The notes under the pieces: generated by a model | Databases searched by the model: none | Told to the model about the DNA's origin: nothing | What the model saw: only the letters and a program-made list of their open reading frames with translations | Made by a program: the position numbers and the translations under genes | Part shown: piece after piece, positions 1 through 64,000 of the stretch | How positions within the stretch are numbered: the stretch's first letter is position 1 | Layout of the letters: every line of letters begins with the position of its first letter | DNA from: Halobacteria archaeon HArc-gm2 | Lineage (GTDB): Archaea > Halobacteriota > Halobacteria > Halobacteriales > Haloarculaceae | Assembly: GCA_025517465.1 (NCBI GenBank) | Contig: JAOPKE010000004.1 | Coordinates: 386,165 to 450,164, forward strand | Direction: 5' to 3' | Length of the DNA: 64,000 nucleotides

Positions 1-428
1 ACGATGGGCGCGGTCCGGTTGCCATCCAGTGAGAGCACGAGCCGGTGTCTCTCCGCTCCTTCGAGCGTCAGCGGCGTACCGTCACCCGTCCGTAGTGGAA
101 CCTCCGGAAGGTGACGCACTCGCTGTCTGCCGCCCGTTGCCGTCCAGGTGAGCCGTCCACCGCCAGCGGTCCGGGACTGGCCGATCGTGACAGCGTCGAC
201 GCCCGCGTCGCTCCAGCTTCGTGCAGGCAACCGAATTTCGACGACGCGTCGGGCCCCGTCCTCGGTGGGATCGTCGGTGGCCAGCAGGTCCGTCGCCGCC
301 CGTTCGAGCGCGCGTAGCTCCGTCCCGACCGTCGTTTCGGTGTGTTCCAGACGCGCCTCGTCGATGGCCGGGAGACTCGCGCCCAGCAGGGCGGTCGTGA
401 GCACGACGGCAAGTACCACCCGTATCAT
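1..428 (-). CDS. DUF7311-like haloarchaeal protein, C-terminus cut by window edge
   Basis: The reading frame is open from the ATG at 426-428 to the left edge, so only about 142 N-terminal residues are present. It starts with a short hydrophobic segment (MIRVVLAVVLTTALLGASL), consistent with a signal peptide or single anchor, followed by a polar region with no cysteines. Its ATG overlaps the stop codon of the upstream gene (ATGA), so the two are translationally coupled. From memory, a DUF7310 coiled-coil protein and a DUF7311 protein are neighbours in haloarchaea, often near type IV pilus or secretion genes; the family name is recall, not a search. The function is unknown. Confidence 0.6.
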   Translation of the reverse strand, partial: MIRVVLAVVLTTALLGASLPAIDEARLEHTETTVGTELRALERAATDLLATDDPTEDGARRVVEIRLPARSWSDAGVDAVTIGQSRTAGGGRLTWTATGGRQRVRHLPEVPLRTGDGTPLTLEGAERHRLVLSLDGNRTAPI

Positions 429-952
429 CCGAACGTTCGCCGGATTCGCGCTACCAGGCCGTCGCCACCGGCGTTGCCATCGTCGCGGTCGCTGCCGTCT
501 TTCCCGGCGTCGCTGTCGCCACCGGTATCGCCGTTTGCCTCCGTCCTGTCGTCCGCCCACTGTCGGTCGGGTGAACTGTCCCGGGGCTGTCGGGTGTCTC
601 GACCGAGAACTGACGAACGAGGGGGATCGGTTGCGTCGACGGAACCAGCGTCTGATCGTCCTGCGTCGTCGATCCGCGCTTCGAGGCGCTCGACGGCAGC
701 CAGCGCAGCGTCGGCGCGCTGTTCGACGTCTTCGTTGACCGAGCGAACGTTGCCGACGTAGCCGCGAAGCGCCTGCGTCGACGCCTCGAGTTCGGCGATT
801 CGGTCCTCCGCTTCGTCGAGTCGGGCCGCCAGTTCGTCGATCCGGTTCGCCTGGTCGCCTGCGGCTCGGAGGGAATCGACGTCGTGGTCGCCGTCGGTCA
901 GTGATCGCTCGACCGCGCGCAATCGGCGCTGCAGCGCTTCGTCGTCGGACAT
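425..952 (-). CDS. DUF7310-like coiled-coil protein
   Basis: This frame encodes 175 residues from the ATG at 950-952. I chose this start because the frame further upstream would run into the cetZ promoter and shows no haloarchaeal protein character. Residues ~5-95 are heptad-like and rich in Arg, Glu and Leu, predicting a long coiled coil. Residues ~100-160 are low-complexity Asp/Gly/Ser. The protein ends in a short basic tail (LVARIRRTFG). No enzymatic motif is visible. It is cotranscribed with the downstream DUF7311-like gene through a 4-bp overlap and is divergent from cetZ. The role is unknown; a structural partner of the membrane-anchored neighbour is plausible. Confidence 0.6.
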   Translation of the reverse strand: MSDDEALQRRLRAVERSLTDGDHDVDSLRAAGDQANRIDELAARLDEAEDRIAELEASTQALRGYVGNVRSVNEDVEQRADAALAAVERLEARIDDAGRSDAGSVDATDPPRSSVLGRDTRQPRDSSPDRQWADDRTEANGDTGGDSDAGKDGSDRDDGNAGGDGLVARIRRTFG

Positions 953-1031
953 GGGCCGTCTGGTCCCGTCCCGGTACTTGAACCCCGGGAGCGGGGCAAC
1001 GTTGATTAGTCGCCCTGTAGAGCCATGTGGT

Positions 1032-2108
1032 ATGAAAGTCGTCCTGATAGGGGTTGGACAGGCCGGGGGGAAAGTCACCCAGGCCCTCGCGGAGTTCGAT
1101 TACGACATGGGTTTCGAGGCGGTGAAAGGCGCGCTCGCTGTCAACACGGCCGAAGCGGACCTCCGTGAACTCGACATCGACACGTCCCTCATCGGCCAGG
1201 ACCGGGTCAAGGGTCACGGCGTCGGCGGCGACAACGAACTTGGCGCCGAGATCATGCAGGAGAACGCCACCGAAGTGATGGGCGACCTCGACGGTCGCAT
1301 CACCTCCCAGGCCGAGGCCGTCGTCGTCGTCGCTGGCCTCGGCGGCGGCACCGGCTCCGGCGGCGCACCGATGCTCACCCGCGAACTCCAGCGCATCTAC
1401 GACGTCCCCGTCTACGTGCTCGGCGTCCTCCCCGGGCGCGACGAGGGCGGTATCTACCAGGCCAACGCCGGCCGGTCGCTGAAGACCTGCGTCCGCGAGG
1501 CCGACTCGCTGATCCTCATCGACAACGACGCCTGGAAGGCCGCCGACGACAGTCTCGAAGCCGGCTTCGACCGCATCAACGACGCCATCGCCCAGCGCGT
1601 CGGCCTGCTGTTCGCTGCCGGCGAGGCCGTCGAGGGCGTCGGCGAGAGCGTCGTCGACTCCTCCGAGATCATCAACACCCTCAAGAACGGCGGCATCGCC
1701 TCCATCGGCTACGCCGCCGCCCCCGCCAGCGAGGATGCGGGCGAGAACATCTCCGTCATCACCAGCGTCACCCGCAACGCGCTGATGACGAGCATGAGCC
1801 TCCCCGACGCGACGGAGGCCGACGCCGGCCTCCTCGTCGTCGCCGGCCACCCCGAGCGCATCTCGCGGAAGGGCGTCGAACGCGCGCGAAAGTGGATGGA
1901 GGACGAGACCGGTAGCCTCGAAGTGCGGGGCGGCGACTTCCCCATCGACAGCGAGAAGATCGCTTCGCTCGTCCTGCTCGGCGGCGTCGAACGCTCGGCC
2001 CGCATCCAGGAGTTCATGGACCGCGCACGTGAGGCCAGCGAGGGCATGGCCGAAGACCGGGACCCGATGGAAGGTATGACTAACGACGACCTGAACGACC
2101 TGATGTAA
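1032..2108 (+). CDS. cetZ: CetZ tubulin/FtsZ-family GTPase
   Basis: This 358-residue protein belongs to the archaeal CetZ family of the tubulin/FtsZ superfamily; CetZ proteins polymerise with GTP and control haloarchaeal cell shape and motility. The nucleotide-binding features are visible: an N-terminal GVGQAGGK loop (residues ~7-14), VKGHGVGGDNELGAE (~60-75), and the tubulin signature GLGGGTGSGGAP (~103-114). The VVDSSEIINTL segment and the conserved RKWMEDETGSLEVRGGD stretch near the C-terminus also fit CetZ rather than FtsZ. The ATG at 1032 was chosen because the upstream extension lacks family similarity. Haloarchaea carry several CetZ paralogues; I cannot say which one this is. Confidence 0.92.
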   Translation: MKVVLIGVGQAGGKVTQALAEFDYDMGFEAVKGALAVNTAEADLRELDIDTSLIGQDRVKGHGVGGDNELGAEIMQENATEVMGDLDGRITSQAEAVVVVAGLGGGTGSGGAPMLTRELQRIYDVPVYVLGVLPGRDEGGIYQANAGRSLKTCVREADSLILIDNDAWKAADDSLEAGFDRINDAIAQRVGLLFAAGEAVEGVGESVVDSSEIINTLKNGGIASIGYAAAPASEDAGENISVITSVTRNALMTSMSLPDATEADAGLLVVAGHPERISRKGVERARKWMEDETGSLEVRGGDFPIDSEKIASLVLLGGVERSARIQEFMDRAREASEGMAEDRDPMEGMTNDDLNDLM

Positions 2109-2109
2109 C

Positions 2110-2262
2110 ACAACGACCTTTTTTCGTGGGGGGAATCGCGCTTCCCTCCGGCGAGCGCTCAACCCCCCACAAAGAACGTCGGCGAAAAAAGGCCGCAAGT
2201 CGCGCCTTCGGCGCGCTTGCGGAGGAAACCGCGGCGCTCCGCGCCGCGGTATGCTGGAAACC
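2110..2262. repeat. Structured intergenic element, family 2, copy 1
   Basis: The element lies just after cetZ. It contains a CGAC/GTCG closing pair (2114-2117 with 2178-2181), a GTGGGGGG/CCCCCCAC hairpin (2126-2133 with 2163-2170), a CCGCAAG/CTTGCGG hairpin (2192-2198 with 2216-2222), and a 10-bp ACCGCGGCGC/GCGCCGCGGT hairpin (2228-2250) followed by ATGCTGG. The same order of blocks occurs at 17041-17182 and 63554-63695. A T-run and an A-run flank the first arm. It may act in transcript ends, but no function is shown. Confidence 0.6.
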
Positions 2263-2325
2263 TGCCGCGATACCGGTCCGCCACGCGGGCCAGACGTTTT
2301 CGGACTCGGACTCCTCTGGACAGGT

Positions 2326-2520
2326 ATGTCGGAACAAGACTTCGACCCCAGCGAGTTCATCGACGGCGCGGACAACGAACTGAAGACGTCGCTGCCCGGT
2401 GTCACGGTGACGACGCGGCTCGCGGACGCCGACACCGACGAACTGGAGGCGGTCCACCGGCGACAGCTTGAGTTCGCGCTCGAACACGCCGAAGACGCGA
2501 AGAACGCCTCGCGGATGTAA
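2326..2520 (+). CDS. small hypothetical haloarchaeal protein
   Basis: This frame encodes 64 residues from the ATG at 2326. The protein is acidic, without membrane segments or cysteines (begins MSEQDFDPSEFIDGAD, ends with a helix-prone QLEFALEHAEDAKN region). Strong use of G/C third positions supports coding. The frame can be extended upstream to 2251, but that part overlaps the end of a palindromic repeat and looks non-coding. I do not recognise a family. It stands alone between cetZ and the convergent HTH-10 gene. Confidence 0.6.
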   Translation: MSEQDFDPSEFIDGADNELKTSLPGVTVTTRLADADTDELEAVHRRQLEFALEHAEDAKNASRM

Positions 2521-2574
2521 GATGTGGGGCCGGTGGAGGCCCGTCGCTGACGTCTCCCGATTCGGGTCGGTCGG

Positions 2575-3219
2575 TCAGCGACTCTCTGTAAACTCGCGAA
2601 TCACGCTCGATTCCGCCTTCCTGAGTAGTTCACCTGCAGTGCTCGTCGCGCAGTCGAGTCGCTCGGCGACGTCTTCGACCCCGCTGGACCGCGGCACGTC
2701 GTAGTAGCCGACGTCGACTGCGGCGTCCAGCGCCGCTTTCTGGCGTTCGGTGAGCGTCGCCGACGAGCCCCACCGGTCGAACTCCCCCACCCGTTCGACG
2801 GTCACGTCGGCGAAATCGGCGAGTTCGCCGTGGAACGCGGCGAGAGCCTCCGACTGGCCGACGGCCTCGAACGCGACGTGACCGTCGTCGAAGAACGTTA
2901 TCGGCGGCACGTAGACGACGGGCGATTCGGCGACCAGTTCCAGCAGTTCTTCCGGAAACTCGTACTCGGTCTGGTGGACGAACGCGTACGTTCCACCGTC
3001 ACCGGGGACGAGTTCGGTGCCGGTCGTCGAGTCGACGGCCTCTAACACGTTCGCGACGGCGTCCGGCGCGCCGTCGAACCACGTGAGCGTGGAGACGGTC
3101 GACAGCGGTCCCCAGACAAGGAGGTCGGCGCGTGACACGTCGTCCGTCGCCGCGAGCCGACGATGGAACGGATGTAACAGGTCGTCTGGGTACCGCGCCC
3201 GGAACGCGACGCGCTCCAT
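2575..3219 (-). CDS. HTH-10 (Bat-like) DNA-binding regulator
   Basis: This 214-residue protein has the layout of the haloarchaeal bacterioopsin-activator-like family. The N-terminal ~140 residues form a sensor-like domain without a recognisable cofactor motif. The C-terminal ~55 residues form the HTH-10 domain, with LTERQKAALDAAVDVGYYDVP and then EDVAERLDCATSTAGELLRKAE (the latter is two turns around the recognition helix). Proteins of this family regulate transcription in Halobacteria; the target and signal are unknown here. It is divergent from the hydrolase at 3306, about 87 bp away, which makes that gene a candidate target (inference). Confidence 0.85.
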   Translation of the reverse strand: MERVAFRARYPDDLLHPFHRRLAATDDVSRADLLVWGPLSTVSTLTWFDGAPDAVANVLEAVDSTTGTELVPGDGGTYAFVHQTEYEFPEELLELVAESPVVYVPPITFFDDGHVAFEAVGQSEALAAFHGELADFADVTVERVGEFDRWGSSATLTERQKAALDAAVDVGYYDVPRSSGVEDVAERLDCATSTAGELLRKAESSVIREFTESR

Positions 3220-3305
3220 GCCATCGCCTTTTCCGAGGATCTGTTAAAAAGAACCGCATTCATCCGGGAGAACTGTCAGGCGGTTCGGCCTGCGACTATC
3301 GATCG

Positions 3306-4193
3306 ATGACCGAGACGGCGGCCACGGACGGTCAGCGTCGGGACGTGGAAGTCGGAGACGAGCGCAGTACCGTCAGGACCGACGACGGACGGAGTATCGC
3401 TTACGCCGAGTACGGGACGGCAAGCGGTGCGCCCGTCGTCTTCTTCCACGGCACTCCCGGATCCCGCGTCCTCGGCGAGCTATTACACGATGCCGCACGC
3501 GAGAGCGACGTCCGCGTGCTGGCCATCGACCGACCGGGCTACGGCCGCTCGGACGAGTGGTCGGACCGGACGCTGGCCGACACCGAACGATTCGTGATGC
3601 CGGTGCTCGACGATGCCGGCGTCGCCTCCGCGAGGGTCGTCGGTTTCTCCGGCGGTGGCCCACACGCGCTCGCACTCGCGGCGACCTCTCCCGAGCGAAT
3701 CGAGACCGTCGATCTCGTCTCGACGTCGGCGCCGCCGTCGCTGGTCGAGGCCGTTCCTCGTCCGGTTCGCGTCCTCGAAGCCGTCTCACGCAGGGCACCG
3801 CGACTCCTTCGAGGACTCGTCCGCGCACAGGCCTGGCTCGCGACCAGGACTACGCCCTCGCTAGTGGTCTCTCAGTATACTTCGGACGGCGGCGCGGCCG
3901 ACGTCCCCGATGGGACCGCCGAGGTAGTCCGGCGCGACTTCGTCGCAGCGGTCGCCGGCCGGGGCGAGGGGCTGGTCACCGAGAGCGAATTGCTGAACAG
4001 CGAGTGGGACTGCTCCCCGCGCGACGTCGAGGCGCCAGTCCGGCTCTGGCACGGTGACGCCGACGCGAACGTCCCCCTCGACAGTGCGCATCGGCTGGCA
4101 GACGCGCTCCCGAACGCGGAACTGACGGTGCTGGAAGATGTCGACCACCTGAATGCGCTACTGCGATGCAGAACTGACGTGCTCAACGACTAG
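3306..4193 (+). CDS. alpha/beta-fold hydrolase
   Basis: This 295-residue protein has the alpha/beta-hydrolase plan. An oxyanion-loop HGTPGSR lies at residues ~43-49, the nucleophile elbow GFSGGG at ~115-120, a probable acid in WHGDADANVP, and a late histidine in DVDHLNAL. The catalytic triad therefore looks complete. The substrate is unknown; it could be an esterase, lipase-like enzyme or epoxide hydrolase relative. The start at 3306 was chosen over an upstream ORF extension that overlaps the divergent regulator. The C-terminus is slightly short for the family, ending soon after the histidine. Confidence 0.85.
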   Translation: MTETAATDGQRRDVEVGDERSTVRTDDGRSIAYAEYGTASGAPVVFFHGTPGSRVLGELLHDAARESDVRVLAIDRPGYGRSDEWSDRTLADTERFVMPVLDDAGVASARVVGFSGGGPHALALAATSPERIETVDLVSTSAPPSLVEAVPRPVRVLEAVSRRAPRLLRGLVRAQAWLATRTTPSLVVSQYTSDGGAADVPDGTAEVVRRDFVAAVAGRGEGLVTESELLNSEWDCSPRDVEAPVRLWHGDADANVPLDSAHRLADALPNAELTVLEDVDHLNALLRCRTDVLND

Positions 4194-4220
4194 TGAGAAT
4201 CTGTGGCGCGCAAACCGCCC

Positions 4221-5564
4221 TCAGACCAGACTGCTCCCGTCGAACTCGCCGCGTTCGTAGTCGACGTCCATCAGGTCGAGCATCGTCGGCGCGATGTCGA
4301 ACAGGTCGACGTCGGAGATGCGGACGTCTGGGTCGTCGACGAACAGGGAGGCGTTGTCGAAGCTGTGCATGCCGTTTCGGGGACCGAGGCCGAACACCTC
4401 GTCGCTACCCTTGAACCCGGCTTTCAGGTCGTAGCCGTGGTTCGGGATGACGACGAGGTCCGGAGCGATGTCGTCGTGGTCGCCGCGGAAGGCGTCCTCC
4501 TTGGTGACGACGCGGTCGGCGACCTTCTCGCCGTCCGGGCCTTCGAGGGCCTCGAGTTCGGCCTGCAGTTCGTCGCGGACGGCTTCGTACTCGTCCTGTG
4601 GAACCGATCCGCGCGGTTCGCGGTCTTCGAGGTTGATGTAGAAGCGCCCGGGGATGAGCGAGTACGCGCGGGTGTCGTCGGCGATGTCGCCGAGGCTGTC
4701 GTGGTCGTCGTCCTCGTAGGAGAGCCACCCCTCCTGCTGGAGCCACTCGTTGAAGTGGACCTCGTGGTCGAGGCTGGTGAAGCCGTGGTCGGAGGCGACC
4801 ATCATCGTCGTGTCGTCGTCGAGCATCTCCCGCAGCTGGCCGAGGTAGTCGTCGACCTTGCGGTAGAACTCGAAGAACTCCTCCTCGTACTCGCCGTCCT
4901 CCTCGTAGTGTTTGAACAGGAAGTGGTTGACCCGGTCGGTGGTCATGAAGACGCCGAAAAAGAGGTCCCAGTCGTCCTCCTGGACGTAGTGTTTGAACGC
5001 CTCGAAGCGCTTGTCGAGGGTCTCGTGGGCGTCCTCGATGAAGTCCGTCTTGTCGTCGTCGTGGCCGAGTTTGGCGTTGACGTCGATGCGGTAGTCGATG
5101 TCGTCGAGGTAGTCGCCCAGTTCGTCGGGGAAGGAGGCGTCGCCGACGCCGGGCGAGAGGAAGCCAGACACCATGCGCTGGACGTTGCGCTGGGGCGGGA
5201 AAGTGACGGGAACGTTCAGCACGGTGGCGTCGCGTCCGTCGTCGGCGACCCGGTCCCAGACGCGCGTGGCCTGGACGTCCCGACCCATCGGGACGTAGGT
5301 GTCGTAGGACCCGACCTCCCGGTCCTGGAAGCCGTAGACGCCGGTTTCGCCGGGGTTGACCCCGGTCGTGAGCGACGGCCAGCAGGCGCTGGATTCCGGG
5401 GGAACGATACTGTCGATCGGCCCCGCGCTGCCTTCCTCGGCCAATGCAGTGAGATTCTCGAACTGGTTGGGGTGGTCCGAGACGAGGCTATACGGGACGC
5501 CGTCGATGCCGAAGAAGGCAACACGGGGTCCCTCGTCGCCGCGGAGACGGTCGAACAGGCCCAT
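4221..5564 (-). CDS. alkaline phosphatase/type I phosphodiesterase superfamily protein
   Basis: This 447-residue protein belongs to the type I phosphodiesterase/nucleotide pyrophosphatase group. The two-metal site can be traced: FGIDGVP near the N-terminus, a CWPSLTTGVNPGETGVYGF nucleophile region (Ser/Thr ~60), TDRVNHFLF with Asp and His, VASDHGFTS with Asp-His, and a late GMHSFDN histidine. No signal peptide is visible, so it is probably cytoplasmic. The substrate, perhaps a nucleotide or phosphonate-type ester, cannot be read from sequence. The ATG at 5562-5564 is followed by a typical MGLFDRLRGDE start; an upstream extension to 5681 is basic and looks spurious. Confidence 0.88.
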   Translation of the reverse strand: MGLFDRLRGDEGPRVAFFGIDGVPYSLVSDHPNQFENLTALAEEGSAGPIDSIVPPESSACWPSLTTGVNPGETGVYGFQDREVGSYDTYVPMGRDVQATRVWDRVADDGRDATVLNVPVTFPPQRNVQRMVSGFLSPGVGDASFPDELGDYLDDIDYRIDVNAKLGHDDDKTDFIEDAHETLDKRFEAFKHYVQEDDWDLFFGVFMTTDRVNHFLFKHYEEDGEYEEEFFEFYRKVDDYLGQLREMLDDDTTMMVASDHGFTSLDHEVHFNEWLQQEGWLSYEDDDHDSLGDIADDTRAYSLIPGRFYINLEDREPRGSVPQDEYEAVRDELQAELEALEGPDGEKVADRVVTKEDAFRGDHDDIAPDLVVIPNHGYDLKAGFKGSDEVFGLGPRNGMHSFDNASLFVDDPDVRISDVDLFDIAPTMLDLMDVDYERGEFDGSSLV

Positions 5565-5643
5565 ACGCGTCCTTTCAGCGGACGGGAACAAGAAACTTCT
5601 TTTCGCGGCTCGAATTCGCGCACGTCGCCGGTATCGGCAATAC

Positions 5644-5793
5644 CTACTCCTGGTGAGACGTCTGGCCGGCCACCGACTCACCGGTCACCGACTCACCGTC
5701 TTCGGTGTCCTCGTCGGCGTCGTCCGCGGCGTCGTAGTTCTCCGGCACGACTGTCGGGTGGTCCACGGCGACCGCCGGTTGCTTCGTTGCCAT
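5644..5793 (-). CDS. possible small acidic protein
   Basis: A 49-residue frame starts at the ATG at 5791-5793 (MATKQPAVAVDHPTV) and ends in an Asp/Glu/Thr-rich tail. An AT-rich ATAAATTATG box at about 5841-5850 lies ~50 bp upstream and could be its promoter. No family is recognised. A longer version starting at 5841 would overlap that box. It is the only coding candidate in the 400-bp stretch between the phosphodiesterase and pyrophosphatase genes; the rest of that stretch shows nothing clear. Confidence 0.4.
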   Translation of the reverse strand: MATKQPAVAVDHPTVVPENYDAADDADEDTEDGESVTGESVAGQTSHQE

Positions 5794-5968
5794 CACGTCT
5801 CCGACTAGCCGCTCTCGCCACAAGTAATTACCCATGCTCATAATTTATCGGTAGCGCTGTCCGGTATTACCGTCGGGTATCGGTCCCGTCGCCGTCGGTG
5901 CCACTGGCGAGCATCACTGCTGACGACGCGAATAAGAGAGAAGTCGTTCGGCGAGCCGGACCGGAAAC

Positions 5969-6502
5969 TTACGCGAAGTTTTGTTCGTAGAGGTCCATCG
6001 CGTGTTCGATGGCCTCTTTCGCGGCAGCCTTGTCCTCCCAGCCCTGGGTCTCGACTTCCTTGCCCTCCTCGAGGTTCTTGTAGGTCGCGAAGAACTCGTC
6101 TATCTCGTCGAGTTGCTGCTGGGGGATGTCGTCCAGATCCTGGAGGTGGTCGTAGCGGGGGTCCTCCTCGGGGACGGCGATGACCTTGTCGTCCTGCTCG
6201 CCGTCGTCGTCCATCTTCATGAGCGCGATGGGGCGGGCCTCGATGACGCAGCCGGGGAACGTCTGGTCCTCGACGAGGACGAGCACGTCGAAGGGGTCCT
6301 CGTCGTCGTAGTACGACTGCGGGATGAAGCCGTAGTCCGAGGGGTAGTGGACGTTCGAGTGGAGCACGCGGTCGAGGACGACGCCGGGGACGTCCTTGTC
6401 GTACTCGTACTTGTTACGCTCTCCCTTCAGGCACTCGACGACGGCGTAGATCGATTCGGGCGGGTTCGGGCCGGTTTCGAGGTCTTGCCACAGGTTCGTC
6501 AT
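5969..6502 (-). CDS. ppa: inorganic pyrophosphatase
   Basis: This 177-residue protein is a family I soluble inorganic pyrophosphatase, which hydrolyses PPi to drive biosynthesis. Family signatures are present: KYEYDKDVPG near residue 30, NVHYPSDYGFIPQS (~50-63), the DEDPFDVLVL metal-binding signature (~67-76), and KVIAVPEEDPRY (~105-116). The length fits archaeal enzymes. The ATG at 6502 was chosen; a GTG one codon upstream is possible. It is monocistronic. Confidence 0.96.
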   Translation of the reverse strand: MTNLWQDLETGPNPPESIYAVVECLKGERNKYEYDKDVPGVVLDRVLHSNVHYPSDYGFIPQSYYDDEDPFDVLVLVEDQTFPGCVIEARPIALMKMDDDGEQDDKVIAVPEEDPRYDHLQDLDDIPQQQLDEIDEFFATYKNLEEGKEVETQGWEDKAAAKEAIEHAMDLYEQNFA

Positions 6503-6713
6503 CACGACTCAGTCCGTGAGGCGGCCAAAAAGTACTTTCGTAATCCATTCTCATCACCACGTGAGGCGCGGGGTAATCGGTTCGTACCGCCAGCTATTGG
6601 TTTCCTAATCAATTACAACACCTGTAATTCTGAATTGAACTTAGATTGGAGGATAGAGGCCACAGGTCTGCCGTCAAGTGGATTTTCGGGACAGCTCACT
6701 GGAGTTAACAAGC

Positions 6714-6721
6714 GTTAAATA
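6714..6721 (+). promoter_or_regulatory. TATA box of the PadR gene
   Basis: GTTAAATA lies 23-30 bp upstream of the ATG at 6744, the spacing expected for a leaderless haloarchaeal transcript. The 130 bp before it are unusually AT-rich for this window (TTGGTTTCCTAATCAATTAC around 6598-6617). Confidence 0.6.
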
Positions 6722-6743
6722 GTTTGCTGACATTTCGCTAACC

Positions 6744-7106
6744 ATGTCAGAGGCACAAGCCATCGACGGCACTCCGGGAATCGCGCGAGAACTCACGGCC
6801 TTCCAGCAGAACATTCTGGTCATCCTCTCCGAGGAGCCACGGTACGGTCTGGCTATCAAGCGAGAACTCGAGACCTACTACGACAGCGAAGTGAACCACG
6901 GGCGCCTCTACCCGAACCTCGACGACCTCGTCGAACTCGACCTCGTCGAGAAGAGCGAACTCGACAAGCGGACGAATCAGTACGCGCTCACCGAAGAGGG
7001 CGAGGAAGCGGTCCTCGACCAGCTCGCGTGGGTGTTCGGCAAGTTCGCCGCCGACGACGAGCGCGCGGACGCGCTCCACGACCTCGTCGACGCCGAGCAG
7101 CAGTAG
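6744..7106 (+). CDS. PadR-family winged-helix transcriptional regulator
   Basis: This 120-residue protein shows the PadR fold: FQQNILVILSEEPRYGLAIKRELE (first helices), then HGRLYPNLDDLVELDLVEKSE (recognition helix and wing), then NQYALTEEGEEAV. Such proteins are dimeric repressors that often control nearby genes. The neighbours do not reveal a target, since both flanking genes face away or converge. A short AT-rich leader with a clear TATA box precedes it. It could be autoregulated (inference). Confidence 0.88.
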   Translation: MSEAQAIDGTPGIARELTAFQQNILVILSEEPRYGLAIKRELETYYDSEVNHGRLYPNLDDLVELDLVEKSELDKRTNQYALTEEGEEAVLDQLAWVFGKFAADDERADALHDLVDAEQQ

Positions 7107-7109
7107 AAC

Positions 7110-7664
7110 CTACTCCAGCGGACAACTGATGTCAGTTTTTTCGAACGCTACCTCCACAGAGGCTTCAACGCGCGCCAGCTGTCGGTCCGTCGGCCAGGCG
7201 TTCCGCGGGAGGTACTCCTCGATAAATTCGCGGAGTTCGGACCGCGTCAACTCCGTGATCGGCTTCGCGTAGTGGTTACTCGCGAAGTCGGCCAGCGCAC
7301 GGGCGTTGGCAGCGTGGACGTCCTCGTGGTCCGCTGCCACGTCCTCGACGAGTTCGTCGTTCGTCTCCGCGACCGCCTCCCAGTCGTCGGGGTCGCCCGC
7401 GCCGGAGAGTCGACGTTCGACGCCGCGGTCCACGTCCTCGATGCGCTCCGTCCGGACGGTCCCGTCGTCCATCCACTCGGAGGGATAGCAGACGAGGACG
7501 TCGGCGTCGTCGTCTTCCCGGATCCGGACCGTGTAGTCGTACTCGCCGATCAGCGCGTCTCGTTCCGTCCGGTAAGCCTTGCTTTCGGCCGGGTCGACGG
7601 CCTGTCGCGCCAGGCGCGTCAGCCGTTCGGCCTCCGCGACGACGTCGTCGGGAAGCTCAGTCAT
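7110..7664 (-). CDS. RnhA-operon protein (DUF7108-like)
   Basis: This 184-residue acidic protein follows rnhA with an 8-bp overlap (7657-7664), so the two are one operon. It is all-helical by composition, with no catalytic motif that I recognise. The C-terminal part (LTRSELREFIEEYLPRNAW) is the best conserved-looking stretch. From memory this is the haloarchaeal 'rnhA operon protein' (DUF7108). Function unknown. Confidence 0.75.
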   Translation of the reverse strand: MTELPDDVVAEAERLTRLARQAVDPAESKAYRTERDALIGEYDYTVRIREDDDADVLVCYPSEWMDDGTVRTERIEDVDRGVERRLSGAGDPDDWEAVAETNDELVEDVAADHEDVHAANARALADFASNHYAKPITELTRSELREFIEEYLPRNAWPTDRQLARVEASVEVAFEKTDISCPLE

Positions 7665-8250
7665 CGTCGAGCGCCTCGTTGGCCAGTTCGTCCGCGCGGT
7701 CGTTGACCTCGCGCGGGACGTGCTCGATTGACCAGTCGTCGAACGAGCGGAGTAGTTCGTGGGCGGTGACGCGGCGCTCTCGCAGTTCGGGGTCGTCGAC
7801 GTTCCACTCCCCGCGGACCTGTTTGACGACGAGGTCAGAGTCGCCGCGCAAGACGATCTCGTCGAAGCCGTGTCCCTGTGCGACTTCCAGAACGGTGATC
7901 AGCGCCTCGAACTCGGCGCGGTTGTTCGTCATCCGGCCGACGGTCTCGCCGCCCTCGGCGACGATGCCGTCGTTCGTGACGAGTACCCATCCGACCGCCG
8001 CCGGCCCGGGGTTGCCGCGCGAGGCGCCGTCGAAGTAGGCCTCGACCCGTCCGCCGCCGTCGCGGAGCACCGCTTCGAGTTGCGCGGTAGACCCGCCCTG
8101 GACGACGACCTTCCCGTCGTACGCGACGGCGGTCGCGCCGGCGTGGGTCGCTCGCCAGCGTTCGTATTCCGTGTTCCCCGGTTCGACGTCGACCCCCGCC
8201 GCTTCGAGCCGTTCGCGCGCGGTCGTCTCGTCGCACTCGATGGTCGGCAT
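7657..8250 (-). CDS. rnhA: ribonuclease HI
   Basis: This 197-residue protein combines a ~65-residue N-terminal extension with a type 1 RNase H domain that cleaves the RNA strand of RNA-DNA hybrids. The catalytic acids are visible: Asp in FDGASRGNPGPA, Glu in NNRAEFEAL, Asp in LRGDSDLVV, and Asp in NDRADELAN. The start at 8248-8250 gives MPTIECDET; the frame continues upstream but runs through the TFB promoter region. It is divergent from tfb and overlaps the downstream DUF7108-like gene. Confidence 0.93.
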   Translation of the reverse strand: MPTIECDETTARERLEAAGVDVEPGNTEYERWRATHAGATAVAYDGKVVVQGGSTAQLEAVLRDGGGRVEAYFDGASRGNPGPAAVGWVLVTNDGIVAEGGETVGRMTNNRAEFEALITVLEVAQGHGFDEIVLRGDSDLVVKQVRGEWNVDDPELRERRVTAHELLRSFDDWSIEHVPREVNDRADELANEALDDD

Positions 8251-8395
8251 CGCCTGAAGATGGCCGACCTGAGAGTAAAGGCGTTCCTCTTCGGCGGGCC
8301 GGCGTCCCCCGGGATCTCGACGCTCGTCACCGCCACCGCCATCCGCCACGGCCCGGCCGACCACGACGGCGACGACGGTATGGCTTCCCAAGGTG

Positions 8396-8403
8396 TTAAA
8401 TAT
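8396..8403 (+). promoter_or_regulatory. TATA box of the TFB gene
   Basis: TTAAATAT lies ~30 bp upstream of the ATG at 8430, matching the haloarchaeal TATA consensus and leaderless spacing. Confidence 0.65.
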
Positions 8404-8429
8404 CCTACTGCTCTTAACATGTAACTGCG

Positions 8430-9395
8430 ATGAAACGGCCCACCCGTCACCGCGAGCGGCAGCTACAGGAGGAGAACGAACGAGACGAGTCCGAACGGGC
8501 CAAGCAGTGTCCGGAGTGCGAGTCCGTGGACCTGGTCAAAGACGCCGACAGGGGAGAGCTGATATGCGAGGGGTGTGGGCTCGTCGTGGAAGAGGGCAAC
8601 GTCGACCCGGGGCCGGAGTGGCGCGCGTTCAACCACTCCGAACGCCAGGAGAAGTCGCGGGTGGGAGCGCCGACGACGCAGACGATGCACGACAAGGGGC
8701 TGACGACGACGATCGACTGGAAGGACAAGGACGCCTACGGTCGGTCTATCTCCTCGAAGAAACGCAGCCAGATGCACCGCCTGCGGAAGTGGCAAGAGCG
8801 TATCCGGACCAAGGACGCGGGCGAGCGAAACCTGCAGTTCGCGCTCTCGGAAGTCGACCGGATGGCGAGTGCGCTCGGTGTCCCGCGCTCGGTGCGAGAA
8901 GTCGCCTCCGTGATCTACCGGCGCGCGCTCAAAGATGACCTCATCCGCGGCCGGTCCATCGAGGGCGTCGCGACCTCGTGTCTCTACGCCGCCTGTCGCC
9001 AGGAAGGCATCCCCCGGAGCCTCGAGGAGATCGCAGACGTCTCCCGCGTCGACCGCAAAGAGATCGGTCGGACGTATCGGTACGTCTCCCACGAACTCTC
9101 CCTGGAGATGGAACCCGTGGACCCCAAGCAGTACGTCCCGCGGTTCTGTTCGGAACTGGACCTCACCGAAGAAGTCCAGTCGAAGGCCAAGGAGATAATC
9201 CAGGCGACGGCCGAGCAGGGGTTGCTCTCCGGAAAGTCGCCGACTGGCTACGCCGCGGCGGCCATCTACGCCGCCTCACTGCTGTGCAACGAGAAGAAGA
9301 CCCAGCGCGAAGTCGCCGACGTCGCCCAGGTCACGGAAGTGACGATCCGGAATCGGTACCAGGAACAGATCGAAGCGATGGGGATCCATAGTTAG
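8430..9395 (+). CDS. tfb: transcription initiation factor IIB (TFB)
   Basis: This 321-residue protein is archaeal TFB, which recruits RNA polymerase to TBP-bound promoters. The N-terminal zinc ribbon is CPECESV...ICEGCG (residues ~28-51), followed by the B-finger/linker ([15 protein letters not shown]) and two cyclin-like repeats (about 120-210 and 215-310). The C-terminal repeat contains the BRE-contacting helix-turn-helix ([18 protein letters not shown]). Halobacteria have multiple TFB paralogues; this one is full length. It has its own TATA box and is divergent from rnhA. Confidence 0.96.
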
Positions 9396-9540
9396 GTTGG
9401 TACCGAGCGAAGCGAGGTACCAACGAATCGCGAACGGGGAGCGAAGCGACCCGTGAGCAGGCTGGTGCCGACCGCAGGGAGGCACCAGCTATACGCGAGC
9501 GGGAGCGACCGAAGGGAGCGACACGCGAGCAGGCTGGCGG
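9396..9540. repeat. cluster of intergenic hairpins after tfb
   Basis: Between the convergent ends of tfb and a membrane protein gene lie perfect hairpins: GTTGGTACC/GGTACCAAC (9396-9404 with 9416-9424), with the loop GAGCGAAGCGAG, and CTGGTGCC/GGCACCAG (9462-9469 with 9481-9488). A further GC-rich part (9494-9530) shares the words GCGAGCGGGAGCGA and GCGACACGCGAGC with the region at 30012-30040. Such structures between convergent genes could end transcripts; no T-run follows, so this is uncertain. Confidence 0.5.
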
Positions 9541-9557
9541 GCCGTGAGACGAGCTGG

Positions 9558-9965
9558 TCACACCGCCTCTGGCTGGTCATCGCTCGCGTCCCGGCCACGT
9601 GAGATGCCGCGGACGGACCGATCGTCGCCGGTGAACGTCGTCACGAACGCGACGAGACTCACGACGGCGACGAGGCCGCCGCCGATCATGGTGACTGACG
9701 TGAACACGGGAACGAGGCCGAAGACGACGGGGGAGACGGCGAGGACCGCCCCGAACACGGCCGCGGCGAGCGCGACCGAACGGGACGCGTCCTTGCCGTA
9801 GGCGATCCGGTAAGCGGTGTAACCCATCGCGAGGGTCGCGAACTCGCCCACCAGGACGTTGGTCAGTGCCTGTCCGTGGCTCACGCGCCAGAGGGCCGGG
9901 GCGAAGATGGTACCGAGCGCGGCGACCGTGGCGACCACCGCCGCCAGTTTGAGAACGCGGGACAT
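9558..9965 (-). CDS. small four-helix membrane protein
   Basis: This 135-residue protein has four predicted membrane segments (residues ~4-22, 35-52, 65-85, 88-108) and a charged C-terminal tail. The segment LWRVSHGQALTNVLVGEFATLAMG loosely resembles SPW-repeat-type membrane proteins. No catalytic residues are visible. It converges with tfb and is divergent from nreA. Function unknown. Confidence 0.7.
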   Translation of the reverse strand: MSRVLKLAAVVATVAALGTIFAPALWRVSHGQALTNVLVGEFATLAMGYTAYRIAYGKDASRSVALAAAVFGAVLAVSPVVFGLVPVFTSVTMIGGGLVAVVSLVAFVTTFTGDDRSVRGISRGRDASDDQPEAV

Positions 9966-10127
9966 GCCTGGTGTAAACGTACGGACTGGACACTCCTAAC
10001 TGTTAGCCTCAGTGAGAGGTGCGGCGCCAGCGGATCGGGGCTCGGGCAAGTCGCCACCGCCGCTGCGGCGTGAGACTCCGAGCCCGCCGGGACAGATTCT
10101 TACCCCCCTGCGTCCAAGGGGAGGTAG

Positions 10128-11414
10128 ATGCGTCTCGACGAGTTCGTCGCGGGGTTCGAGCGGGACGAAGCGGCCGAGCGACGGCGCCTCGCCGGGGAAA
10201 AGTCCTACGAGATCACCAACTACCTGGACGACGTCGAACAGCAGTTCAAGGAGACGGTCCAGGGCGACTCGCTGTTCGGTTCGACCGCGCCCGAGATTTT
10301 CGTCGGCCGGTCGGGCTACCCGAACATCTCCACCGGCGTGCTCTCGCCGATGGCCCAGGACGCCGACGCCGCCGACTTCGCCACCAGCGGCGAGTGGTAC
10401 CAGCGCGGCCTGGGCATCGACGACGTGCTCCAGCGCCGGACCGGCCTGCTCAACTCCACGCGGTCGGCGAAGGTCAACGTCGACGACGTCTGGGACGGCT
10501 TCGTCGGCACCCAGCGCGAAGTGGCCATCGCCGACAGACCCGTCGACGTCGAGGTGGGGCTGGACGACGCCTCGAACCTCGACATCGGTCTGGACGACAT
10601 CTCGACGCCGACCGGTCCGCGGGCCCGGGCCAGCAGCGCCGAACTCGCGGAGAATCCCCACGTCCCCCGCTCCGTCGAGAAGACGCTGGAGGACGACGAC
10701 TGGCGCGCCGAGGGGGCGATGACGTACCTCTACAACCGCGGGTTCGACGTGTACGAGGTCAACACCATCCTCTCTGCGGGCGCCATGGGCCAGAACCACG
10801 AGCGCAAACTCGTCCCGACGCGCTGGTCCATCACCGCCGTCGACGACACCGTCGGCAAGTACCTCCGCGGCGGCGTCCTGAACCGTGACACCATCGACAC
10901 GACCGAGGTCTGGTACAACGAGTACATGGGCAACCGGTACTGGGTCGTCCTGACGCCGGGTCGCTGGGAGTTCGAACTCGTCGAGATGAAAGCCCCCGAG
11001 AGCGTCTGGAACCCCGTCGCCGAGTCCTACTACCTCTCCAGCGCCAGCGAGGGGTACGAGGGCCGCACCGGCTACGTCGAGGAGACCGCCGGCGCGTACT
11101 ACGCCTCCCGCCTCGGCGTGCTGGAACACCTGCAGGAGCGCGACCGACAGGCCAAGTGTCTGGTGCTGCGTGAGGTCACCGACGAGTACTGGGCCCCCGT
11201 CGGCGTCTGGCAGGTCCGCGAGGGCGTCCGCAACGCCTTCCAGCAGGGCGCCGGCGACGCGAGCAACCCCCGTCTCGCCGACCAGCCGGCCGAGGCCGAG
11301 ACGTTCCGCGACGCCGTCAACGCCGTCGCCCAGCAGCTGCCGGTGTCGCTGAACACGCTCCGCCGCAAGTCCGACATGGTCGCCGGACTGCAGTCGCAGA
11401 TCACCGACTTCTGA
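10128..11414 (+). CDS. nreA: archaeal DNA repair protein NreA
   Basis: This 428-residue protein matches the archaeal Nre family (NreA in Haloferax is linked to DNA damage repair and PCNA). Visible family features are the TAPEIFVGRSGYPNISTG stretch near residue 50, GMGIDD-like QRGLGIDDVLQRRTG (~92-106), and LSAGAMGQNHERKLVPTRWS (~218-237). The last residues, QSQITDF, fit a PCNA-interacting peptide (Q-x-x-I-x-x-F) at the extreme C-terminus. There is no N-terminal zinc ribbon, unlike NreB. The first of the small membrane-protein genes follows 39 bp downstream. Confidence 0.9.
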   Translation: MRLDEFVAGFERDEAAERRRLAGEKSYEITNYLDDVEQQFKETVQGDSLFGSTAPEIFVGRSGYPNISTGVLSPMAQDADAADFATSGEWYQRGLGIDDVLQRRTGLLNSTRSAKVNVDDVWDGFVGTQREVAIADRPVDVEVGLDDASNLDIGLDDISTPTGPRARASSAELAENPHVPRSVEKTLEDDDWRAEGAMTYLYNRGFDVYEVNTILSAGAMGQNHERKLVPTRWSITAVDDTVGKYLRGGVLNRDTIDTTEVWYNEYMGNRYWVVLTPGRWEFELVEMKAPESVWNPVAESYYLSSASEGYEGRTGYVEETAGAYYASRLGVLEHLQERDRQAKCLVLREVTDEYWAPVGVWQVREGVRNAFQQGAGDASNPRLADQPAEAETFRDAVNAVAQQLPVSLNTLRRKSDMVAGLQSQITDF

Positions 11415-11453
11415 TTCGACAGTGCTTTGACGAGTGCCGCGGCAGGCGAGGAT

Positions 11454-11666
11454 ATGGTCGCTGGCATCCCCGGCTGGAACGAGATAGCTATCCTCGGCAC
11501 GTTGGTCCTGTTTTACGGTGCAGTGGCGGCCGGTGCCATCGGATTGCTCCGATGGATCGTGGATCGGCGAACGAGAGAACTCCGCCAGCGCGTCGCGTTG
11601 CTGGAGCACAAAGTAACCGAGATCGAAGCCGCTGCCGACGACGACAGTCTGGACGGGGCGGAGTGA
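11454..11666 (+). CDS. TatA-like mini membrane protein, array member 1
   Basis: This frame encodes 70 residues: a short N-terminus MVAGIPGWNEIAIL, one membrane helix (~10-35), and a cytoplasmic coiled coil (RTRELRQRVALLEHKVTEIE). It is the most divergent of a tandem group of five small genes (11454-12783) that share a Gly-Pro-Gly or Pro-x-x-Glu entry into the helix, as in TatA/TatB. It starts 39 bp after nreA and has no strong TATA box, so it may be cotranscribed with nreA. Its function is unknown. Confidence 0.65.
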   Translation: MVAGIPGWNEIAILGTLVLFYGAVAAGAIGLLRWIVDRRTRELRQRVALLEHKVTEIEAAADDDSLDGAE

Positions 11667-11715
11667 CGGCGAAGCAGCGTTCACTGACATGCTGTCCCGG
11701 CAGCCAGGCCGGTGT

Positions 11716-11723
11716 GTTTAACA
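11716..11723 (+). promoter_or_regulatory. TATA box of array member 2
   Basis: GTTTAACA lies 24-31 bp upstream of the ATG at 11747, giving a leaderless arrangement. Confidence 0.55.
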
Positions 11724-11746
11724 ACTGACCGTCAGAAGCCCCCGCT

Positions 11747-11980
11747 ATGCCCTCCACGATCGCGCAAATCGGAATCCCCGGGTTTCAGGAACTGATTATC
11801 GTCCTCCTGATTAGTCTCCTGATTTTCGGCATTCCGATAGCTCTCATCGTCGTGTTCATTCGACGCAAACGAGCGGCCGACGCTGCGACCGAAGAGCGCG
11901 TTGCGGAACTCGAACGGGAGGTCGAGGAGCTACGAGCGGCAGACTCCGAGAGCGACCGGGCGTCTGGCGGTGATCGCTAA
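11747..11980 (+). CDS. TatA-like mini membrane protein, array member 2
   Basis: This frame encodes 77 residues. The N-terminus IGIPGFQELIIVLLISLLIFG closely resembles haloarchaeal TatA (Pro-Gly, a Glu at the helix entrance, and an FG hinge). However, the amphipathic helix of TatA is replaced by a second hydrophobic stretch and then a coiled coil EERVAELEREVEELR. Members 3 and 4 share the same coiled-coil block almost word for word. It has its own promoter. I would not call it a functional TatA on this evidence. Confidence 0.75.
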   Translation: MPSTIAQIGIPGFQELIIVLLISLLIFGIPIALIVVFIRRKRAADAATEERVAELEREVEELRAADSESDRASGGDR

Positions 11981-12017
11981 CGGGTAAGGGACAGCCTGGA
12001 ACTGCCTGTAGAAGCAA

Positions 12018-12027
12018 GTATTTAACG
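12018..12027 (+). promoter_or_regulatory. TATA box of array member 3
   Basis: GTATTTAACG lies about 25-34 bp before the ATG at 12052. Confidence 0.55.
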
Positions 12028-12051
12028 AGCCATTCCGAGAAATTATCGCCA

Positions 12052-12294
12052 ATGTACCAAACCGCCCTCCAAGTCGGAATACCCGGCACGCAAGAGATAC
12101 TGATCATTCTCCTCATACTGATCGTACTCGTGGCCCCAGCCGTGGTCGTCGTTCTCGTTGCCCTGGGTGTTCTCCGTCTGTGGCAAGGTGACTCGACCAG
12201 TAACGAGGAACGGATCGCGGAACTCGAACGGGAAGTCGAGGAACTTCGGGAGGAGTCGTCTTCCACGGACGGAACGCCTGACGGCCGAGACTGA
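12052..12294 (+). CDS. TatA-like mini membrane protein, array member 3
   Basis: This frame encodes 80 residues: VGIPGTQEILIILLILIVLV leads into a long hydrophobic region up to residue ~45, then a coiled coil EERIAELEREVEELREE and a polar tail. The layout is that of members 2 and 4 with a longer hydrophobic part, and no FG hinge. It has its own promoter and a 71-bp gap to the previous gene. Function unknown. Confidence 0.75.
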   Translation: MYQTALQVGIPGTQEILIILLILIVLVAPAVVVVLVALGVLRLWQGDSTSNEERIAELEREVEELREESSSTDGTPDGRD

Positions 12295-12361
12295 CGCCGT
12301 CGTTCTACCGAATTCGGACGCCACGAGAGGCGAAACGTGGCTTCCGAACAGTCGAGGGAGT

Positions 12362-12370
12362 AGTTTTAAC
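12362..12370 (+). promoter_or_regulatory. TATA box of array member 4
   Basis: AGTTTTAAC lies 25-33 bp before the ATG at 12395. Confidence 0.5.
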
Positions 12371-12394
12371 ACGACCGGTTCGGTAGCCCGCGCT

Positions 12395-12628
12395 ATGGTT
12401 TCAGTCGTTTTTCAGGTCGGACTCCCCGGCGTTCAGGAACTGATAATCATCCTTCTCAACTTCATCATCCTGGCCGGACTTGTCGGCGGGCTCATCGTCG
12501 TCGTCAAGCGTCTGACCGGGAACGACTCCAAGTCGGACGAACGCATCGCGGAACTCGAACGCGAAGTCGAGGAACTCCGCGAAGAACGCGGGACGGGGAC
12601 GGACGAACCTGACGACGAACTGGAGTAA
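12395..12628 (+). CDS. TatA-like mini membrane protein, array member 4
   Basis: This frame encodes 77 residues: VGLPGVQELIIILLNFIILAG starts the membrane segment, a second hydrophobic run (LVGGLIVVVKRL) follows, and then DERIAELEREVEELREE. The coiled-coil block is nearly identical to that of members 2 and 3, which argues for recent duplication or selection for mutual pairing. The ATG at 12395 was chosen because the frame upstream overlaps member 3 out of frame. Confidence 0.75.
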   Translation: MVSVVFQVGLPGVQELIIILLNFIILAGLVGGLIVVVKRLTGNDSKSDERIAELEREVEELREERGTGTDEPDDELE

Positions 12629-12635
12629 TCTTTAC
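12627..12635 (+). promoter_or_regulatory. possible TATA box of array member 5
   Basis: AATCTTTAC overlaps the stop codon of member 4 and lies 26-34 bp before the ATG at 12661. Confidence 0.4.
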
Positions 12636-12660
12636 CAACAGGTATCGGGATCAGGTAGGT

Positions 12661-12783
12661 ATGGCCGCTATCGTCTTCCCGTTTACCATGGAGTTACTCG
12701 TCATCGTGCTGTTCGGGCTCGTCGCCCTTCCGGTGTACGTCGCGACGCGGATCCTCGACGCGGTCGAGGACGCGCTGTCCTGA
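12661..12783 (+). CDS. TatA-like mini membrane protein, array member 5 (40 residues)
   Basis: A 40-residue frame, MAAIVFPFTMELLVIVLFG followed by LVALPVYVATRILDAVEDALS, sits 32 bp after member 4. It keeps the Glu-Leu-Leu helix entrance and an FG pair like TatA, then an amphipathic C-terminal helix, but lacks the long coiled coil. Its position at the end of a run of similar genes and the candidate TATA box support it being real despite its size. Confidence 0.55.
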   Translation: MAAIVFPFTMELLVIVLFGLVALPVYVATRILDAVEDALS

Positions 12784-12791
12784 GGGGTCCT

Positions 12792-13232
12792 CTAGAGCGC
12801 TGCGAAGGCCTCGTCGACCATCTCGCCGGTCTCGGCGACGATGTCGGCCCACGTCTCGTCGTCGGGCGCCATCCCCACCAGACGAGCGATACGCATGATG
12901 CTGACGTGGTAGACGGTCTGGACGCCCGGTTCTTCCTCCCAGACGATGACGTTGCACGGAAACAGCGCGCCGATCTGTTTGTCGCTGGCGTCGAGCGCAC
13001 GGTCCGCCATCGCCGGGTTGCACGCGCCGAGGACGTAGTACGGGTCACGGTCCGCGTCGACCTTCTCGTTCAGGAGTTCCGACGGGGAGAACTCCACGGG
13101 GACGCCGAAGCCCGCGTCCGTGAACACCTCGCGGACGTGCTCGACGGCGGCCTCGTGGTCCATCTCGATCGTCGCTCGTTCCTCGCCGATGTCATCTGAC
13201 CGCACGGCTTCCGGGTCGAACGGGAGCGTCAT
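12792..13232 (-). CDS. DUF302-domain protein
   Basis: This 146-residue protein has the DUF302 core: an N-terminal DHEAAVEHVREVFTDAGFGV segment and the family hallmark LGACNPAMADRAL (residues ~68-80), then IGALFPCNVIVWEE. The domain forms dimers of unknown activity and occurs widely in bacteria and archaea. The full domain is present. It converges with the small membrane-protein array 8 bp away. Confidence 0.9.
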   Translation of the reverse strand: MTLPFDPEAVRSDDIGEERATIEMDHEAAVEHVREVFTDAGFGVPVEFSPSELLNEKVDADRDPYYVLGACNPAMADRALDASDKQIGALFPCNVIVWEEEPGVQTVYHVSIMRIARLVGMAPDDETWADIVAETGEMVDEAFAAL

Positions 13233-13307
13233 GACTGACGATACAGTGCCGCGCGAGAAAAAGCTGGTCGGTGAGACCGTCGCCGGTCGATGGTCGGGTT
13301 CCGTGTC

Positions 13308-13598
13308 CTACTCGTTCGCCGTCGGAATCGGCCCGTCGCCGATGACGTCACGGACGGCGCTCTCGAACTCGCGGCGGTGCTGGAAGTAGGGAACGTCGAC
13401 GTCGTCCAGCAGCGTCGCCAGTTCCTGCGGACCGTCGGGCGTCCGGACGAGGGTGTCGCCCTCGCGCTCGACGACGGTGCTGTGCTTGATGCCCCAGGTG
13501 AGCCGGGAGCTCACGCGAGCCAGCGGCGCGCCCTCGACCGGTTCGCCGTCGCCGAGTTCGACGGCCGGTCCCTCGTCCTCGCTCTCGTCCTCGCTCAT
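13308..13598 (-). CDS. conserved haloarchaeal protein (possibly DUF5789-like)
   Basis: This 96-residue protein starts at the ATG at 13596-13598. It has an acidic N-terminus, a central region LARVSSRLTWGIKHS, a REGDTLVRTPDGPQEL strand-rich part, and a C-terminal helix (FQHRREFESAVRDVIG). No enzymatic residues stand out. The DUF assignment is from memory and weak. It stands alone; a family 1 element lies upstream. Confidence 0.6.
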   Translation of the reverse strand: MSEDESEDEGPAVELGDGEPVEGAPLARVSSRLTWGIKHSTVVEREGDTLVRTPDGPQELATLLDDVDVPYFQHRREFESAVRDVIGDGPIPTANE

Positions 13599-13671
13599 AC
13601 CCTCCGGTTGCGAGCGGCCGTGATTAGTGCTTTCGGTACGACGTGACGGGGAATTCGCTCCGAACGGGCGG

Positions 13672-13805
13672 AGAAACAACAACACCTCGAAAGCCCCGGC
13701 CCGTTCGCCTCCCGGGACTCGCTGTGCGCGCTCACTCCGTTCGCGTGCTTGCTTCGTCCGGGTTCTGCGAACGGGCCGCCCCTTTCATTCCCACCCACAC
13801 CGGAT
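13672..13805 (-). repeat. Structured element, family 1, copy A
   Basis: Read on the minus strand, the element starts with GGGAATGAAAGGGGC and ends with GGGGCTTTCGAGGTGTT. An 11-bp stem pairs 13698-13708 (GGCCCGTTCGC) with 13767-13777. Inside lie AACCCGGACGA, the motif GCGAACGGAGTGAGC, and CAGCGAGTCCCGGGAG, all of which recur in other copies. It fills most of the 342-bp gap before the gene at 13941. Confidence 0.65.
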
Positions 13806-13940
13806 GGCTCAGCAGCGGTTTTTCACGATGACTGGCCGTCCGTAGCCACCCTTCCCCCAGCCGTCACTGGCACTCGGTCGACTCCCCGTCCGACGATCGT
13901 CTGACGCATTGTTTTGGGTGTCGAACCGAAAGTCGCGCCC

Positions 13941-14840
13941 ATGACGAGCCTCACCGACGTCTACGAGGGACGCGTCGGCCGGGTCGCCAGCCGGCGCCAG
14001 CAGCTCTTCGGCTCGGGGCTGTTTCTCGCCGGCGCGGCGATGCTGGTCGGTGCCATCGGCGTCGCCACGACGGGAATCGGGACGGCGGCACTGAGCGAGT
14101 ACGGGGCCAGGGAAGTCGGCGGCATCCTGGCCGGAATCGGACTGCAGACGGTGCTGCTCGGCGTGTTCGCGTTGCTCCCGGCATCGCGCCGGGTACGCGG
14201 CGCGGCGGTCATCGGCACCGGCGTCGCGCTGCTCGGCGTGGCGCTGTTCCAGCACGTCTATCCGTACCAGTGGGTCGAGTCGGCGCCGCTGTTCGCACTC
14301 GCGACGACGACAGTCTACTTCTTCGGCGTCGTCACGACGTTCTGGTGTCTGTTCGTCGGACTCGCGACGTTCAAGACGCGGAACGACCCGGGCGGCACGG
14401 CCCGGATGGAGGTCACCCAGGAGGGGACCATCCGCCTCGTCGAGGAGGCCCAGTCGACGGGCGGGCTCGGCGGGATCGGCCTGTTCGGCAGGAAGCCCGA
14501 CGGATCGGTCGAGACGCAGACGAACGTCTCGTCGGGACAGTCTGGCGGCGGTGTCGGCCCGTCGGCGGCGGTGAGCGACGGTGGCTCGGCGGCGACGGAC
14601 GGGCTCGACGAAGTCGGAACGAGCACGACGCAGACGCCCCAGTCGACGACGGCTGGCGGGTCCGCTGACCCGATGAGCGACTCCACGGCGCCGAAGACCC
14701 AGCCCGACTCGTACTGCGGGAACTGCCGGCACTTCGAGTACGTCACCATCGACGGCGAACCGGAGCCCTACTGCGCGTATCACGGCGAAGAGCTCGACGA
14801 CATGGACGCGTGTTCGTCCTGGCGCGAGCAGTCGCGGTGA
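13941..14840 (+). CDS. membrane protein with C-terminal cysteine-rich domain (DUF7139-like)
   Basis: This 299-residue protein has four membrane segments in residues ~20-140, a low-complexity Ser/Thr/Gly linker (~165-260), and a terminal zinc-binding-like domain CGNCRHFEYV...PYCAYHGEEL...ACSSW. The cysteine part resembles small domains that appear alone in other haloarchaeal proteins. The N-terminal half fits the haloarchaeal DUF7139 family (recall, not searched). The function is unknown. TFS follows 44 bp downstream with its own promoter. Confidence 0.75.
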   Translation: MTSLTDVYEGRVGRVASRRQQLFGSGLFLAGAAMLVGAIGVATTGIGTAALSEYGAREVGGILAGIGLQTVLLGVFALLPASRRVRGAAVIGTGVALLGVALFQHVYPYQWVESAPLFALATTTVYFFGVVTTFWCLFVGLATFKTRNDPGGTARMEVTQEGTIRLVEEAQSTGGLGGIGLFGRKPDGSVETQTNVSSGQSGGGVGPSAAVSDGGSAATDGLDEVGTSTTQTPQSTTAGGSADPMSDSTAPKTQPDSYCGNCRHFEYVTIDGEPEPYCAYHGEELDDMDACSSWREQSR

Positions 14841-14847
14841 ATCCCTG

Positions 14848-14855
14848 TCTTTAAA
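14848..14855 (+). promoter_or_regulatory. TATA box of the TFS gene
   Basis: CTTTAAAT lies 30-37 bp upstream of the ATG at 14885. Confidence 0.55.
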
Positions 14856-14884
14856 TCACGCCGGCGGCGTATACGAGTGACAAC

Positions 14885-15208
14885 ATGGAATTCTGCGACG
14901 AGTGCGGCTCGATGATGAAGACGGAAGACGGCACGTGGGTCTGCGGGAGCTGTGGCTACGAGAAGGCCCGCGACTCCGGCTCCGAGAGCGCGATGGTCAC
15001 GACCCAGGGGCAAGAAGAGAGCGAAATCGTCGACACCTCCGAGGTCGACGCCGAGGACATGGGGCCGACGACGACGGCGCAGTGTCCCCAGTGCGACAAC
15101 GATCAGGCGTTCTGGGAGATGAAACAGATCCGGTCGGCCGACGAGTCCGAGACGCGCTTTCTCACCTGTACCGAGTGCGAGCACAAGTGGCGCGAAGACG
15201 ACCACTGA
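14885..15208 (+). CDS. tfs: transcription factor S (TFIIS-like)
   Basis: This 107-residue protein stimulates RNA cleavage in stalled archaeal RNA polymerase. It has an N-terminal zinc ribbon (CDECGS...CGSCGY, residues 4-27) and a C-terminal TFIIS ribbon (CPQCDND...CTECEHKWRE, ~70-105). The C-terminal domain carries the acidic pair in the SADESETRF loop needed for cleavage. The length is normal. The next gene starts 6 bp downstream, so they form an operon. Confidence 0.95.
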   Translation: MEFCDECGSMMKTEDGTWVCGSCGYEKARDSGSESAMVTTQGQEESEIVDTSEVDAEDMGPTTTAQCPQCDNDQAFWEMKQIRSADESETRFLTCTECEHKWREDDH

Positions 15209-15214
15209 CCGGTC

Positions 15215-15832
15215 GTGACGGGGAGCGAGTCGGTCTCGTTCCCGACAGTTCCGCGCGATAGACTCGACGCGGGGGGCTGGGTCCAGTCCGAGAAAAACGT
15301 CGAGACGGTGTTCCAGCTCCCCGGTGTGAGCGTTCGGGGAGCGACGCTGCAGTTTCGCGACGACGCCACGTCGACGGCGACTACCGAGAACGCAGACGTC
15401 GAGGCGACGTGGCGGTTCTTCTTCGCGGCGGCGCTCTCCTTCGACCCGGAAGTCCCGCCCACCGCGAGTCGTGCGTTTCTCCTGCCGGTCGTCCGGGCGA
15501 GAGCGATCGACCGGTTCCAGTCGACGCTCCAGGACAGCGGTCTCACCGACGTCGATCGAGTCCGGACGGAACGGCGGCGGATCGGATTCGGGAAGCGGGT
15601 GCCGCTGAGTCGATTCGAGGCCGCGCTGGAGTTCGAGACGCCGGCTGTGACAGTCCCCCTCGCCGGCTGGCTCGGGGCGTGGTACGACGACGGATTCCTC
15701 GTCAGTGGGGGTGCCTACCCCGAACGACCGATAGGGCCGCTACTCGGCCTCGACGATCCACCGCCGGTGCTCCGTCGCGAGGCGTCGACGTACAGACGCG
15801 AACTGCTAGAACTGATGGGGGGTGTCTCGTGA
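15215..15832 (+). CDS. conserved hypothetical protein in TFS operon
   Basis: This 205-residue protein uses a GTG start 6 bp after the tfs stop. It has no membrane segments. It contains a strand-rich N-terminal half and a region RFEAALEFETPAVTVPLAGWLGAW that is not typical of a known family. Position next to tfs and converging with trmI suggests a housekeeping role, but no function can be assigned. Confidence 0.7.
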   Translation: MTGSESVSFPTVPRDRLDAGGWVQSEKNVETVFQLPGVSVRGATLQFRDDATSTATTENADVEATWRFFFAAALSFDPEVPPTASRAFLLPVVRARAIDRFQSTLQDSGLTDVDRVRTERRRIGFGKRVPLSRFEAALEFETPAVTVPLAGWLGAWYDDGFLVSGGAYPERPIGPLLGLDDPPPVLRREASTYRRELLELMGGVS

Positions 15833-15872
15833 CTGCCCGATTACGAAAGGGTCGACAGGAACGAAGCGAACC

Positions 15873-16604
15873 TCACTCCCTGCGCGCGAACGTGAGATAG
15901 CCGGTGTGGCCGACGCCCCGCGTCGACGGCCGCGTGCCGCGGTCGCCGACGTCCATCTCCCGCTGGATGGTCTCCAGCGTCTCCGGGTCCTCGAGGTCGG
16001 CCGCCCGCGCCGCCTCGACGGCCTCGCGGGCCTGTTCGACGAACGGCGAGTAGACGGCGACGTAGCCGCCAGAGACCAGCAGGTCGGGCGCGCGCTCGAC
16101 CACGGCCGCCGCGTCGGCGGTGTCGAGGGTCAGTACGTCGAAGCCCTCGCCATCGGTCAGCGTCGGGAGTTCGTCGGTCACGTCGCCGTGGCGGACCTCG
16201 ACGGCCTCCTCGACGCCGGCCAGCGCCATGTTCTCGCGAGCGACGTCGGCGAAGTCCGCATCGGCTTCGTACGTCGTCACGCGCGCACCGATACGTCCGA
16301 GGTACGCCGAGAGGACGCCAGTGCCAGTCCCCGCGTCGAGGACGCGGTCTCCGGACTGCAGGCCGGTCTGTCCGACGACGAGGCCGATGTCGCGTGGCAT
16401 CATCGGCGCGCCCGTCCGCTCCAGGTGGTTGAAAAGATCCGGGCCGCGGAGCTTCCGCACCCGGAACTCGGTGTCGAGATGCGTCTCGACCGTGTCGCCG
16501 GGTTCGACGTCCTCGGGCACCTCGAGGATACCCAGGTCGGACTCCAGCGTGTCGCCCGGGGCGAGCAGGTACTCGCGGTCCTCGCGGACGAACAGGTAGC
16601 TCAC
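15873..16604 (-). CDS. trmI: tRNA (adenine-N1)-methyltransferase TrmI
   Basis: This 243-residue protein is the archaeal TrmI, which methylates A57/A58 in the T-loop of tRNA as a tetramer. It has the N-terminal strand domain (residues ~1-70), then the SAM site [17 protein letters not shown] (~91-107), an acidic loop YEADADF, and the active-site region [15 protein letters not shown]. Its start overlaps the NAC stop by 4 bp (ATGA), giving a NAC-trmI operon. Confidence 0.92.
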
Positions 16605-17002
16605 TCTAGTCGCTCGACGGCCGCTGCGAGGTCACCGTCTGCGTTTTCGAGCGCCTCGCGCGCCTCGTCTTCGCCCACGTCGGCCCGCATCGCGACGAGT
16701 TCGACGTCGTCGTCCGGAATCCCGCTGTCGCCACCGGCGTCCGCACTCCCGTCGCCGCCCGACGCTGATTCGCCGCCCGAATCGGCGCCGCGCTCGCGGC
16801 TCTCCGGGTCGCCGACGACCTGGTAGGTCTTCTGGCCCTGGGCCTCCATGAGCTGGACCTCCGCGTCGGTGAAGTACAGCTCCTCGTCGGGGGTCCGGAT
16901 GATCACTTCCTCGGCGTCGATATCCTCCATATCGATGCCCATCTGTTCCATCATCTGCTTCATCTTGCGCGGATTGAGTCCGCCGCCGCCTCCTCCAAAC
17001 AT
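16601..17002 (-). CDS. nac: nascent polypeptide-associated complex protein
   Basis: This 133-residue protein is archaeal alpha-NAC, a ribosome-bound chaperone homodimer. It starts with the typical Gly-rich [22 protein letters not shown], then the NAC beta domain (residues ~28-65, [12 protein letters not shown]...KTYQVVG), a Gly/Ser/Asp linker, and a C-terminal UBA domain (~92-133, [20 protein letters not shown]). It overlaps trmI by 4 bp and is downstream of the PUA gene, separated by a family 2 element. Confidence 0.95.
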
Positions 17003-17040
17003 AGGGCAACCTGGGCCTTCCGTCCCAAAAAGCTCTCCCA

Positions 17041-17182
17041 TTCCACCTTTTTCTTCGTCGGGTCGCCTTCGGCGACCACTCCTCGAAAAACGTGGTCCAC
17101 GCGAGCGGAGCGAGTGTGGGCTCGGGAGAGCTTGCTCTCCCGGTGGCGAAAAAGGCCAGAAGCGGCGCGCTGCGCCGCTTCC
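17041..17182. repeat. Structured intergenic element, family 2, copy 2
   Basis: Located between the PUA and NAC genes. CCAC (17043-17046) pairs with GTGG (17092-17095). Inside is GGTCGCC/GGCGACC (17061-17077); after it come GGGAGAGC/GCTCTCCC (17124-17141), the block GGCGAAAAAGGCC, and GAAGCGGCG/CGCCGCTTC (17159-17167 with 17173-17181). The blocks TTCTTCGTCGGG and CTCCTCGAAAAACGT match copies 1 and 3 with small changes. Confidence 0.6.
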
Positions 17183-17301
17183 GGGACGAGAACGAACGTC
17201 CTCCAGACCGAAACGCCAGGGTGGCACGGTCGATGGCGATGTGGGAATCGGACACCACTCAGACGCCGCCAGACGGAACTGACCGACGGATTGGTCTCCA
17301 G

Positions 17302-17778
17302 TTACTCGTCGCTTTCGCCGATTGAGTCCCGCACCTTCACGGCCATCCCGGTGTCGAACGATCGCATGCCCTCGCCGGACAGTTCCGTGCGTCCGACCGC
17401 GATGAGGCGACCGTCCTCGTGGACGACGAGCACCTCGTCGCCCGGCCGAATCTCGTCGTCGGCCTCGTCGACGAACTTCGCGAACACGTTGCGCCCGTCG
17501 CGGACGAAGGGTTCACTCTCGTCGCCGACCACCACGCGGTTGCGCGGTGCCTCGAAGGCCCCGTGGAGCCGCCGTCCGCCGGAGATCCCGAGCGTGAAGC
17601 GGCCGTCGTTGCCGTAGCTGACCAGGCGGCCCTCGGTCGCCGTGACCTGCCGCGGTCGGCCTGAACTGGTCCGGGTCACGGTCAGCGATTCGAGGTCGTG
17701 AAACAGCGCCGCGCCGCCGCCGCGGCCGAACTGGTAGTCGGCGGCGCGGCGCAACAGCGTGGCCTCGGCGTCGGTCAT
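17302..17778 (-). CDS. PUA-domain RNA-binding protein
   Basis: This 158-residue protein has an N-terminal ~75-residue domain ([18 protein letters not shown]), typical of archaeal PUA proteins related to the TGT C-terminal domain, and a PUA domain (residues ~78-158) with [13 protein letters not shown] and [18 protein letters not shown]. It probably binds tRNA or rRNA. It heads the PUA-NAC-trmI set, a translation-linked group. The ATG at 17776-17778 was chosen over an extension to 17817. Confidence 0.88.
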
Positions 17779-17893
17779 CACCTGAAGCAGACGACCTGGC
17801 ACCAAAAGCGTCACCAACCGCGGACGGACTCGCCTGAACGTCTAGATCGAAAACAATAACGATCGATCGAGTTTCTCTCCGTCGGTTTTGGGG

Positions 17894-17902
17894 AAATTTA
17901 TA
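17894..17902 (+). promoter_or_regulatory. TATA box of the small membrane protein gene at 17930
   Basis: AAATTTATA lies 28-36 bp before the ATG at 17930. Confidence 0.6.
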
Positions 17903-17929
17903 CCGGATGACCGATAATCTCCGTCCGAC

Positions 17930-18112
17930 ATGGCAACGGATACGCGAAAAGTCGCAGTCGGCGTCCTCCTGCTCGTCGCGAGTACGGTCATCATTCTCGG
18001 CACCGGTCAGCTCGGGAGCGGGCTGCCCCCGATCCTCGGATCGCTCGCCGCGCTCGGACTCGCGGCCGGCGCGCTGCTCGTCGGGACGTCCGAAGACGCC
18101 CGTCCGGTCTAA
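17930..18112 (+). CDS. two-helix small membrane protein
   Basis: This frame encodes 60 residues with two hydrophobic helices (~8-24 and 33-51) joined by a Gly-rich turn (TGQLGSGLPP). A good TATA box at leaderless spacing supports expression. No family is recognised. Confidence 0.65.
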   Translation: MATDTRKVAVGVLLLVASTVIILGTGQLGSGLPPILGSLAALGLAAGALLVGTSEDARPV

Positions 18113-18148
18113 ACTGTCACTTCTTTCGGCACGCCGCTTCGCCAGTGC

Positions 18149-18646
18149 CTACAGCAGGTACGTATCTTGGTTCTCGCTCAGGTTCTCGAAGCTGTCGGCC
18201 GCTTCGACGAGTTCCTCGGAGGTGGATTCGGCGAAGCTCATCGCCTCGACGCGACAGCCCTCGTGGCGCAGGTAGCGACACAGACGGGCGAAGTCGCCGT
18301 CGCCCGTACAGAGGACGATGGTGTCGACGTGGGGCGCCAGCGAGACGGCGTCGAGGCTCATCCCGACGTCCCAGTCGGCCTTCTTCGAGCCGTCCTCGAA
18401 CGTCTTGATGTCCTTGACGCGCGTCTCGAAGCCGATGTCGACGAGTGCCTCGAAGAAACTCTCCTCCTCGGGCGAGTTCGCCCGAATGACGTAGGCGATG
18501 GCGCGCGTGAGCTCCCGGCCGTCGAGGGCACCTTCGAGAAGCGAGCTGTAGTCGATATTGCGAGAGTAGAGACTCCGTGCCGTGTGATAGAGGTTCTGCG
18601 CGTCCGCGAGGACGCCCACCCGTTGGGTCGGGTGCGTAACAGGCAT
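18149..18646 (-). CDS. NYN-domain (LabA/DUF88-like) protein
   Basis: This 165-residue protein has the NYN nuclease-like fold of the PIN superfamily. The acidic residues are visible: Asp in VGVLADAQNLYH (residue ~15), Asp in KADWDVGMSLDA (~90-95), and the Asp pair in VLCTGDGDFARL (~113-117). The archaeal group is often named TIGR00288. It may cleave or bind RNA; no substrate is known. It is convergent with the small membrane gene and upstream of a 416-bp non-coding gap. Confidence 0.88.
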   Translation of the reverse strand: MPVTHPTQRVGVLADAQNLYHTARSLYSRNIDYSSLLEGALDGRELTRAIAYVIRANSPEEESFFEALVDIGFETRVKDIKTFEDGSKKADWDVGMSLDAVSLAPHVDTIVLCTGDGDFARLCRYLRHEGCRVEAMSFAESTSEELVEAADSFENLSENQDTYLL

Positions 18647-19062
18647 GCACGTTCGTGTGACCCCTGCCCGGTTAATTTTTCGGGCTCGAAGGGGCCGGAG
18701 GGGCCGGAACTGTCAGCACGGTGGCGTCAGCGCGCCTGCCTCGGTGTGGGGATCCGATGCGGCAGACGCGAGTGAGCGCCCAGCGTCGGAACGCAAGCTC
18801 TAAGACGCTCCACGTGTCCATTTCATCCAATGTCACGGACCGCACCGACCCGTCGCTGGAGTTCGACGAGCGGTGCGTCCGTACCGGCCACCAAGGCCAA
18901 GCCGAAACAGCTATTCTGAGCGGCTCGCGGCGGGCGTAGCGACCCCGTCCCGGGCCCGGAATCCTGTCGTTCGAAGCCGCAGAGTCGTCCACCCGGCGAC
19001 CGAACGGCAGTCATTTTTGCATCGCGCGCAGACTCACTCACAACAGACCAGCGACCACTCAC
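18647..19062. other. non-coding gap before dapA
   Basis: I see no convincing gene in this stretch. A 29-residue frame from 18831 and a 106-residue antisense frame (18672-18992) lack coding character. The last ~55 bp must hold the dapA promoter; TCATTTTTGCATCGC near 19010 is the most AT-rich part. Confidence 0.5.
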
Positions 19063-19989
19063 ATGACAGACATCGACCTCACCGGCGTGTTCCCCGCGAT
19101 GTGCACGCCGTTCCACGACGACGCGGACCGCAGTATCGACTTCGAAACCCTCCGGGACGACGCCCAGCGCCTCGAGGCGGCGGGCGTCGACGGCCTCGTC
19201 CCCGTCGGCTCCACCGGCGAGTCGGCGACGCTCACCCACGACGAACACGTCGAGGTCGTCGAGGCCGTCGTCGATTCGGTCGACGACGTGCCCGTCATCG
19301 CCGGAACCGGCTCGAACAACACCCGCGAAGCGCTCTCGCTCTCCCAGCGCGCCGCCGACGCCGGCGCCGACGCCCTGCTCCTCATCTCGCCGTACTACAA
19401 CAGGCCCGAACAGCGGGGCCTGGTCGACCACTTCGAAACCATCGCCGACGAGGTGGACTGTCCCCAGATCGTCTACAACGTCCCCTCGCGCACGGGCCAG
19501 AACATCGAGCCCGACACGGCCGTCGAACTCGCTTCTCATCCCAATATCCTGGGCTACAAGGCCGCCAGCGGCGACATGAACCAGATCTCGGAGATCATCG
19601 AGCGCACGCGCGAGGAGGACTTCTCGGTGCTGTCCGGCGACGACGGGATGACCCTCCCGATGCTCTCGGTGGGCGCCCACGGCTGTATCAGCGTCGCCGC
19701 CAACGTCGAACCCGAGCGAACGTGCGCGATGGTCGGCGCCGCGGTCGCCGGCGACTACGAACGTGCCCGAAATCTGCACCACGAACTCGGTCCGCTGTTC
19801 CGCGGCCTCTTCGTCGAGACCAACCCCATCCCGGTCAAGGAGGCGATGCGGATCCGCGGCTACGGCCCCGCTCGCGTCCGACAGCCCCTCTCCCGCCTGA
19901 GCGAGGAGTACGTCGACGACCTCGAATCGATCCTCGCCGAACTGGAGAACCCGGACGGTGAGGACGCATTCGCGGAGGTCGAGCGATGA
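19063..19989 (+). CDS. dapA: 4-hydroxy-tetrahydrodipicolinate synthase
   Basis: This 308-residue protein condenses pyruvate with aspartate semialdehyde, the first step of the DAP route to lysine. The TIM-barrel signatures are present: GSTGES (residues ~45-50), the catalytic Tyr in VYNVPSRTGQN (~142), and the Schiff-base Lys in LGYKAASGDM (~166). It overlaps dapB by 4 bp (ATGA). It heads the dapA-dapB-dapD operon. Confidence 0.96.
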   Translation: MTDIDLTGVFPAMCTPFHDDADRSIDFETLRDDAQRLEAAGVDGLVPVGSTGESATLTHDEHVEVVEAVVDSVDDVPVIAGTGSNNTREALSLSQRAADAGADALLLISPYYNRPEQRGLVDHFETIADEVDCPQIVYNVPSRTGQNIEPDTAVELASHPNILGYKAASGDMNQISEIIERTREEDFSVLSGDDGMTLPMLSVGAHGCISVAANVEPERTCAMVGAAVAGDYERARNLHHELGPLFRGLFVETNPIPVKEAMRIRGYGPARVRQPLSRLSEEYVDDLESILAELENPDGEDAFAEVER

Positions 19990-20747
19990 CGCGCGTCGCG
20001 GTCAACGGCGCGGCCGGTCGCATGGGCCGGGCCGTCATCGAGGCCGCGAGCGAGCGTGACGACCTCGACGTCGTCGTCGGCTTCCACGTTGACGACGTCG
20101 ACGACGTCCAGGGCGTTCCCATCTTTCACGCCGACGCGGTGGCCGAAGGGCTCGCCGAGCACGAACCGGCGGTCGTCATCGACTTCACCGTCCCGGAGTC
20201 GACGCTCGCGCTCGCGGACGCCTGCGTCGACGCCGGCGTCGGCATGGTCGTCGGCACGACGGGGTTCGACTCCGGCGGGATGGCCTCCCTCCGGTCGGCG
20301 AGCCAGGACGTCCCGGTGCTGAAGGCGACCAACTTCTCCCGCGGCATCCAGGTTCTGCAACGGACTATCAGTGAGGCCGTCGCCGCGCTGCCCGACTACG
20401 ACCTGGAGCTGATGGAGACCCACCACAACGACAAGATCGACGCGCCGTCGGGCACGGCCAACACCATCCTGGAGACCATCCAGGAGGAACGCGACGTCGA
20501 GCCCGTCTACGGCCGCGAGGGCCACGCCCCGCGCCAGGAGGACGAGATCGGCGTGTTCGCGCGGCGTGCGGGGGACGTCCGCGGTGAGCACGAACTCGTC
20601 CTCGCCGGCAACGACGAGGTCGTCTCGCTGTCCCACCGCGCGGAGGACCGGGGCGTCTTCGCCGCCGGCGCGCTGGACGCCGCGGCGTGGCTCGCCGGGA
20701 AGGATCCGGAATGGTATTCATTCGGGGAAGTCATCGACGACACATGA
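19986..20747 (+). CDS. dapB: 4-hydroxy-tetrahydrodipicolinate reductase
   Basis: This 253-residue protein carries out the second DAP step using NAD(P)H. It has the N-terminal Rossmann motif VNGAAGRMGRAVI (residues ~4-16), TTGFDSGG in the middle, and the signature METHHNDKIDAPSGTA (~142-157) with the catalytic His and Lys. It overlaps dapA and dapD by 4 bp each, so all three are translationally coupled. Confidence 0.96.
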   Translation: MTRVAVNGAAGRMGRAVIEAASERDDLDVVVGFHVDDVDDVQGVPIFHADAVAEGLAEHEPAVVIDFTVPESTLALADACVDAGVGMVVGTTGFDSGGMASLRSASQDVPVLKATNFSRGIQVLQRTISEAVAALPDYDLELMETHHNDKIDAPSGTANTILETIQEERDVEPVYGREGHAPRQEDEIGVFARRAGDVRGEHELVLAGNDEVVSLSHRAEDRGVFAAGALDAAAWLAGKDPEWYSFGEVIDDT

Positions 20748-21574
20748 GCCTGCAATCTGACGTCGAAGACCTCTGGCGGCGCAAACAGGACGGCCTGACC
20801 GCTGCGGACGCGACCGACGACCACCTCGGGACGCTGGACGAGTTCCTCGCTGCTCTCGAAGCGGGCGAGGTCCGCGCCGCGGAGAAGGGTAGTGAGGGAT
20901 GGGAGGCCAACGAGTGGGTCAAGCAGGGCATCCTGCTCAACTTCGGCCTCCGGGAGACCGAGGCCCGGACCTACGGCGGCGTCACCTACCACGATGTCCT
21001 CCCGCTTCGCGAGACGGCAGACCTGAACGAACGCGGGACGCGCAACACGCCGGACGGCACCGTCATCCGCCGCGGCGCCTACGTGGGTAGTGACGCGATT
21101 CTCATGTCCCCAGCGTTCGTCAACATCGGTGCCCACGTCGGCGACGGCACGCTCGTCGATTCCTGCGATACGGTGGGTTCCTGCGCCCAGATCGGCGACG
21201 GCGTCAAACTCGGCGCCAACACCCTCATCGGCGGCGTACTCGAACCGGTCGAGGATGCCCCGGTCATCGTCGAGGACGGCGTCTCCCTCGGCGCCGGTTG
21301 CCGCGTCACCTCCGGCTTCGTCGTCGGCGAGAACTCCGTCGTCGGCGAAAACACCCTTCTGACGCCTCGCATCCCCATCTACGACCTCGTCGAGGAGGAA
21401 GTGATCTACGGCGAACTGCCGCCGGAGCGCCGCGCGTTCACCCGCTTCGTCGAGTCCAGCGTCTCGGACCACGAGCTGTTCGACGGCGGCGCGTACAAGC
21501 CTGCCGTCGTCGCGACGGACGTGGAGGAGCAGACGCTGGAAGCGACCGAGCGCGAGGACGCGCTCCGGGAGTAG
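20744..21574 (+). CDS. dapD: 2,3,4,5-tetrahydropyridine-2,6-dicarboxylate N-succinyltransferase
   Basis: This 276-residue protein adds succinyl to tetrahydrodipicolinate, showing that this organism uses the succinylase branch. Residues ~85-220 form a left-handed beta helix of hexapeptide repeats (GAYVGSDAILMSPAFVNIGA, VDSCDTVGSCAQIGDGVKLG). The start at 20744 overlaps the dapB stop (ATGA); a longer frame from 20687 lies inside dapB. Confidence 0.95.
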   Translation: MSLQSDVEDLWRRKQDGLTAADATDDHLGTLDEFLAALEAGEVRAAEKGSEGWEANEWVKQGILLNFGLRETEARTYGGVTYHDVLPLRETADLNERGTRNTPDGTVIRRGAYVGSDAILMSPAFVNIGAHVGDGTLVDSCDTVGSCAQIGDGVKLGANTLIGGVLEPVEDAPVIVEDGVSLGAGCRVTSGFVVGENSVVGENTLLTPRIPIYDLVEEEVIYGELPPERRAFTRFVESSVSDHELFDGGAYKPAVVATDVEEQTLEATEREDALRE

Positions 21575-21583
21575 TCCCTTCAA

Positions 21584-22375
21584 TTGACCGTCGTTCTCTG
21601 CGGCGTCGGCGCCGACACCGGCAACGTGAGACCCGTCCCACGCGTCGACGGTGACGGGCGGTTCGAGTACGTCCCGATTCCGGAGAAAGGTCCGACGACG
21701 GAGACGGCGACCTACAGTACTCTGGATAGTCGGCAGGGCGACGGTCCGCTCGCTGAGGCGCTCGACGGAATCCGACCGGGGAGCGACGGCGACTGGATGA
21801 CCGATCCGGACGCCATCGCGAGCCAGCCCGTCCACCGCGACCCGAACCTCGACGCCCTGACCTACGGCGAGCACCGCCCACCCTACGTCGCCGCGCTCCG
21901 CGAACTGGACCCGAGCGACGTCGTCGCGTTCTACGGTGGTTTTCCTGGTCCGGACTCCGAGTACAAGCACCGCTACCTGTTCGGCTTCTTCACCGTCGCG
22001 GAGCGACCCGTGGTGCTGGAACCTGATGACGATATCGGCGACAAACGAGCCGTCCTCGAAGAGCACCCCGAGAACGCCCACTCCAAACGTTTCGCCGCTC
22101 ACGGCGACCTGTACTACCACAACCCGGCGTTTACTGACCGTTTCGACCCTGTCGTCATCGTTCCGGGCAAGGAACCGGGTGGCCTGCTCGACCGGGCGAT
22201 TCGGCTGAGTGACAGCCGTCGCGGCCCGAACTACTACATGGCCGACGGCGTCGAATCGACGTTGCGCCCCTGCCGGAGTGGCGCCGATGGCTGCCACCTC
22301 GGCGGGTTCAAGCCCGCGATCCGGTGTGAGATCGATGCGGAGGCATTTCTGGAATTCGTCGAACGCCGTTCGTAA
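21584..22375 (+). CDS. Nmad3-like putative nucleotide-modification protein
   Basis: This 263-residue protein starts at a TTG (21584), the only start before an in-frame stop that keeps the N-terminal TVVLCGVGADTGN strand. The pattern VPIPEKGPTTETATYSTL, then HRDPNLDALTYGE, then VVAFYGGFPG and HRYLFGFFTV resembles Nmad3 (nucleotide modification associated domain 3) proteins, which accompany modified-base synthesis in phage and some cellular genomes. This is recall of a family pattern, not a search. It lies 9 bp after dapD, so it may be cotranscribed with lysine genes; the link is unexplained. Confidence 0.65.
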   Translation: MTVVLCGVGADTGNVRPVPRVDGDGRFEYVPIPEKGPTTETATYSTLDSRQGDGPLAEALDGIRPGSDGDWMTDPDAIASQPVHRDPNLDALTYGEHRPPYVAALRELDPSDVVAFYGGFPGPDSEYKHRYLFGFFTVAERPVVLEPDDDIGDKRAVLEEHPENAHSKRFAAHGDLYYHNPAFTDRFDPVVIVPGKEPGGLLDRAIRLSDSRRGPNYYMADGVESTLRPCRSGADGCHLGGFKPAIRCEIDAEAFLEFVERRS

Positions 22376-22448
22376 CGTCGCGATCAGTGGGAACTCTCTC
22401 TTGCGAGCTACCGAAACACTCCTGAACCGACAGGTAGACGAAGACCGT

Positions 22449-23525
22449 ATGGCCGACGACGGCGGACTGGACCGCGACGTCACCGACGCCGCGGTCGAGG
22501 GGATGGTCGCGACACTCCGACCGGAGTGGCGAGTCACGTCGATACGGCGCGAGGCCGAGGGGACAGACTTCGTCGCCACGCTGGACGTCGAAACCACCGA
22601 TGCAGCGACTCGAACCGTCGTCCTGAAGGCGACGACGACCAATCTGGTTCCGTCGGTTGTCGCCCGTTCAGAGCCGCGACTGCTAGACCTCGTCGACCGC
22701 GAAACGTCGGTCCCGGTTCCATCCGTCCTCGGATTCCGTGACGAACACGGGGAGTACCCGGAGCCGTTCTACCTGCTCGAACACGTCGAAGGGGAGAACT
22801 TCGAGGGGCAGTCCGACGAACTTCCGTCGGCTGTCCGCGAGCGCGTCTGCCGGGACGCGGGTCGGCACCTCGCCCAGTTGCACGAACTCGACCCGCTGGA
22901 AGCGTACGGCCGGATCGGTATCCGAAACGGCGAACTTACCGTACTCGATACCGACGAACATCGGAGTTACGACGACTTTCACGAGTCGCTGGTCGCGAGC
23001 TACGACAACACCCTCGACGACCTGCTGGATGGCGGTTACTTCCCCGACCTGGCCGACGACAGCGAACGTTTCGCCGACCTCGTCCCGGCCATCCGAGAGT
23101 ACGTTCACGAGACGGTCCCGGCTCTCCCGACGCCCGGCGACCCGCGGTACTGCCATCACGACTACCGATACGGGAACCTCCTGATCGACCCCGAGACCGG
23201 CGAGACGAGAGCGGTCCTCGACTGGGCGAACCTGACCGCGACCGATCCGGCCTACAACCTCGCGAGTGTCGAGTCCGTGCTGTTGCATCCCGATTCGGAC
23301 CGCGGAGACACGGCGTCGCTCCGAACGGTCTTTCGGGAGAGCTACGCGAGCGAGCGGTCCGACTGGTCGTTCGACGCCGAGACCCGCGAACGCATGTCGG
23401 TGTATCACCTCCTGTGTCGCCTGGACGCGATGGCCTGTCTCCCCCTGTGGTACGAGGACGCCACACCGGCGGAGCGCGACGGACGCGCCGAAGAGCACCG
23501 CGCGTTCGTTCGGGAGTACCTCTAA
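22449..23525 (+). CDS. APH-family phosphotransferase
   Basis: This 358-residue protein has the aminoglycoside/choline kinase fold. The catalytic loop is CHHDYRYGNLLID (residues ~234-246) and the metal-binding Asp lies in AVLDWANLTATDPAYN (~254-269). The N-lobe includes VVLKATTTN with a candidate ATP-contact Lys. The substrate is unknown; such proteins in archaea are rarely antibiotic kinases and may act on small alcohols or sugars. It stands between the dap genes and the family 1 element at 23602. Confidence 0.85.
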   Translation: MADDGGLDRDVTDAAVEGMVATLRPEWRVTSIRREAEGTDFVATLDVETTDAATRTVVLKATTTNLVPSVVARSEPRLLDLVDRETSVPVPSVLGFRDEHGEYPEPFYLLEHVEGENFEGQSDELPSAVRERVCRDAGRHLAQLHELDPLEAYGRIGIRNGELTVLDTDEHRSYDDFHESLVASYDNTLDDLLDGGYFPDLADDSERFADLVPAIREYVHETVPALPTPGDPRYCHHDYRYGNLLIDPETGETRAVLDWANLTATDPAYNLASVESVLLHPDSDRGDTASLRTVFRESYASERSDWSFDAETRERMSVYHLLCRLDAMACLPLWYEDATPAERDGRAEEHRAFVREYL

Positions 23526-23601
23526 ACACGGACCCGGCCTCACCTCGGATCGCTGGGAACATCACCAGCCCGTCAATATAGGCGATTACAACATCGACAC
23601 G

Positions 23602-23722
23602 GGTGGACTGAAAGGGGCGGGTCGTTCGACGAAGCACGGGGACGCAAGGACCGCAACGAGCGGAGCGAGTGAGGACCACAGCGACCCGCGCGAGTCGAAC
23701 GACCCGGGGCTTTCGAGGTGTT
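23602..23722 (+). repeat. Structured element, family 1, copy B
   Basis: It starts GGTGGACTGAAAGGGGC and ends GGGGCTTTCGAGGTGTT. A perfect 12-bp stem pairs 23619-23630 (GGGTCGTTCGAC) with 23694-23705. The interior shares ACGAAGCAC and CACAGCGACCCG with other copies. It lies between the kinase gene and lysA. Confidence 0.65.
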
Positions 23723-23817
23723 CGCGGTAGTTGCAAGCCCAAAATCACGACAAACTACTCTCACCCGGACTCCTCGAAACGGAACCCTTGTTAGCGGGCG
23801 CTGCCGTGTGTTCGCCA

Positions 23818-25086
23818 ATGAACGACGCCTCGCCGCCCATCCGCCGGCTCGCGGACTGGGACCACGACCAGTTGCTCGACCTCGCCGCGGAGTACGACAC
23901 GCCGCTGTACGTCCTCGACCCGGAGCGGGTCCAGGAGAACTACCGGCGCTTCTCGGCCGCCTTCCCCGACGCCCACGTGATGTACGCCGCGAAGGCCCAC
24001 ACCGGGCAGGCGGTGCTCTCTGCCCTCCTCGAAGCGGGGGCGGACATCGAGTGTGCCGCCGCGGGCGAACTCCAGCGGGCGATCCAGGCCGGCGCCGACC
24101 CGGACACGCTCCAGTACACGGCGGTCAACCCGCCGGACCGAGACCTGGACTACGCCGTCGACCTCGCGTCGGAACATCCGGGGCTCACCATCACCGCCGG
24201 CGCGCGGGACACCTTCGACCGCCTCGAAGCGCGGGGCTACGACGGGCGCGTCGCCATCCGGATCAACCCCGGCATCGGCACCGGGCACCACGAGAAGGTC
24301 GCCACTGGCAAGGACGCCAAGTTCGGGATTCCCTACGACGAGGTTCCCGAGGTCGCCGACGACGTCCGCGAGCGCTTCGACCTGGTCGGCATCCACGCCC
24401 ACGCCGGCAGCGGCGTGTTGCACGACGACCTGGAAGACCACTGCCGCGCCATCGCAAAGGTCGCTGACCTCGCCCGCGACGTCGGCGACGACGACCTGGA
24501 GTTCGTGGACTTCGGCGGCGGCTTCGGCGTGCCGTACCGCGAGGACGAGGAGCCCCTCGACATGGAACTCGTCGGCGAGAAGGTCCGCGACGCCGTCGGG
24601 GACCTGTCGGCCCAGATCAAACTCGAACCGGGTCGCTACGTCGTCGCCGACGCCGAACTCATCCTGACGACCGTCAACACCGTCAAGGAGACGCCCGCGG
24701 CCACCGTCGTCGGCGTCGACGCCTCGCTCGCGACGATGATCCGGCCGGCGATGTTCGACTCCTACCATCCGATCCGGAACGTCAGCGCGCCGGAACGCGA
24801 GGACCACCCCGTCGCCATCGGCGGGCCCTGCTGTACCAGCGCCGACGTGTTCGCGACGGACCGACCGGTCGCCCGCCCCGAGCGCGAGGACGTCCTCGCC
24901 ATCGGCAACTGCGGCGCGTACGGGTACGAACTCGCCAACCAGTTCCACTCCCAGCCCCGGCCAGCGGAGGTCGCCATCGAGGGGGACGACGTGCGCGTGG
25001 TCCGTCGCCGGGAGACGATGGCCGACGTGACCAGAGTGGAAGACGAGGCGGAAATCGGGTCGGCCAGCCCAGAGTCCGACCGATGA
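23818..25086 (+). CDS. lysA: diaminopimelate decarboxylase
   Basis: This 422-residue PLP enzyme converts meso-DAP to lysine. The PLP Lys is in VMYAAKAHTGQ (residue ~58). The HAHAGSG and DFGGGFGVPY motifs (phosphate binding), the EPGRYVVADA motif, and the late GGPCCTSADVF (catalytic Cys) and GNCGAYGYE are all present. The ATG at 23818 was chosen; the frame extends to 23731 through a repeat-like region. It overlaps dapE by 4 bp. Confidence 0.95.
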   Translation: MNDASPPIRRLADWDHDQLLDLAAEYDTPLYVLDPERVQENYRRFSAAFPDAHVMYAAKAHTGQAVLSALLEAGADIECAAAGELQRAIQAGADPDTLQYTAVNPPDRDLDYAVDLASEHPGLTITAGARDTFDRLEARGYDGRVAIRINPGIGTGHHEKVATGKDAKFGIPYDEVPEVADDVRERFDLVGIHAHAGSGVLHDDLEDHCRAIAKVADLARDVGDDDLEFVDFGGGFGVPYREDEEPLDMELVGEKVRDAVGDLSAQIKLEPGRYVVADAELILTTVNTVKETPAATVVGVDASLATMIRPAMFDSYHPIRNVSAPEREDHPVAIGGPCCTSADVFATDRPVARPEREDVLAIGNCGAYGYELANQFHSQPRPAEVAIEGDDVRVVRRRETMADVTRVEDEAEIGSASPESDR

Positions 25087-26207
25087 GCTTCGACGTCGAG
25101 ACCTTCCACCGGGAGGCCGTCGAGACCGCGTCCCACGAGGACGTGGACGAGATGCGCGACCTCCTGGTCGAGACGCTCGAGGACGCCGGCCACGACGCGA
25201 CCGTCGACGAGGCGGGCAACGTGCTCGCGACTCGTGGCGGTGCCGACGACAGCACCGCAGACGGTGACGGGGACAACACGGACGGTCGCCACGTCGTCCT
25301 CAACACCCACATCGACACCGTCCCGCCGCACGTTCCCTACGAGCGCGACGGCGACGTGGTCAGGGGCAGAGGCGCCTGCGACGCGAAGGGACCCCTCGCC
25401 GCATTGCTGTCGGCCTTCCTCGCTGTCGAACCCACCGACGGGAAACTGACCCTCGCTATCACGCCAGACGAGGAGACGGTCCAGTCGGGTGCAGCCCACC
25501 TGGCAAAGCGGATGGCCGACGGAGACCTATCGGTCGACGGCTTCGTCGTCGGCGAACCGACGGGCCTCGACGTCTGCACCGCCGCACGTGGGCAGTACGA
25601 GGGGACGATCACCATCACCGGCGCGGCCGCCCACGCGGCGACGCCCGAGAGCGGCGCGAACGCGATTCGTGCGGCAGCGCCGGTCCTGCAGGCCATGGAG
25701 ACGTTCGATGAAAAGCGCGGACCGGGCGAACACGAGTCGCTCGGGCGGCCGACGCTGACGCCGACGGTCGTCGAGGGCGGCGAGACGTCGAACCAGGTGC
25801 CCGAGACGTGTGAGATCACCTTCGACCGCAGGCCGGTTCCCCCGGAGAGCGCCGACGAGTTCCGGGCCGACCTGGAGGAGCACCTGTACCAGTGGATGCC
25901 GACCGGGATGGACCTCCGCGTCGAACTTACGCCCCGAGAGTCGCCGTTCCTCAGTGCGTTCGCCACCGACCGCGAGAACACGCTGGTCAAAACGCTGGCC
26001 GACGCCAGCGGCGGCGACGTCCGTCCGTTCGGCGCCGCGACGGAGGCGTCCTTCTTCGCCGCGCACGCGCCGACGGTCGTCTTCGGCCCCGGCGACCTCG
26101 CGGACGACGACGGCGCCGTCGCTCACAGCGAACGGGAGTACGTCCGGCTCTCCGAAGTCGAGGCGGCCGCGGCGGCGGTCCGCACGGCACTGGGCGAACT
26201 AGTGTGA
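25083..26207 (+). CDS. dapE: M20-family succinyl-diaminopimelate desuccinylase
   Basis: This 374-residue metallopeptidase-fold protein shows the M20 zinc ligands: NTHIDTVPPH (residues ~76-85), GRGACDAKGP (~95-104) and ITPDEETVQSG (~123-133, catalytic Glu), and a final His in VAHSEREYV. A dimerisation domain lies at ~165-285. Its overlap with lysA supports the DapE role that completes the succinylase route, although M20 members can be hard to tell apart. Confidence 0.88.
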   Translation: MSFDVETFHREAVETASHEDVDEMRDLLVETLEDAGHDATVDEAGNVLATRGGADDSTADGDGDNTDGRHVVLNTHIDTVPPHVPYERDGDVVRGRGACDAKGPLAALLSAFLAVEPTDGKLTLAITPDEETVQSGAAHLAKRMADGDLSVDGFVVGEPTGLDVCTAARGQYEGTITITGAAAHAATPESGANAIRAAAPVLQAMETFDEKRGPGEHESLGRPTLTPTVVEGGETSNQVPETCEITFDRRPVPPESADEFRADLEEHLYQWMPTGMDLRVELTPRESPFLSAFATDRENTLVKTLADASGGDVRPFGAATEASFFAAHAPTVVFGPGDLADDDGAVAHSEREYVRLSEVEAAAAAVRTALGELV

Positions 26208-26215
26208 GTACGACG

Positions 26216-26833
26216 CTAGTGTAGGTACGTCTTCGCTTCCTCGTCGCTCACCTGGTCGAAGTTCTCGAAGTAAGCACCGACCGCGCGGAACGCGGCCGGG
26301 GTTTCGAGGGCTACCACCTCGTCGGCGAATTCGCGGAGTTCCTCGATACTGCCCCGGGGGCCGACCGGGACCGCGACTACCACGCTCGCCGGCCCTTCGT
26401 CGCTGACGTGCTGGAGACAGGCCCGCATCGTCGCCCCCGTCGCGACGCCGTCGTCGACGACGACGACGCGTTTGTCGGACAGATCCGGTGGCGGTCCCTG
26501 CCGATACCGTCGCGCTTTCTCGCTCGCGGCCTCGCTGACCGCGACCCGTTCGTCCTCGACGTACTCGTCGCGGACGCCCACGTCGTCGATCAGCGACCGG
26601 TTCAGCCACAGCGCCCCGTTCTCGGCGACGGCGCCGATGGCCAGCTCGGGGTTGTGCGGGGCGCCGATCTTCTTTGCCACGACGACGTCGAGCGGAGCGT
26701 CCAGCCGATCGGCGACTGCGCGACCGAGGGGGAGTCCACCGCGCGGGATGGCGAGGACGACGTCGGCTTCGACGCCACGCTCGCGAAGCGCGTCGGCCAG
26801 GCGTTCGCCGGCGTCCGTGCGATCGCGGAACAT
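26216..26833 (-). CDS. phosphoribosyltransferase-fold protein
   Basis: This 205-residue protein is a type I PRTase homologue. The PRPP loop is VVVVDDGVATGATM (residues ~113-126), and a VVLAIPRGGLPLG segment (~24-36) and KKIGAPHNPE (~55-64) are typical of the archaeal/bacterial group annotated as phosphoribosyltransferase next to dienelactone hydrolases. The substrate base is unknown. It converges with dapE 8 bp away. The start at 26831-26833 is preceded by an AT-rich leader. Confidence 0.85.
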   Translation of the reverse strand: MFRDRTDAGERLADALRERGVEADVVLAIPRGGLPLGRAVADRLDAPLDVVVAKKIGAPHNPELAIGAVAENGALWLNRSLIDDVGVRDEYVEDERVAVSEAASEKARRYRQGPPPDLSDKRVVVVDDGVATGATMRACLQHVSDEGPASVVVAVPVGPRGSIEELREFADEVVALETPAAFRAVGAYFENFDQVSDEEAKTYLH

Positions 26834-27018
26834 AGTGGAGTGTAGGGCCTGACGGTAGTTAGGTCGAACGCCGGCGAGTGACGGGCCGGGGAAATATTTC
26901 CGTCCCGAAAACATTCTTGTATTGTCGTGGCATACGATACCATACAACACACCAACAGACAGCGCTCGAACGGCGAATTCGCTGAGTGGGAACGAACGTC
27001 AGTCGTTGCGAAGTCACC

Positions 27019-28131
27019 GTGCCACCACACCAACCTGAACCGATCCGGCGGAGCATCGAAGTCGAGTACTGGGTAATCGACGACCAGGGCCGACTCGTCG
27101 AACCGGGCGAACTCCTGGAGGCGTCCCCGGGCGCCGAAGAGGAGTTCGTCGAACCCCTGATCGAGATCAAGACGACGCCCTGCGAGTCGACAGCGGCGCT
27201 GCGCGACGAACTGTACGAACGCGTCGGCGCTGTTCTCCAGCGGGCCGACGAACTCGACCGCGGGCTCGTCCCCCTGGCGACGCCCGTGAACCAGGACGAT
27301 ATCCGCGAGCGCGAGAGCGAGCGCACGCGTATCCAGAACGCCGTCGTCGGCGAGGACTTCGCGTACGTCCGCCACTGCGCGGGGACGCACGTCCACGTCG
27401 AGCAACAGCCAGGCCGCGCCATCGACCAGTTGAACGCGTTCATCGCGCTGGACCCGGCGCTGGCGCTGGTCAACTCCTCGCCGTACTTCCGGGGACGGCG
27501 CCTGGCCGACGGCGCGCGCTCGAAGCTCTATCGCTGGATGGCCTACGACGACGTCCCCCATCAGGGTCGGCTCTGGCCCTACGCGAACGACGCCGACGAG
27601 TGGACCCGGCGGCTCGAACGCCGCTACGAGGAGTTTCTGACCGCCGCCACCGACGCCGGCGTCGACCGGCGCGCCATCGCGTCGGGCTTCGATCCCGAGA
27701 GCGCGGTGTGGACGCCGGTCCAGCTCCGCGAGGAGTTCGGGACCGTCGAGTGGCGCTCGCCTGACGCCGCGCTCCCGAGCCAGGTCGTCCGACTCGCCGA
27801 CGACCTGGCCGGCGTCGTCGAGCGCATACGCGGCGCCGACGTCCGCATCGAGGGCGACAGCGGCCGCGTGGAGGGGGACGAAATCGTCCTGCCCGAGTTC
27901 GACTCGGTCATCGAGTACGTCAACGCCGCCATCCGCGATGGCCTGGCGGACCTCGAACTCCGGGCGTACCTCGACCGGATGGGGTTCGACGTCGACGCGT
28001 ACGACCCGGTGTCGCCGAAAACCGACCATGGGCGGACCGTTTCGCCGGACGCGGCCCGGCGACTACGACTCGAACAGGCCGAACGGCTCGAACGCGACGT
28101 GCTGCAGGCCGAGCCGATGAGGAGCGATTGA
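27019..28131 (+). CDS. glutamate--cysteine ligase family 2 (GCS2/YbdK-like) protein
   Basis: This ~370-residue protein belongs to the GCS2 ATP-grasp-like ligase family. N-terminal SIEVEYWVIDDQGRL (Glu-x-Glu metal ligands), EPLIEIKTTPCES, HCAGTHVHVEQQ and the RLWPYAND region match the fold. Haloarchaea use gamma-glutamylcysteine as their main thiol, and GCS2 members include its synthase; however, the N-terminus here differs from the GshA sequence that I remember, so this may be a second paralogue. Starts are GTG at 27019 or 26986; no ATG is suitable. Confidence 0.75.
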   Translation: MPPHQPEPIRRSIEVEYWVIDDQGRLVEPGELLEASPGAEEEFVEPLIEIKTTPCESTAALRDELYERVGAVLQRADELDRGLVPLATPVNQDDIRERESERTRIQNAVVGEDFAYVRHCAGTHVHVEQQPGRAIDQLNAFIALDPALALVNSSPYFRGRRLADGARSKLYRWMAYDDVPHQGRLWPYANDADEWTRRLERRYEEFLTAATDAGVDRRAIASGFDPESAVWTPVQLREEFGTVEWRSPDAALPSQVVRLADDLAGVVERIRGADVRIEGDSGRVEGDEIVLPEFDSVIEYVNAAIRDGLADLELRAYLDRMGFDVDAYDPVSPKTDHGRTVSPDAARRLRLEQAERLERDVLQAEPMRSD

Positions 28132-28173
28132 GCCGAGCAGTGGCGGGCGCGTCCAGCGAGAACGAAACGGGCC

Positions 28174-29559
28174 TTACGACAGGTCGTCCACCATCTCGTC
28201 CGCGATGCCGGTGTAGCCCGCCGGCGTCAGCGCGTGCAGTTCCTCACGGACGTCGTCGCTCACGTCGAGGTCGTCGATCATCGCGGTGAAGTCGTCCATC
28301 GTCACGTGCTGCCCGCGCGTAGCCTTCTTCACCTGCTCGTAGGCGTCGTCGTGGCCCTCCCGGCGGAGGACGGTCTGGACGGCCTCGCCGATGATCTCGG
28401 GGGTCGCTTCGAGGTCGTCGGCCATCACCTGCTCGTTCGGGACGACCTTCGCCAGCCCGTTCTGGCACTTCTGATAGCCGATGAGACAGTGCGAGAAGGC
28501 GGCGCCGATATTCCGCTTCACCGTCGAATCGGAGAGGTCGCGCTGGAGTCGGGACTTCGTGACGTAGTCACCGAGGAAGGTCAGGTCGGAGTTGGCCTTC
28601 GAGAGGTTCCCCTCGCTGTTCTCGAAGTCGATGGGATTGACCTTGTGGGGCATCGTCGACGACCCGGTCTCGCCCTCGACGGCCTCCTGACCGAGGTAAC
28701 GGTCGGAGACGTAGAGCCAGACGTCGAGATCCAGATCCAGCAGGACGTTGTTGGCGCCCCGCAGCGCGTCGAACAGTGCGGCGAGGTCGTCGCAGGGGTT
28801 GACCTGCGTCGTGAGCGGTTCGTGGTCGAGGCCGAGGCCGTCGACGAACTCGCGGGCGAACGCGGGCCAGTCGACGTCGGGGTAGGCCGCGTGGTGGGCG
28901 GCGTAGGTGCCTGACGCGCCGGCGAGCTTTCCGGAGAGGTCCGCGGCGGCGCGCTCGATACGGGCGAGCGCGCGGCCCAGCCGCGAAGCGTAGACGGCCA
29001 TCTCCTTGCCGAACGTCGTCGGCGTCGCGGGCTGGCCGTGGGTGCGCGCCAGCATCGGCACGTCGCGGTACTGCCGGGCCATCTCGGCGAGTACGTCACG
29101 AGTCTCGCGCAGTTCGGGTACCAGCACCTCCTCGACGGCTGGTTTGACGAGCAGCCGGTGGGCGAGGTTGTTCACGTCCTCGCTCGTGAGCCCGAAGTGG
29201 ATCCAGTTCCCCGCATCCAGGTCCTCGGGCAGGTTCAGGCGGACGAAGTACTCGACGGCCTTGACGTCGTGGTTCGTCGCCGTGTACTCGCCGTACCCCT
29301 CGGTTTCGAGTTGCTTGACGACGCCCGCGTCGTCCGCGTCGAAGGACTCGTACAGTCCCCGGAGGTGCTCGCGCTGGTCGGCGTTGATGGTCAGGGGCGT
29401 CTGTTCGAGGTCCGCCAGGTCGATCAGGTACTCCACCTCGACCTGTACGCGCGCCCGCATCAGCGCGCGTTCGCTGGCGTAGGGGACGAGCGGTTCGGTG
29501 TACCGGGCGTACCGCCCGTCGAGTGGCGAGACGGCGTCGAGCGCGCCGCGTTCTGTCAT
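28174..29559 (-). CDS. purB: adenylosuccinate lyase
   Basis: This 461-residue protein acts twice in purine synthesis (SAICAR to AICAR and adenylosuccinate to AMP). Superfamily signatures are clear: SPLDGRYARYT at the N-terminus, TATNHDVKAVEYF (residues ~92-104), GLTSEDVNN (~125-133), ARTHGQPATPT (~172-182, catalytic His), and the signature loop GSSTMPHKVNPIDFEN (~297-312). The ATG at 29557-29559 fits; upstream extension is not needed. Confidence 0.96.
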   Translation of the reverse strand: MTERGALDAVSPLDGRYARYTEPLVPYASERALMRARVQVEVEYLIDLADLEQTPLTINADQREHLRGLYESFDADDAGVVKQLETEGYGEYTATNHDVKAVEYFVRLNLPEDLDAGNWIHFGLTSEDVNNLAHRLLVKPAVEEVLVPELRETRDVLAEMARQYRDVPMLARTHGQPATPTTFGKEMAVYASRLGRALARIERAAADLSGKLAGASGTYAAHHAAYPDVDWPAFAREFVDGLGLDHEPLTTQVNPCDDLAALFDALRGANNVLLDLDLDVWLYVSDRYLGQEAVEGETGSSTMPHKVNPIDFENSEGNLSKANSDLTFLGDYVTKSRLQRDLSDSTVKRNIGAAFSHCLIGYQKCQNGLAKVVPNEQVMADDLEATPEIIGEAVQTVLRREGHDDAYEQVKKATRGQHVTMDDFTAMIDDLDVSDDVREELHALTPAGYTGIADEMVDDLS

Positions 29560-29724
29560 GGGCAAGGGTGGGCCGGGCCGCCGAAAAAGCGTATCGAATC
29601 CCGTGTGTATGACGTGGGCGGGTATGAGTTGGATTTGGGTTGGCTGGGAGTACGTCTGGTGATGGATTTCGATCAAGGACTTAGCGATCAGGGGATTCCA
29701 GCGTTTCAGCCGTGAGCATGAGTT

Positions 29725-29850
29725 CAAACAACTCGAAAGCCCTCGGCGCGCTCGCGGTCGCTCAGCGGGATACCCTCACGTCCGTTCGGGTAGGGCCCGC
29801 TGAGCGACTGCCCTTCGGCGCGAGCCGGCCTCGCCCTTTCAGTCCTCCAG
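29725..29850 (-). repeat. Structured element, family 1, copy C
   Basis: Read on the minus strand it runs from GGACTGAAAGGGCGAGG to CCGAGGGCTTTCGAGTTGTT. A 13-bp stem pairs 29757-29769 (GTCGCTCAGCGGG) with 29796-29808. The ends match the family while the interior is replaced by this different stem. It lies head-to-head with copy D. Confidence 0.6.
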
Positions 29851-30094
29851 GGTCAGCATCGCTCGCGCGATGAAACGCGCTCGCGATTGACTCCCCACTC
29901 CTCCCCCGGATTCGCGCCGTCCGGCGCGAATCACGCTTCCTGACTGCTCCGCAACCGCCCGGCCGAGAGCGCGGGTCCGAGCGACAGGCGGGCCGAGCGT
30001 CGCGACGGCCGCCGGATGGGCGAGCGGGAGCGAAGCGACACGCGAGCCGCGAGGGACGCGCGACCAGGGGAAGGGCAGGGCTGCGGTGCCTGGA
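29851..30094. other. spacer between family 1 copies C and D
   Basis: No gene is seen. It contains a GCGCCG/CGGCGC hairpin (TTCGCGCCGTCCGGCGCGAA near 29922-29941) and a GCGAGCGGGAGCGA word shared with the hairpin cluster after tfb. Confidence 0.4.
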
Positions 30095-30268
30095 GTCCTC
30101 GTGAGCGAAGCGAACGAGGACTCGGAAGACGAACGGAGTGAGTCTTCCGGTGGACTGAAAGGGCGAACGCGTCTGCGGGAACCCGGACCCCGCAAGCACC
30201 GAACGGAGTGAGGCGCGCAGCGTGGGTCCAGGGACCGGAGACGCGTGAGGGCTTTCTGGATGTTGCTG
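30095..30268 (+). repeat. Structured element, family 1, copy D with two leading hairpins
   Basis: Two hairpins come first: GTCCTCGT/ACGAGGAC (30095-30121) and GGAAGAC/GTCTTCC (30124-30148), the second with loop GAACGGAGTGA. They are followed by GGTGGACTGAAAGGGCG (30149-30165), stem ACGCGTCT (30167-30174) with AGACGCGT (30239-30246), interior GAACCCGGAC, CGCAAGCACC and GAACGGAGTGAG, and the end GAGGGCTTTCTGG. The two leading hairpins recur in copy F. Confidence 0.65.
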
Positions 30269-30354
30269 TCTCTATGTCTCCCAGCTACCTGTTACGGTAT
30301 CCCACTCACTGCACGGAAAAAGCCAATCAGATCACGAAGAGACGACCGAACAGA

Positions 30355-31341
30355 TCAGTCGTCTTCCGTCGTCGCGCCCATGGCGTCCGACTCGTCCTCG
30401 GCGCGGTGGTAGTAGCTCGTGTAGCGGGAGAGCTTGCGGTAGAGGAAGTAGCCGACGATGAGGTCGAAGCCGAGGATGAAGCCGAGGGAGACGAACAGGT
30501 TCCAGACGGGGAGGACGGCCGGCAGGTACGTCACGAGCGTGTTGTAGGTGGCGTGGATGAGCGCGGCGATGAGGATGCCTTTGACGACGATGGGGCCGGC
30601 GTTCTCGCGGTTGAACTTGGCGAGGCCGAGGTAGTAGCCGGCGAAGGCGGAGTAGAGCACGTGGCCCGGGCCGACGAATGCACGGCTGGTGGCCGTCCCT
30701 ACTGCGCGTTCGATCTGGGTGACGCCGGCCATCTCCGCGGCCGCCTGGTACCCCTGTGCGATGTAGAGGGCGTTCTCGATGGTGGCGAAGCCCAGTCCCG
30801 CGACGGCGCCGTACACCGCGCCGTCGATGACGGCGTCGAAGTCGTCCCTGCGGTAGGCGTGAGTCCGGATCGCGAGCCACTTCACCGTCTCCTCGATGGG
30901 GCCGACGACGAGGAAGAAAAAGAGCGCCATCCCGATCACGGGAATCCAGCTGAAGACGATCTGGAAGACCGAGTTGACTGCGGCGGCGAAGCTCGCGAAC
31001 AGGACTGCGAGGACGAAGGTGATCGCGAGCGCGTCGATGGGCTCCCGGCGCGTGGGGTCGTCGTACCAGACGTAGGCGACCAGCAGGAGCGCCGGGACCG
31101 CCGACAGCGCCGCCAGGAAGCCAAGTCTGGGCTCTTCGAGGACGAGCAACCCCGCGAAGGCGAGCTGGGCGACGAAGAAGAGCAGCGCGAGCGCGAGGAG
31201 GCCGTACCGCTTGATCCCGTGCAAGACGGCGTATATCACGACCGAGAGCTTGTCGACGACCGATCGGGAGTCCCACTCGGCGACGTCGTACAGGTCCTCG
31301 GTACCGCCGAGAACGATCGCTACCGGGTCTCGATCACGCAT
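30355..31341 (-). CDS. PrsW-family intramembrane metalloprotease
   Basis: This 328-residue membrane protein has about eight membrane segments. The PrsW motifs are visible: GPIEETVKWLAIR (Glu-Glu pair, residues ~149-161), GLGFATIENALYIA (Glu, ~190-203), GPGHVLYSAFAGYYLG (His), and IAALIHATYNTL (His). PrsW-type proteases process membrane-bound anti-sigma factors in bacteria; archaeal substrates are unknown. The ATG at 31339-31341 was chosen; upstream frame is basic and non-membrane. Confidence 0.9.
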   Translation of the reverse strand: MRDRDPVAIVLGGTEDLYDVAEWDSRSVVDKLSVVIYAVLHGIKRYGLLALALLFFVAQLAFAGLLVLEEPRLGFLAALSAVPALLLVAYVWYDDPTRREPIDALAITFVLAVLFASFAAAVNSVFQIVFSWIPVIGMALFFFLVVGPIEETVKWLAIRTHAYRRDDFDAVIDGAVYGAVAGLGFATIENALYIAQGYQAAAEMAGVTQIERAVGTATSRAFVGPGHVLYSAFAGYYLGLAKFNRENAGPIVVKGILIAALIHATYNTLVTYLPAVLPVWNLFVSLGFILGFDLIVGYFLYRKLSRYTSYYHRAEDESDAMGATTEDD

Positions 31342-31435
31342 ACGGGAGAAAACGGGCGCCACACCGTAGTGATTTTCCCCGAGCGACCGACCATAACGGC
31401 CGCGAACCGGTCGATGCCGCGGTGGGAAGGCGCGA

Positions 31436-31987
31436 CTACCGCCCGGCGGCGCTCGGTTCGAGGTGGTCGGCCGGGCGATGGGGATGACGCCAGAGGTGGC
31501 TCCCGACCGCGACCCAGGCCAGGCCGACCGGGAGCGCCAGCGCCGACACCCGGTTGAACCCCAGGAACAGGACGGTCCCGACGAACAGGCTGACACCGAT
31601 CCACGGCGGGAGGCGGCGGGCGCGCACGAGGCCTGCTGCCAGGAGAAGCGACCCGGCCACGAGCACGAGGACACCGGGCGCGAGGAACCACGTTGCGAGC
31701 CCACCTTCGCCACGGACCAGGCCGAGCGCCTGGCCGACGGCGAACGAGAGCGACCCGACGGCTGCGAGGGCGGCCCCCTCGCCGCCGGGGAACTGGTAGG
31801 CCCAATCGAAGGCGAGGACGAGGCCGGCGAGCCCGACGGCGAGTAGCAGGCCCGAGGTCGCGACCAGCGAGAGCGCGACGCCGTCGGCGACCGATCCGGT
31901 GGTCGCAGCGACGACTGCCCAGCCGGTCCAGGTCAGTCCACCTGCGACGACGGGGAGCGCGGCCCAGTGACGACGAGTACCGGTCAC
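31436..31987 (-). CDS. hypothetical six-helix membrane protein
   Basis: This 183-residue protein with a GTG start (31985-31987) has about six hydrophobic segments with short loops, and no conserved charged motif inside the membrane. It lies upstream of the PrsW gene on the same strand, 94 bp away. Function unknown. Confidence 0.65.
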   Translation of the reverse strand: MTGTRRHWAALPVVAGGLTWTGWAVVAATTGSVADGVALSLVATSGLLLAVGLAGLVLAFDWAYQFPGGEGAALAAVGSLSFAVGQALGLVRGEGGLATWFLAPGVLVLVAGSLLLAAGLVRARRLPPWIGVSLFVGTVLFLGFNRVSALALPVGLAWVAVGSHLWRHPHRPADHLEPSAAGR

Positions 31988-32157
31988 AGGGGCGACTACG
32001 GCCGCCCGTGACAAATGGTTCGGGTGTCGACCGCGTCGAAGTGCCACGCCGCGTCGACGGCTTCGGTCGCGTCGACTGCACCTGTTGCACCGACTGTGTC
32101 GACTGTGTCGAGGGTGGATTCGCAACTACTTTGCGCGCCCGCTCCGCTTCCTCGCAC

Positions 32158-33738
32158 ATGAAACTCGCCGGCATGGCCAGCAACCGCGGCCGGAACCTGA
32201 TGAACATCGCGGACCGCGCCCCGGGCGGCGCGTCCTTCGCCGTCGTCGTCACGAACGACGCCGACGCACCGGTGCTCGACGCCGCAGCCGAACGCGGCAT
32301 CCCGACCGAAGTGGTCGAACGCGACGAGGACGAGGAACGGGAAGCCCACGAGGAACGCGTGGTCGACGCACTCGCCGACTACGACGTCGACCTCGTCTGC
32401 CTCGACGGGTACATGCGCGTCCTCACCGACACCTTCCTCGACGCGACGCCGACGACGCTGAACGTCCACCCCTCGCTCCTGCCCTCCTTCGCCGGGATGG
32501 ACGCTCACGAGCAGGTGATCGAATCGGGCGTCAAGCTCACGGGCTGTACCGTCCACGTCGTCGACGAGACGGTCGACGGCGGCCCCGTCGTCACCCAGGA
32601 GCCGATCCCCGTCTACCAGGGCGACGACGAGGACGACCTGAAAGACCGCGTGCTCTACGAGGGCGAGTTCGCCGCGTACCCGCGAGCGGTCAAGTGGTTC
32701 GCCGAGGACCGCGTCGACGTCGACCAGGCGGCCGGCACTGTCGACGTCGACGGTGACGACGGCGGCGCGTTCCCGACTCGGCGCCTCGTCAGCGACGAGC
32801 GCGCCGCGGACCTGCGCTACGGGGAGAATCCCCACCAGGACGCCGCGCTGTACGCCGATCCTACCACCACGGAGGCGAGCGTCGTCCACGCCGACCAGCT
32901 GAACGAGGGCGCCAAGGCGCTGTCGTACAACAACTACAACGACGCCGACGGCGCGCTGAACCTCATCAAAGAGTTCGACGAGCCAGCAGCCGCTGTCATC
33001 AAGCATACGAACCCGGCCGGCTGTGCGACGGCCGACACCGTCGCTGAGGCCTACGAGAAGGCCCTCTCGACGGACCCGATGAGCGCCTTCGGGGGCATCG
33101 TCGCGCTCAACCGCGAGTGCGACGCCGAGACGGCCGAACAGATCATCGACTCGTTCAAGGAAGTCGTCGTCGCGCCCGGCTACACCGACGCGGCGCTGGA
33201 CGTCCTCTTCGAGAAGGAGAACCTGCGTGTCCTGCACTGCGAGGGGGACCTGGAGGCCACGGAGCCCCTCACCGAGAAACCCCTCGTCGGCGGCAGACTC
33301 GTCCAGGAGCGCGACCGCCAGAAACTGACACCGGACGACCTGGAGATCGTCACCGAGCGCGAGCCCACGGACGAACAGATAGCGTCGATGCTGTTCGCCT
33401 GGCACACGCTCAAGCACGTCAAGTCGAACGGCATCCTCTTCGCGAAGGGAACGGAGACGGTGGGCATCGGCATGGGACAGGTCTCCCGCGTCGACGCCGT
33501 CCGCCTCGCAGCGATGAAGGCCGACGAGCACGCCGAGGGGAAGGACTCGCAGGGCGCCGTCATGGCCTCTGACGCCTTCTTCCCCTTCCCGGACGGCATC
33601 GAGGAAGCGGTCGACGCCGGCATCGAGGCTGTCATCCAGCCCGGCGGGTCGAAGAACGACGACGCCGTCGTCGAGGCCGCGAACGAACACGACGTGGCGA
33701 TGGTGTTCACCGGCCAGCGCTCCTTTAGGCACGACTGA
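32158..33738 (+). CDS. purNH: PurN-AICAR formyltransferase fusion (purNH)
   Basis: This 526-residue protein fuses two folate-dependent purine enzymes. Residues 1-~195 form the GAR transformylase: GMASNRGRNL, LDGYMRVL, NVHPSLLPSFAG (catalytic Asn-x-His), and GCTVHVVDETVDGGPV (catalytic Asp). Residues ~210-526 form the AICAR transformylase half of PurH: LRYGENPHQDAAL, LSYNNYNDADGA, VIKHTNPAGCA and SAFGGIVAL. The N-terminal IMP cyclohydrolase domain of classic PurH is absent, so a separate cyclohydrolase (PurO) is expected elsewhere. The start at 32158 gives MKLAGMASNRG. Confidence 0.93.
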   Translation: MKLAGMASNRGRNLMNIADRAPGGASFAVVVTNDADAPVLDAAAERGIPTEVVERDEDEEREAHEERVVDALADYDVDLVCLDGYMRVLTDTFLDATPTTLNVHPSLLPSFAGMDAHEQVIESGVKLTGCTVHVVDETVDGGPVVTQEPIPVYQGDDEDDLKDRVLYEGEFAAYPRAVKWFAEDRVDVDQAAGTVDVDGDDGGAFPTRRLVSDERAADLRYGENPHQDAALYADPTTTEASVVHADQLNEGAKALSYNNYNDADGALNLIKEFDEPAAAVIKHTNPAGCATADTVAEAYEKALSTDPMSAFGGIVALNRECDAETAEQIIDSFKEVVVAPGYTDAALDVLFEKENLRVLHCEGDLEATEPLTEKPLVGGRLVQERDRQKLTPDDLEIVTEREPTDEQIASMLFAWHTLKHVKSNGILFAKGTETVGIGMGQVSRVDAVRLAAMKADEHAEGKDSQGAVMASDAFFPFPDGIEEAVDAGIEAVIQPGGSKNDDAVVEAANEHDVAMVFTGQRSFRHD

Positions 33739-33810
33739 GCGCTAGCGACTGCTTCGCTCGCCACCCTCGAACGAAGTTCCTTTCCGGGAGTTCGTCGTAG
33801 GACCCCCGTA

Positions 33811-34770
33811 ATGGCTGATCCCGACGAGTCCGAGGGGAACCAGGTCCGCGAAGCGGTCGAGCGGTCGCGACACGGCGCGCCGGCGGCCGGCGCCGTCGTC
33901 CGGGACCGCTTCTCGTCGGACGAGATATTCCAGCGGATCCTCGCGGCGGCTGACGAGGAGATCCGCGTCGGCACCCGGGAACTGTTCTTCAGCGGCCTGG
34001 CCGCGGGCTTTGCCATCACGATCACCTTCCTGCTGTACACGGCGATGACGGCCAAGACCGGCGGTGACCCGGTCCTGAGCGCCATCCTCTATCCCCTGGG
34101 CTTCGTCTACATCATCCTCGGCGACTACCAGCTGTTCACCGAGAACACGCTGCCGCCCGTCGCGCTCGTCCTCGAACGCCTCGCGAGCGTGCCCGCGCTG
34201 CTGGGCATCTGGGCCGTCGTGCTCGCTGCCAACCTCGTCGGCGGTGTCGCCGGGGCGTTCTTCCTCTCCTCGACGGGTGTGTTCACGCCCGAGGCCGCGG
34301 CGGCGGCCGAGGGGTTCGCCGAGAAGGCCATCGACACCGCCTGGTGGACGCTGTTCGCCAAGGCCGTCTTCGCCGGCCTCATCGTCGCCGGCGTCGTCTG
34401 GGTCGACTACGCCTCCCGGGACACCATCTCCCGGCTCGTGCTGGTCTACGTCGCCTTCCTCGCCATCCCCTTCGGCAACCTCTACCACGTCGTCGTCTCG
34501 TCCACGGAGATGGTCTACCTCGTCTTCCAGGGCGAACTCGCCCTCGCCGTCGGCGTCTGGGAGTTCGTCCTGCCGGTGTTGCTCGGCAACTCCGTCGGCG
34601 GCGTCGCCCTCGTCACCGTGGTGAACTACTTCCAGACGACCGAGCGTCGGGTGGAGGAGGCCCGGAGCGAGGACTTCAAACGCCAGCTCTCGCTCCGCGA
34701 GTCGCTGCTCGGCGGCATCAGCGGGCGCGCGTACGTCCCGTTCCGTGGGGAGAGCGACGAGGACGAGTGA
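33811..34770 (+). CDS. formate/nitrite transporter family protein
   Basis: This 319-residue protein is a FNT-type channel or transporter. A 50-residue hydrophilic N-terminus precedes six membrane helices. Family features include FFSGLAAGFAI in helix 1, GDYQLFTENTLPPV (the family segment after helix 2), and LGNSVGGVALVTVVNY in the last helix. The substrate (formate, nitrite or another monovalent acid) cannot be told from sequence. The C-terminal tail is ~45 residues. Confidence 0.9.
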   Translation: MADPDESEGNQVREAVERSRHGAPAAGAVVRDRFSSDEIFQRILAAADEEIRVGTRELFFSGLAAGFAITITFLLYTAMTAKTGGDPVLSAILYPLGFVYIILGDYQLFTENTLPPVALVLERLASVPALLGIWAVVLAANLVGGVAGAFFLSSTGVFTPEAAAAAEGFAEKAIDTAWWTLFAKAVFAGLIVAGVVWVDYASRDTISRLVLVYVAFLAIPFGNLYHVVVSSTEMVYLVFQGELALAVGVWEFVLPVLLGNSVGGVALVTVVNYFQTTERRVEEARSEDFKRQLSLRESLLGGISGRAYVPFRGESDEDE

Positions 34771-34857
34771 CGAGGCGGACTGTCGGAGGTAAGTGACGAG
34801 GTGTACCGACGCCGGCGTGCCGACACGGCTTTGTGCGCGCGGCGTCGGATGCGTGGT

Positions 34858-35943
34858 ATGACATACCGCGCGATTCAGGTCGGGACCGGTGGCCAGGGCG
34901 CTCGCTGGTGTGACACCTTCCTGCAGCCCCACGTCGAAGCCGACCGGGTCGACGTCGTCGCCGCCGTCGACGTGGACGAGTCGGCCCACGAGAACGCCCG
35001 GGACCACCTCGGCGTGCCCGCGGAGGCCTGCTACACCGACGTGGAAGAGGCGTTCGCCGAACACGACGCCGACTTCTGCACCGTCGTCGTCCCGCCGTGG
35101 GTCCATGAGGAGGTGGTCGACGCAGCCCTCGCCCACGACCTCGACGTTCTCTCGGAGAAGCCCATCGCCGACACGCTCGAGGCGTCCGTCCGCATCGCCG
35201 AGAAAGTCGAGCGCGCCGGCGCGAAGATGGGCGTGACGATGAGCCACCGGTTCGACCGGGACAAGACGACGCTGCGTCGGCAGATCGGCGCCGAGTCGAG
35301 CGGCCCGCTGGACTACCTCGTCGGCCGGTTCACCTGCAACGCCCGGACCTACGGGACGTGGGGTGCGTTTCGCCACGACATGAATCATCCGCTCATGGTC
35401 GAGGGAGCGGTCCACCAGCTCGACTTCCTCGCGGACATGGCCGGCGCACCCTGCGAGCGGCTGTACGCCGACACCTGGCAGCCCGAGTGGGCCGAGTACG
35501 CCGGCGACGTCCAGGCAACCGTCCAGCTGCGCTTCGAAAACGGTGTCCGCGCGACGTGGGAGGGCGCGAAAGCCAACGCGACGACGCTCAACGGCTGGGG
35601 GAGCGACTACGTCCGTGCGGAGTGCCGCGACGCCACCCTCGAGCTCGACGGCCGGGAACTGACGCGCTATCCCTACGACGCCGACGCAGAGGGAGTCGTC
35701 GGAACGACGGGCCGAGAGCGGGGCGAAGCGGTCCCCCTGGACGAGCGCGAGCACTGGTCGAACACCTGGCTCGTCGGGCAGTTCCTCGACTGGCTGGACG
35801 GCGGTGAGCCGATGGCGACCAACGTCCACGACAACCTCCAGTCGGTGGCCCTCGTCGAGGCAGCCATCGAGAGCAGTGAGACCGACCAGCCGGTCGCGGT
35901 CCAGAAACTGCTCGCCGACGCCCGCGCCACCGTCGACGTCTGA
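34858..35943 (+). CDS. Gfo/Idh/MocA-family oxidoreductase
   Basis: This 361-residue protein has an N-terminal NAD(P) fold (IQVGTGGQGARW, residues ~5-16), the family motif LSEKPIADTLEASV (~102-115, catalytic Lys), and a C-terminal substrate domain with EGAVHQLDFLADM (His ~188). The substrate, probably a sugar or inositol derivative, is unknown. It stands alone with no sugar transport genes beside it. Confidence 0.88.
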   Translation: MTYRAIQVGTGGQGARWCDTFLQPHVEADRVDVVAAVDVDESAHENARDHLGVPAEACYTDVEEAFAEHDADFCTVVVPPWVHEEVVDAALAHDLDVLSEKPIADTLEASVRIAEKVERAGAKMGVTMSHRFDRDKTTLRRQIGAESSGPLDYLVGRFTCNARTYGTWGAFRHDMNHPLMVEGAVHQLDFLADMAGAPCERLYADTWQPEWAEYAGDVQATVQLRFENGVRATWEGAKANATTLNGWGSDYVRAECRDATLELDGRELTRYPYDADAEGVVGTTGRERGEAVPLDEREHWSNTWLVGQFLDWLDGGEPMATNVHDNLQSVALVEAAIESSETDQPVAVQKLLADARATVDV

Positions 35944-36030
35944 GCCTTCCGCGCGCGGCGGCAACCGTTCGTCGGGCTTGTGTCTTGCGGTTTCGCCGTG
36001 CTTTTGCCCCCGCACTGCGAACAGTTCGGC

Positions 36031-36606
36031 GTGAGTTGGTTCTCGCGTAACTGGCACTGGGTGACGCTCGCGCTCGCGCTCGTCGTCGGGTACGTCATCG
36101 TGGGGTTCCTCGGCGTGAGCGCGCTCGCGCTCCTGGCAGGTGCGGTCGGCGGCGCGAGCCTCGGAGCGTTGCTCGCCGACGCGGCGGTGGTCGTCGGCGT
36201 CGCGGCGCTGTTGATACTCGCCGAGGTGGCGCTGACCGTCGCGTTCGTCGTGAGCGTGCTCCGGCGGCTCTCCTTCCCCACCAGCGAGCGCGCAGCGCGG
36301 ATGTTCTCGCTCCTCGAAACCGTCCTGCCGCCGATTCGCGGGCTCGCCCTCTCCGAGCGGTTCGCACCGAGCCTCGAAGAGCGGGAGCGAGCGATCAAGC
36401 GCCGCTACGTCGAGGGCGACCTGTCGGAGCGGGACTTCGAGCGCGAGATGCTCGACCTCCTCGCCGAGGCCGAACCGGAGTCCACGCTCGCCGACCACAC
36501 CGGCCCGCTCGACGCCCTCGAATCGACGCGCGAGAGCGACGACCGAGGTGGGGACTCACGAGTCTCGGGTCTGCTGAACCGTGAGCGACAGCGCGAGGCC
36601 GAGTGA
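36031..36606 (+). CDS. membrane protein with SHOCT-like motif
   Basis: This 191-residue protein uses a GTG start. Three membrane helices lie in residues ~5-90. A short oligomerisation motif RYVEGDLSERDFEREMLDLL (SHOCT-like) follows near residue 131, then a polar tail. No enzymatic site is seen. A close downstream gene (36671) may share its transcript. Confidence 0.7.
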   Translation: MSWFSRNWHWVTLALALVVGYVIVGFLGVSALALLAGAVGGASLGALLADAAVVVGVAALLILAEVALTVAFVVSVLRRLSFPTSERAARMFSLLETVLPPIRGLALSERFAPSLEERERAIKRRYVEGDLSERDFEREMLDLLAEAEPESTLADHTGPLDALESTRESDDRGGDSRVSGLLNRERQREAE

Positions 36607-36670
36607 GCCTGCGCCGCGGTCGTGTTCACCGTCGGTGGTGTTTTTGGTGGCGGCGCCCGTCGTAACACAC

Positions 36671-37318
36671 ATGAGCAGAGAGTTCACGTTCTTCCAGTTC
36701 GACGTCGACGAGGACGCGATCCGTCGGATCCTCACGTCGATTCCGGGTGTGACGCCTGTCCCGGCCGAGGAACGGGACCTAGATGAGGCGGGAAGTCCTG
36801 CGAGCGAGGCCGAGCCTGGCCCGTCCGCGACCGGCGTCGACGACGCGAGTTCCCCCGGCGCCGACGTCGGTCCGACCGACGAACCACCCGCGAGATCGGC
36901 AGGCGTGGAGGCACACCTGGACGACTCGGCCGGTAAGAACCGAGCGAGCGCGAGGACGTGGACGCGCCCGTCGACGCCGTGGCCCGGCGCGCCCACCGAC
37001 GAACCGGACGACGAGGACGGGGGGCTCGTATCCCGAATAATGGAGAAGAAGCTCCTGATCGGCGGTATCGCCGCCGCGCTCGGCGTCGTCGGCGCCGTCG
37101 CCGTCTGGTTCCTGAAGTTCCGGGAAAGCGGCGGTGAGGACGAGTTCACGAACAGCGGGCGCGGAGCCACTGACCAGGACCCCACTCCAGACGAACCCCA
37201 CGCCGACGACGAGGCCTCCAGGGACTACCCGGTCGACGTCGCGCCCGTCGTCGGGATGACGTTTCTCGCCGTCGCGACGGTCCTCCTTCAGAGATTCGAC
37301 GGCGAGCGCGAGGACTGA
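36671..37318 (+). CDS. hypothetical protein with central membrane segment
   Basis: This 215-residue protein starts MSREFTFFQFDVDEDA, followed by ~85 residues of low-complexity acidic sequence, then a hydrophobic helix (LLIGGIAAALGVVGAVAVWFL, about residues 118-138), another acidic stretch, and a final hydrophobic segment (VAPVVGMTFLAVATVLL). It lies 65 bp after the SHOCT-like gene. No known family. The acidic linker has slightly different composition from its neighbours. Confidence 0.6.
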   Translation: MSREFTFFQFDVDEDAIRRILTSIPGVTPVPAEERDLDEAGSPASEAEPGPSATGVDDASSPGADVGPTDEPPARSAGVEAHLDDSAGKNRASARTWTRPSTPWPGAPTDEPDDEDGGLVSRIMEKKLLIGGIAAALGVVGAVAVWFLKFRESGGEDEFTNSGRGATDQDPTPDEPHADDEASRDYPVDVAPVVGMTFLAVATVLLQRFDGERED

Positions 37319-37431
37319 CGGGCGACCGCGGGCCGGGATTCCGGGCGCTGGGGTGTCGACGGTGTCGTCCCCGTCGTCGCTGACGTCGGTGTAATCGTCA
37401 GTCTAAAGCGCGCGGCGGGGAACACACGAGC

Positions 37432-39909
37432 ATGGAGTTCCACGAGGCGGCGAACTTTCTCTTCGATCTGCGGCGCTTCGCCTTGCGGCCCGGCACCGAG
37501 GCAACACGGGACCTGCTCGCTCACCTCGACGACCCCCACGTCGACCTGCCGTGCGTGCAGATCGCCGGCTCGAACGGAAAGGGGAGCACGGCGCGAATGC
37601 TCGAACGCACCCTGCGGGAGGCCGGCCTCGACGTCGGCCTCTACACCTCGCCACACCTCGACGACGTGCGCGAACGGGTCACCGTCGGTGGCCACAAGAT
37701 CACCGAGCGCGCCATCGTCGAGTTCGCCGAGGAGATTCGACCGTACGTCACCGACCAGGCCGCCGACGGCGACTCGCCGACCTTCTTCGAGACGCTGACG
37801 GCGCTGGCCCTCTGGGAGTTCGACCGGCAGGACGTCGACGTCGCGATACTCGAAGTGGGCATCGGCGGCAAGAAGGACGCCACGAGCATCGTCGACCCGG
37901 TCGCCAGCGCCGTCACCGAGGTCACGCTCGAACACACCGGGATCCTCGGGGACACGATCGACGAGATAGCCCGCGACAAGGCCCACGTCGCGCCCGACGA
38001 CGCACCCATCGTCACGGCGACGACCGGGGAGGCGCTGGCGGCGGTCGAAGCCGTGGCCGGTGACGTCGTGACCGTCGGCGACGCCGAGCGGACCGACGAC
38101 TCCCGGGCCGGCGACGCCGACGACGCCGACCCAGGCGTCGAAGTCACGTACGACGGTCGGTCGGGGCTGGAAGGAGCGGTCTCCCTCTCTGGCCCCGACT
38201 GGGCCGTCGAGACGAAGCTTCCGCTGGTAGGAGCGCACCAGGCCCGCAACGCCGGTATCGCCGCGACGCTCGCCAGGCAAGTTGCCGACGTCGACGAGGC
38301 GACCATCGCCCGCGGGCTCCGGAACGCCCACTGGCCGGGCCGCTTCGAGGTGATGGGCGAGGACCCGCTCGTCATTCTCGACGGCGCCCACAACCCCGGC
38401 GGCGTCCAGCGCGTCGCCGAGACGCTGAGCGAGTTCGACTACGACGACCTCCACCTCGTCGTCGGTGCGATGGTGGACAAGGACCTGCGTAGCGTCGCCC
38501 GTGCCATCGATTCGGTCGACCACGTCGTCGCCTGCCAGCCCGACGTCGACCGCGCCGAGGACGAGTCCGTCGTCGCGGCGGCCTTCGAGGAGGAGACCGA
38601 CGCCGAGATCGAGACTCGCAGCGACGTCGCGGGCGCGTTCGACATCGCGCTCGACGCCGCCGGCGAGGACGACTGCGTGCTCGTCGCCGGGTCGCTGTAC
38701 GCCGTCGGTGAGGCCCGGTCGCGGTGGATCCGACCGAAGATACCCAAGCAGGTCGACTCCATCTCGGAGGCGAGGGAGGCCATCGAGGAAGCCCACGTCA
38801 CCGACGCCGGCGCCTGGCGGATGCGCGGCAAGGCAGTCCACCGCGTCCTCAAGACCCGCGTCCAGCCCCGGCAGGCCCAGTACCTGAAGGAGGAACTGCT
38901 GTCACTCGGCGGCGAGTGCGCGGTGTCGGGGCTCAACAACCAGGACCAGGAGAACCTCGACGTCGTGCTGATGGCCACGATGGCCCAGTACAGGCGCCTC
39001 TGTGACAAACTCGACGGCCAGCCCTACGGCCTGTCCACGCTGGCCAGAGAACTCCGGGCCGCGCTGGACATCCAGCAACCCGATAGTTCCCGTGGCTACC
39101 CGTGGGAGGACGGCACCGCCGTCATGGGCATTCTCAACGTCACGCCGGATTCGTTCCACGACGGCGGCGAGTACGACGCCGTCGAGGACGCCGTCGCACG
39201 CGCCGAAGAGATGGTCGCGAACGGCGTCGATATCATCGACGTCGGCGGCGAGTCCACCCGCCCAGGCGCCGACGTCGTCCCCGTCGAGGAGGAGGTCGAC
39301 CGCGTCGTTCCGGTCGTCGAGAAACTCGCCGACCTGGACGTGCTGGTCTCCATCGACACGCGAAAGGCGACCGTCGCCCGGGCGGCGCTGGCGGCCGGTG
39401 CGGATATCCTGAACGACGTCTCGGGCCTGGAGGACCCGGAGATGCGCTTCCTCGCCGCGGAGTACGACGTCCCCCTCGTCGTGATGCACAGCGAGGCGGT
39501 GCCCGTGGACCCCGACACCGACGTCGAGTACGACGACGTCGTCGAGGACGTCGTCGACCAGTTGACCGAGCGCGTCCTGCTGGCCGAGAAGGCCGGCCTC
39601 GACCGCGATCAGATCATCGTCGACCCCGGCCTGGGCTTCGGCAAGTCCCACCCCGAGAGCTTCGAACTGCTGGGCCGGACGAACGAGTTCGAGACGTTCG
39701 GCTGCCCGGTGCTGGTCGGCCACTCCCACAAGTCGATGTTCGGCCGCGTCGGCGAGGGCGGCGGCGACGCGCCGAACGCGACGGTGGCGGCGACGGCGCT
39801 GGCCGCCGACCGCGGCGCCGACATCGTCCGTGTCCACGACGTCCACGAGAACGCGACGGCGGTCAAGGTCGTGAAGGCGGCCGACGACCCCGAGTCGCTA
39901 GACGACTGA
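37432..39909 (+). CDS. folCP: FolC-FolP fusion: folylpolyglutamate synthase/dihydropteroate synthase
   Basis: This 825-residue fusion joins two folate enzymes. Residues 1-~430 are the FolC ligase: IAGSNGKGSTARML (ATP loop, ~43-56), GLYTSPHLDDVRERV, and LDGAHNPGG (~317-325). Residues ~555-825 are dihydropteroate synthase: MGILNVTPDSFHDGG (~564-578), IIDVGGESTRPGA (~601-613), SIDTRKATVARAAL, ILNDVSG, and VDPGLGFGKS (phosphate and pterin sites). A ~100-residue helical linker joins them. The PIN toxin gene converges 7 bp downstream. Confidence 0.94.
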   Translation: MEFHEAANFLFDLRRFALRPGTEATRDLLAHLDDPHVDLPCVQIAGSNGKGSTARMLERTLREAGLDVGLYTSPHLDDVRERVTVGGHKITERAIVEFAEEIRPYVTDQAADGDSPTFFETLTALALWEFDRQDVDVAILEVGIGGKKDATSIVDPVASAVTEVTLEHTGILGDTIDEIARDKAHVAPDDAPIVTATTGEALAAVEAVAGDVVTVGDAERTDDSRAGDADDADPGVEVTYDGRSGLEGAVSLSGPDWAVETKLPLVGAHQARNAGIAATLARQVADVDEATIARGLRNAHWPGRFEVMGEDPLVILDGAHNPGGVQRVAETLSEFDYDDLHLVVGAMVDKDLRSVARAIDSVDHVVACQPDVDRAEDESVVAAAFEEETDAEIETRSDVAGAFDIALDAAGEDDCVLVAGSLYAVGEARSRWIRPKIPKQVDSISEAREAIEEAHVTDAGAWRMRGKAVHRVLKTRVQPRQAQYLKEELLSLGGECAVSGLNNQDQENLDVVLMATMAQYRRLCDKLDGQPYGLSTLARELRAALDIQQPDSSRGYPWEDGTAVMGILNVTPDSFHDGGEYDAVEDAVARAEEMVANGVDIIDVGGESTRPGADVVPVEEEVDRVVPVVEKLADLDVLVSIDTRKATVARAALAAGADILNDVSGLEDPEMRFLAAEYDVPLVVMHSEAVPVDPDTDVEYDDVVEDVVDQLTERVLLAEKAGLDRDQIIVDPGLGFGKSHPESFELLGRTNEFETFGCPVLVGHSHKSMFGRVGEGGGDAPNATVAATALAADRGADIVRVHDVHENATAVKVVKAADDPESLDD

Positions 39910-39916
39910 ACCCCGC

Positions 39917-40447
39917 TCAACGCTGGTCCTGCTCGAACTCGTCGGGAAGTGCCTCACGGACGCTCTCGACCGGCGCGTAATACCCTCGTTCTTCGACCCA
40001 CGTCTGGAACCACTGTTCGGCCCGTTCGATACTGAGCGAGTCCGTGACGATGCCGCGGACGAGCAACCCGATCGAACCGGTGAGTGCCACGTTTCGAGAC
40101 CGCGCCTCGCGCCGGGCAACTCCGTCGTCGGTCGCCAGTACCCCACCCACGGCGTGGGCGTGAGCCAACGCTGCCGCTTCACCCTGGTCGAGAGTAGCGG
40201 TGTACGGATCCCTTCCCTCCTCGGAGGTAACCGCCGTTCGGACGATTCGAACTACAGGGCGATCACAGACGTCCGCTGCCCGTTGAAGAAACTCGTGGCC
40301 GGCGTCGACTCCCTGGCGGAGTTCGTTTTGCACAGCGACAGGGACGACCGGGTCTGTGACTGAGTGGACGAGCCAGTTCACCGCGTCGGAACTCGCGAAG
40401 TTGCTCAGTACCGTCGCGTCAAGAACGAGTTGCTGGTCACCCCTCAT
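39917..40447 (-). CDS. PIN-domain toxin (DUF3368-like)
   Basis: This 176-residue protein has the PIN RNase fold. The acidic residues are visible: LVLDATVLSNFA (Asp ~10), DQGEAAALAHA (Glu ~92), and LATDDGVARREA (Asp-Asp ~108). The pairing with UPF0175 antitoxin is common for DUF3368 toxins. Its ATG (40445-40447) borrows its A from the end of a MITE that sits between the two genes. In the deduced pre-insertion state the two genes overlapped by ATGA. Confidence 0.85.
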   Translation of the reverse strand: MRGDQQLVLDATVLSNFASSDAVNWLVHSVTDPVVPVAVQNELRQGVDAGHEFLQRAADVCDRPVVRIVRTAVTSEEGRDPYTATLDQGEAAALAHAHAVGGVLATDDGVARREARSRNVALTGSIGLLVRGIVTDSLSIERAEQWFQTWVEERGYYAPVESVREALPDEFEQDQR

Positions 40448-40526
40448 AGTGGTAGTTGTAACTTTTTACCGGCGTTCGACGTGGCCGGTGCCGTCGAACG
40501 CCGGTAAGGGCTTACATCTACCACTA
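40447..40526. mobile_element. 80-bp MITE in the toxin-antitoxin operon
   Basis: The element starts TAGTGGTAGTTGTAA and ends TTACATCTACCACTA, so the ends are inverted repeats with one mismatch in 15. Flanking TCA is repeated at 40444-40446 and 40527-40529. An internal 11-bp stem pairs CCGGCGTTCGA with TCGAACGCCGG. It has no coding capacity. A 107-bp relative lies at 55109-55215. The T shared with the toxin ATG makes the borders overlap the gene by one base. Confidence 0.8.
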
Positions 40527-40748
40527 TCATTCGAGGTCGAGAGCAGTGTCGACCTCGTCTTCGAGTTCCTCTGCGTTTCGCGGACCACTGGTGACGGTGA
40601 TTCCCGCTTCTTCGAGTACCTCCTCGAACTCCCAGCGTGTCATGCCAGCGTCTTCGGCCGCTTTACCGAGTGACACGTCGCCGAGCGCGTACTTGCCGAT
40701 CGCGAGCGCGAGCGCTTCGTCGTCTCCCGCGGCCGCGTCGAGACTCAT
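40527..40748 (-). CDS. UPF0175-family antitoxin
   Basis: This 73-residue protein has the UPF0175 layout: LALAIGKYALGDVSLGKAAEDAGMTRWEF (a helix-turn-helix or ribbon-like DNA-binding part), followed by LEEAGI and an acidic tail that would bind the toxin. It lies upstream of the PIN toxin. Its stop codon TGA coincides with one copy of the MITE target duplication. Confidence 0.88.
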   Translation of the reverse strand: MSLDAAAGDDEALALAIGKYALGDVSLGKAAEDAGMTRWEFEEVLEEAGITVTSGPRNAEELEDEVDTALDLE

Positions 40749-40805
40749 ACGTCATATTCCCGTCCGATCACTCTTGAATGTGTGGCCGATTCGGCACCCG
40801 AGATC

Positions 40806-41243
40806 TTACCCGATCGCTTTCTCCACGACATAGCCCCACGTCTCCATCCCGTTGGCCTCGTAGAACTCCCGGGCCTCCTCGTTGTCCAGCACGGCCGCCA
40901 GCGCGACGTACTCGCAGTCCTGTTCGTCGGCCCACTCCTCGATCCACGACAACAGGGCCGCGCCGTGGCCTTCGCCCCGATGGGCCTCGTCGACGACGAA
41001 GTCGTGGACCCAGGCGTGGCGCCGGTGGTGGAGAACGCGCTGGACGGAGAGCCCCGCGACGGCGACGAGTTCGCGGTCGGTGTCGTCGCTCTCGTCACCG
41101 GCGTAGTAGCCATACAGCTCGTAGTCTGCTTCGTCACGCCAGGACCGGACGAAGTCTTCGTCCTCGTGGGACCAGAGCTGTCTGAGAATGGGGACCGCCT
41201 CGTCCCACTGCTCGTCGCTGGTGAGTCGCTCGACCGTTGGCAT
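40806..41243 (-). CDS. GNAT-family N-acetyltransferase
   Basis: This 145-residue protein has the GNAT fold. The acetyl-CoA binding motif is VVDEAHRGEGHGAALLSWIE (residues ~88-107), with Arg/Gly-x-Gly; a C-terminal LDNEEAREFYEANGM motif supports it. The substrate is unknown. The start at 41241-41243 was chosen over a TTG upstream. Confidence 0.88.
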   Translation of the reverse strand: MPTVERLTSDEQWDEAVPILRQLWSHEDEDFVRSWRDEADYELYGYYAGDESDDTDRELVAVAGLSVQRVLHHRRHAWVHDFVVDEAHRGEGHGAALLSWIEEWADEQDCEYVALAAVLDNEEAREFYEANGMETWGYVVEKAIG

Positions 41244-41388
41244 CTCGTGCGCACGGACTGCCGGGTCCGGCAAAGTGATTCCGGGAGTGTCGGCACGCAG
41301 GTCGTTCTATGCTGGCACCCCGAGTCGTTAGCGGACTGTCCATCCATCGGCGTCGTCCGGTCGTCGAGTCAGTGGTTCATCGTTGAGT

Positions 41389-42492
41389 CTACCGTTCGAC
41401 GCCGTGGACGTACCCGAGCGCGAGCAACGGCGGACTGACGAATAGCGCGGATAGAACTATCCAGATCAGCGACGTGAACAGGGCGAGGATCGACCCGACC
41501 ATCGCGGCGTTTGCGGCGGCCGTCGTGAATATCGCTCCCATCACGATTCCGACGGCAGCGAGCATTCGACGGCCGGCCCTGGGCGGCCGAAGGGCGACGC
41601 CGACGCCGAGGGCTCCAGCCAGGACAAAAGCGTCGAGGAGCGACGATCCGGCGGCAATAGGATTACTTGGTGTCGGTGAGGCGACGACGAGTACGCCGTG
41701 GACGGCGGCCGTGAACGCGGCGACGACCGTTGCAGAACGAAGGGTCAGCGCGCTTCTGGACCGGGTGAATGCCGTCGCACCGAGGACGCCAAGGGCAGCC
41801 CCAGCGTAGACGTTTCCGAGCCGCTGCAACCACCTGACGACGGCCGCCTGAGCGAACGGGAGAAGTATCGACAGTGGATTCACGAGACCGATCGCGTAGT
41901 AGGTCCCGTCCCGTTCGACGACCGGCGGAACGTCAGGGCCGAGGGAAAATTCACCCGATTCATTTCCGACCGACTCGTTTCCAGTTGTCCTGTCGCTCTC
42001 GTTCCGCGTAATCGTGGCGTTACCACGGTCGACGACTCGCTTAACCCCAGGGGAGGCCGACTCATAGGGGACTGCGAGATCGTCCATCGCCTGGTCCGTC
42101 GTGCGAGCCTCTAATCGCACCGTCACGGTCTCGTTCCGTTCGGTGCCGTTCACCAGGTAGTACTCGCCACGATAGACCGCGTAGCCGTCTTCGTGGGCGA
42201 GATACCCGAGCCGGCTATGATTCGCGGGCAACGAGACGGTCTCGCCGTCTGCGGCCCGGTCGAGGAGTTTCCGGTTGTCGGGTTCGTCGGCGGCCGCGGT
42301 CAGGTTCTCGACGGCGCTCGACCGGTGGGCCAGAACGTGGGCCTCCGACTCGGGATCGAACGCGGTCGCCTCGTACCTCAGTCCGTCGTTTGCGCCGGCT
42401 TTCACGTCGATGGCGTACGGGATTGCGGCGAAGGCGGCGCCGACTACGAGTACGAACAGGAGGGTCTTCGACGGGTGGGGGACCGAGATCAT
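41389..42492 (-). CDS. hypothetical membrane protein with large extracellular loop
   Basis: This 367-residue protein starts with a membrane anchor (LLFVLVVGAAFAAIPYAI, ~11-28), has ~190 extracellular residues with several Asn-x-Ser/Thr sites (NGTERNETV, NESDRTTGNES), and ends with five or six membrane helices from residue ~215. The loop has two-fold resemblance to surface-exposed haloarchaeal proteins. No family recognised. Confidence 0.7.
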   Translation of the reverse strand: MISVPHPSKTLLFVLVVGAAFAAIPYAIDVKAGANDGLRYEATAFDPESEAHVLAHRSSAVENLTAAADEPDNRKLLDRAADGETVSLPANHSRLGYLAHEDGYAVYRGEYYLVNGTERNETVTVRLEARTTDQAMDDLAVPYESASPGVKRVVDRGNATITRNESDRTTGNESVGNESGEFSLGPDVPPVVERDGTYYAIGLVNPLSILLPFAQAAVVRWLQRLGNVYAGAALGVLGATAFTRSRSALTLRSATVVAAFTAAVHGVLVVASPTPSNPIAAGSSLLDAFVLAGALGVGVALRPPRAGRRMLAAVGIVMGAIFTTAAANAAMVGSILALFTSLIWIVLSALFVSPPLLALGYVHGVER

Positions 42493-42664
42493 ACGTTGGT
42501 TTCGGCCCTTCCACGGGCGAAAAGTGTTTCTGAATCGGATCGAACACCGCCAGATACCGTCGAATCCGGCCGACGCAGTACGACTAGCGGGTTCGGCTTT
42601 CGCTTGTCCGTGACCCTTCTCGCAGGATCGGAAAATCCTTCGCGCCCTCGAACGAGTCCCCACC

Positions 42665-43273
42665 ATGGACCAGCGCGACGTCGTCCGCGAGGGGTACGAC
42701 GCCATCGCGGAGACCTACGCCGAGGAGCGCCGGGGCGACGGCCGCGAGCGGGAGATTGCCGAGAAACTCGCCGCGTCGCTGCCGGACGGTTCCCGCGTCC
42801 TCGACGCCGGTTGCGGCGCGGGCCGTCCGGCGACCGAGACGCTGGCGGCGGCCCACGACGTCGTCGGCCTCGACATCTCACGTGAACAACTTCGCATGGC
42901 TCGCGATCGAGTTCCCGACGCCGACCTGACGATGGGTGACCTGGCGACGCTGCCGTTCGCCGACGACAGCTTCGACGCCCTCGTCTCGTACCACGCTATC
43001 ATCCACGTCCCGAAGGCGGAGCACGGGGACGTCCTCTCGGAGTTCCAGCGGGTGCTCCGGCCCGGCGGACGCCTCGTCGTGACGATGGGGACCGCGGAGT
43101 TCGAGGACGAGAACGACGACTGGCTCGACACCGGCGAGACGATGTCCTGGAGCTTCTACGGCCCCGAGAAGAACCGCGAACTGGTGACGACTGCGGGCTT
43201 CGAGATAGAGGACGTCGAGGAAGTTGACGACGAACTCGGCGGTACCTTCGAGTTCTTCCGTGCGCGAGCGTAG
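42665..43273 (+). CDS. class I SAM-dependent methyltransferase
   Basis: This 202-residue protein has the Rossmann-type methyltransferase fold: VLDAGCGAGRPATE (motif I, residues ~44-57), VVGLDISREQL (motif II), MGDLATLPFADDSFDALVSY (motif III/IV), and LRPGGRLVVTMG. The substrate is not evident; it is UbiE/COQ5-like. It is divergent from the membrane protein gene at 42492. Confidence 0.9.
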   Translation: MDQRDVVREGYDAIAETYAEERRGDGREREIAEKLAASLPDGSRVLDAGCGAGRPATETLAAAHDVVGLDISREQLRMARDRVPDADLTMGDLATLPFADDSFDALVSYHAIIHVPKAEHGDVLSEFQRVLRPGGRLVVTMGTAEFEDENDDWLDTGETMSWSFYGPEKNRELVTTAGFEIEDVEEVDDELGGTFEFFRARA

Positions 43274-43438
43274 GTGGTCTTCCGTGTTGATTAGGCTGCG
43301 TACTTTGCATCTCAGGCGCGTGCTGTCGAGCGAGCCGGCGCGACAGCGGAGGCCGCTCGTCGAATCCACGCAAGGGGCGAGCGAGGGAGCCCCGCGACCG
43401 AGTGAGTCGGCTGGGGAGGCGTGTGGCTGTCGGTGAAT
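43274..43438. other. non-coding lead-in to family 1 copies E and F
   Basis: No gene is seen between the methyltransferase and copy E. The stretch contains GAGCGAGCCGGCGCGACAGCG and similar low-information words. Confidence 0.4.
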
Positions 43439-43562
43439 CCTGGTGGACTGAAAGGGCGAGGTTCGGTCGCAGGTTCTGCGCGGCCCCTATCCGAGCGAAC
43501 GGAGTGAGTGAGTATATGTCGCACAGAACCTGCGAGCGGGCCGAGGGCTTTCTGGGAGTTGT
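43439..43562 (+). repeat. Structured element, family 1, copy E
   Basis: It starts CCTGGTGGACTGAAAGGGC and ends GAGGGCTTTCTGGGAGTTGT. A 10-bp stem pairs 43469-43478 (GCAGGTTCTG) with 43524-43533 (CAGAACCTGC). The interior holds GCGAACGGAGTGAG. It is tail-to-tail with copy F, 24 bp apart. Confidence 0.65.
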
Positions 43563-43586
43563 CTAAACTCACTCCGGAGTCGAGAA

Positions 43587-43822
43587 GGTGCCGAAAGCCC
43601 TCGGGTCGGTCCGCTCCCGGGGCTCGCTGTCGTCCGAAAGGCGCGGAGCGCCTTTCGTGATGACGAGAGAGCTTCGCTCTCTCGAATCACGCACTTCGCT
43701 CACTCCGTTCGCTCCAGTGCTTACGTCGCCCGGGTTCCCGGACCGACCCTCGCCCTTTCAGTCCACCAGGAGACTCACTTCGTTCGTCTCCTGAGCCTTG
43801 CGCTCACTTCGTTCGCGCAAGA
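43587..43822 (-). repeat. Structured element, family 1, copy F with two leading hairpins
   Basis: Read on the minus strand: hairpin CTTGCGC/GCGCAAG (43797-43821), hairpin AGGAGAC/GTCTCCT (43768-43792), then GGTGGACTGAAAGGGCGAGG, a 10-bp stem (43603-43612 with 43740-43749), the interior AACCCGGGCGA, ACGTAAGCAC, GCGAACGGAGTGAGC and CAGCGAGCCCCGGGAG, and the end GAGGGCTTTCGG. Inside it also holds two extra hairpins (near 43634-43655 and 43663-43684). Confidence 0.65.
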
Positions 43823-44003
43823 CACCAGGGACCGAACACCACAGCTTCGAACCTCCCCAGCCGATTGCGCACCTCGCTCACTCCGTTCGCTTCGGTGCTC
43901 ATCCCTCGCGCGGAAAGGTGTGCGACCGGCGCTGTCGCGCCGGCACGCACGACCGCACGCGCCCTCGGTGTACGTCCGGGGTGGATCGATAGTCGTCGAT
44001 CAC
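43823..44003. other. non-coding stretch between copy F and the helicase gene
   Basis: No gene is seen. It has CTCACTCCGTTCGCTTCGGTG (another instance of the hairpin-loop dodecamer, reversed) and a CCGGCGC/GCGCCGG hairpin (43926-43943). Confidence 0.4.
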
Positions 44004-45881
44004 TCAGTCCACAGTCCCGGACTCACCGGACGCGTCGGAATCAGCGTCGCCATCGTCAAGCGTCGACTCCCGAACGTCGCCAACCTCGCTCTCGCTCTCG
44101 GTCACGCGAATCCCCTTCGACGCGAGGTGGCGCATCTGCTGGCGGACGAAGTCCTCCTCCTCGGTTCCCCGAGTAGCGAGCACGTACAGTAACGCGTCAC
44201 CCACTGGACGCATCGTCCGGCCGGCTCGTTGTGCACCCTGCCGACGTGAACCACCGAGCCCCGAAGCGATGATCGCGAGCTCTGCATCCGGCAGGTCGAT
44301 GCCCTCGTCGCCGACACGGGACACCACGAGCGCGTCGCGCTCGCTGCGGCGGAACTCGTCGAACAGCTTCTCGCGGCGGGCGTGGGGCATCTCGCCGCTG
44401 ATGAAGGGCACCTCCAGGGCCTCGGAGATTGCTTCGCCCTGGTCGAGGTACTCGACGAAGACCAGCGCCTTGGCGGCGGGATGTTCTTCCAGCAGGAATC
44501 GGATCTCGTCTATCTTCGCGGAGTTGTCGGCCGCCGCTTGCCGCCGGCCGTGGCCGACGGCGGAGACGTACTCGTCGGCCTCCGCGTCGTCGCCCCAGGG
44601 GACGAGCCGGATGTTGACCTCGGGCTCCTGGACGAAGCCGGCCTCGAACAGCGCCGACCAGTCCGTCCCGATTGGCGGGCCGACGAGGGTGAAAATCTCC
44701 TCCTCGTCGTCGGACTCGCGGGTGGGCGTCGCGGTGAGGCCGAGTCGGTGTTTCCCCTGCAGATCGGCGCTGCGGCGGTAGACGTCGGCGGGGACGTGGT
44801 GGACCTCGTCGTAGACGATGAGTCCCCAGCGGCGCTCGTCGAACAGCTTGCGGTGGCGGTCCATCCCCGCCGTTCGATACGTCGCGATGGTAACCGGTCT
44901 GATCTCCTTGGTCCCACCGTGGTACTCGCCGATGTGGGACTCCTCCAGGTCGGTTTGCAAAATGAGTTCGTCGTGCCACTGGCTGGCGAGTTCGCGCGAG
45001 GGAACGAGGATGAGGGTCTCTCCCCCCACCGCTTCCATCGCGCCCATGGCGGCGACGGTCTTGCCGCTGCCGGGCGGGCCGACGAAGACGCCCGAGCCCT
45101 GTTCGACGAAGCGCTGGACCCAGTCGGCCTGGTAGTCCCGCAGGTTCAGCCGGAGTTCCAGGTCCAGGTCCTCGCCCTCGTCCAGGTCGCGCTCGTCGCG
45201 GACGGGGTAGCCAGCGTCGTACAGCGTGCGCTTGACCTGGGCCGTCTTCTCCTCGTTGACCCAGCTCTCGGAATCGGAGATAGGCGCTCGCAGCGTCTCG
45301 TCGTCGAGTTTCTGCCGCGCGACGTTGCCCATCAGGTCGTCGCTCTCGGCGGCCAGCACAGTGTAGCCGTCCTCGTGGGTGTAGAGGCGGAACTTCCGGG
45401 CCCGTTCCCACTGGCTCGTCACCCACTCCTCCAGGTGGGGCGAGCGCTCGCCGAAGACGTCCCGCATCGTCGCGACGAGGTCGTCCAGCGAGTCGTAAGG
45501 CGCCTGCCAGATGTCCTCTTCGCGCATCTCGTAGATTGCCCCACCGGATCGATTCGTGTCGACGAGGTGGGCGAACTGGGAGAGCTGTGCGCGCGTGAAC
45601 TGGTCGGCGTGCTGGACGACGACTTCGCGGCGGTCGGGGAAGAGCACGACGCGCTCGCGGTCGGTGACGGCGTCGAGGTCCGTCGGGTACCAGACGGCGT
45701 CGGCGCTGGTGACGTCCTGCTGGGCTACCTCGTCGAGCTCGGCGAGCCGTTCGAGTTCCTCGCGGGCCCGTTCGGTCGTCAGGTCGGTCTTCCGCGAGAG
45801 CTCCGCGGCGGTGAGGTGGGGCCGGCCGACGCTCTCGATGGCGTCGTACAGGTCCGACAGCGAGAGTTCGGCGTCTGTCAC
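44004..45881 (-). CDS. rad25: XPB/Rad25-like DEAD/DEAH-box helicase
   Basis: This 625-residue SF2 helicase has an N-terminal helix-turn-helix-like region and then two RecA domains. Visible motifs are GPPGSGKTVAAMG (motif I, residues ~268-280), ATYRTAGMD, VYDEVHHVP (motif II), LGLTATPTRE (motif III), and AQRAGRTMRP (motif VI). Archaeal XPB works in nucleotide excision repair, often with the nuclease Bax1, which is not beside it here. The C-terminus is an acidic tail (last ~40 residues). Confidence 0.9.
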   Translation of the reverse strand: MTDAELSLSDLYDAIESVGRPHLTAAELSRKTDLTTERAREELERLAELDEVAQQDVTSADAVWYPTDLDAVTDRERVVLFPDRREVVVQHADQFTRAQLSQFAHLVDTNRSGGAIYEMREEDIWQAPYDSLDDLVATMRDVFGERSPHLEEWVTSQWERARKFRLYTHEDGYTVLAAESDDLMGNVARQKLDDETLRAPISDSESWVNEEKTAQVKRTLYDAGYPVRDERDLDEGEDLDLELRLNLRDYQADWVQRFVEQGSGVFVGPPGSGKTVAAMGAMEAVGGETLILVPSRELASQWHDELILQTDLEESHIGEYHGGTKEIRPVTIATYRTAGMDRHRKLFDERRWGLIVYDEVHHVPADVYRRSADLQGKHRLGLTATPTRESDDEEEIFTLVGPPIGTDWSALFEAGFVQEPEVNIRLVPWGDDAEADEYVSAVGHGRRQAAADNSAKIDEIRFLLEEHPAAKALVFVEYLDQGEAISEALEVPFISGEMPHARREKLFDEFRRSERDALVVSRVGDEGIDLPDAELAIIASGLGGSRRQGAQRAGRTMRPVGDALLYVLATRGTEEEDFVRQQMRHLASKGIRVTESESEVGDVRESTLDDGDADSDASGESGTVD

Positions 45882-45941
45882 TGCCGCGGGCTATCCGTCG
45901 GAGGGGTAAACGCCTTGCGCCACCGTCCCGCTGAACGGGGA

Positions 45942-47222
45942 CTACTCGGAATCCGGTGGGACCACCGCGACGTCGCGAGCCGCCGGGTCCGGACCGCGTT
46001 CGGCCAGGGGAAGTTCGACGGTGATGGTGGTACCGTCCGGCCCGGTCTCGGTGAGCGCGACGGTCCCGCCGTAGCGATCCGCCAGGGTGCGGACGATGAA
46101 GAGTCCGAGCCCGTGAGTGGTGCTCTTGGTCGTGTCGCGCTCGAAGAGGGTTTCGAGTTGTTCGGCCGGGATCCCCGGGCCGTCGTCGGCGATGCGGACG
46201 ACTGCGCTGTCCCCCGTCTTCTCCCCCGTCACGTGGACCTCAGGGGAGTCGCCGTCGTTGTGTTCGACCGCGTTCGAGAGCAGGTTCGAGAACAGACGGG
46301 GCAGGAGGTCGTCGGCCATCACGGTGAGGTCGTCTGCAACCGACAGCTCGGTCCGGACGCCCTCGTACCCGTCGTGGAGGCTCGCGACCTCCGCCTCCAG
46401 CGTGCTCGCGAGGTCGATGGCCTCGTACTGGGGGTCACGGTCTGTCGCCTCGAGCAGTACGCGCACGTCGCGAATGACCCTCGTGAGGTCCTCGCTCTGG
46501 CGGGTGATCGTTTCGAGGTGGGATCGGGCCTCGTCGTCGGGGTCGTACTCCTCCAGCAGGAGCGCGGAGCGTCCGCTGATCACGTTCGACGTGTTGAGCA
46601 CCTCGTGTCTGAGGAGACTGTTGAGGTAGTCGAACCACTCGCGGCGGGATTCGGCGTAATCGGCGCGGACGGTGGCTCGTTCCGCCGTCCGCTCGCGCTC
46701 GATGGCCCGAGCCTCGATGACACCGACGAGCAGCCCGACGCCGCCGCCGATGGACATCGCCCACCGCAGCCAGCCCACGAGGTACCACGGATCCGGCACC
46801 GGCGTGGTACTCATAATGAGGAGGTTCATCGCCGAGGAGACGGTGATGCCGGCGGCGCACCACCCGACGACGCGGACGTATCGATCGGGGGCGACGTCGC
46901 TCCGCGCGAGCCAGTGGCCGCCGTAGACGAGCGCGGCCATGGAGGGAGCGCTGGTGAGTAAGCCGGTAAGATTCACCGGGTGGAGTATGAGAGCGAGCCG
47001 GAGCCGTGCGAAGAGTATCCACTCGACGACGACGAGGAGAACGAGCGCGACGCCGATAGCGGAGAGACACAGGGGAGCGACGTCTTCGGCACGGAATCGG
47101 CGGATTCGTGCGAGCGCACCCGACAGGTCAGAGTCTCTGTCGAGCGAACTCACGCTCGATTCCTCGAATTCGACGCCGGTCTGACTGGTTTCATCGGGGC
47201 GTTCATACCCAGCCTCGTGCAC
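45942..47222 (-). CDS. membrane-bound sensor histidine kinase
   Basis: This 426-residue protein starts with a GTG, has about five or six membrane helices (residues ~48-170), and then a cytoplasmic kinase. The phosphoacceptor is in SLLRHEVLNTSNVISG (His ~210). ATP-binding boxes are NLLSNAVEHN (N box), IADDGPGIPAEQL (G1) and THGLGLFIV (G2). There is no PAS domain and no response regulator nearby. The signal may be sensed in the membrane part. Confidence 0.92.
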   Translation of the reverse strand: MHEAGYERPDETSQTGVEFEESSVSSLDRDSDLSGALARIRRFRAEDVAPLCLSAIGVALVLLVVVEWILFARLRLALILHPVNLTGLLTSAPSMAALVYGGHWLARSDVAPDRYVRVVGWCAAGITVSSAMNLLIMSTTPVPDPWYLVGWLRWAMSIGGGVGLLVGVIEARAIERERTAERATVRADYAESRREWFDYLNSLLRHEVLNTSNVISGRSALLLEEYDPDDEARSHLETITRQSEDLTRVIRDVRVLLEATDRDPQYEAIDLASTLEAEVASLHDGYEGVRTELSVADDLTVMADDLLPRLFSNLLSNAVEHNDGDSPEVHVTGEKTGDSAVVRIADDGPGIPAEQLETLFERDTTKSTTHGLGLFIVRTLADRYGGTVALTETGPDGTTITVELPLAERGPDPAARDVAVVPPDSE

Positions 47223-47405
47223 CCCGTACCACGACCGACGTTAAGTAACCGCGGTTGGGAATCAAAGAAGATAATTGGATTGTCGTGCGAGTGTCACCTA
47301 GAGCGGTTCCCTCGCCCATCAATCCGCCATCTGTACTTATCGCGTTCGACGTAATCGCGATCAATAACCCGATCCGTCAGCCGGCTGGAACTGCGGAACG
47401 TCCCC

Positions 47406-48467
47406 TCAGCCGAGCCAGCCGAACTCGTCGACGAGTGTCGCGTAACACTCCTCGTACTCGGCGCGGACGCTCTCGTGGTCGAAGGGCGCGAGCGTGTCGT
47501 CGACGGTGAGGCGCTCGAACTCGCCGGCCTCGACGATGGCCTCGGCCATCTGCTGGGTACTCGTCACCCGGAAGCTCCGCTCGCGGTGTTCGATGAGTTC
47601 GTGGGCGCTGGAGCGGGCCTGGTACTCGACGATACCGACGCAGCCACACGCGAGCGCCCACAGCAACTCCGAGGCGAAGAACTCCCGGTAGGCCGTCTGG
47701 ACGAAGACGTGGGCGCCCTTGTATATCTCGACGCGGCGCTCGCGGTCGCAGGCGCCGACGAACTCGACGCGGTCGTCGATTCGCAGATCCGACGCCTGGC
47801 GCTCGTAGTCCGCCCGGTTGGGGCCGTCGCCGATGATCGTCGCCGACCAGTCCTTCTCGCGGAGCTCCGCGAGACCGAGAAAGAGACTCTCCAGGTTGGC
47901 GCTGTCGTCCAGCGAGTGCGCGAAGACGACGTCCACCGTCTCCCCTGGGTCGGCCTCGCGGACGAGGTCCATATCGATGCTCTCCGGGATGACCGTCGTC
48001 CCGTTCTCCGTGGCGCCGCGCTCGCGCGCGCTGGTCCGCACCATCTCGGAGGGAGTGATAATCTCCGCCGGCGCGCGCACCGCCAGGTCGCTCGTCCGCG
48101 AGTGCAGGGGCTCGTTGTCACCGAACCACTCGACGAGCAGGGGCGCCCGCGCGAGCGTTCCCCCGAGTCGAGCGAACAGCAGGACCGACGAGGGCGCAGA
48201 CGTAGCGTGGATCACGTCCGGTTTCAGCCGGGCGAGTTCGTAGGGCAGGCGGACGCAGAACGAGGCCGTCGCGGGTTCGTCCGTCAGTGCGTGGTACGTG
48301 ACATCTTCGGGTTCGAACACGTCGCCGTCGCTCTCCCACCAGCGGGAGCAAAAGACCGTCACGTCGTGGCCCGCTTCCGCGAGCTGGTGTGCGAGCCGGT
48401 CCAGCCGTCGATTTCCCTCCGTGTCTCGCAGGTGGACCGTCTCCATCGCGACGAACGCCACGCGCAT
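47406..48467 (-). CDS. glycosyltransferase family 4 protein
   Basis: This 353-residue protein has a GT-B fold: an N-terminal domain beginning MRVAFVAMETVHLRDTEGNR with EAGHDVTVFCSRWW, and a C-terminal domain with SATIIGDGPNRADYERQA and VEFVGACDRERRVEIYKGAHVFVQ, typical of GT4 retaining enzymes. It likely transfers a sugar in glycan or lipid synthesis; donor and acceptor are unknown. It stands alone between a histidine kinase and a divergent membrane protein. Confidence 0.88.
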   Translation of the reverse strand: MRVAFVAMETVHLRDTEGNRRLDRLAHQLAEAGHDVTVFCSRWWESDGDVFEPEDVTYHALTDEPATASFCVRLPYELARLKPDVIHATSAPSSVLLFARLGGTLARAPLLVEWFGDNEPLHSRTSDLAVRAPAEIITPSEMVRTSARERGATENGTTVIPESIDMDLVREADPGETVDVVFAHSLDDSANLESLFLGLAELREKDWSATIIGDGPNRADYERQASDLRIDDRVEFVGACDRERRVEIYKGAHVFVQTAYREFFASELLWALACGCVGIVEYQARSSAHELIEHRERSFRVTSTQQMAEAIVEAGEFERLTVDDTLAPFDHESVRAEYEECYATLVDEFGWLG

Positions 48468-48640
48468 ACTCCCGAGATTGCTATGGGGGATGAAAAATCC
48501 CCTCGTTCGAGTGATGGGAGTTCGTCCGGTCGTTCCCCGGCGGCGACAGGACGCCACCCGTAGATCGCGTGAGCGTCCGGTCGGCACCGGCAACACGCCG
48601 AGTGAGAAGAGATTTATTCACTGTGTATATCTCGGTAGAT

Positions 48641-49372
48641 ATGCGTCCTCGCACGCCCCTCCTCCGCCCAGACAGCTACTTCGCACGGCGAACGCCCGAC
48701 CCCGTTCGAGGCCTGATCCTGGCCGTCGTCGTCACGCTCGGTTCCCTGGTAGCCATCTGGCTGCTCGGCGCGGTTTTCATGGACAGGATAGACGGGACCG
48801 TCGCGGTCGACAACCCGAACCGGCCGCCAGAGGGGTTCTGCGACGACGGTACGGACGGTGCGTTCGAGGAGATGGACGCGTCGGCCTTCGATTGCGACGC
48901 GCCGGCACAGGTCGACCGGGACATCGACACGATACTCGGCGACGCGATGGGTCAGTTCTACGGCGCGATGCTGGTGGGGCTTCCCATCGTGTTGTTGCTG
49001 GCGGGTGCGCTGCTCCACGTCGGTACCGCTCTCTTCGACGCCGACGGCGGATTCGCCGAGACGCTGACCGTGGCGGCCTGGGGATTCACACCGACGCTCC
49101 TCGTGATGCCGGTGTCCCTGGCCGTGCTGTGGGTGATGATGGACCCGGTCACGGTCACCGCCGCAAGCGACCCTGCGGCCTTCCGGGACCCGGTCATGGA
49201 GAGCCTGGACCGTTGGCGGCCCGTCGCGCTCGCACTCAACGCGGCCGGATCGCTCTGGGGCGCCGCCGTCTGGACGTTCGGCCTCGAATCCGCCAGGTCG
49301 GTCTCGCGGTCCGAGGCCGCGGCCGTCGCCGGAACCGTGACGCTGCTCTTCTTCGTCTTCGGCGCGCTCTGA
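48641..49372 (+). CDS. Yip1-like multi-pass membrane protein
   Basis: This 243-residue protein has five membrane helices (~25-48, 105-128, 138-160, 185-205, 215-240). The N-terminal LLRPDSYFARRTPDPVRGL is typical of haloarchaeal Yip1-domain proteins. Between helices 1 and 2 is a hydrophilic loop with two Cys (EGFCDDG...DCDAP). A TATA-like GATTTATTC lies ~25 bp upstream. The halogenase-like gene follows 48 bp downstream with its own promoter. Confidence 0.65.
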   Translation: MRPRTPLLRPDSYFARRTPDPVRGLILAVVVTLGSLVAIWLLGAVFMDRIDGTVAVDNPNRPPEGFCDDGTDGAFEEMDASAFDCDAPAQVDRDIDTILGDAMGQFYGAMLVGLPIVLLLAGALLHVGTALFDADGGFAETLTVAAWGFTPTLLVMPVSLAVLWVMMDPVTVTAASDPAAFRDPVMESLDRWRPVALALNAAGSLWGAAVWTFGLESARSVSRSEAAAVAGTVTLLFFVFGAL

Positions 49373-49376
49373 GGAG

Positions 49377-49397
49377 CGCGCCAAACCGTTATTACTC
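49377..49397 (+). promoter_or_regulatory. promoter of the halogenase-like gene
   Basis: The block CGCGCCAAACCGTTATTACT ends 25 bp before the ATG at 49421. It is almost the same as the block before the S9 peptidase gene (50987-51006). Confidence 0.5.
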
Positions 49398-49420
49398 TCA
49401 TCGCGCTATATGGCCCACGC

Positions 49421-50965
49421 ATGGACGACGAGATAGGGGACGTGGTCGTGGTCGGCGGTGGAGACATCGGGTTACTGACTGCGCTCTCGATACAGAAACT
49501 GAACCCCGAGATGGACGTTACCGTCGTCGACGACCTCCAGCGGGACGCGCCGGCGGTGGGAAAGAGCACGTTCAAGAAGATACAGGACATCCTCCACGGA
49601 ACGCTCGACATCGACGAGCGGCGGTTCATCGGCGAGGTCCGTCCCGTCTGGAAAGGAGCGCTGTACTTCCGGAACTGGTGTGACCGACCGGCGTTCCACT
49701 ACCCCTTCGATCCGGAGGACAAGTACCCCGACCCGAAGAATCCGAACGCGGTCGAGCACTACTACCACCAGTACGCGGACCTGTACGACAGCCCGGACCA
49801 CCTGACGAAGGGTGAAGCCATCGTCGAGCAGGAGAAATCGCCGTGGTTCTTCGGGTCCGACGGGAACCTCGACCGGTACGAGAAGGTGGCCTACCACCTC
49901 AACACGAAGCGCTTCGCGTCGTTCCTGCGGGAGGTCTGTCGCGAACGAGGCATATCGATCGTCGACGACGCGATCACCGGCGTCGAGACGACCGGCGCAC
50001 ACATCGACGGTGTGCTGAGCGAGGAGGCGCGATACGAGGGTGACCTGTACGTGGACGCGACGGGATTCGGGCGCGTGCTCCGTCGCGAACAGGACGCCGA
50101 GTTCAGGGACTTCGGATTCCCGCTCGACTCGGCGTACACCGTTCGGATCGACAGGGACCTCTCGGAAGTCCTGCCGGCGACGGCCGTCGACTCGGGCGAG
50201 CACGGCTGGTTCTGGCAGATCGACACCTACGACGACCGCGACCTGGGTTACGTCTACAGCTCCGAGCACGTGGACGACGAGACGGCGCTCGAGGAGTTCC
50301 TCGACCACATCCCGGACGTCGCCCCCGACAGCGCCGGCGGTGACCCGGACGTCGCCAGAGACGACGTGGCGAAGTACGAGTTCAGTTCCGGCTACTACGA
50401 CCGCGCCTGGATCGAGAACTGCGTCGCGATCGGCAACTCCCAGGGCTTCGTCGAACCGCTGCAATCGACCGGGCTGACCGGGAACGCCACCGCGGCCGAG
50501 AAACTCGCGACGATGCTGTCGATACGCGGCGGGATCGCCGACGACCGGTTCCGGGAGGAGTACAACACGTGGGTACGATGGGTCTGGGAGTCCATCTACG
50601 ACTTCATCGCGATCCACTACCGGTACGCGACCGGGGAGACGGCGTTCTGGCGCGACGTCGCCACCAGGGAGTACAGCCCGCGCGTCGACGCGATCGTCGA
50701 GCAGTTCGACCGGAACGGGCTGACCAGGGAGGTCGTTCCGCTCTCCGAGGACGACGACCTGCTGAAACTGTCCATCTTCTCCCTCCCGGACTTCTACACG
50801 ATGATGCGGAACCTCGGCGCCGAGTCCGTCTTCTACGAGACCAACGACTTCGACGTGAGCGACGAGGTCGTCCGGAAACACGACGAGTACTACGAGCAGA
50901 TAGACGCCGAGGTCGAGGAGCACCTCACGACCAGGGAGCTGTACGAGGGCCTCCTCCAGTTTTGA
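49421..50965 (+). CDS. flavin-dependent tryptophan-halogenase-like protein
   Basis: This 514-residue protein belongs to the Trp_halogenase group of FAD enzymes. Visible are the dinucleotide motif VVGGGDIG (residues ~10-17), a Lys at position 78 in VWKGALYF aligned with the catalytic Lys of PrnA/RebH, GWFWQID (W263 region) matching the WxWxIP signature with the final Pro replaced, and GFVEPLQSTGL (Glu 345) matching the catalytic Glu loop. No C-terminal thiolation or transport domain is present. Related proteins halogenate indoles, phenols or pyrroles; the substrate here is unknown. It could also be a non-halogenating flavoprotein. Confidence 0.8.
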   Translation: MDDEIGDVVVVGGGDIGLLTALSIQKLNPEMDVTVVDDLQRDAPAVGKSTFKKIQDILHGTLDIDERRFIGEVRPVWKGALYFRNWCDRPAFHYPFDPEDKYPDPKNPNAVEHYYHQYADLYDSPDHLTKGEAIVEQEKSPWFFGSDGNLDRYEKVAYHLNTKRFASFLREVCRERGISIVDDAITGVETTGAHIDGVLSEEARYEGDLYVDATGFGRVLRREQDAEFRDFGFPLDSAYTVRIDRDLSEVLPATAVDSGEHGWFWQIDTYDDRDLGYVYSSEHVDDETALEEFLDHIPDVAPDSAGGDPDVARDDVAKYEFSSGYYDRAWIENCVAIGNSQGFVEPLQSTGLTGNATAAEKLATMLSIRGGIADDRFREEYNTWVRWVWESIYDFIAIHYRYATGETAFWRDVATREYSPRVDAIVEQFDRNGLTREVVPLSEDDDLLKLSIFSLPDFYTMMRNLGAESVFYETNDFDVSDEVVRKHDEYYEQIDAEVEEHLTTRELYEGLLQF

Positions 50966-50986
50966 ACTCGCGGGGCGCGCTCGCGA

Positions 50987-51006
50987 CGCGCCCAACCGTT
51001 ATACTC
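50987..51006 (+). promoter_or_regulatory. promoter of the S9 peptidase gene
   Basis: CGCGCCCAACCGTTATACTC ends 21 bp before the GTG at 51028. It closely matches the block before the halogenase-like gene. Confidence 0.5.
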
Positions 51007-51027
51007 GCTGCCGACCTCGACACCACC

Positions 51028-52866
51028 GTGTACGACCTCGAACGATACCTCAACGTTCGGAGCGCTTACGGCGCCACGTTCGGCCCGGACGGACAACTCT
51101 CCTTCCGGATGGACACGACGGGCGTCCCGCAGGTCTGGACCCTCGACGAGTCCGGTTCCTGGCCCGAACAGCGGACGTTCTACGACGAACCGGTCTCCTT
51201 CGCTTCCTACTCGCCCGAACGCCCGGAACTGATCTTCGGGATGGACGAGGGCGGGAACGAGCGGCTGCAGTTCTACCGGCTGGACGACGACGGGCAGATG
51301 CACTCGCTCACCGCACGACCCGACGCAAAACACAGATGGGGCGGCTGGAGCCACGACGGCGAGCGCTTCGCCTTCGCCGCCAACCGCCGGGACGAGTCGG
51401 TGTTCGACGTGTACGTCCAGGACCGGGACGCTGTGGGTGCCGATGCCGAGTTGATTCTGGAGGGTGACGGCTGGCTCTCGATGGCCGGCTGGTCGCCCGA
51501 CAACGACAAACTACTGGTCACCGAGGCCTACTCGAACTTCGACCAGGACGTCTACGTCCTCGACGTCGAGTCGGGCGACCTCGACCATCTCACGCCTCAC
51601 GAGGGCGACGTCCGGTACCAGAGCGCGGAGTGGGCGCCAGACGGCGACGGGTTCTACCTCGTCACCGACCGCGATAGCGACACGCTGAATCTCGCGTATC
51701 TGGGACTCGACGGAACGCTGGAGACCGTCGCCGAAGGCGAAGGGTGGAACGTAGACGGCGTCTCCGTCGACCAGGAGTCGAATCAGATCGCCTACTCCCG
51801 GAACGTCGAGGGGTACAACGAACTCACCGTCGGCGAGATAACGGGTCCGACAACCATCGACCGCTTCCCCGAACCGGACCTCCCCGGCGGCATCGCCGGC
51901 GGCGTCTCGTGGGGGCCGGACGGCGAGCGATTCGCCGTCACCGTCACCGGCAGAACGGTCAACACCAACGTCTTCGTCGTCGAGACGGACACTGGCGAAG
52001 CCGAGCGCTGGACCTACGCAGCGACCGCTGGCATCCCGGAGTCCACCTTCGTCGCGCCCGAGGTGGTCCGATTCGAGAGCTTCGATGGCCGTGAGATTCC
52101 GGCGTTCTTCTCGCTGCCCGACGGCGCCGCGACCGACGGCGACGCCGCCAACGACGCGACGGGGACCGTCGGAGGGGGAACCGGCGAGACGCCCGTCATC
52201 GTCGACATCCACGGCGGCCCGGAGAGCCAGCGCCGCCCTTCCTTCTCCGGACTCACCCAGTACTTCCTCTCGCAGGGGTACGCCGTCTTCGAGCCGAACG
52301 TACGCGGGTCGACGGGCTACGGGACCGAGTATACCCGGCTCGACGACGTGGAAAACCGAATGGACAGCGTGAGAGACATCGAAGCGGGCGTCGAGTGGCT
52401 TCACGACCACCCGGCGGTCGACCCCGACCGAATCGTGGCGATGGGCGGTTCCTACGGCGGGTTCATGGTGCTCGCGGCGATGACCGAGTACCCCGATCTG
52501 TGGGCGGCGGGCGTCGACGTCGTGGGTATCGCCAACTTCGTCACGTTCCTGGAAAACACGGGCGACTGGCGCCGGTCGCTCCGGGAGGCCGAGTACGGGT
52601 CGCTCGAGGACGACCGCGAGTTCCTCGAATCCATCTCGCCAATCCACAGCGCGGACCAGATCGACGCGCCGCTGTTCGTCCTCCACGGCGCGAACGACCC
52701 GCGCGTTCCCGTGGGCGAGGCCGAACAGATCGTCGAGGAAGTCCGCGAGCAGGGCGTCCCCGTCGAGAAACTGATCTTCGACGACGAGGGTCACGGGATC
52801 AGCAAGCGGGAGAATCGTATCGAGGCCTACACCAGCGTCGTCGAATTTCTATCCAGACACGTCTAG
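51028..52866 (+). CDS. S9-family prolyl oligopeptidase-like peptidase
   Basis: This 612-residue protein has an N-terminal beta-propeller (residues ~20-330, repeated WxPDG-type turns such as SHDGERFAF, SPDNDKLL and APDGDGFYLV) and a C-terminal alpha/beta-hydrolase. The triad is Ser in MGGSYGGFM, Asp in LHGANDPRVP, and His in DDEGHGISK. No signal peptide is seen. The GTG at 51028 was chosen since a TATA box lies ~27 bp upstream; a longer frame to 50569 overlaps the halogenase gene. Confidence 0.92.
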   Translation: MYDLERYLNVRSAYGATFGPDGQLSFRMDTTGVPQVWTLDESGSWPEQRTFYDEPVSFASYSPERPELIFGMDEGGNERLQFYRLDDDGQMHSLTARPDAKHRWGGWSHDGERFAFAANRRDESVFDVYVQDRDAVGADAELILEGDGWLSMAGWSPDNDKLLVTEAYSNFDQDVYVLDVESGDLDHLTPHEGDVRYQSAEWAPDGDGFYLVTDRDSDTLNLAYLGLDGTLETVAEGEGWNVDGVSVDQESNQIAYSRNVEGYNELTVGEITGPTTIDRFPEPDLPGGIAGGVSWGPDGERFAVTVTGRTVNTNVFVVETDTGEAERWTYAATAGIPESTFVAPEVVRFESFDGREIPAFFSLPDGAATDGDAANDATGTVGGGTGETPVIVDIHGGPESQRRPSFSGLTQYFLSQGYAVFEPNVRGSTGYGTEYTRLDDVENRMDSVRDIEAGVEWLHDHPAVDPDRIVAMGGSYGGFMVLAAMTEYPDLWAAGVDVVGIANFVTFLENTGDWRRSLREAEYGSLEDDREFLESISPIHSADQIDAPLFVLHGANDPRVPVGEAEQIVEEVREQGVPVEKLIFDDEGHGISKRENRIEAYTSVVEFLSRHV

Positions 52867-52949
52867 TACGAAATCGACAGACTGCGAACCTTTTTCTCGT
52901 GTTGAGACGACGAGATGGATTTATCCTTATCCGGCAGCGAGTATCCGGC

Positions 52950-53426
52950 ATGGGATGTGATGGGACGATGCAGGACCGGGTCGGTGCCGGTATCGAGCGA
53001 CTGGAGGAACGCTTCGGCTCGTTTCCCGTCAACCAGACGACGCTGACGGTCCCAGAGCCCGACTACGAGACGGCGCGCGAGCGCGCCGACGCGGGCGCCA
53101 TCGACGTCTACGTGAGAGTGTACGACGACGAGGGCGACGCGCTGCACCTCGGCGACGACCGGGACTGTCCAGTGCCGCGGTGCGTGGCCAGGTCAGACGA
53201 ATCTCTCGCCATCGCCGTCGCGAGGACAGTTCGACGGGAGTCCGGCGCCGAGGTGAGCCTCGACGAGGTAGCGCGGGCGACCATCGCCGGCGTCAACAAC
53301 GAGGCCGATTCCGACGCGCCGACCGTCTACCGATTGATAGCACTCCTCGACGCGACGTACGTGCGCGGTACCGTGGAGAACGCGGCGTGGGCGTCCGAGA
53401 CGCCCGCGATTCCGGAGTACGTCTAG
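52950..53426 (+). CDS. Nudix-like haloarchaeal protein
   Basis: This ~158-residue protein (ATG 52950; a second ATG at 52968 is possible) has the strand order of a Nudix fold (AIDVYVRVYDDEGDALHL, AVARTVRRESGAEVSLDEVARATI), but the Gx5Ex7REUxEExGU box is not intact (RTVRRESGAEVS instead). It may be a degenerate family member. The function is not known. It lies 83 bp after the S9 gene. Confidence 0.6.
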   Translation: MGCDGTMQDRVGAGIERLEERFGSFPVNQTTLTVPEPDYETARERADAGAIDVYVRVYDDEGDALHLGDDRDCPVPRCVARSDESLAIAVARTVRRESGAEVSLDEVARATIAGVNNEADSDAPTVYRLIALLDATYVRGTVENAAWASETPAIPEYV

Positions 53427-53458
53427 TTCTTAGCGGGTGGCTAGTCCTTCGCTGCTGG

Positions 53459-54517
53459 CTAGATAACGCCCGTCACCGTCGCCGCCTCGATAGCGGCCGG
53501 TTCGTTGACGCCGTCGCCGAGGATGGTGTAGCGGTCGCGAATCTGGTGGGCCGTCGTCAGCGCCTCGATGACGGTGTCCTCGGCGATGCCCAGGTCGTCG
53601 GCCGTGGTCGGCGCGCCGATGGCCTCGAGAGCGTCGTGGACGTCGTGCCACTGGCCCTTCGCGCCCGTGTGCAGGTACTCGGTCATTATCGCACCGACGC
53701 CGACCTGGTGACCGTGGAGCGCCGGCTCGGGCGCGATGCGGTCGAGCTGGTGGGAGAAGAGGTGTTCCGCGCCCGACGCGGGTCGCGAGGAGTCTGCGAT
53801 GGACATCGCGACGCCCGAGGAGACGAGCGCCTTGACGACGATCCAGGCCGACTCTTCGAGGCCCTGCTTGATCGACCCGGCGTTCTCGACGAGCATCTCC
53901 GCGGTCATCTGCGAGAGCGTCCCCGCGTACTCGTGGTACTCGACGTTCTTCAGGCGGTTAGCGAGCTGCCAGTCGCGGACGGCCGTGAAGTTCGAGATGA
54001 TGTCGGCACAGCCCGCCGTCGTCAGCTCCCAGGGCGCGTCGGCGATGATCTCCGTGTCGGCGACGACGGCCAGCGGCGGCTCGCTCGCCACGCTGTGGCG
54101 CGTGTCGCCCTCCGGCACCGACCCGCGACCCGAGACGATGCCGTCGTGACTCGCCGCCGTCGGCACGGAGACGAACCCCAGGTCCAGGTCTTCGGCGGCC
54201 ATCTTTGCGATGTCGATGGCCTTGCCGCCGCCGACGCCCAGCAGGAACCCGGCGTCGACCTCCTCGGCCGTCTCGATGACGCGCTCGACGGCGCCGAAGC
54301 TCGCCGTCTCGACGATGACCTCGGCCGGGTCCTGGCCACGCTCCTCGAACTGCGCGAAGACGCGCTCGCCCGCCACCTCGTGGGGCGTCGGACTGGAGAC
54401 CACCAGCGGGCGCCCCGAGAGGTGGACGTCCTCGACGGCGTCGACAGTCTGCCCGATGACGCCGTGGCCCACCACGACGTTCCGCGGCAGCCGGATCCAC
54501 GTCGCTTTGTCGAACAT
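53459..54517 (-). CDS. egsA: NAD(P)-dependent glycerol-1-phosphate dehydrogenase
   Basis: This 352-residue protein makes sn-glycerol-1-phosphate, the backbone of archaeal ether lipids. Features are FLLGVGGGKAIDIAKMAA (NAD site, residues ~90-107), SVPTAASHDGIVSG (~119-132), and metal-ligand stretches GCADIISNF and HGHQVGVG. The length is usual. It converges with the Nudix-like gene. Confidence 0.95.
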   Translation of the reverse strand: MFDKATWIRLPRNVVVGHGVIGQTVDAVEDVHLSGRPLVVSSPTPHEVAGERVFAQFEERGQDPAEVIVETASFGAVERVIETAEEVDAGFLLGVGGGKAIDIAKMAAEDLDLGFVSVPTAASHDGIVSGRGSVPEGDTRHSVASEPPLAVVADTEIIADAPWELTTAGCADIISNFTAVRDWQLANRLKNVEYHEYAGTLSQMTAEMLVENAGSIKQGLEESAWIVVKALVSSGVAMSIADSSRPASGAEHLFSHQLDRIAPEPALHGHQVGVGAIMTEYLHTGAKGQWHDVHDALEAIGAPTTADDLGIAEDTVIEALTTAHQIRDRYTILGDGVNEPAAIEAATVTGVI

Positions 54518-54700
54518 ACTCCTCTCTTACCGGGGATAGGTGAAAACCTACTGGTGTCCAGGGCCCGGGAGAGCGTAAATGCCGGACCGCTCTCGGCACG
54601 TAGTCCCCCACGATCGTTCATGCCGATTCAGCCCACCAAACGATCGCCCGCGGTCGGTAAAAGCTTCATAACAAACCACTCTCGGTGCGACTGATCGGTC

Positions 54701-54823
54701 ATGGGATGCATCAACTGTGACACCGACGGAACCGCGTACACCCTTCGAGCGCACGTCGAGGAGACCGAGTCGAACGTCGACCTGGCCTTCTGCTCGACTG
54801 ACTGCCTCGAAGAGTGGGTGTAG
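54701..54823 (+). CDS. 40-residue zinc-finger mini-protein
   Basis: A short frame encodes MGCINCDTDGTAYTLRAHV, continuing to a second cysteine pair FCSTDCLEEWV. The pattern Cys-x2-Cys ... Cys-x3-Cys fits a TRASH/DUF7576-like zinc finger. A TATA-like CTTCATAAC lies ~30 bp upstream. It follows egsA on the opposite strand. Such mini zinc-fingers are common in haloarchaea. Confidence 0.65.
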   Translation: MGCINCDTDGTAYTLRAHVEETESNVDLAFCSTDCLEEWV

Positions 54824-55105
54824 TCGGTCAGGAGCGATTCTCGGACGCCGTGTTCGGTCACGCGTAGCCTGGGGCCTGCTGGGCAGCCCCTGCTGAGCGA
54901 GCGAAGCGTCGAGTGATTCAGATTTTCCGACCCGTCTTCACTAACCGGTTGCTAACGGTCGGCGACGTATCGACCAGAGGGTGGCAAAGCCGTCGCCGTG
55001 ACCACGATCTCGAACACATCGAACGTCCTCGGGCCGATCGAACGAGCCCACGATTGGGCACGTGCAGAAACAGTCGAAAGCGAACGAACGGAGCTGTCCG
55101 GTCCC
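54824..55105. other. non-coding gap before the second MITE
   Basis: No gene is seen. The composition is less GC-rich than its neighbours. Confidence 0.4.
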
Positions 55106-55108
55106 TCA

Positions 55109-55215
55109 TAGTGGTGGTTGTAACTATTTTTAAGGGGCAGACACTACCAGTGGTGAATCGGAGCTGAACCGGCCGGTTGCGAAGAGACACCGGTAAAGAA
55201 TTACAACCACCACTA
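55109..55215. mobile_element. 107-bp MITE at the gltB stop codon
   Basis: The ends TAGTGGTGGTTGTAAC and TTACAACCACCACTA are perfect inverted repeats. TCA flanks both sides (55106-55108 and 55216-55218). The right-hand TCA is the gltB stop codon read in reverse. The family resemblance to the MITE at 40447-40526 covers both ends and a CCGGTAA block near the right end. Confidence 0.78.
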
Positions 55216-58200
55216 TCAGTCGTCGCTCTGGGCGGCGAAGTCGGCGTCGTTGCCGTCGGCGGTCGGCGTCGCGGCCTCGGGCAGTTCGTTGCGCACGTCG
55301 TGGCGGTCGCCCTCGGCGATGATCTCCGCGTAGGCGTCGGGGAGGACGCGGACGAAGTCCGAGACGGCCTCGTCCCAGTCGTCGAGGAGTTCGTTCGCGC
55401 GGTCCGAGTCGGTGTAGGCCGCGTGGTTCTCGACCAGTCGGGTGATCATGGCCTCGTCCTTCGGTTCGAGCGTCGTCGAGAGCGACGCCATCCCGGTGTT
55501 GGCCTTCGGTTCGAGTTCGTCGTCGGGGTCGTAGACGTAGGCGACACCGCCGGACATGCCGGCCGCGAAGTTCTTGCCCGTTCCCCCGAGAACGACGACG
55601 GCGCCGCCGGTCATGTACTCGCAGCCGTGGTCGCCGACGCCCTCGACGACGCCTTTGACGCCGGAGTTGCGGACGCCGAAACGCTCGCCGGCCATCCCGT
55701 TGACGTACAGTTCGCCGTCGGTCGCGCCGTAGAGCGCGACGTTACCGACGAGGATGTTCTCGGCGGCGTCGTAGCCGGCGGCCTCGGGCGTCCGGACGAT
55801 CAGTTTCCCGCCGGAGAGACCCTTGCCGACGTAGTCGTTGGCGGTGCCGACGAGGTTCATCGTGACGCCGCTCTGGAGGAAGGCACCGAAGGACTGGCCC
55901 GCGGAGCCGTCGAAGTCGACCTGGATGGTGTCGTCCGGGAGTCCGGGGACGCCGTGGGCCCGGGTGATGCGATTCGACAGCGTCGCGCCGACGGCGCGGT
56001 CAGCGTTGTCCACGTCCGTCGCGATAGTGACCGGCTCACCGCGTTCGAGCGCGGGTTCGGCCGCGTCGACGAGGTCCCAGTCGAGTTGCTCGTCGACGTC
56101 GTGGTTCTGCTCGCGGGTCTTGTAGGCGTCGTCGTCGCCCGCGGGTTCGGCCAGCAATCCGGAGAGGTCGAGCTTCTTCGCCTTGGGGTTCTCGACGTCG
56201 TCGCGCTGGCGGAGGACGTCGACCTGGCCGACCATCTCGTCGACGGTGGCGAAGCCGAGTTCGGCCATTATCTCCCGGAGTTCCTCGGCGACGAACGTCA
56301 TGTAGTTGATGACGTGCTGGGGCTCACCGGGGAAGCGCTCGCGGAGCGTCTCGTTCTGGGTGGCGATGCCGACCGGGCAGGTGTTCTCGTGGCACTGGCG
56401 GGCCATCACGCAGCCGGAGGTGACCATCGACGCGGTCCCGAAGGTGTACCCCTCGGCGCCCAGCAGCGTCGCGACGGCGACGTCGCGGCCGGTCTTCATC
56501 CCGCCGTCGGTGGTGACCTTGATGCGCGAGCGCAGGCCCGTCGCGCGGAGCATCTGGTTGGCCTCGGAGAGTCCGAGCTCCCACGGGAGGCCGACGTTCT
56601 TGATGGACGTCTTGGGCGAGGCGCCGGTCCCGCCGGAGTGGCCCGAGATGTGGACCACGTCGGCGTTGGCCTTGGCGACGCCGGCGGCGATGGTGCCGAT
56701 ACCGTCCTCGGCGACCAGCTTGACGTTGATGTCGGCCTCCGGGTTGCCGGCCTTCAGGTCGTGGATGAGTTGCTTGAGGTCCTCGATGGAGTAGATGTCG
56801 TGCTGGGGCGGCGGGGAGATGAGGCCGACGCCCGGCGTCGAGTGGCGCACGTGGGCGATCATCTCGTTGACTTTCTTGCCCGGCAGATGGCCACCCTCGC
56901 CGGGCTTGGAGCCCTGGGCCATCTTGATCTGCAGTTCGTCCGCCGAGGTGAGGTAGCCAGAGGTGACCCCGAAGCGTCCGGAGGCGACCTGCTTGGTCGA
57001 ACACTCCTTCTCGGTGCCGAACCGCTCCGGCGGTTCGCCGCCCTCGCCGGTGTTGGAGGTGGCGTCGAGGCGGTTCATCGCGATGGCGTTGTTCTCGTGC
57101 ATCTCCGGCGAGAGACTCCCGAGGCTCATCGCGGCCGTCTCGAACCGTTTCACGATGTCCTCGACTGGTTCGACCTCCTCGATGGAAATCGACTCCCGGG
57201 ACCCGTCGTCGAATTCCAGCAGCCCGCGCAGCGTCTGGAGGTTCTGCTGCTGGTCGTTGATCTGCTCGGCGAACTCCTGGTACTGCTCGTAGTCGCCGGT
57301 GCGGACCGCCTGCTGGAGCGCGCCGACGGTGCTCGGGTTCCACTGATGGTGGATGCCGTTCGAGCGGAACTCGTACTCGCCCTGGCGCTCCATCTCCGGG
57401 TCATCGTCGCTCCAGGCGACCTCGTGACGATGGAGCAAGTCCTCCTCGACGTCCTCGACGTCGATGCCGCCGGTGCGGCAGGTGGTGCCCTCGAAGTACT
57501 CGGCGACGAAGTCCGAGTCGAGACCGACGGCCTCGAAGATCTGGGCGCCCTGGTACGATTCGACCGTCGAGATGCCCATGCGGGCCATCGTCTTCAGCAG
57601 ACCGTCCTCGACGGCCTTGACGTACGACCGGATCGCCCTGTCGGTGTCGGCGCCGTCCGGTCCGGCGACCAGGTCCTCGATGGTCTGGTAGGCCATGTAG
57701 GGGTTGACCGCGCCGGCGCCGTAGCCGACAAGCGTCGCGACGTGGTGGGTGGCGCGCGGGTCACCGGACTCGACGACGAGGCCGACGTGGTTGCGCAGAC
57801 CGTTGCGGACGAGGTGGTGATGGACGCCGCCCACCGCGAGCAGGCTCGGTATGGGAACCCGGTCGGGGCCGGCGTTCCGGTCCGAGAGGACCACGACGTC
57901 GTATTCGGTCGCGGCATCGGTCGCTTCCTCGCGGACGGACTCGACGGCCGCTTCGAGGTCGGTCTCGCTCTCGTCGTAGGTGATGTCGACGACCGCCGTC
58001 GAGAGTCCGTTGGCGTCCAGTTCCTTGATCGCGGTCGTCTCCTCGTCGGTGAGAATCGGCGAGTCGAGCACGAGCTGTCGGGCGTGTTCGGGCGACTCGT
58101 CCAGGATGTTGCGCTGGTAGCCGAGTCGCGACTCCAGCGAGGTGACGAGTTCCTCGCGGATGTTGTCCAGCGGCGGGTTCGTCACCTGGGCGAAGAGCTG

Positions 58201-59823
58201 TTTGAAGTAGGTGAACAGCGGGCGGTTGAACTGCGAGAGGACGGACAGCGGCGTGTCGTCGCCCATCGAGCCGACGGGGTCCTTGCCCTTGTGGGCCATC
58301 GGTTCGATGAGGTGGTCGACCTCGTCGTACGTGTAGCCGTAGGCGGCCTGGTGGCTCCGGAGGTCGTCGACTGCTGCGCGTGGAAGCGGGTCAGCCCGGT
58401 CGGTGAGGTCGTCGAGGTGAACTTGCTCTTCGGCGACCCACTCGCCGTACTTCTCGTCGGTAATGTCCTCGAACACTTCCTCGTCGGGGATGACGCGGCC
58501 CTCTGCGGGGTCAGCGAGGAAACACTGGCCTGGCTGGAGTCGCCCGCGTTCGGCGATCTCCTCCGGGCTGTGGTCGAGCGCGCCGGCCTCTGAGGCCATC
58601 ACGAGCGTGTTGTCCGCGAGCACGTCGTAGCGGCACGGGCGCAGGCCGTTTCGGTCGAGTACGGCTCCGATGCGTTCCCCGTCGGTCGCCGCGACGAGCG
58701 CGGGGCCGTCCCACGGTTCGACGAGCGAGGCGTGGTAGTCGTAGAAGTCACGACGGTCGCCCTGGACGTCGTTCAACTCGCCGCGCCAGGCCTCCGGGAC
58801 GAGCATCCGGAGCGCGTGGGGGAGGTCCCGACCGCCCTGGAGCAGGAGTTCGAGGGCGTTGTCGACGCTGGCGGTGTCGGACTGTTCGGGGTCGTCGATG
58901 ATCGGCTTGATCTTCTCTATCTCTGCTCGCGTTTCGTCACCGCTCGCTCGTTCGTCGGCGCTTCGCGCCGACCGGTCCCCAAAGGCGTCGCTCGCGATAT
59001 CCGTCTCGCGTGCGCGCATCCAGTTGATGTTGCCCTGGATGGTGTTGAACTCGCCGTTGTGGATGATGTTCCGGTACGGATGGGCGAGGTGCCAGGCACC
59101 GAGCGTGTTCGTCGAGAAACGCGCGTGGACGAGTGCGAACGTCGATTCCATGCGCTCGTCGGTCAGGTCGGGGAAGTACGTCGGTAGCTGCTCCGCAGTG
59201 AGAAGCCCCTTGTAGACGATGGTTTCGCGGTCGAGCGAGCAGACGTAGAAGCGCTCGTGACCCGGCGGTTGCTCCGCCTCGACGGTGTTCTCCAGGACGC
59301 GCCGGGCGACGTACAGGCGTCTATCGAACGCCTCACCGGTCAGCCCGTCGGTCGAGCGGACGAACACCTGCATCACGGACGGTTCGGATTCCAGTGCGGT
59401 CGCACCGATCTCCTCGTTGTTCGTGGGGACGGTTCGCCAGGCGACGACGTCGAGGCCCTCGTCGGCGAACGCGGACTCGACGACGCCCACAAGTTCTGCG
59501 GCGGCGTCCTGGTCCTGCGGGAGGAAGAGGGTGCCGACGGCGTACTCGCCGGGTTCGCCCAGGTCCTCGTCGACCTCCTCGACGAAGAACTCGTGGGGCA
59601 ACTGGAGCATGATCCCGGCGCCGTCGCCGGTGTTCTCCTCGGCACCGGTGGTGCCGCGGTGCTCCAGGTTCGCGAGCAGTTCGAGCCCGTCCTGTACGAC
59701 CCAGTGTTCGGAGCCGCCGTCGAGGTCCATGACGACCCCGACGCCACAGTTCGACCGTTCGTCGGTGGGGTCCGCGAGCCCTGCGGCGCCCGTGGCCTCA
59801 CCAGTAGCGTCTTCTCCAGTCAT
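55216..59823 (-). CDS. gltB: glutamate synthase, large subunit
   Basis: This 1535-residue protein makes glutamate from glutamine and 2-oxoglutarate. The N-terminal amidotransferase starts at Cys 26 in DERSNCGVGVV after a short propeptide. The FMN and central domain is followed by the 3Fe-4S cluster cysteines GCVMARQCHENTCPVG near residue 1140. The C-terminal part is the GXGXG-repeat domain (MTGGAVVVLGGTGKNFAAG). An in-frame palindrome-rich insertion lies near residue 285-305. The stop codon coincides with a MITE target repeat. No gltD partner is seen. Confidence 0.95.
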   Translation of the reverse strand: MTGEDATGEATGAAGLADPTDERSNCGVGVVMDLDGGSEHWVVQDGLELLANLEHRGTTGAEENTGDGAGIMLQLPHEFFVEEVDEDLGEPGEYAVGTLFLPQDQDAAAELVGVVESAFADEGLDVVAWRTVPTNNEEIGATALESEPSVMQVFVRSTDGLTGEAFDRRLYVARRVLENTVEAEQPPGHERFYVCSLDRETIVYKGLLTAEQLPTYFPDLTDERMESTFALVHARFSTNTLGAWHLAHPYRNIIHNGEFNTIQGNINWMRARETDIASDAFGDRSARSADERASGDETRAEIEKIKPIIDDPEQSDTASVDNALELLLQGGRDLPHALRMLVPEAWRGELNDVQGDRRDFYDYHASLVEPWDGPALVAATDGERIGAVLDRNGLRPCRYDVLADNTLVMASEAGALDHSPEEIAERGRLQPGQCFLADPAEGRVIPDEEVFEDITDEKYGEWVAEEQVHLDDLTDRADPLPRAAVDDLRSHQAAYGYTYDEVDHLIEPMAHKGKDPVGSMGDDTPLSVLSQFNRPLFTYFKQLFAQVTNPPLDNIREELVTSLESRLGYQRNILDESPEHARQLVLDSPILTDEETTAIKELDANGLSTAVVDITYDESETDLEAAVESVREEATDAATEYDVVVLSDRNAGPDRVPIPSLLAVGGVHHHLVRNGLRNHVGLVVESGDPRATHHVATLVGYGAGAVNPYMAYQTIEDLVAGPDGADTDRAIRSYVKAVEDGLLKTMARMGISTVESYQGAQIFEAVGLDSDFVAEYFEGTTCRTGGIDVEDVEEDLLHRHEVAWSDDDPEMERQGEYEFRSNGIHHQWNPSTVGALQQAVRTGDYEQYQEFAEQINDQQQNLQTLRGLLEFDDGSRESISIEEVEPVEDIVKRFETAAMSLGSLSPEMHENNAIAMNRLDATSNTGEGGEPPERFGTEKECSTKQVASGRFGVTSGYLTSADELQIKMAQGSKPGEGGHLPGKKVNEMIAHVRHSTPGVGLISPPPQHDIYSIEDLKQLIHDLKAGNPEADINVKLVAEDGIGTIAAGVAKANADVVHISGHSGGTGASPKTSIKNVGLPWELGLSEANQMLRATGLRSRIKVTTDGGMKTGRDVAVATLLGAEGYTFGTASMVTSGCVMARQCHENTCPVGIATQNETLRERFPGEPQHVINYMTFVAEELREIMAELGFATVDEMVGQVDVLRQRDDVENPKAKKLDLSGLLAEPAGDDDAYKTREQNHDVDEQLDWDLVDAAEPALERGEPVTIATDVDNADRAVGATLSNRITRAHGVPGLPDDTIQVDFDGSAGQSFGAFLQSGVTMNLVGTANDYVGKGLSGGKLIVRTPEAAGYDAAENILVGNVALYGATDGELYVNGMAGERFGVRNSGVKGVVEGVGDHGCEYMTGGAVVVLGGTGKNFAAGMSGGVAYVYDPDDELEPKANTGMASLSTTLEPKDEAMITRLVENHAAYTDSDRANELLDDWDEAVSDFVRVLPDAYAEIIAEGDRHDVRNELPEAATPTADGNDADFAAQSDD

Positions 59824-60095
59824 CTACCCGTACGTTGATTCCATCGATAAAGAGCGTACTCCTGAAGGTATTAGGGTTGTACTATCACATTTAAGGCCAT
59901 ATATATCTATCACGGTAAATCACCACGATCGGACCGGTGATCGCAGTCGACGGGGAGCAGCCAGCCACGTGAAAAGAAAGAACAGACACCAACTTCAACC
60001 TGATGTCGACAAATAGTCGCAACTGACTAGTGGAATTGTTCGAACGTCAAAAGAGCTGGAGAGTTATCTGCGCAGGCCGGCAGGGAAACGGCCGG
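59824..60095. promoter_or_regulatory. gltB upstream region and gdh downstream region
   Basis: AT-rich sequence before gltB includes CATTTAAGGCCATATATATC (59888-59907), which on the minus strand gives a TTTAA-type box ~65-75 bp before the start. ATCTATC (59905-59911) equals one half of the dyad upstream of gdh. Directly after the gdh stop, GCCGGC at 60076-60081 and 60091-60096 can form a small hairpin. Confidence 0.45.
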
Positions 60096-61352
60096 CTAGG
60101 GCCAGACGCCGCCTTCCCCGGCTGACTGGACGACGCGCTGGAGCGCAACGACGTAAGCGGCGTTGCGGAACGTCGGCAGGTCGTGGTCCTCGTAGGCGTC
60201 TACGAGGTTCCAGAACTGCTCGACGATGATCGATTCGAGTTCGTCGTTGACGCGCTCCTCCTCCCAGTAGAAACGCTGGCGGTTCTGGACCCACTCGAAG
60301 TAGGAGACGGTGACGCCCCCGGCGTTGGCCAGGATGTCGGGTACGACGATGACGTCCTTGTCGGCGAGCACGTCGTCGCCCTTCGGCGTGATCGGGCCGT
60401 TGGCTGCCTCTGAGATGACGTCCGCCTCGACGCCCTGGGCGATCTCCTCGGTGATGGCGTTCTCGAGGGCCGCCGGAATCAGCAGGTCGACGTCGAGCTG
60501 GAGCAGCTCGTCGTTGGTGATCTCCTCGTCGGCGCCCTCGAAGCCGACGACGCTCCCGGTCTCGCGCTTGTGGTCCTTGGCGGCGACGGCGTCGAAGCCC
60601 TCCTCGTTGTAGACGCCGCCACTGGAGTCGGAGACGGCGACGACCGTCCCACCCATCTCCTCGATGAGCTTCGCGGAGATCCAGCCGGCGTTTCCGTAGC
60701 CCTGGACTGCGACGGTGGCGCCCTCGACGTCCTTGTCGAGGTAGTCGAATGCCTCGCGCGCGGCGATGACCGTGGAACGGCCGGTCGCCTCGACGCGGCC
60801 CTCGCTCCCGCCGGAGGCCAGGTCCTTGCCCGTGATGACGCCAGGCTCGGTGGTGTTTTCCAGCGTCTCGTAGGTGTCCTTGATCCAGTTCATCTCGCGC
60901 TGACCGGTGTTGACGTCCGGCGCGGGAACGTCCCGGTCCTCGCCGATGAGGGGCGTGAGTTCCTTCGCGAACGACCTGGTGATCCGCTCCAGTTCGGCCT
61001 CGGAGTACTCGTCGGGGTCGATGATGATGCCGCCCTTGCCGCCGCCCAGCGGGATGCCGACCGTCGCACACTTGTACACCATCCAGCCCGAGAGGGCCTT
61101 TACCTCGTCGCGGGACACCTGCGGGTGGTAGCGGATGCCACCCTTGTACGGTCCGCGGTCGCCGTTGAACTGCGAGCGGAACGCGCGGAAGACCTCGATG
61201 TCGCCGTCGTCCATCTCGACGGAGAGGTTCGTCTCGAGGATGCGCTCTGGGTTCTTGATGCGAGTGAGCATGCCCTCGTCGATGTCGAGGTACGCCGCAG
61301 CGTCGTCGACCTGTTCCTGTAAGCTCTCGAACGGATTGACGTCGTCTGCCAT
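60096..61352 (-). CDS. gdhA: glutamate dehydrogenase
   Basis: This 418-residue protein interconverts 2-oxoglutarate and glutamate. The active-site segment is [20 protein letters not shown] with the catalytic region [12 protein letters not shown] (residues ~100-111), and the dinucleotide fold begins [12 protein letters not shown] (~204-215). The C-terminus ends [13 protein letters not shown]. Halobacteria may have several Gdh copies; the coenzyme preference is not readable. It shares orientation with gltB. Confidence 0.95.
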
Positions 61353-61373
61353 AACTGGACGTTTGTATAATGG

Positions 61374-61383
61374 AGTTAAAAGT
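61374..61383 (-). promoter_or_regulatory. TATA box of gdh
   Basis: On the minus strand ACTTTTAACT lies about 22-31 bp before the ATG at 61350-61352, giving leaderless spacing. Confidence 0.55.
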
Positions 61384-61497
61384 GAATCGGAATTCGTTCG
61401 CCGAATGGCTGACAAACCATGAGGAACGGGGCAGTTTTGTTTTAGTTCTTAAGTCCATTTAGACTAATAAGGCCACCTATTATACGATTAAGGAACA

Positions 61498-61513
61498 ATC
61501 TATCGTGATAGAT
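61498..61513. promoter_or_regulatory. perfect 7-2-7 dyad between gdh and the 7TM kinase
   Basis: ATCTATC-GT-GATAGAT is a perfect inverted repeat, 146 bp upstream of gdh and 308 bp upstream of the kinase. It is a candidate operator. The 468-bp region around it (61353-61820) has no gene; a further AT-rich box GTGATTTATACGTG lies near 61593-61606. Confidence 0.45.
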
Positions 61514-61820
61514 CGGCAGTTTCGTGATATCGTCGGGGCCAGGGCGGTGAGGAAGGCTCCCACAGTCTGCCGTTCGTCCGACCGAAGTCTGACGGTGATT
61601 TATACGTGATGGCGGGACACGATTCCCTGGGGGCGCCGGAAATGTCACACGCTCCCTCCCCAACTCGTCGAATGTAGTGCGTTCTGCGTCACTGATTTCG
61701 CGTGAGTGACGACCAACGACCGTTTCTACTGGTTGAGACGCTTCCTACTGGTCGCCCCGATTCCCGGAGACGAGAATCGCGGAGAGTACTTATGTGGACG
61801 GACAGGAGAACTATCCTACC

Positions 61821-63527
61821 ATGTCGGAACCGTTCTACGTGATGGGAATCCTGCTGTCGAGCGGGCTCGCCCTCGCCGTCGTCACGTGGATGTGGTCACA
61901 CGACCTCGACGCCGCCGGCAGGGTGTTCACGGCGATGCTCGGCTGTTACCCGCTGGTCGGGGCGTTCGTGGTCGGCGAACTCGTCGCGTCGACGCGGGAA
62001 CTTTCCGTCGTCTTCTACAACCTTCACTCCGCGGTCGTCGTCCTAATCGTACCGCTCTGGTTTCTCTTCACCGTCGTCTACACGGACCGGATCGGCTGGC
62101 TCACCCGACCCCGGCTCGTCGCGGCCGGCGGCGTCGTCGGTGGCCTCGTTCTTCTCCAGGCGTCGAACCCGTTGCACGGCCTCGTGTACAGCGAATACGA
62201 GTTCGTCACGGCGCCGTTCGTGTACGTCGAAGGCGTCCCGAGCCCGGCCACCGGCGCCATCGCCGCGCTTCAGGGAGTGTCCTACATCGGCGGCATGGCA
62301 CTGCTCGGATACCACTACCTCTTCGAGACGGGTGCGAGGCGCAAGCAAACCGTGACGCTGATCGTCGGCTTTCTGCCCGTTATGGCGGTCGTCGGTGTCT
62401 GGCAAGCCGGCCTTCTCCCCGGGCCCGTCGACGGCGCCAACAACATCGCCGGAGCGTGGACACTCGCGTTCGTGGCACTGGCGGTGTTCCGCTACCAGCT
62501 GTTCGACGTCCGCTCGCTCGCGCGCAAGCGCGTGTTCGAAGACCTCCGGGATCCGCTGATCGTCCTGGACGAGGAGCGCCGGGTGGTCGACGCGAACGAC
62601 GCCGCCGTCGAGACGTTCCCGGAGCTCTCGAACGCCAGCGGGGAGAGCGTCGACGACCGCTTGCCGGAAATCGTCGACGGGAACGGTTCGTTCGTCCCGG
62701 AGTTCGCCCGCTACGACGACGAGTCCCGCGAGTTCGACGTGACGGTGTCCCCGCTGACGACGGTTGCCGGCACCCACGGCCACTCGCTCGTCGTCCACGA
62801 CGTCACCGCGACCAGGCGGCAGATCCGCGACCTCGAACAGCAATCAGCCCAGCTCGAACGGTTCGCTAGCACCCTCTCCCACGACCTGCGAAACCCGCTG
62901 ACCGTCGCCGATGGCTACGCGGAACTGGCCTACGAGAGCGGGGACGTCTCCCACCTCGAATCGACGCTCGACGCGCACGAACGGATGGCCCAGATTATCG
63001 ACGACGTACTCACCCTCTCCCGAGAGGGCCGCACCATCGACGAACCGGAGCGCGTCGACCTGGGCCGCGTCGTGCGGAACGCCTGGTCCTCGACCGAGAC
63101 CGGTCGGGCGACCCTGGTCGTCGAACCGGACGCCGACGTCACAGTGTACGCCGACCGCACGCGGCTCCAGAGCGTCTTCGAGAACCTGTTTCGGAACGCA
63201 GTCGAACACGGTATCCCGGTCGACGCCGGCGAATCCGGTGAGCACCCGAATCTGACCGTCCGCGTCGGTCGACTCGGAGACGGTTTCTACGTCGAGGACG
63301 ACGGCCCCGGCGTTCCCCCGGCGGAGCGCGAGCAGGTGTTCGAGTACGAGTACACGACGAACGAGAAAGGGACCGGGCTCGGACTCGCGATCGTCGAAGC
63401 CATCGCACAGGCCCACGGCTGGTCGGTGACTATGACCGAGGGCACGACGGGCGGTGCGCGGCTGGAGTTCTCGGAGGTCGACGTAGTCGATGACCTACCG
63501 GGGACTCCGTCCACTCAGACCGACTGA
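61821..63527 (+). CDS. 7TM sensor histidine kinase
   Basis: This 568-residue protein has seven membrane helices (residues ~5-230) of the HisKA_7TM type, a PAS-like domain (~235-335, beginning LRDPLIVLDEERRVVDAN), and a kinase core: LSHDLRNPLTVADGYAEL (phosphoacceptor His), NLFRNAVEHG, VEDDGPGVPP and KGTGLGLAIVEAIAQAHGW. It is divergent from gdh; a link to nitrogen status is only a guess. Confidence 0.93.
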   Translation: MSEPFYVMGILLSSGLALAVVTWMWSHDLDAAGRVFTAMLGCYPLVGAFVVGELVASTRELSVVFYNLHSAVVVLIVPLWFLFTVVYTDRIGWLTRPRLVAAGGVVGGLVLLQASNPLHGLVYSEYEFVTAPFVYVEGVPSPATGAIAALQGVSYIGGMALLGYHYLFETGARRKQTVTLIVGFLPVMAVVGVWQAGLLPGPVDGANNIAGAWTLAFVALAVFRYQLFDVRSLARKRVFEDLRDPLIVLDEERRVVDANDAAVETFPELSNASGESVDDRLPEIVDGNGSFVPEFARYDDESREFDVTVSPLTTVAGTHGHSLVVHDVTATRRQIRDLEQQSAQLERFASTLSHDLRNPLTVADGYAELAYESGDVSHLESTLDAHERMAQIIDDVLTLSREGRTIDEPERVDLGRVVRNAWSSTETGRATLVVEPDADVTVYADRTRLQSVFENLFRNAVEHGIPVDAGESGEHPNLTVRVGRLGDGFYVEDDGPGVPPAEREQVFEYEYTTNEKGTGLGLAIVEAIAQAHGWSVTMTEGTTGGARLEFSEVDVVDDLPGTPSTQTD

Positions 63528-63529
63528 AC

Positions 63530-63556
63530 GCTAGTAACTCTTCGCGAAGTACGCCG
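63530..63556. repeat. duplicate of the proS 3' end (left copy)
   Basis: This 27-bp stretch repeats 63692-63718 with one mismatch (A for G at 63537). Read on the minus strand it still encodes AYFAKSY and a stop; the mismatch is silent (AGT for AGC). It flanks the family 2 element with the genuine proS end on the other side. Confidence 0.7.
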
Positions 63557-63695
63557 ACCTTTTACTTCGTCGGGTGTCCTCGCTCACTTCGTTCACTGCG
63601 GGCACGGCTCCTCGCAAAACGTCGGGGAAAACCGCCGAGGGCTCGCTCCGCTCGCCTCGGTGAAACCGCGCTCACTCCGTTCGCGCGGTATGCTA
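63554..63695. repeat. Structured intergenic element, family 2, copy 3
   Basis: CCGAC (63554-63558) pairs with GTCGG (63621-63625). CCGAGG pairs with CCTCGG (63635-63640 with 63655-63660) and ACCGCG with CGCGGT (63665-63670 with 63684-63689), followed by ATGCTAG. The blocks CTTCGTCGGG, CTCCTCGCAAAACGT and GGGGAAAACC match the other copies. Confidence 0.6.
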
Positions 63696-64000
63696 GTAGC
63701 TCTTCGCGAAGTACGCCGTCTCTTCGGCCTCTTCACCGCAGATGGCACAGTCGTCGTGGATCGGTTCCTCGTCGCGGTCGAGGGGAACCATCACGATTTC
63801 GGCGGCGATGGCGTCCTTGATGGGCTCTTCACAGGCCTCGTCACCGCACCAGCCGGTCTCGACGTAGCCGCCGTGCTGGCCGAGGGTGCCGAGAATCTCC
63901 TCGCGGGACTCGGCCTCGCGGATTTCCCCTTCCAGGGTCTCCTCGGCGCTGGCGTAGAGCTTGGCGAAGACGGCGTCGAGTTGCTCCTCGACCGTCGCGG
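63693..64000 (-). CDS. proS: proline--tRNA ligase, C-terminal fragment
   Basis: The last 102 residues of archaeal-type ProRS are present; the start lies beyond the window. The C-terminal zinc domain shows CGDEACEEPIKD and CAICGEEAEETAYFAKSY, where the final Tyr is typical. Its 3' end is duplicated at 63530-63556 on the other side of a family 2 element. Confidence 0.9.
   Translation of the reverse strand, partial: ATVEEQLDAVFAKLYASAEETLEGEIREAESREEILGTLGQHGGYVETGWCGDEACEEPIKDAIAAEIVMVPLDRDEEPIHDDCAICGEEAEETAYFAKSY

Follow-up and report, generated by a model that had tools for sequence, protein, structure and literature searches.

TatA-entry coiled-coil proteins of haloarchaea: an N-terminus that mirrors the genome's own TatA and, in one array, membrane heads that differ between close relatives

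We analysed a window of haloarchaeal DNA (the whole stretch of 64,000 nucleotides, from a genome of 4.25 Mb) in which four small genes, A1–A4, and a gene of 40 residues, A5, lie 3' of nreA, all on the + strand. Judged by their alignments, A1–A4 are members of a widespread, uncharacterised haloarchaeal family with a coiled coil as its signature, for which we use the working name TEC (TatA-entry coiled-coil). Two observations are new: the N-terminus of TEC proteins mirrors the TatA of the same genome, and the heads of the array genes are replaced or chimeric between close relatives. The reading that we tentatively place first is that TECs may be accessory membrane proteins associated with the Tat system.

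The nreA gene, which encodes a DNA repair factor and is the syntenic neighbour of the array, occupies 10128..11414 of the + strand (NF041387, 753.8 bits against a cut-off of 700; Pfam Nre_N and Nre_C). A reading made from the sequence alone had placed five open reading frames of 70, 77, 80, 77 and 40 residues behind it, and all were found at these places and lengths: A1 at 11454..11666, A2 at 11747..11980, A3 at 12052..12294, A4 at 12395..12628 and A5 at 12661..12783. A1 is a divergent first TEC member with a coiled coil at about 11571-11627. A2 combines a TatA-like entry, a long transmembrane helix and a coiled coil at 11894-11935; the coils of A3 and A4 lie at 12208-12249 and 12539-12580. 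A5, with a single transmembrane segment and no coiled coil, is loosely associated with the others. The TatA-like entries that had been described are present as PGxxE in A1–A4 and as MELLVIV in A5, and we could also confirm the near-identical coil of A2–A4 (common ER[IV]AELEREVEELR) and the membrane parts that differ between array members while the coil is common.

The same reading had assigned private leaderless-type boxes to A2–A5. This holds for A2, A3 and A4, where TTTAAC at −30/−31 reaches 6/6 in a simple box score, a level met by 0.3% of window positions (11717..11722 at −30 of A2; 12021..12026 at −31 of A3; 12364..12369 at −31 of A4, with the letters listed as TTTTAA; all + strand). The claim is weaker for A5, whose box (TTTACC, 12631..12636, + strand) scores 5/6, as does that of A1, a level met by 4% of window positions. 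The placing of the boxes of A2–A4 suits leaderless transcripts, which make up 72% of the protein-coding transcripts in Haloferax (PMC4983044). The GC content at third codon positions was 0.64-0.73 in A1–A4 versus 0.94 in nreA, which suggests different expression or recent exchange. A5 is near-identical only in the closest relative found, G191 (E 1.4e-18; dN/dS 0.20, from few sites), and elsewhere gave one weak match (G297, E 0.005); it is possibly a young gene, almost unknown outside G191.

How widespread is the family? A search with A3 gave matches in 147 of the 293 genomes of the order, and a 19-row profile gave matches in 269 of the 293, although real TatA proteins answer this profile too. 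In a phylum sample of 197 genomes, 26 had matches at E 1e-5, every one of them from the same order. A first scan of genome contigs with A3 returned no matches, while a tighter alignment did; a plasmid tblastn gave no match. The consensus reads QxGxPGGxELxIILLIxxLLFGxP, followed by one or two basic residues and then ERIAELExEVExLRE. A short N-terminus leads up to its Glu, the polar residue at the membrane entry, which is invariant in the alignments. Most genomes carry one copy. Pairs were found in G098, in G103, G059 and G172, in G213 and in a few others: in G098 an A1-type first gene also stands 3' of nreA, and in G103, G059 and G172 an additional small gene with a transmembrane segment and a coil takes the place of A1. 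The array in the window is the longest TEC run found.

The sequence-only reading had held the array itself to be what matters. The single-copy orthologues that the family search found across Halobacteriales speak largely against this: because TEC usually occurs as one copy, the array is a lineage-specific expansion and is not required for TEC function. Likewise, the coil is present in single-copy relatives too, so it marks the family as a whole and is nothing special to the array.

TEC proteins differ in build from TatA. In a comparison of 36 genera, 36/36 TatA proteins had a hydrophobic run of 15 residues behind the Glu, as opposed to a median of 26 residues in TEC. AlphaFold, run with 18 sequences, modelled A3 as one unbroken helix over residues 13-72 (pLDDT ∼97 over the membrane part) with no TatA-type break, in agreement with the earlier claim that the amphipathic helix of TatA is absent; from this single straight helix we take both the hinge and the amphipathic helix to be missing, and the FGxxKxP motif was absent from the TEC alignment. 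The coil comprises only about two heptads. The charges after the membrane helix suggest a TatA-like orientation, with the N-terminus on the outside.

We then asked how TEC compares with known families. A1–A5 reached no cut-off of the curated families in Pfam, NCBIfam, PHROGs or PADLOC; the PADLOC anti-phage models gave no match at all, and PHROGs gave one weak match, of A3 to a family of unknown function (E 0.002). Most of the chains returned by a profile search of the PDB were coiled coils; Tat proteins appeared at a non-significant E of 0.4-1.5. With TatA/TatB/TatE (PF02416) TEC shares the PG-xx-E entry, the polar residue at the start of the membrane helix, the single span and an N-terminus that co-varies with the genome's own TatA. 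It differs in its longer membrane run, in a coiled coil that replaces the FG-hinge and amphipathic helix, and in its scores, none of which passes the gathering cut-off of 21 bits (A2 12.7 bits; best E 0.0045 among the 18 TECs scanned), whereas the real TatA of the window genome reaches 55.9 bits. Bacterial TatB also has a Glu at the entry, a TatA-like start and a cytoplasmic helical extension, and TEC would fill the TatB gap of archaea; however, TEC has no amphipathic helix and is not encoded with tatA or tatC. PspB (TIGR02976, cut-off 51.7 bits) resembles TEC in its short N-terminal membrane helix and cytoplasmic zipper, but was matched by A2 only, at 15.1 bits, and no psp genes were identified nearby. 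The LapA domain (PF06305, cut-off 28 bits), a membrane helix followed by a coiled coil, gave 16.1-17.8 bits with A2–A4 and weak matches in 7 of 18 TEC members, all below the cut-off; to our knowledge, its definition contains no TatA-type entry.

The link to Tat comes from the N-terminus. We compared the 12 residues before the Glu of TEC with those of TatA from the same and from other genomes, ungapped and anchored at the Glu. TECs were retrieved by family profiles and not by their own TatA, so the likeness is not built in. Over 36 genera the segment scored 35.8 against the own TatA versus 20.2 against others (p = 5e-5, the lowest value that 20,000 permutations can give); p was again 5e-5 when shuffling was confined to families, the level to which phylogeny was controlled. 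One TatA/TEC pair was drawn from two genomes of one genus, and where a genome had several TatA proteins one was used, generally the best-scoring. The mirroring was seen in both nreA-linked and unlinked TECs; a first test over 13 genera pointed the same way. TEC and TatA share VPLFPGIPGGIEVF in G206, MIPLFGPVPGG in G090 and FIPGAPGGPELL in G223, and in G173 GPE replaces the usual PG pair in both. Residue −1 agrees with the own TatA in 29/36 genomes versus 36% expected; within families, the agreement is significant in just one of the four tested at this residue.

The pattern along the protein is uneven. In the fast-changing segment, agreement between TEC and its own TatA (0.58) exceeds that between the TatA proteins of different genera (0.45), while in the slowly changing transmembrane part it is 0.43 versus 0.75; within families, mirroring is hardly present in the membrane part (p 0.036). 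A matched fast part beside an unmatched slow one is the reverse of the pattern left by a recent plain duplication. In our reading of these alignments, the mirroring points to docking or processing shared with TatA. The earlier doubt about a Tat role is weakened by this likeness of the N-terminal segment to the own TatA, although TEC lacks the parts with which TatA forms a pore.

The surroundings of TEC genes vary. Among the 65 genomes listed in both the TEC and the nreA searches (coordinates collated by hand), 45 have their best TEC match on the nreA strand and no more than 1.2 kb downstream of that gene, with a median gap of 84 nt; in 20 it lies elsewhere. Linked carriers include Halorubrum, Halobaculum, Halobellus, Halorussus and Halorientalis, and nreA and TEC stay together where the other neighbours differ. 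In family f7 of the order, the gene after nreA codes for another kind of small protein, which has a single span and an acidic tail but lacks the PGxxE entry (L146 +63..285, L148 +97..361, L150 +119..380). Searches for HVO_0733 and HVO_0735, the neighbours of Haloferax nreA (HVO_0734 according to a review), returned nothing. Unlinked TECs have as neighbours a CPBP protease, a TctA-like protein or an Fe-S membrane protein of 708 residues, the last two names being what we take these proteins to be from their sequences. In five or six genera TEC is immediately followed by a gene for an Rce1-like CPBP membrane protease, with a 4-nt overlap in two (L052 6747-7744; L053 5808-6853; L049, L051, L033 and L029), and in L049 the TEC–CPBP pair stands without nreA. 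In one genus, unlinked TECs share 4 nt with a TctA-like transporter gene, and in another they come after the gene of the large Fe-S membrane protein (L209 2642-4179, L210 3962-5481; L207, L208 and L224), which suggests that they are coupled to various membrane proteins.

Could the TatA-like N-terminus be a mere remnant of tatA? TECs would then be generic small membrane coiled-coil adaptors, PspB- or LapA-like, with no role in Tat; duplication or gene conversion would repeatedly have founded or overwritten them from the tatA 5' end. The varied neighbours and the sub-threshold LapA and PspB matches are consistent with this, as is a small excess of shared codons: at residues identical in TEC and its own TatA, 0.50 of the codons agree versus 0.45 expected (binomial p 0.008), so that some gene conversion with tatA is possible. 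However, an agreement so near to expectation favours selection on the protein over DNA copying, and judged from the codons gene conversion is unlikely to be the main cause of the mirroring. Moreover, the transmembrane part, a conserved region of TatA, shows no mirroring comparable to that of the fast N-terminus, and the coil and the nreA linkage are common across families, which argues for one old TEC family. We therefore regard an origin of this kind, without a Tat role, as rather doubtful.

A second explanation replaces the docking site by an enzyme. If a rhomboid or another membrane protease cut the outer tails of both proteins, TEC and TatA would both follow its recognition preference. Providencia TatA indeed needs rhomboid removal of an 8-residue N-terminal extension before it binds TatC (PMC3712462), rhomboids are present in haloarchaea (PMC4343526), and the mirroring is concentrated in the outer segment. 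The CPBP genes directly 3' of TEC would fit as well, but they are mostly confined to one family, the mirroring also extends to residue −1, next to the Glu, and the cleavage site is only hypothetical. Shared processing in place of docking seems unlikely, although less so than the mixed-oligomer and NreA readings discussed below.

The reading that we place first, tentatively, is the Tat-associated one. In E. coli a polar residue at position 8 of TatA and TatB binds TatC (PMC5201420), and archaea, which lack TatB, are credited with TatA and TatC only, while haloarchaeal export is mainly Tat-dependent (PMC2910488). TEC would keep the TatA-type entry with its Glu and use the contact of TatA for docking. 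Being unable to thin the membrane, it would serve as a regulatory or TatB-like subunit and perhaps fill the place that TatB leaves empty in archaea; its cytoplasmic coil would self-associate or recruit a partner. In the lineage of the window, tandem duplication would have multiplied the gene, with most copies gaining their own leaderless promoter, and recombination, once inside coil-coding DNA, would have reshuffled heads and tails. Against this reading stand the failure of any TEC to reach the Pfam TatA cut-off, the usual neighbour being nreA with no tat gene recognised among the neighbours examined, the codon sharing slightly above expectation, and the limits of the mirror test given above (family-level control; residue −1 significant in one family of four). 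TEC is also dispensable in G172, where a MITE-like palindromic insertion of ∼85 nt in the coil codons truncates the nreA-linked gene (L042, ∼7210-7300).

Finally, we asked what the array adds, by comparison with G191 (nreA dS 0.19, dN 0.006). Identity is ∼0.95 over nreA and the spacer. It falls to ∼0.6 with the start codon of A1, recovers to at least 0.85 in the A1 coil, falls again through the A2 promoter and head, and stays at 0.88-0.95 from the A2 coil onward. By this comparison, the A1 and A2 heads have been replaced and not merely mutated (dS of the A2 head ∼1.5). In the A3 head, as in A5, synonymous exceeds non-synonymous change (omega ∼0.2, from few sites), in line with both being real genes. 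G191 aligns to 11414-12254 of the window and then from 12536, both stretches mapping to the same G191 bases; it is without one unit of 331 bp, and the junction lies within the A3/A4 coil DNA (12208..12249 with 12539-12580, + strand). Its gene B3 is a chimera of an A3 head (148/156) and an A4 tail (44/48), and B2 matches A2 in its tail (42/45) but in only 83/144 positions of its head. In G103 and G059, identity likewise drops locally over the distal membrane part and is ∼0.95 on both sides. Haloarchaea are known for free recombination (PMC4500145, PMC3990103). Between close relatives the membrane head varies while the coil stays, and there is a combinatorial element at the DNA level, heads and tails having been reshuffled between these relatives.

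What this element would do in the membrane is less certain. That TEC stands in for TatB and that the array, swapping heads onto a constant coil by recombination, would yield several variant Tat partners is, taken as a whole, distinctly unlikely. The earlier suggestion of mixed oligomers, in which array members would join through the coil that they share while the membrane part varies, as in a combinatorial assembly, strikes us as very unlikely: the coil residues are identical in A2–A4, the promoters are similar, and coils persist where heads are exchanged, yet most genomes have a single copy, where mixed oligomers are not needed, and a coil of about two heptads is short. Identical predicted interface residues would permit mixing but do not show it. 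Least probable is a membrane partner of NreA that tethers or regulates DNA crosslink repair, since the close, persistent same-strand linkage to nreA is offset by the 20 best matches that lie elsewhere, by NreA working through PCNA and UvrABC (PMC4929162) and by the TatA mirroring, which it leaves unexplained.

TEC is a concrete candidate for a missing Tat subunit or regulator of haloarchaea, and its candidacy could be tested simply in a culturable haloarchaeon. The head-swapping array, for its part, would show how a small membrane protein diversifies in a modular way.
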